Positions 1 to 12,186 of a stretch of 12,186 nt of DNA are shown here, one piece after another. The position numbers were made by a program, and so were the translations under genes. Position 1 is the first letter of the stretch, and every line of letters begins with the position of its first letter. Under the pieces are notes generated by a model. The model worked only from the letters and a program-made list of their open reading frames with translations, searched no databases and was not told the DNA's origin. Origin of the DNA: Clostridia bacterium (GTDB lineage: Bacteria > Bacillota > Clostridia > Christensenellales > UBA1242); contig JALOBO010000040.1 in assembly GCA_023228225.1 (NCBI GenBank), positions 1-12,186 on the forward strand, read 5' to 3'.

Positions 1-2
1 TA

Positions 3-221
3 ATGGTGCCCGCTGGTATAATCTATACAATATTTCAAGCCCTATTGCTACCTTTAACATTGTTGGGTTTTTGCATAGAAGTACTAACCGAACTTGTTGG
101 GTCAGTGTGTGGCAAAATCGCTAGCAATGGTTGGAAAATCGCACTATCGATAGTGGTAATCGCGGTAATCTTGGCACTTGTTGGCGGTTTGTATTATTTA
201 GGCATTACTTATATATTTTAA
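3..221 (+). CDS. small two-helix membrane protein, possibly 5'-partial
   Basis: This encodes 72 residues if the ATG at position 3 is the start. That is uncertain: only two bases precede it, so no ribosome-binding site can be seen and the gene may continue upstream. The protein is hydrophobic, with one membrane segment at about residues 5-30 and a second at about 45-70. They are joined by a short polar stretch containing two Cys (VGSVCGKIASNGWK). It is probably an integral membrane protein with two passes. The size and topology would fit a phage holin or a small envelope protein, but I see no family signature, so function is unassigned. It is the first of three co-directional + strand genes, and the 69 bases to the next gene hold a small hairpin. 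Confidence 0.55.
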   Translation: MVPAGIIYTIFQALLLPLTLLGFCIEVLTELVGSVCGKIASNGWKIALSIVVIAVILALVGGLYYLGITYIF

Positions 222-242
222 TGAAATATAAAGTGGTATTAC

Positions 243-256
243 CAGTCGAAAGACTG
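243..256 (+). other. RNA hairpin with GAAA tetraloop in the intergenic leader
   Basis: CAGTC and GACTG form a perfect 5-bp stem closed by a GAAA (GNRA) tetraloop, 35 bases before the ATG at 291. Only three T residues follow, so it is at best a weak terminator. It could equally be an mRNA stability or processing element between the first two + strand genes. Confidence 0.45.
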
Positions 257-290
257 TTTAATATATAAAAAATAAAAGGAGAACTATAAA

Positions 291-668
291 ATGGTTAAAA
301 AAATTAACGAAGAAAAGTTTTTTGCTGATTACGAATTGGCATTAAAAGCAAAAGAGGATTTTGTTGCAAATAAAGAACTTGCAATCGAAACCGAAAAACA
401 AAAGGTTGACGCAGTCGTTTCTGCCAACGGATACTCTGAGGTTATTAAAGAAAAACTAATTGCTTTGGTTGTTGAAGAAAAAGAAAAAGAATTTGACTTG
501 GGCGACATTGATTCAAAAATTGAAAAATTTGAAAATTATCTTATTGAAGTTGAAGAAGAAATCGAAAACACCGAAATCGAAGAAAACTCTGAAAACGAAA
601 ATGAAGAAGATTCTAAAAACGAAGAAGAGCAATTCGAAACCGAAACTGAAATCAATCCAATAATTTAG
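291..668 (+). CDS. acidic, Glu-rich protein of unknown function
   Basis: This is a 125-residue protein starting at an ATG preceded by a good Shine-Dalgarno site (AAAAGGAG, about 8 bases upstream). The first 85 residues are mixed-charge and probably helical, with Lys/Glu-rich stretches such as ELALKAKEDF. From about residue 88 to the end the chain is almost all Glu and Asn (repeats such as ENTEIEENSENENEED), which predicts an acidic disordered tail. No Cys, membrane segment or catalytic motif is visible, and I do not recognise a family. It sits between two membrane-protein genes on the same strand, 46 bases before the next, and is presumably co-transcribed with them. Acidic tails of this kind can bind basic proteins or mimic DNA, but nothing here shows that. 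Confidence 0.8.
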   Translation: MVKKINEEKFFADYELALKAKEDFVANKELAIETEKQKVDAVVSANGYSEVIKEKLIALVVEEKEKEFDLGDIDSKIEKFENYLIEVEEEIENTEIEENSENENEEDSKNEEEQFETETEINPII

Positions 669-714
669 TACAAAAAATCAACATTGAAAAAATATAGAAA
701 AGGAAGTTCATAAT

Positions 715-1734
715 ATGGAAAATGTGTTTACCCCACAAAAAAAGAATAATATTAGTATGTTCACAATCTTTATGATATTTGTCATATTTTTTACTACAAG
801 CGATTTGGTGGCAAATGTAACGCAAGAACCGATATGGGTGTCCTTATTCTCTATTTTAAGTGGTTTCTTTGTATTTCTTGGCACTGCTTTGAAAAAAAAG
901 CAAAACATAGAAAAAGGCATCAACGCCAAAATAGATTATATAAATAATAATTTTGGTTGGGGTGCGGTAGTCTTATCCACACTAGACATAATATGTAGTT
1001 TAATCGCAATATTTACTACATTGGTGGCACTTGGCGTAATATTTAGAAGTTTATTTGCTTTGCGTTTGATAATAACAATCAACAAAGTAAAACTTCTAGT
1101 ACAAAGTGTGCTATTAGCAATAGTTGGATATTTAACATTGCGATTTGAAAATATAAAATTAAATTTTAAGGAGAGTAAAATGAAATCATTTTTCAAAAAA
1201 ATTTGGAAAGGCATTGTTGCTGGTTTCAAATATGTATTCGTGTCAAATCCACAAGCAAGTTTAGCTACATTAGGAAATGCTTTTTTAAGTGCTACTATTG
1301 GTTATACTGCAAGTATTGATACAATAATTGCTGGTTTGCCAAGTTATATAGGCATTGATATTGTGCCAGTAGCAATATCTATATTGTTATTCATAATAGT
1401 ACAAGTATTTGGTATTAGATGGGCATTTGAAACTAATTCAACTGCTGATGAAAGAAAAACTATAACAAGTGCAGAAAAAGAAAAAATAGCACTTGCAAAA
1501 GCAGAGAAAAAAGCACTTGAAGCACAAGCAAAGAAAGTTGCCGAAGATAAAAAAAAGGCACTTGCACTTGCACAGAAGAAACAAGATGAAGCAAATGCTA
1601 AAATCGCAGAACAACAAGAAGAAGCAAGATTACTCGCTATCGCTGCAAAAATGAAAGCAGATGAAGAAGCAAAGAAAATTGCTGAAACAAAAGTTGAGGT
1701 CATTGTAGAAACACCTACTGACACACAACAATAA
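715..1734 (+). CDS. multi-pass membrane protein with long Ala/Lys/Glu-rich helical tail
   Basis: This is a 339-residue protein with start AAGGAAGTTCATAATATG. The N-terminal half (residues 1-155) has about four hydrophobic segments, near 14-31, 43-60, 80-110 and 118-140. The second half starts again with a basic amphipathic stretch (MKSFFKKIWKG, from residue 156) and then two or three hydrophobic segments (about 185-240). It ends in a roughly 90-residue Ala/Lys/Glu/Gln-rich segment (about 248-330) that should form one long helix or coiled coil, like the TolA shaft in composition only. A perfect internal Shine-Dalgarno site precedes the in-frame Met156, so two products, or a fusion of two former genes, are plausible. 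The gene is directly followed by a strong terminator. No family is recognised. It may be an envelope, tail or superinfection-related membrane protein, but that is a guess. Confidence 0.8.
   Translation: MENVFTPQKKNNISMFTIFMIFVIFFTTSDLVANVTQEPIWVSLFSILSGFFVFLGTALKKKQNIEKGINAKIDYINNNFGWGAVVLSTLDIICSLIAIFTTLVALGVIFRSLFALRLIITINKVKLLVQSVLLAIVGYLTLRFENIKLNFKESKMKSFFKKIWKGIVAGFKYVFVSNPQASLATLGNAFLSATIGYTASIDTIIAGLPSYIGIDIVPVAISILLFIIVQVFGIRWAFETNSTADERKTITSAEKEKIALAKAEKKALEAQAKKVAEDKKKALALAQKKQDEANAKIAEQQEEARLLAIAAKMKADEEAKKIAETKVEVIVETPTDTQQ
1168..1182 (+). promoter_or_regulatory. internal Shine-Dalgarno site and in-frame ATG (Met156)
   Basis: AAGGAG (1168-1173), a 6-base spacer and ATG (1180-1182) form a site as good as that of any gene start here. 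It is in frame with the surrounding 339-codon gene. Initiation here would give a 184-residue protein that starts with a basic amphipathic helix and keeps the second membrane block and the helical tail. The site coincides with the join between two separately arranged hydrophobic regions. Confidence 0.6.
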
Positions 1735-1740
1735 AAAATT

Positions 1741-1774
1741 AAAGAACTACCATTGATTTGGTGGTTCTTTTTTT
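1741..1774 (+). terminator. intrinsic terminator of the + strand genes, possibly bidirectional
   Basis: A 12-bp stem (1741-1752 with 1759-1770, one G-T wobble) with a 6-base loop starts seven bases after the stop codon at 1734 and runs into a T tract ending at 1774. On the opposite strand the same stem (one A-C mismatch) is followed by an interrupted T-rich run. It may therefore also stop the incoming early operon. Confidence 0.9.
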
Positions 1775-1824
1775 ATGCGATTTTGTATATTTATACATTT
1801 TTTTGAATAATTATAAAAAAATTG

Positions 1825-1853
1825 TTGACAAGTATTTATTTTTATGATATGGT
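1825..1853 (+). promoter_or_regulatory. sigma-70 promoter of the + strand small RNA
   Basis: A perfect TTGACA (1825-1830) is followed by a 17-base spacer and TATGGT (1848-1853). A TG at 1845-1846 makes an extended -10 box. An A/T-rich tract lies upstream. Transcription should start near 1860. No protein gene lies downstream on this strand before a terminator. Confidence 0.75.
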
Positions 1854-1908
1854 ATATGTATGAGTTATACTTAAAACTCATTAGACTAGCACAAAGGGGA
1901 TAAACTGT

Positions 1909-1926
1909 ATGTCAAAAGTCACTTGA
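1909..1926 (+). CDS. five-codon mini-ORF (MSKVT) inside the small RNA
   Basis: An ATG with AAAGGGG nine bases upstream opens a frame of five sense codons ending in TGA at 1924-1926, two bases into the 5' arm of the terminator stem. A ribosome here could disturb the terminator or expose the G-rich segment. It may be a chance ORF. No coding signal can be judged at this length. Confidence 0.25.
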   Translation: MSKVT

Positions 1927-1956
1927 AACTGTTCGATTTGAGCAGTTTCTTTTTTT
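1925..1956 (+). terminator. intrinsic terminator of the + strand small RNA
   Basis: A 10-bp stem (GAAACTGTTC 1925-1934 with GAGCAGTTTC 1940-1949, one wobble) with a 5-base loop runs directly into a T tract at 1950-1956. On the opposite strand no T tract follows the stem, so it should act mainly in the + direction. Confidence 0.85.
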
Positions 1957-1981
1957 GTGATTTGAAAATATGAGATTTGTT

Positions 1982-2305
1982 TTATTTTCTATTGATAATT
2001 TTACTTAATTTATATCTTTTTTGCATTAATTCAAGTTCTGCTTGTGAAGTCGGTTGCAATTTATAATATCTTGTACAAAAATTATATTTATAAATATTGA
2101 TACATCTTGCAATTTTCATAATAAATGCAGGGAAAATATGCATTTTAATGCTACGATTTAACACCTTTCTTGTAATATATTCTGGAAGATTGTTTTGTTC
2201 GCAAAACTCGCTAAATTTCAACTTGTTATCTTTCAAATACTTTTTCACAAGCAAAAACAATTGATTGCTTGCTTGGTATTGGTCTTCTTCTTTTTTAAAT
2301 CCCAT
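1982..2305 (-). CDS. small HTH-like protein, possible XRE-type regulator
   Basis: This is a 107-residue protein with start AGAGGAATAAAAAATG, beginning three bases after the stop of the nuclease gene upstream, so it is the last gene of the early operon. Residues 31-71 resemble the helix pattern of Cro/CI-type domains: a first helix FSEFCEQNN, a turn, a second helix ITRKVLNRS, then IARCINI, matching the usual 'kIAkaLgI' end of such domains. The N- and C-termini are basic and polar. The match is to the hydrophobic pattern only; key residues are not conserved enough to be sure. If it is DNA-binding, it could act as a late-expressed regulator of early promoters, but it lacks the position of a classical repressor gene. 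The terminators of this operon and the + strand small RNA lie just beyond it. Confidence 0.75.
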   Translation of the reverse strand: MGFKKEEDQYQASNQLFLLVKKYLKDNKLKFSEFCEQNNLPEYITRKVLNRSIKMHIFPAFIMKIARCINIYKYNFCTRYYKLQPTSQAELELMQKRYKLSKIINRK

Positions 2306-2308
2306 TTT

Positions 2309-2959
2309 TTATTCCTCTTTTAATTTTTTTATTTTTGTTAAAAATGTTTTGCCATATTGTTGTTTCATTTCGTTTCGCCAATAATAGAACATTTTAACTA
2401 GCATAATCTTTGCAAAATTTTTCTTGTTTGGCAAGCATTGTATTCTAAAATCATAACGATTGGCACAACTCCAACTAGATAATGTTGCATAAATTCTTTG
2501 ACCCGCAGTTTGTTGTTTCATTTCATAACCACTAGAATATTCTTTTATACTTTCAAAATCATTGCATTGTTCTATAAACAACCATTTTTCCTTAACACCA
2601 AGTTTACACATAATTCCAAGTTCATATTCTAGATTATCTCTTATTGAATCAGCACCTAAATTATCGAAAAATTCTTTGTTTTCTATTTTTCTTTTTGTTT
2701 CTTTATTTTCATCAGTTAAACACTTATCTACTTCGCATAATGCAAATTTTCGTTCACACAACCAATCATTTCTATAGTCTTTGCCTAATATAACAAATGT
2801 ATAATCGCCAACGGTTAAGTGGTTAGGTTTATACATTTTTTCCCACTTAACCCCAATACTGTCTAAATAATCAGTAATATGCACCACATAATAATCTTTT
2901 TCTTGTGGCGACATTATTATTTTAACATTATCTAAAAAAAATCTTTGTTCGTTTGTCAT
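2309..2959 (-). CDS. ERCC4-like (XPF-type) structure-specific nuclease
   Basis: I chose the start at 2959 (MTNEQRFF), because AGGAG lies seven bases upstream. A Met six codons earlier has no such site and would overlap the upstream gene. The protein has 216 residues. It carries the spaced motif of ERCC4 nuclease domains: GDY (residues 51-53, in LTVGDYTFV), ERK (69-71, in CERKFALCEVD) and acidic residues shortly after. In that family these Asp/Glu/Lys residues bind the metal and cut branched or flapped DNA. A helical, basic region follows (about 110-216) with no clear second domain. No helix-hairpin-helix pair is evident, so it resembles stand-alone phage nucleases more than XPF itself. It lies between a PD-(D/E)XK nuclease and the terminal HTH-like gene, and probably processes recombination or replication intermediates. 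Confidence 0.75.
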   Translation of the reverse strand: MTNEQRFFLDNVKIIMSPQEKDYYVVHITDYLDSIGVKWEKMYKPNHLTVGDYTFVILGKDYRNDWLCERKFALCEVDKCLTDENKETKRKIENKEFFDNLGADSIRDNLEYELGIMCKLGVKEKWLFIEQCNDFESIKEYSSGYEMKQQTAGQRIYATLSSWSCANRYDFRIQCLPNKKNFAKIMLVKMFYYWRNEMKQQYGKTFLTKIKKLKEE

Positions 2960-2970
2960 ATAAACTCCTA
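2955..2970 (-). promoter_or_regulatory. ribosome-binding site deciding the ERCC4-like nuclease start
   Basis: On the - strand AGGAG is followed by seven bases and the ATG at 2959-2957. The motif overlaps the TAG stop of the upstream nuclease gene (2970-2968), which implies translational coupling. It favours this ATG over the in-frame ATG at 2977. Confidence 0.7.
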
Positions 2971-3750
2971 TTTGCACTCACAAAGTTTATCAAGTGCAGA
3001 TCTTGCCTCCGCTTGCAAATCCCAACAAGGAATTACTTTATATTTTGAATTTTCTTCGTTTAACCATACCAAATAACAATCTCCGATTGGTATGCCAAAT
3101 CTTTTCAATATTTCTTTATATATATTAAGTTGCAATGAATAATGTGCGAGTTCGCAATCATCATATTTTTCCATTTCGGCAAATCCAAATTTTTTGTAAT
3201 CACTTTTTGAACGAATTTGTTTTGATGTTTTATAATCCCATATTTCAAGTTTTTGCGATTTCTCATTCCAAACAAGTAAATCTATGTTGCCAGCAATATA
3301 ATCTTGAATACCAACCGTAAATTCGGTTTTAATTGGTATTAATCTACCGTGTGTGTCTTTTGCGAATATATCATACATTGCACAAAGTTTCAAAACTCGT
3401 TCTTTAACTTTTTCTAGTATGTTTTTTTCTTTTGCAATAGAGAAGTCAAATGGAACAACTCGCCCAATTTGTCTATCTTCCGCATATTTATGTACGATAG
3501 TACCCACAATGCTTGCTATATCTGAATTGTTTTGCCAATCATCAAGAACTTGTTGTTGTGGCACTCCATTTTTATTAGCAAATGCAAGACTTATTTTTTC
3601 CTTGTCAAACTCTTCAAAAAAAGTTCCAACAAATTTAGTAACACTTGTTTTTACTTTTTTATCATTATAATAATACTCGTGTGGTTCTTCAAAAAACAAA
3701 TAATCTTTGAATTGTGATAATGCCAACAATGTTTCTTTGTTTAACTCCAT
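2968..3750 (-). CDS. PD-(D/E)XK nuclease, RecB/Cas4-like exonuclease domain
   Basis: This is a 260-residue protein with start AAAAGGATTAAACATG. It shows the full RecB-type nuclease motif set in order: G-x-x-x-H (GTIVHKYAED, His87), Glu143 (KTEF), Asp157 (AGNIDLLV), the D-x-K core (WDYKTSK, Asp172 and Lys174), and the family-specific Q-x-x-x-Y (QLNIY, Gln207 and Tyr211). This is the arrangement of RecB, AddB and Cas4-type nucleases. Only Cys residues characteristic of an Fe-S cluster are not evident in the expected places. A DNA-end exonuclease that generates single strands for the annealing protein is the natural role, given the Bet-type recombinase and SSB in the same operon, as with lambda Exo and Bet. 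The gene starts 15 bases after the preceding stop codon. Confidence 0.85.
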   Translation of the reverse strand: MELNKETLLALSQFKDYLFFEEPHEYYYNDKKVKTSVTKFVGTFFEEFDKEKISLAFANKNGVPQQQVLDDWQNNSDIASIVGTIVHKYAEDRQIGRVVPFDFSIAKEKNILEKVKERVLKLCAMYDIFAKDTHGRLIPIKTEFTVGIQDYIAGNIDLLVWNEKSQKLEIWDYKTSKQIRSKSDYKKFGFAEMEKYDDCELAHYSLQLNIYKEILKRFGIPIGDCYLVWLNEENSKYKVIPCWDLQAEARSALDKLCECK

Positions 3751-3765
3751 GTTTAATCCTTTTAA

Positions 3766-4548
3766 TTAATTAGGTGAAATTTCTTCATTTTTAATAGTTT
3801 CTTGTGTTTTAGTCGCTTCAATTTCAAGTTGTGCTAATTTGTCTTCCAAAGTTTCTTGTGGCACATTAACATCATCTTCAAGTTTAACAATTTCACATAA
3901 ATACTTGTTTATGTTTGGCTCTGGTTTAATATTAATCATAACAATTTTATTACCATATTTTTGTTTGTGTAAATAACAAGTTATTTTTGTTTTTACACCA
4001 ACCAAATTTTTAATCATATTGTATTCGTTTTTATCAAGTCTTAGAACATTTGTTCCATTCCATTCATCTTTGTCGGTGCCAATAGTATCAAAATCAATAT
4101 AGATATTAAGTCCGCCAAGTTTATAAAACATATTTTCACTTGCTTTTTCAACAATAGTATATGTGCCTTTCTTTGCCAATATGTGATATACATACGCATA
4201 TTTTTCAGAATATGGCTTGTTATTTTTATCTTGTTTAATAAGTGAACTATCAACTTTTTTAAGTTTTTCAGCATTATATGTAGCATATCTTATTCTATGT
4301 GGCGAAAATTTTACCTTGTCGCTCAATTGTATTCTATCGCCAATTTCAATTATTTTTTGGTCCCATTCTTCTTTTGTCATATAAAAAACTGCATTGTGAT
4401 ATGTTTTGAATCTTGATCTACCTTTAGTTATCTCGTAAATTTCTCCCCTTGCATAGTAAACTATTGGATCTGAATATTTCCCCTTGCCTTCTGCTTGCAA
4501 ATATTCTAATTGTTTTTTTAATGATACTGTTGTTGGTTGTATTTTCAT
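3766..4548 (-). CDS. unrecognised 260-aa early phage protein
   Basis: The start ATG lies two bases after the stop of the gene upstream, and its Shine-Dalgarno (GAGGAATAATT) overlaps that gene's last codons, so translation is probably coupled. The 260-residue protein is mostly mixed-charge and alternates predicted strands and helices. Recognisable stretches include an N-terminal helix (LKKQLEYLQAEG), an aromatic-rich middle (EKYAYVYHILAKKGTYTIVE), and a stretch ending KIVMINIKPEP. A Glu/Thr-rich, probably disordered tail runs from about residue 225. The beta-rich core and acidic tail recall ssDNA-binding or nuclease-accessory proteins, but I see no diagnostic motif and leave function open. It sits directly upstream of the RecB-like nuclease, so an accessory role in end processing is possible. 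Confidence 0.8.
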   Translation of the reverse strand: MKIQPTTVSLKKQLEYLQAEGKGKYSDPIVYYARGEIYEITKGRSRFKTYHNAVFYMTKEEWDQKIIEIGDRIQLSDKVKFSPHRIRYATYNAEKLKKVDSSLIKQDKNNKPYSEKYAYVYHILAKKGTYTIVEKASENMFYKLGGLNIYIDFDTIGTDKDEWNGTNVLRLDKNEYNMIKNLVGVKTKITCYLHKQKYGNKIVMINIKPEPNINKYLCEIVKLEDDVNVPQETLEDKLAQLEIEATKTQETIKNEEISPN

Positions 4549-4550
4549 AA

Positions 4551-4856
4551 TTATTCCTCATCCTTTTTTTTATTCTTTTTTCTTTGATAACAATTTCTAT
4601 GAATTTCCATAAGTTTTAACTTGCCTTGCTCGGTGCTTTTTAACTTTTTGTTATATTCTTTTGAATATTCTATATCTCGTTTATATCTTTCTGGATATTT
4701 CTTTCTTTCTTGTGCCTTTAGGAAAGCATTTAATTTTCGTTTTTCATCTGCATTTAACTCCCTATTTCTTTTTCCGAACATTATATAACTCACACTTTTA
4801 GTATAGTGTGGAACTTTTTCTGCCGAATATTTTGTTAATTTTTTTTTGTTTTCCAT
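4551..4856 (-). CDS. small, highly basic protein, probably nucleic-acid binding
   Basis: This 101-residue protein has start AAAAGGAGAAATTATG, one of the best sites in the window. It is very rich in Lys, Arg and Glu. From about residue 38 it looks like one or two long helices with YPERYKRDIEYSKEYNKKLK spacing, a Tyr/Lys pattern often seen in DNA-binding tails of phage proteins. It ends in a Lys-rich run (QRKKNKKKDEE). There are no membrane segments, and a single Cys lies near residue 89. It precedes the 260-residue unknown by two bases and follows a 146-base gap without an evident gene. The composition suggests binding to DNA or RNA, but I cannot name a family. Confidence 0.75.
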   Translation of the reverse strand: MENKKKLTKYSAEKVPHYTKSVSYIMFGKRNRELNADEKRKLNAFLKAQERKKYPERYKRDIEYSKEYNKKLKSTEQGKLKLMEIHRNCYQRKKNKKKDEE

Positions 4857-5002
4857 AATTTCTCCTTTTACATATATTGTTTTTGCCCATTTTAAGCAAA
4901 TCCTAGCGACTTTTGTTGTAGACTTGATACATTTATCACAAACATTACTAAAATCGTTGGATTGTGCCTATTTTGCCATAATTTTGACACAATGTATAGC
5001 AA

Positions 5003-5665
5003 CTATATCTCAATTATCAAATTTTTATTCGCTATGTGAACATCATCACAATATTTTGACACCATTTTTAATATTTTTTTTGAATCACAATGTCCGCTAT
5101 TGCTAAGATGTGAACATATCACTTTGGGAACTTTATAATTTAGTCCATTCAAATAGTTTACAACTTGTTGCACACTTAAATGATGTATATATCCATTGTT
5201 TAATATGGCATTTTTACTTGATTGCTCGAAAATAATATCTTCATCGTAATTTGTATCTATTACTAAACAATCCATATTAGATATTTGTGGTATATATGTT
5301 GTGTCGGTAATATATGCAATTTTCTTTTTGTCAATTTTGCTATAAATTAGAAACCCAAAACATTCTATATTGTGTACTAACTGCATTGGCAATATTCGCC
5401 AAAACGGTATATCAATCAATTCGCCACTTTTTATATTATCTGGTTCATAAATATCAACACCAACAAGTTCATAATTTTTTTTGTATTTGCAATGATCGTT
5501 GTGATAATGAGTTATCAATAAGCACGACAATTTCTTAAAATTTATATAAGTGTTAGTTTTTTTATAATCAACACCACAATCTAATAATATTTGATTGCCT
5601 TGACTATCAGTTAATATTGCCGAATTTCCATCACTGCCAGAATTTATAAAGTTTAAACTTGCCAA
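5003..5665 (-). CDS. metallo-beta-lactamase-fold hydrolase, YycJ-like
   Basis: This 220-residue protein has all the metal ligands of the MBL fold. HxHxDH appears as THYHNDH (His53, His55, Asp57, His58). A later His lies in QLVHNIECFGF, the bridging Asp in YITDTTYIP, and the final His in CSHLSNSGH. The opening SGSDGNSAIL followed by LLDCG is typical of the YycJ/WalJ-type branch, which phages often carry near RecT or Bet genes. Members act as exonucleases or phosphodiesterases, so it is probably a nucleic-acid hydrolase, though the substrate is unknown. The start codon appears to be TTG (5665-5663), preceded by AAAGGGGA; no ATG fits the frame before the conserved core. It has its own promoter at 5729-5701 and so begins a sub-operon. 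An SbcD-type calcineurin fold is excluded by the HxHxDH motif. Confidence 0.88.
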   Translation of the reverse strand: MASLNFINSGSDGNSAILTDSQGNQILLDCGVDYKKTNTYINFKKLSCLLITHYHNDHCKYKKNYELVGVDIYEPDNIKSGELIDIPFWRILPMQLVHNIECFGFLIYSKIDKKKIAYITDTTYIPQISNMDCLVIDTNYDEDIIFEQSSKNAILNNGYIHHLSVQQVVNYLNGLNYKVPKVICSHLSNSGHCDSKKILKMVSKYCDDVHIANKNLIIEI

Positions 5666-5680
5666 AATTTTCCCCTTTTT
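5661..5680 (-). promoter_or_regulatory. ribosome-binding site AAAGGGGA with TTG start
   Basis: On the - strand AAAAAGGGGA lies five bases before TTG (5665-5663). It is a G-rich variant of the AAAGGAG sites used by nearly every other gene here. Its GGGGA is complementary to UCCCC in the predicted hairpin loop of the small RNA encoded just upstream. Confidence 0.6.
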
Positions 5681-5700
5681 ATATATTATCTACAATTATT

Positions 5701-5729
5701 AGTATAACATAATATATATAATTTGTCAA
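5701..5729 (-). promoter_or_regulatory. sigma-70 promoter of the MBL-fold hydrolase sub-operon
   Basis: On the - strand TTGACA (5729-5724), a 17-base spacer and TATACT (5706-5701) with TGT just before form an extended -10 promoter. The start of transcription is expected near 5694, giving a leader of about 30 nt before the TTG start codon. Confidence 0.85.
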
Positions 5730-5780
5730 GTAATTTTTGATATTTGTGGTAGTTTTTATTGCTAATATATGTGAAATATT

Positions 5781-5803
5781 AAAAAACACACCATAAAGGT
5801 GTG
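5781..5803 (-). terminator. intrinsic terminator of the - strand small RNA
   Basis: CACACC and GGTGTG form a 6-bp stem with a 5-base loop, followed by six T residues on the - strand (plus-strand A run 5781-5786). It separates the small-RNA unit from the MBL-fold gene promoter downstream. Confidence 0.85.
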
Positions 5804-5889
5804 AATTTTAACCCATTCTATTTTGGGGATAGACTGGGAATGAAAAATTTACTTAAAATAACTAAATTTTTCAAAAATTAGTATAACAC
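5781..5889 (-). ncRNA. predicted small RNA of about 105 nt, C-rich partner
   Basis: This is a complete unit on the - strand: a consensus promoter (-35 at 5924-5919, -10 at 5901-5896, alternative -10 at 5885-5880) leads to a terminator at 5803-5781, with no ORF of note between. The start would be near 5889, or near 5873 from the second -10 box. The RNA holds CAGTCTATCCCC (5836-5825). Its TAT pairs within a predicted hairpin (CTAT 5832-5829 with ATAG 5821-5818, extended by CATT with AATG), leaving CCCCAAA as the loop. C-rich loops of this sort are a known way for bacterial small RNAs to bind Shine-Dalgarno sequences. Candidate targets are the G-rich segment of the + strand small RNA (11 of 12 complementary) and, more weakly, the GGGGA site of the adjacent MBL-fold gene. 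No known RNA family is recognised. Confidence 0.6.
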
Positions 5890-5911
5890 AATATTCTTAT
5901 AACACAATATT
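5880..5911 (-). repeat. 16-bp tandem direct repeat spanning two -10 boxes
   Basis: On the - strand AATATTGTGTTATAAG (5911-5896) is followed at once by AATATTGTGTTATACT (5895-5880), identical at 14 of 16 positions. It may be an operator for a regulator or a promoter duplication that changes the start site. Confidence 0.85.
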
Positions 5912-5924
5912 ATATGTTTGTCAA
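5880..5924 (-). promoter_or_regulatory. sigma-70 promoter of the - strand small RNA, with duplicated -10 region
   Basis: TTGACA (5924-5919), a 17-base spacer and TATAAG (5901-5896), with TGT immediately before, give a strong extended -10 promoter. Sixteen bases further on the same context recurs with TATACT (5885-5880). The sequence around the -35 and the final TATACTAAT match those of the MBL-fold gene promoter 195 bases away, so the two promoters look related by duplication. Confidence 0.8.
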
Positions 5925-6070
5925 GTATTTTTTAAATATTTTTTATAAAAGTTTGGCATTTCACGATTTCCCCAAGAAACTTTTCTGCCTTTTAATTTGT
6001 CATTTTCCCATTTTGTAATTAGTTTAGATTGGAATAATGCAGAAACATTTTCAGTGGTTCTTTTATACCT
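5921..6070 (-). pseudogene. C-terminal remnant of a second pyrimidine-dimer glycosylase
   Basis: This open frame of 49 codons (no ATG; closed upstream by TAG at 6079-6077) ends in TGA at 5923-5921. Its translation, starting RTTENVSALFQSKLITKW, matches residues 130-147 of the intact glycosylase encoded 400 bases upstream (RTTKNVSQLFRDKLIKKW) at 13 of 18 positions. Similarity then fades through a W-containing C-terminus of the same length. The N-terminal catalytic part is absent. The fragment begins exactly where the 133-aa gene stops, overlapping it by eight bases in another frame. It therefore looks like the leftover of a tandem duplication that was cut down when the 133-aa gene arrived or was rearranged. 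Its stop codon lies inside the -35 box of the small-RNA promoter. It is unlikely to be expressed as protein. Confidence 0.8.
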
Positions 6071-6464
6071 GATTTTCTAAATCTAAAAATTCCCTTATTT
6101 TACAAACAATTTTATCTTCTATGCCATATACTGAATGGCAAACAGCCTTTTTATTTATAAATTTTTCTATTTCTTTATAATTTGCCTTTCTTACATATTT
6201 TAATTGAGGATCGCAAAACCATGCAGAGCAATATCCTGTCGTCAAGTCAAACACCTCATATTTGCCATAATTATCTCCCCAAAATTTCTGTGCGTAAGAC
6301 CCTGCAATAATACAAGTATTTTTAATAATCTTTTCTTGTACTTTAATTTTATTACATTGACCAATTCTAATTTCCGTATCACAATAACATAAAATACAAA
6401 CATCTCCAACTTGAAGTTTTTGTTTAGGTTCATATAATTCTTTTAAAAGTTTATCATATTTCAT
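6063..6464 (-). CDS. unrecognised 133-aa early protein, Cys-rich
   Basis: The start ATG directly abuts the TAA of the glycosylase gene (TAAATG), with AAGGAAAAAT upstream, so the two are translationally coupled. The 133 residues include seven Cys, none in a clean paired CxxC zinc motif: ILCYC near 24-28, then scattered ones. The N-terminal third (LQVGDVCILCYC, then IRIGQCNKI) has the alternating pattern of a small beta barrel of the kind that begins 'VGD-V'. The C-terminus is helical (KIVCKIREFLDLE). No family is recognised. Its fixed position behind a UV-repair glycosylase could mean a linked role, but a glycosylase fragment follows it, so it may have been inserted here. Expression depends on the upstream promoter. 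Confidence 0.75.
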   Translation of the reverse strand: MKYDKLLKELYEPKQKLQVGDVCILCYCDTEIRIGQCNKIKVQEKIIKNTCIIAGSYAQKFWGDNYGKYEVFDLTTGYCSAWFCDPQLKYVRKANYKEIEKFINKKAVCHSVYGIEDKIVCKIREFLDLENQV

Positions 6465-6998
6465 TTATTTTTCCTTAAATTTTAAAAATTCTTTTGCCCA
6501 AGAAGGACAACCCCAACCAGCCCATTTTGGCGGTCTATTTTTTTCAATGTCCGCTTGCCATTTTTTAATTAATTTATCTCTAAACAATTGTGATACATTT
6601 TTAGTTGTTCTAATACAATTTGGTGAATCTTTATTGCCTTCCATATAATATGGCACAAATTTTGGTATTTGCATTGAACTAATATAACCATCATCATATT
6701 CAAACATATTAAAGTCGTTCATTATATTATCAAAATATTGTGTTAAAGATTGCCATTTTTTATTTCTATAATAATATTCTCTGCAACACTCGTACCCATA
6801 ATATGCTAAAAATTCAAGATTGTCTTTATAGAATAAATACACTGGGTGGTGCGAATGTCCTTTAATAATCTCGCCATTTTTTTCTTTTATTGCCGAAGTC
6901 AATAGTTGATAGCACTCAACTATTTGTTTATTAAGTCTAACATTGTCAATGCTTTCTACTGATTTTTTTATAGATGAATAAGGCATAAATATGTTCAT
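6465..6998 (-). CDS. pyrimidine-dimer DNA glycosylase, T4 endonuclease V-like
   Basis: This is a 177-residue protein with start AGGAGTGTTAAATG. It matches the Pyr_excise family (T4 DenV and its bacterial and phage relatives). The opening MNIFMPYSSI with DNVRLNKQIVECYQLL is typical of the MSMEG_6728-like branch. The segment HHPVYLFYKDNLEFL (residues 50-64) parallels HVTFFYDKLEFL in T4 DenV. Glu28 in QIVECYQLL is a candidate for the catalytic Glu23 of DenV. The C-terminus (SQLFRDKLIKKW to RPPKWAGWG) parallels the DenV ending ARLDEKIAQRPTWYKYYG. The family removes cyclobutane dimers by cutting the glycosidic bond and then the backbone. It sits between the annealing protein and a 133-aa unknown. 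A truncated paralogue lies just downstream. The loop around residues 85-128 is longer than in DenV. Confidence 0.85.
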   Translation of the reverse strand: MNIFMPYSSIKKSVESIDNVRLNKQIVECYQLLTSAIKEKNGEIIKGHSHHPVYLFYKDNLEFLAYYGYECCREYYYRNKKWQSLTQYFDNIMNDFNMFEYDDGYISSMQIPKFVPYYMEGNKDSPNCIRTTKNVSQLFRDKLIKKWQADIEKNRPPKWAGWGCPSWAKEFLKFKEK

Positions 6999-7023
6999 TT
7001 AACACTCCTATTTTTGTATTTTA

Positions 7024-7953
7024 TTATTTTAATTTAACCTTGATAGTTCTTGTCGTTGGATCGTATGAACTTTTTCCATCTTCATTATTAACCTTAATAT
7101 ATTTATCAAGATTGTTTTTATAATCGTTATAATCAATCACAATTATGTTTGTGGGATTGAAACTGCTTGGGTCATTAACAATTGGTTCACTACACAAAAA
7201 ATCACTTTCAATATCGCCTTGTTCTACTGTTGGTGTTTCAATGTCTTGACAAGTTTCAACAATCACATCATCAACAACTGTATCATCTATATCATATATT
7301 TGATTTGCCACATTGACTTTTTCTTCACTTGCATTTTCAATAACATTTGAGTTTTTTATTTCATCTTCTTCATATAATCCATTTAATGCTTTAGGGAATG
7401 CTTTTCTAATTGCTGAAACTTTGGCACATTTGTTTATCATAGTTGAACTTAATGTATTCCAAGTTGATTGACTTTTAGAATATTCCTTTAATGCCAATCT
7501 TGCAATTGTTGGAATTCTGCGATCAGAACGATAAACTTTTGCCCAACCACCAATTAGTGTTTCTTTTGGATATAGTACACAACCCACTCTATCAACAATT
7601 TTGCCATCAGCAGTCTGAACTATAATTCCATCTTCAATGCCTTCGTATTTTGGGTGTTCTTCAGCAATTCTCATAAAAGCACCGATAGATGTTATCATTT
7701 GGCAAGGTTTAGAATTGTCGTATTTTACCATTTGAAGTTCTTTCAAGAATGGGTTTAATTTTTGATATTTACACATTTCAATAAACAATTGAATTTCGCC
7801 TTGAGTGATAAATTCATTATTGTTAGTCAAGTTCCTAATCGCTGATTCGGTTAGTTGCACATTGCTACCATCCCCCATTTTATAACTTACTATCTCTTTG
7901 TTTTGTGTTGTAAGTTCTTTTTTATTTTCAGTTTTTGTTTCTACTTTTTCCAT
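7024..7953 (-). CDS. bet: Bet/RecT-type single-strand annealing protein
   Basis: This is a 309-residue protein with start AAAGGAGAAATTATG. Residues about 50-200 follow the phage Bet family closely: an opening helix GEIQLFIEMCKYQKLNPFLKE, then the QMITSIGAFMRIAEEHPKYEG block, and the family-typical ending MINKCAKVSAIRKAFPKALNGLYEEDE. These proteins bind ssDNA exposed by an exonuclease and anneal it to complementary strands, forming rings and filaments. The gene lies 31 bases downstream of SSB in the same direction, a common phage arrangement. The C-terminal 110 residues are an acidic linker followed by a short basic end (about 268-309, ending KVKLK). They are not part of the core and may bind SSB or the nuclease partner. 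The exonuclease partner is probably the RecB-like nuclease encoded further on. Confidence 0.92.
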   Translation of the reverse strand: MEKVETKTENKKELTTQNKEIVSYKMGDGSNVQLTESAIRNLTNNNEFITQGEIQLFIEMCKYQKLNPFLKELQMVKYDNSKPCQMITSIGAFMRIAEEHPKYEGIEDGIIVQTADGKIVDRVGCVLYPKETLIGGWAKVYRSDRRIPTIARLALKEYSKSQSTWNTLSSTMINKCAKVSAIRKAFPKALNGLYEEDEIKNSNVIENASEEKVNVANQIYDIDDTVVDDVIVETCQDIETPTVEQGDIESDFLCSEPIVNDPSSFNPTNIIVIDYNDYKNNLDKYIKVNNEDGKSSYDPTTRTIKVKLK

Positions 7954-7984
7954 AATTTCTCCTTTAATTTTAATATATCATTAT

Positions 7985-8389
7985 TTAGAACGGTAAATTG
8001 TCATCATCGAGTGCAATTGTTTCTTTTTTCTCTATAACTTTTTCTTCTGCTTTAGTTTCAATTTTTTCGTATTTGTTTACAATTTCACCAAAACCGTTAG
8101 AAACTGTAATAAAATCAATCATAATTGAAGCATATTCTTTGCCATTATATTCACGAGTTTCTTTTTTGCCAGCAACGAAAACACTTTTGCCCTTTGGGAT
8201 TGTAGCTACAACATCGAACAACGGTTTGAAACATTTAGCATTATAAAATAAATTCTCGCCATTTTCTCCCTTGCCATATATTATAGAAAATTCTGCTAGC
8301 GGTGTTTGCTTTTCTCCAATTTTTTTCATTTTAATATTACTAATTGCACCACTTGCAATTATTGTGCCATCTTTAAGTTCTATTTTCAT
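7985..8389 (-). CDS. ssb: single-stranded DNA-binding protein
   Basis: I chose the ATG at 8389 because AAAAAAGGAGAG lies just upstream. A longer in-frame reading from 8446 adds 19 residues without family resemblance and would overlap the previous gene far more. The 134-residue protein has an OB fold: strands around IASGAISNIKMK, LAEFSIIYGKG, YNAKCFKP, then KGKSVFVAGKKETREY and YASIMIDFITV, in the order of bacterial SSB. A short acidic linker leads to the conserved tip DDDNLPF, which binds partner proteins in SSBs generally. Initiation overlaps the end of the upstream membrane-anchored gene by 17 bases. The protein protects single strands and should work with the annealing protein that follows. 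Confidence 0.93.
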   Translation of the reverse strand: MKIELKDGTIIASGAISNIKMKKIGEKQTPLAEFSIIYGKGENGENLFYNAKCFKPLFDVVATIPKGKSVFVAGKKETREYNGKEYASIMIDFITVSNGFGEIVNKYEKIETKAEEKVIEKKETIALDDDNLPF

Positions 8390-8885
8390 TATTCTCTCCT
8401 TTTTTAATTTTATGGTCTTTGCCTTTATCAGCAATACCATCAGCATAACCTTCTAAATAATAAGGTTCAAGTTCTTGCAACTTATCATATTCTTTAATGA
8501 TTTCATCATAATTTTCAAGTTTTTCATATTTTTCTTCAAATTTATCGCCATATCTTTTACTTTTGAAACCGTTGTTTTTCTTGCGAAGGATTTTACTTAC
8601 CTTAATATCATTTACTTGCATTTGTGAAAAAGAGTTTATAATTGGAAAACCATATATAGTATTATAACCTTGTGTTGCTTTAATGTTATTCTCCAATGCC
8701 AAGTCTTTCCATTTTTGTACTTCTTCTTGCAATAGTTTGTTAGTTTCTTTTAATTGTTGGTTTTCTAGTATTAGTTTCCCCTTTTTAGTTTTTGATATAA
8801 AATTACTACCGCATAGATATAAACTAATACTGGCAAAAATTGCCACACCACATATTATAACTAAGAAAATATCAATAAGACTCAT
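8373..8885 (-). CDS. membrane-anchored coiled-coil protein, 170 aa
   Basis: The start ATG overlaps the TGA of the zinc-ribbon gene upstream (ATGA), with AAAGGAG seven bases ahead. Residues 4-26 form one N-terminal membrane segment (IDIFLVIICGVAIFASISLYL), followed by Lys-rich residues that predict a cytoplasmic C-terminus. A coiled coil spans about 36-66 (ENQQLKETNKLLQEEVQKW). The rest is charged, with the segment EPYYLEGYADGIADKG near 140-156. The Y-x-x-G-Y-x-D-G pattern recurs in small phage early proteins of unknown role. The last 17 bases overlap the SSB start. A role as a membrane tether for phage DNA or for the replication machinery is possible but unproven. No enzymatic motif is visible. 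Confidence 0.75.
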   Translation of the reverse strand: MSLIDIFLVIICGVAIFASISLYLCGSNFISKTKKGKLILENQQLKETNKLLQEEVQKWKDLALENNIKATQGYNTIYGFPIINSFSQMQVNDIKVSKILRKKNNGFKSKRYGDKFEEKYEKLENYDEIIKEYDKLQELEPYYLEGYADGIADKGKDHKIKKGENNENRT

Positions 8886-9694
8886 AATTTATCTCCTTTA
8901 ACTTTTTTTACCATATCGGTAGAATAAGCCCAATTTGTATAACCTTTTTCTTTAAAATCTCTCAACTTTATTTCTCTATCATCATATATTTTTTCAATAG
9001 TCGCATAAGTACCGCATAAATATTCCATTTTTTCAGTAAAATATATAGAAGAATTTATAAATCCATCTTCATTCAATCCAAGCTCTTTTTCCATTTCTTC
9101 CCAAGTCTTAAATTGCACTCTGTCGCCGACCTTAAATTTGGTGTTGTTTTCTTTAATTGCTATTTTTTCAAGTTCCAACTTTTTGATTTTATCTTTTATT
9201 TGTTTATTTTTCTCAAAAAGTTCTTTGATTTTTTGTATATCTTTTGGTGTCTTTTTGATAAATTCATTCAAATAATAATTTATAATATCAAAATTATCAT
9301 TATTAAAATTTTCGCAATTCACAAGTTGTTTAATATTTTCAAAGAACTTTGCTTGTAAGTCAACATTAAGAGATTTTTCTTTTTCGGTCCCAAACAAATT
9401 CCAAAAACTTTCTTGTTTAAGTCTACAAATTGATTTTTGAATTTCTGTTTGTATTTCATAATCAAGGTCGTCTGCATTTAATTTTATTATTAATGGCACA
9501 CTTTGTTTAAGTTTTCCATTTTCCGATTGCAATTTCGTTATCAATTTGTCTTTTTCTTTGCATAGAATATAATAATCATTTGAGCCAATTGCCAACTTTG
9601 AAATATATTCAGCATAACACATAGGGCACATATTAAACCCACCTACAACAGTTATACTACTGCCACTTTTCCCACAATAATCACAAATAAACAT
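8882..9694 (-). CDS. zinc-ribbon protein with SH3-like C-terminal domain
   Basis: This is a 270-residue protein with start GGAGGTAAAGTAAATTATG. Residues 4-26 hold two CxxC pairs (CDYC and CPMC), a compact N-terminal zinc ribbon. A long mixed-charge helical region follows (about 40-180, with probable coiled coil at NKQIKDKIKKLELEKIAIKE). The C-terminal 85 residues start KFKVGDRVQFKTWEEMEKEL and include EYLCGTYATIEKI. Short phage proteins often carry this 'GD-V-VKSWEEM...YLCG' domain on its own, probably a small beta-barrel fold. The combination suggests a nucleic-acid or protein scaffold rather than an enzyme. It lies between two genes for N-terminally membrane-anchored proteins in the same transcript, with a four-base ATGA overlap to the downstream one. 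Function is not established. Confidence 0.75.
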   Translation of the reverse strand: MFICDYCGKSGSSITVVGGFNMCPMCYAEYISKLAIGSNDYYILCKEKDKLITKLQSENGKLKQSVPLIIKLNADDLDYEIQTEIQKSICRLKQESFWNLFGTEKEKSLNVDLQAKFFENIKQLVNCENFNNDNFDIINYYLNEFIKKTPKDIQKIKELFEKNKQIKDKIKKLELEKIAIKENNTKFKVGDRVQFKTWEEMEKELGLNEDGFINSSIYFTEKMEYLCGTYATIEKIYDDREIKLRDFKEKGYTNWAYSTDMVKKVKGDKL

Positions 9695-9740
9695 AATTTA
9701 CTTTACCTCCAATAAAAATTTATCATAATCATTAAATAAT

Positions 9741-10307
9741 TTATTTCTTTTTCTTACTTTCACAATATTTATCTAATGTCGCTTGTTTTTCTTCATATTT
9801 TTTCAATATTCTGTTAAATGTTTCTATATAATCGACATCAATAGAATTTTCAAAGAAGTAATTATATATATAAAAATCATAGTTTTTTATCGAATTAATT
9901 ATTTCATCCATAGTAAACATAATTCCGCCATAATTATATTTTTCCTTTTTAAAATCTTTGATTAATTCTTTGTTTTTTAATTTTCCAACAAATTTAGTCT
10001 TAATTAAATAATCACGAATTTTAATATTTTCTTTGAATTTTTGAAAATCTTCTTTTTGCATTATCAGTTGATATTCTTGATTTGAAAACCTATATTTAAG
10101 TTCATTGATTTCTTCTAACATTTCTTTTTTAGTCATTTTAATTCTCTCCTTTTTTCTTTCCATTCTTTCTTTTCTTTTGTTTAGTTTTTTAAGTATTCTA
10201 TAAGATTTAGATGTTTGTGGCGGATACATAATAATAACATTTATTATAAGTAAAAACACAATAAATAAAAGCCAAAAACAAAATGCTATTATTTCAATAA
10301 TATTCAT
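9741..10307 (-). CDS. membrane-anchored helical protein, 188 aa
   Basis: The start is preceded by AAAAGGAGTTGAATT, and the gene is the first after a strong promoter. Residues 3-28 are one hydrophobic segment (IIEIIAFCFWLLFIVFLLIINVII), followed by a very basic stretch (about 34-56, rich in Lys/Arg) that predicts the C-terminus in the cytoplasm. The rest is helical and charged, with no recognisable domain. Met58 (MTKKEMLEEINEL) is preceded by a second complete Shine-Dalgarno site, so a 131-residue form without the anchor is likely. The architecture, one anchor plus a helical soluble part, mirrors that of the 170-aa protein downstream, though the sequences are not clearly related. A 46-base gap separates it from the zinc-ribbon gene. 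Confidence 0.72.
   Translation of the reverse strand: MNIIEIIAFCFWLLFIVFLLIINVIIMYPPQTSKSYRILKKLNKRKERMERKKERIKMTKKEMLEEINELKYRFSNQEYQLIMQKEDFQKFKENIKIRDYLIKTKFVGKLKNKELIKDFKKEKYNYGGIMFTMDEIINSIKNYDFYIYNYFFENSIDVDYIETFNRILKKYEEKQATLDKYCESKKKK
10134..10150 (-). promoter_or_regulatory. internal Shine-Dalgarno site and in-frame ATG (Met58)
   Basis: On the - strand AAGGAGAG (AGGAG at 10150-10146), a nine-base spacer and ATG (10136-10134) lie in frame inside the 188-codon gene. The sequence closely resembles the SSB gene's site. Initiation here would skip the membrane segment and the basic linker. Confidence 0.6.
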
Positions 10308-10332
10308 AATTCAACTCCTTTTAATTCTTTTC

Positions 10333-10361
10333 AATATACCACATTTTATATGATTTGTCAA
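10333..10361 (-). promoter_or_regulatory. sigma-70 promoter of the middle early operon
   Basis: On the - strand TTGACA (10361-10356), a 17-base spacer and TATATT (10338-10333), preceded by TGG, give a near-consensus extended -10 promoter. Transcription should start near 10326, 19 bases before the ATG at 10307, and probably drives the genes down to at least the 133-aa gene at 6063. Confidence 0.85.
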
Positions 10362-10400
10362 GCGAAATTTACAAATTTGCTTATTTTATATTTATATAGA

Positions 10401-12186
10401 TTAACCTACTATGCAATCTTGCAATGTATAAATTTGGTCTATTCTAGATATTTTCAAATTGTTTTCAAGTGATGTGATTAATTCAACAATTTGACTTTCG
10501 CTTGCAAAATTTATTGTTGTAGATTGTCTTTCATCAACAAACACAAAGCAATCAACGCCCAATATTTTCCTAAATGCCACACCTACCAAGAAATCGCAAA
10601 TAATTTTTTGACCAGTTGAACTTTGTGAATATATTGTTTTTGTTGGGTTATAAATACAAGTGCAGTCGTTTTCAAAAGGATTTGATGCGTTTGCTCCCAA
10701 CAATTTAAACATACTAAACGAAACACCATCAAAATTTTTGTTTATTTCTTCATTAACAATGCTAATTTTTTCTTGTATATAATCATTAAGTACATTTTGT
10801 TTTTTCGCCCTAAGATTATCCTTATCGGCAATTTCTTTATTCGCATTTTTAAGCGATTGAATTTCAGATTTGATGTTGTTAAAAATTGTTTCTTTGTACA
10901 ATTTGGCGATTGTAATATCGTATTCGTTTTGTAATTCAATGAGTTTGTCGCTTACTGTGGTATCTTGCGTTTCGTTTTCACTTTTTGAAATTGCAATATT
11001 TAAAGTGTCTATATCAATTTTCAATTTATCTATTTCAGATTTATCATACACCAATTCGTTTAACTCATTTAACTGCGTTTCTAGCGATTTTAACTCATCG
11101 GTTAATACAATCTTCCTATTTGTAGAGTTTTCAATCTCTATGGCATTGTTTTGCACCTTTAATCGCATATCATCAAGTGATTTTGTTTTATTATCATTAA
11201 ATTCGGTTATTATTTTTTCTTTTTGTGCAGTTTCAAACTCTCTATGGCAAGTAGGACAAACGGTTTTTTCTTTATCTAGTTCCATTTTTTCAATATCTGC
11301 AATTTCAACTTGCAAGTCTTCATTTTCACTTTCAATTCGTGCAACTTTTGAGTTTATAAATTCAATGTCATTTTCAGTTTGCCTAATCTTCGATTTGATA
11401 GCACCAATATTTTTGTCGTGATCGTATTCCCAATCTTGATATTCACGATTTTTTGAATTTAACTGTGATTGCAATTTTTCTATTTCTTGCAAATTTGTTT
11501 TGGTTAATTCATTTTTGTTTGTAGTTTCACTTGATTGTTGCATTTTTTGTATTTCATTTTGCAATTTTTCTTTTTTTGCCTTGATAATAGTAAAGTCCAA
11601 TCCCGAATATTGTGCCAACTCGTTTGTCTTGTTATCAAACAATATTTTGTTTCGTTGCATTTCTTTTTCATTGCCAAGTTTTTCTGCATTAATCATTTTT
11701 TGTATGTCAATCTCGGTTTTATCTTTTTTCAAATCTTCTTTTAGTAATTCATATTGTGGTTTTTCAGCAAGTGTGCCTACAAATTTGTCAATTTCTAATA
11801 AATCAAATAATGTCTTTCGTTGAATTTTCCAATCTAAATTATTAAACATTTTGCCATCAACAAGCATATTTATATAATCATACTTGCAGTTAAACAACAA
11901 TGCAACTCGGTCGCAATAGTTTGTTTTTGACATTTCAACACCATCAAAATTGTAAACTGAATCGTTGCCAACAAAATATTTCTCGTTGGTTTCTTTATCA
12001 GTCTTGAATTTTTGCTCAGAAATCCTTGTTAATATATATTCAGTGCCATTTACAATTAATGATAATTGAACCTTTGTGGTTAAGTCTTTGATAACAAAAT
12101 TGTTTATGCTAGGATATATTTCGTTTGGATTTAACCCAAGAGCGAAAAGCACAGCGGACATAATTGATGTTTTCCCACCGCCAGAT
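10401..12186 (-). CDS. SbcC/Rad50-like SMC-type ATPase, 5'-partial at window edge
   Basis: The frame stays open to the window edge and already encodes SGGGKTSIM there (codons upstream of 12161). That is the end of a Walker A motif, so the true start lies outside and the Met at 12161 is internal. At least 594 residues are visible. Numbered from that Met, long coiled coils (about 140-290 and 310-470) flank a zinc-hook CPTC (302-305). The C-terminal lobe has a signature-like SSTGQK (513-518) and Walker B CFVFVDE (539-545 region). This is the head-coil-hook-coil-head layout of Rad50, SbcC and T4 gp46. Such proteins pair with an Mre11/SbcD-type nuclease to process DNA ends. No such nuclease is in this window, and it may lie just upstream. 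The sequence is short for SbcC, consistent with phage homologues. Confidence 0.88.
   Translation of the reverse strand, partial: SGGGKTSIMSAVLFALGLNPNEIYPSINNFVIKDLTTKVQLSLIVNGTEYILTRISEQKFKTDKETNEKYFVGNDSVYNFDGVEMSKTNYCDRVALLFNCKYDYINMLVDGKMFNNLDWKIQRKTLFDLLEIDKFVGTLAEKPQYELLKEDLKKDKTEIDIQKMINAEKLGNEKEMQRNKILFDNKTNELAQYSGLDFTIIKAKKEKLQNEIQKMQQSSETTNKNELTKTNLQEIEKLQSQLNSKNREYQDWEYDHDKNIGAIKSKIRQTENDIEFINSKVARIESENEDLQVEIADIEKMELDKEKTVCPTCHREFETAQKEKIITEFNDNKTKSLDDMRLKVQNNAIEIENSTNRKIVLTDELKSLETQLNELNELVYDKSEIDKLKIDIDTLNIAISKSENETQDTTVSDKLIELQNEYDITIAKLYKETIFNNIKSEIQSLKNANKEIADKDNLRAKKQNVLNDYIQEKISIVNEEINKNFDGVSFSMFKLLGANASNPFENDCTCIYNPTKTIYSQSSTGQKIICDFLVGVAFRKILGVDCFVFVDERQSTTINFASESQIVELITSLENNLKISRIDQIYTLQDCIVG

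Follow-up and report, generated by a model that had tools for sequence, protein, structure and literature searches.

The locus raises the question of whether two short gaps in the window (the whole 12,186-nt stretch of DNA analysed here) encode small RNAs that act on each other, or separate small RNAs whose complementary G-rich and C-rich segments have another origin. A first-pass annotation had claimed promoter-to-terminator units in both gaps on opposite strands, and both are present: A on the + strand (approximately 1860-1956) and B on the − strand (approximately 5889-5781), each beginning at a TTGACA promoter with a 17-nt spacer and ending at an intrinsic terminator. The promoter of A (1825-1853, + strand; 10 of 12 matches) comprises TTGACA at 1825-1830, 17 nt and TATGGT at 1848-1853 with a TG before the −10 element, and that of B (5896-5924, − strand) comprises TTGACA at 5924-5919, 17 nt and TATAAG at 5901-5896. 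Because the promoter scan demanded T as the final −10 base, the TATAAG of B was not listed and was instead seen directly in the sequence. A combined promoter and terminator scan of the window returned two units, exactly A and B, and the same scan of dinucleotide shuffles of the window gave at least one unit in 2 of 300 and at least two in 0 of 300. Both A and B thus have the make-up of a stand-alone bacterial small RNA gene, namely an own promoter and an intrinsic terminator in a non-coding gap. This computed architecture is above chance and supports two small-RNA transcription units, the simplest reading being two separate small-RNA genes, both predicted. As candidate small RNAs both are well delimited and have strong promoters, in a phage about which little is known.

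The predicted small RNA A (1860-1956, + strand, approximately 97 nt) folds into a 5' hairpin at 1860-1881, a G-rich middle and a terminator hairpin, with a computed energy of −24.9 kcal/mol (z −3.72) that was equalled by 0 of 200 shuffles. Its intrinsic terminator (1925-1956), found by a terminator scan, consists of an 11-bp stem at 1925-1949 followed by seven T residues. Upstream of it (1893-1926, + strand), AAAGGGG stands 9 nt ahead of an ATG at 1909 that opens a 5-codon frame, MSKVT (stop at 1924-1926), and the G segment GGGGATAAACTG (1896-1907) does overlap this AAAGGGG, as had been proposed. MSKVT and MSYT are the only ATG-started frames in A, and no small hydrophobic toxin frame was found there. 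In the locus L028, a thymidine kinase gene (Pfam TK, E 7.4e-36) agrees with the G-segment region at 22 of 24 bases around its start, and its spacing from GGGG to ATG is likewise 9 nt; this thymidine kinase start was the best match when the DNA of A was compared with 297 genomes, 10 of which matched. Judged by its letters, the G segment looks like an ordinary ribosome-binding site, so a C-loop such as that of B would largely fit A anyway.

RNA B (5781-5889, − strand, approximately 109 nt, with an uncertain start site) is predicted to form an A+T-rich hairpin, a C-loop hairpin and a terminator hairpin. Its computed fold of −28.9 kcal/mol (z −5.83, or z −4.78 with the start at 5900) was equalled by 0 of 200 shuffles, and the intrinsic terminator from the terminator scan (5781-5803) has a 6-bp stem at 5803-5787 followed by six T residues. 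In the C-loop hairpin (5812-5838, − strand; −8.6 kcal/mol, as good in 2 of 200 shuffles), CCCA and UCUAU face UGGG and AUAGA, respectively, with a g and an a interrupting the stem, and enclose the loop CCCCAAA. The C segment CAGTCTATCCCC (5836-5825), included in this hairpin, had been placed in its loop; this is true of the CCCC, but 7 of the 8 remaining bases lie in the stem. The CCCC is predicted to be open (computed opening cost 0.002 kcal/mol), giving B an accessible loop motif of the UCCC kind. Passages of PMC3861533 and PMC4132741 describe RNAIII, RsaE, SprD, FsrA and LhrC as having UCCC motifs that contact start signals, the Shine-Dalgarno sequence or others. The U-closed CCCC loop predicted for B is like the UCCC loops of such ribosome-binding-site-blocking Gram-positive small RNAs, and shares with RNAIII, RsaE, LhrC and FsrA a loop-exposed C-rich motif that could pair with ribosome-binding sites rich in G; unlike them, B is phage-encoded, has one loop only, whose closing pair includes the U, gives no Rfam match at threshold, and has predicted targets.

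We favor, with a probability of roughly 0.5, the reading that A and B are independent phage small-RNA genes, B being a ribosome-binding-site blocker of the UCCC-loop type and A a short accessory transcript. Each unit would be transcribed from its own sigma-A-type promoter to its intrinsic terminator, and the host of the phage is probably an A+T-rich Clostridia-like bacterium, judging from one relative. The open CCCC loop of B, with its closing U, would contact one or more mRNAs at their G-rich ribosome-binding sites, and this contact would slow translation. A would be a brief transcript carrying a ribosome-binding-site-like stretch and the 5-codon frame, and its fit to B would in good part be that of any such ribosome-binding site. 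A phage RNA blocking ribosome-binding sites by a C-loop would, if true, carry a strategy known from bacteria over into phage control.

A genome-contig search for relatives yielded the locus L007 only. At the late/early junction, which this sole syntenic relative shares, it has 61 nt with a single terminator-like hairpin as compared with 247 nt including A in the window, and by computation it has neither unit A nor any promoter-terminator unit across its 5.4 kb. No relative with both units was found, nor any close relative covering the place of B; searching viral contigs with the metallo-beta-lactamase-fold, RecT, nuclease, exonuclease and glycosylase proteins gave only four distant relatives (28-30% identity in the gene neighbouring B), with no promoter-terminator unit in the stretches compared and no copy of GGGGATARACTG in their records when 1 mismatch was allowed. 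Against whole genomes, the nuclease alignment matched 3 of 391 (E 0.001), 2 of 197 (E 0.001) and 1 of 398 (E 1e-15), the genome G001 being found each time, and the metallo-beta-lactamase-fold alignment matched 0 of 396 at 1e-20. RecT matched 123 phage records, all below 60% identity. At the DNA level, positions 4900-12186 matched one phage record, in the promoter region only, while positions 1700-5999 matched no plasmid and, at E 1, 63 phage records, the 20 matches listed lying nearly all in A+T-rich promoter stretches. The DNA of B alone matched 24 phage records (20 listed) and 13 plasmid records, and that of A 5 and 0, respectively, by short matches with E of at least 0.2 among those listed. 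Among the 297 genomes, 188 matched B at E 0.01, and the matches listed covered almost exclusively the promoter end plus the A+T-rich 5' hairpin, or the terminator. The one among them that spanned most of the C-loop part (G405, query 76-107) falls within a long open frame, and what it shares is chiefly the stretch following the loop. The exact 17-mer of the B hairpin was absent from the viral contigs. Rfam gave no match to the window at E 1; with each unit taken by itself and a limit of E 10, there were 5 and 9 matches, every one well short of its gathering score. PADLOC matched 0 of 6 proteins.

The two segments had been said to pair at 11 of 12 positions, which they do, and this had been taken to fit a trans-acting pair. 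In a dedicated pair, A would serve B as sponge, decoy or mimicked target, or else be silenced by it, so that an RNA of the early region is linked to the late/early junction. Raw complementarity speaks marginally for it. Interaction prediction gave a raw duplex energy equalled by 17 of 500 shuffles (20 of 500 without the terminators), and raw duplexes as good were formed with A by 36 of 591 window pieces and with B by only 8 of 588. Beyond the G4/C4 anchor, the 6-of-7 extension on either side has a P of ~0.008. The other G4 sites listed, 12 once A and the antisense of B itself are set aside (11 distinct stretches, since 7875 and 7876 form one run), reach 5 of 8 at most. Complementarity, with a single G-U, is also seen in a further block, AACTCATT/AATGGGTT. 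The unusual match past the anchor and the scarcity of window pieces rivalling the raw duplex of A with B count against the reading we favor. However, the predicted cost of opening the 12-mer is 8.2 kcal/mol in B and 4.4 kcal/mol in A, and with accessibility counted 158 of 400 shuffles paired as well as A and B did, as did 410 of 500 in a second structure-aware test. With folding counted, 62 of 484 window pieces paired at least equally well with A, and 94 of the 484 did so with B (own antisense included). Pairing above that of shuffles with structure counted, by which a sponge or anti-sRNA pair would be recognized, was thus not found, and A is missing from the syntenic relative. We consider the dedicated pair unlikely, and a shade more so its specific form in which the target mimic A at the late/early junction titrates the C-loop RNA B of the early region and frees the mRNA targets of B; if true, this would be a self-contained two-RNA timing circuit inside one phage. 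Trans-encoded type I toxin-antitoxin systems consist of two separately encoded RNAs with short complementarity over a ribosome-binding site, and A and B are similar in being separate RNAs with a short complementary stretch at such a site, but the frame of A has only 5 codons and gives no toxin-like peptide. A sponge acting within a single phage is not known to us; one would be new, but the evidence here falls short of such a claim. The prophage anti-sRNA AgvB of enterohaemorrhagic E. coli, reported in passages of PMC12197685 to act on the host small RNA GcvB, resembles the proposed A as a phage RNA mimicking the target of another small RNA, whereas the putative A-B action would stay within one phage. 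The G/C match can in good part be read as that of an anti-Shine-Dalgarno loop against a G-rich ribosome-binding site. It might also be a chance similarity between unrelated short transcripts, a ribosome-binding site in one and a C-rich loop in the other, with neither a regulator of the proposed type. The simple ungapped A-B score, matched in 150 of 1000 shuffles and, among 6641 pairs of window pieces, by 1120, fits with this, as does the exact 19-mer of A, whose two matches in viral contigs were rejected, both lying inside ssb genes (the one that was tested gave Pfam SSB at E 2.1e-34) in a layout unrelated to that of A and B. The anchor-extension and raw duplex tests speak against chance, which we regard as possible though doubtful. 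On the A-B pairing itself, chance and the favored reading agree.

The alternative of a shared DNA motif bound by a protein, which the first-pass annotation had also raised, and which would here be a phage or host protein, draws on the fact that both copies of AACYCATT ... GGGGATARACTG ... ATG run in the same direction on the + strand, each with its AACYCATT block upstream. With up to 2 mismatches GGGGATARACTG occurs only twice in the window, a count not above chance (at least two in 22 of 200 shuffles), which is equally what coincidence would give. The copies are also oppositely oriented relative to the two promoters and lie tens of bases into the transcripts, and an exact copy exists in only two (L001 and L002) of 36 loci compared, in ssb genes both times. 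At 1 mismatch the motif was found in 1 of 5 records, G001, at two places, and a reversed control gave an equal count. We hold a protein-bound motif to be quite improbable, and more improbable still that A and B are RNA anti-CRISPRs (Racr), solitary CRISPR-repeat mimics that would occupy host Cas proteins. As short phage-borne hairpin RNAs behind a promoter, A and B recall the Racr layout; GGGGATAAACTG equals the 3' end of a type I-E repeat variant printed in passages of PMC9754226, and also PMC8847753, and B aligns with the Leptotrichia Cas13a repeat across 31 columns. The best scores against 7 printed repeats were equalled for A by 0 and for B by 4 of 1000 shuffles, or by 12 and 8 of 1000 with 11 further repeats added. 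However, the resemblance was noticed after the fact, and among 404 window pieces, those overlapping the units included, 4 score as high as A and 7 as high as B. A six-repeat type VI-A model ranked B 8th of 27 matches in the window (E 2.4) and left the motif of A unmatched, one match (E 7.3) covering only the promoter and 5' end of A; it found nothing in G001, a search that shows little. Moreover, the repeat hairpin has a 5' arm that is missing in A, no Rfam CRISPR family was among the matches to the window or the units, and no array was among the matches listed in the 297-genome searches. Solitary repeat units were not supported for either RNA: identity of at least 90% over a whole repeat was not reached with the 7 printed and 11 further repeats or the six-repeat model.

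Under the favored reading of B as a ribosome-binding-site blocker, its target within the window may be the metallo-beta-lactamase-fold gene right downstream (5003-5665, − strand; ribosome-binding site AAAAAGGGGAAAA, TTG start), which gives the best loop match, and host mRNAs are equally likely targets. When B was scored against 17 start regions (including two doubtful ones at the window edges, of genes at 3 and 12161), this gene was the best placed for the loop and second overall, at −4.2 kcal/mol via UCCCC:GGGGA; A and B in the same scoring gave a slightly worse −3.3 kcal/mol. The first-ranked region, of the gene at 2309-2962 (−5.8 kcal/mol), pairs with the 5' end of B rather than the loop, and three further regions, which again pair with the 5' end, reach −4.0 to −4.2 kcal/mol, so the loop match is not clearly set apart. 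The metallo-beta-lactamase-fold gene has a promoter of its own (TTGACA, 17 nt, TATACT; 5701-5729, − strand; 11 of 12 matches), and the promoter of B lies within a 42-nt direct repeat (76%) that it has in common with this downstream promoter.

The window (12,186 bases, 28% G+C) carries a rightward gene group (3-1734) that converges with a leftward early-type operon (12161-1982) encoding an exonuclease, RecT, a pyrimidine-dimer glycosylase, a metallo-beta-lactamase-fold protein and an SSB-like protein whose Pfam match lies below the cut-off. The window is phage-like, and we infer both its phage identity and the labels early and late. Four TTGACA promoters with 17-nt spacing, all intergenic (10361-10333, 5924-5896 and 5729-5701 on the − strand, 1825-1853 on the + strand), are perhaps the main promoters of the phage in the window. 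Two of them open predicted short transcription units. Unit A, on the + strand, runs from TTGACA-17-TATGGT (1825-1853) to a terminator followed by T7 (1925-1949), while unit B, on the − strand, runs from TTGACA-17-TATAAG (5924-5896) to a terminator followed by T6 (5803-5787). A second −10-like box (TATACT) lies 16 bases further on in the B promoter, making the start site of B uncertain. The first-pass annotation had proposed such promoter-to-terminator units in two gaps, and as architecture they are real: with thresholds chosen after A and B had been seen (a promoter with at least 10 of 12 matches and a terminator 40-110 bases later), a scan returned exactly A and B in the window, at least one unit in 2 of 300 dinucleotide shuffles, and at least two in none of the 300. 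The predicted folds of both RNAs beat 200 of 200 shuffles (z −3.72 for A and −5.83 for B), their low energies being due in part to the terminators. The window yielded no tRNA and no Rfam family up to an E of 1, and a full-text literature search with the segment strings of the units returned no paper about this phage by title. Judged from sequence, A and B are well supported as two candidate phage small-RNA genes, ordinary in kind.

The complementarity of the G segment of A (1896-1907) and the C segment of B (5836-5825) is real, with 11 of 12 positions pairing as originally noted, and its weight varies with the test used. With the G4/C4 anchor taken as given, an extension of 6 matches in 7 on either side has a P of about 0.008; at the 12 further G4 sites listed (11 distinct stretches, excluding A and B's own antisense), the match never exceeded 5/8. 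In counts that likewise leave folding aside, at least two copies of the motif occurred in 22 of 200 shuffles, and the ungapped A-B score was matched by 150 of 1000 shuffles and by 1120 of 6641 window piece pairs. The interaction prediction that had been proposed as a check gave a divided answer. The raw duplex, which ignores folding, reached −32.1 kcal/mol and was matched by 17 of 500 shuffles (20 of 500 with terminators removed); a duplex as good was formed with A by 36 of 591 window pieces and with B by 8 of 588. By contrast, the accessibility-aware interaction, computed with a simplified in-house scheme rather than a published program, was at best −3.3 kcal/mol and readily matched by shuffles (158/400, or 200/400 with B alone shuffled) because opening the segments costs 8.2 kcal/mol in B and 4.4 kcal/mol in A. 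On the same measure, and with own antisense included, equally good or better pairing was reached by 62 of 484 window pieces for A and by 94 of 484 for B. Nor did co-folding support the pair, since its gain of −3.6 was matched by 410 of 500 shuffles (406 of 500 without terminators). A trans-acting A-B pair is possible, and in our estimate unlikely.

The C-rich segment was expected in a hairpin loop, and CCCCAAA forms the predicted loop of the middle hairpin of B, with a closing pair that contains U and a CCCC that is practically unpaired, costing 0.002 kcal/mol to open. In the portions of the literature consulted, UCCC motifs of RNAIII, RsaE, SprD, FsrA and LhrC are described as contacts with ribosome-binding sites (PMC3861533, PMC4132741). 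B is probably an anti-ribosome-site RNA. Among 17 start regions scanned in the window, two edge ones being doubtful, the loop of B is predicted to fit GGGGA of the metallo-beta-lactamase-fold gene directly downstream (5003-5665, − strand; rank 2 of 17, −4.2 kcal/mol). The top region (−5.8 kcal/mol) would pair through the 5' end of B instead of the loop, as would three further ones (−4.0 to −4.2 kcal/mol), and the GGGGA match is therefore a lead and not a target call. The 8 of 588 favors the pair, while the unseparated start-region scores weigh against an anti-ribosome-site RNA; these pulls are small and opposite, and our estimates for both readings stay unchanged. The GGGG ribosome-binding site of gene 5003-5665, which seems to use a TTG start, is unique among the 16 start regions with upstream sequence, one of which (at 12161) is unlikely to be genuine.

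In A, the Shine-Dalgarno-like AAAGGGG was found at the G segment as described, with an ATG 9 nt on that opens five codons. Any G-rich ribosome-binding site will fit a C-loop simply through its composition. The DNA of A was compared with 297 genomes of the family to which G001 belongs (G001 contains the syntenic contig L007). Its best match there was a thymidine kinase gene start (22 of 24 bases, identical spacing), which we take to show resemblance and not descent since its E of 0.0024 per genome corresponds to about 0.7 such matches expected in 297.

A minor alternative reads A and B as CRISPR-repeat mimics (RNA anti-CRISPRs, Racr). A printed variant of the type I-E repeat (PMC9754226) ends in GGGGATAAACTG, and B can be aligned to a Cas13a repeat. 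The best scores against 7 printed repeats were matched by 0 of 1000 (A) and 4 of 1000 (B) shuffles, or by 12 and 8 of 1000 when 11 further repeats, not taken from print, were added. This likeness was spotted after the fact, and 4 of 404 (A) and 7 of 404 (B) window pieces, unit-overlapping ones included, scored as well. Less open to bias was a search of the window with a model built from six type VI-A repeats, three of them not taken from print; it placed B 8th of 27 matches (E 2.4) and left the motif of A unmatched. In the part of PMC10651486 consulted, Racr candidates are reported for every type but VI and the finder applies a 90% identity rule, which neither A nor B passes against the repeats tried.

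The 5.4-kb contig L007 shares the junction with the window (identities of 77% for the late gene, 67% for the exonuclease, 64% for the nuclease and 44% for the HTH gene). Its gap there measures 61 bases and contains a single terminator-like hairpin, against 247 bases with A in the window, and the unit scan of L007 gave no promoter-terminator unit. This points to A as an accessory element, or to its loss from L007. Where the gene groups converge, the window and L007 each carry a hairpin and, downstream of it in late-gene orientation, a T-run (window 1741-1770, L007:2536-2596); the two hairpin sequences look unrelated. For the place of B, viral contigs, genome contigs and 396 genomes (the latter by alignment of the neighboring gene) yielded four distant relatives and no close one, with no promoter-terminator unit in the stretches scanned; protein relatives are present in metagenomes, seen as proteins without genomic context. 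L015, the 18.8-kb second half of contig G325:C1, encodes a distant relative of the nuclease (28% identity) and has two promoter-terminator units (8276-8355 + and 13084-13007 −), their sequences unrelated; the same scan of eight other loci gave none.

The promoters of B (5892-5933) and of its downstream gene (5697-5738) form a 42-base direct repeat, 76% identical and 195 bases apart, and a promoter duplication may therefore have accompanied the origin of B. A further short tandem duplication in the B promoter gives the two −10-like boxes. Just upstream of B, an open stretch (RYKRTTENVSALFQSKLITKW...YKKYLKNT, 5921-6070, − strand) bears a likeness, judged by eye, to the C-terminal consensus of pyrimidine-dimer-glycosylase relatives of gene 6465-6998. 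Pfam gave no glycosylase match on this stretch, and on the full copy (6465-6998) the model covers the N-terminal part alone. From its sequence the stretch looks like a remnant of a second glycosylase copy, and its stop falls within the −35 box of B.
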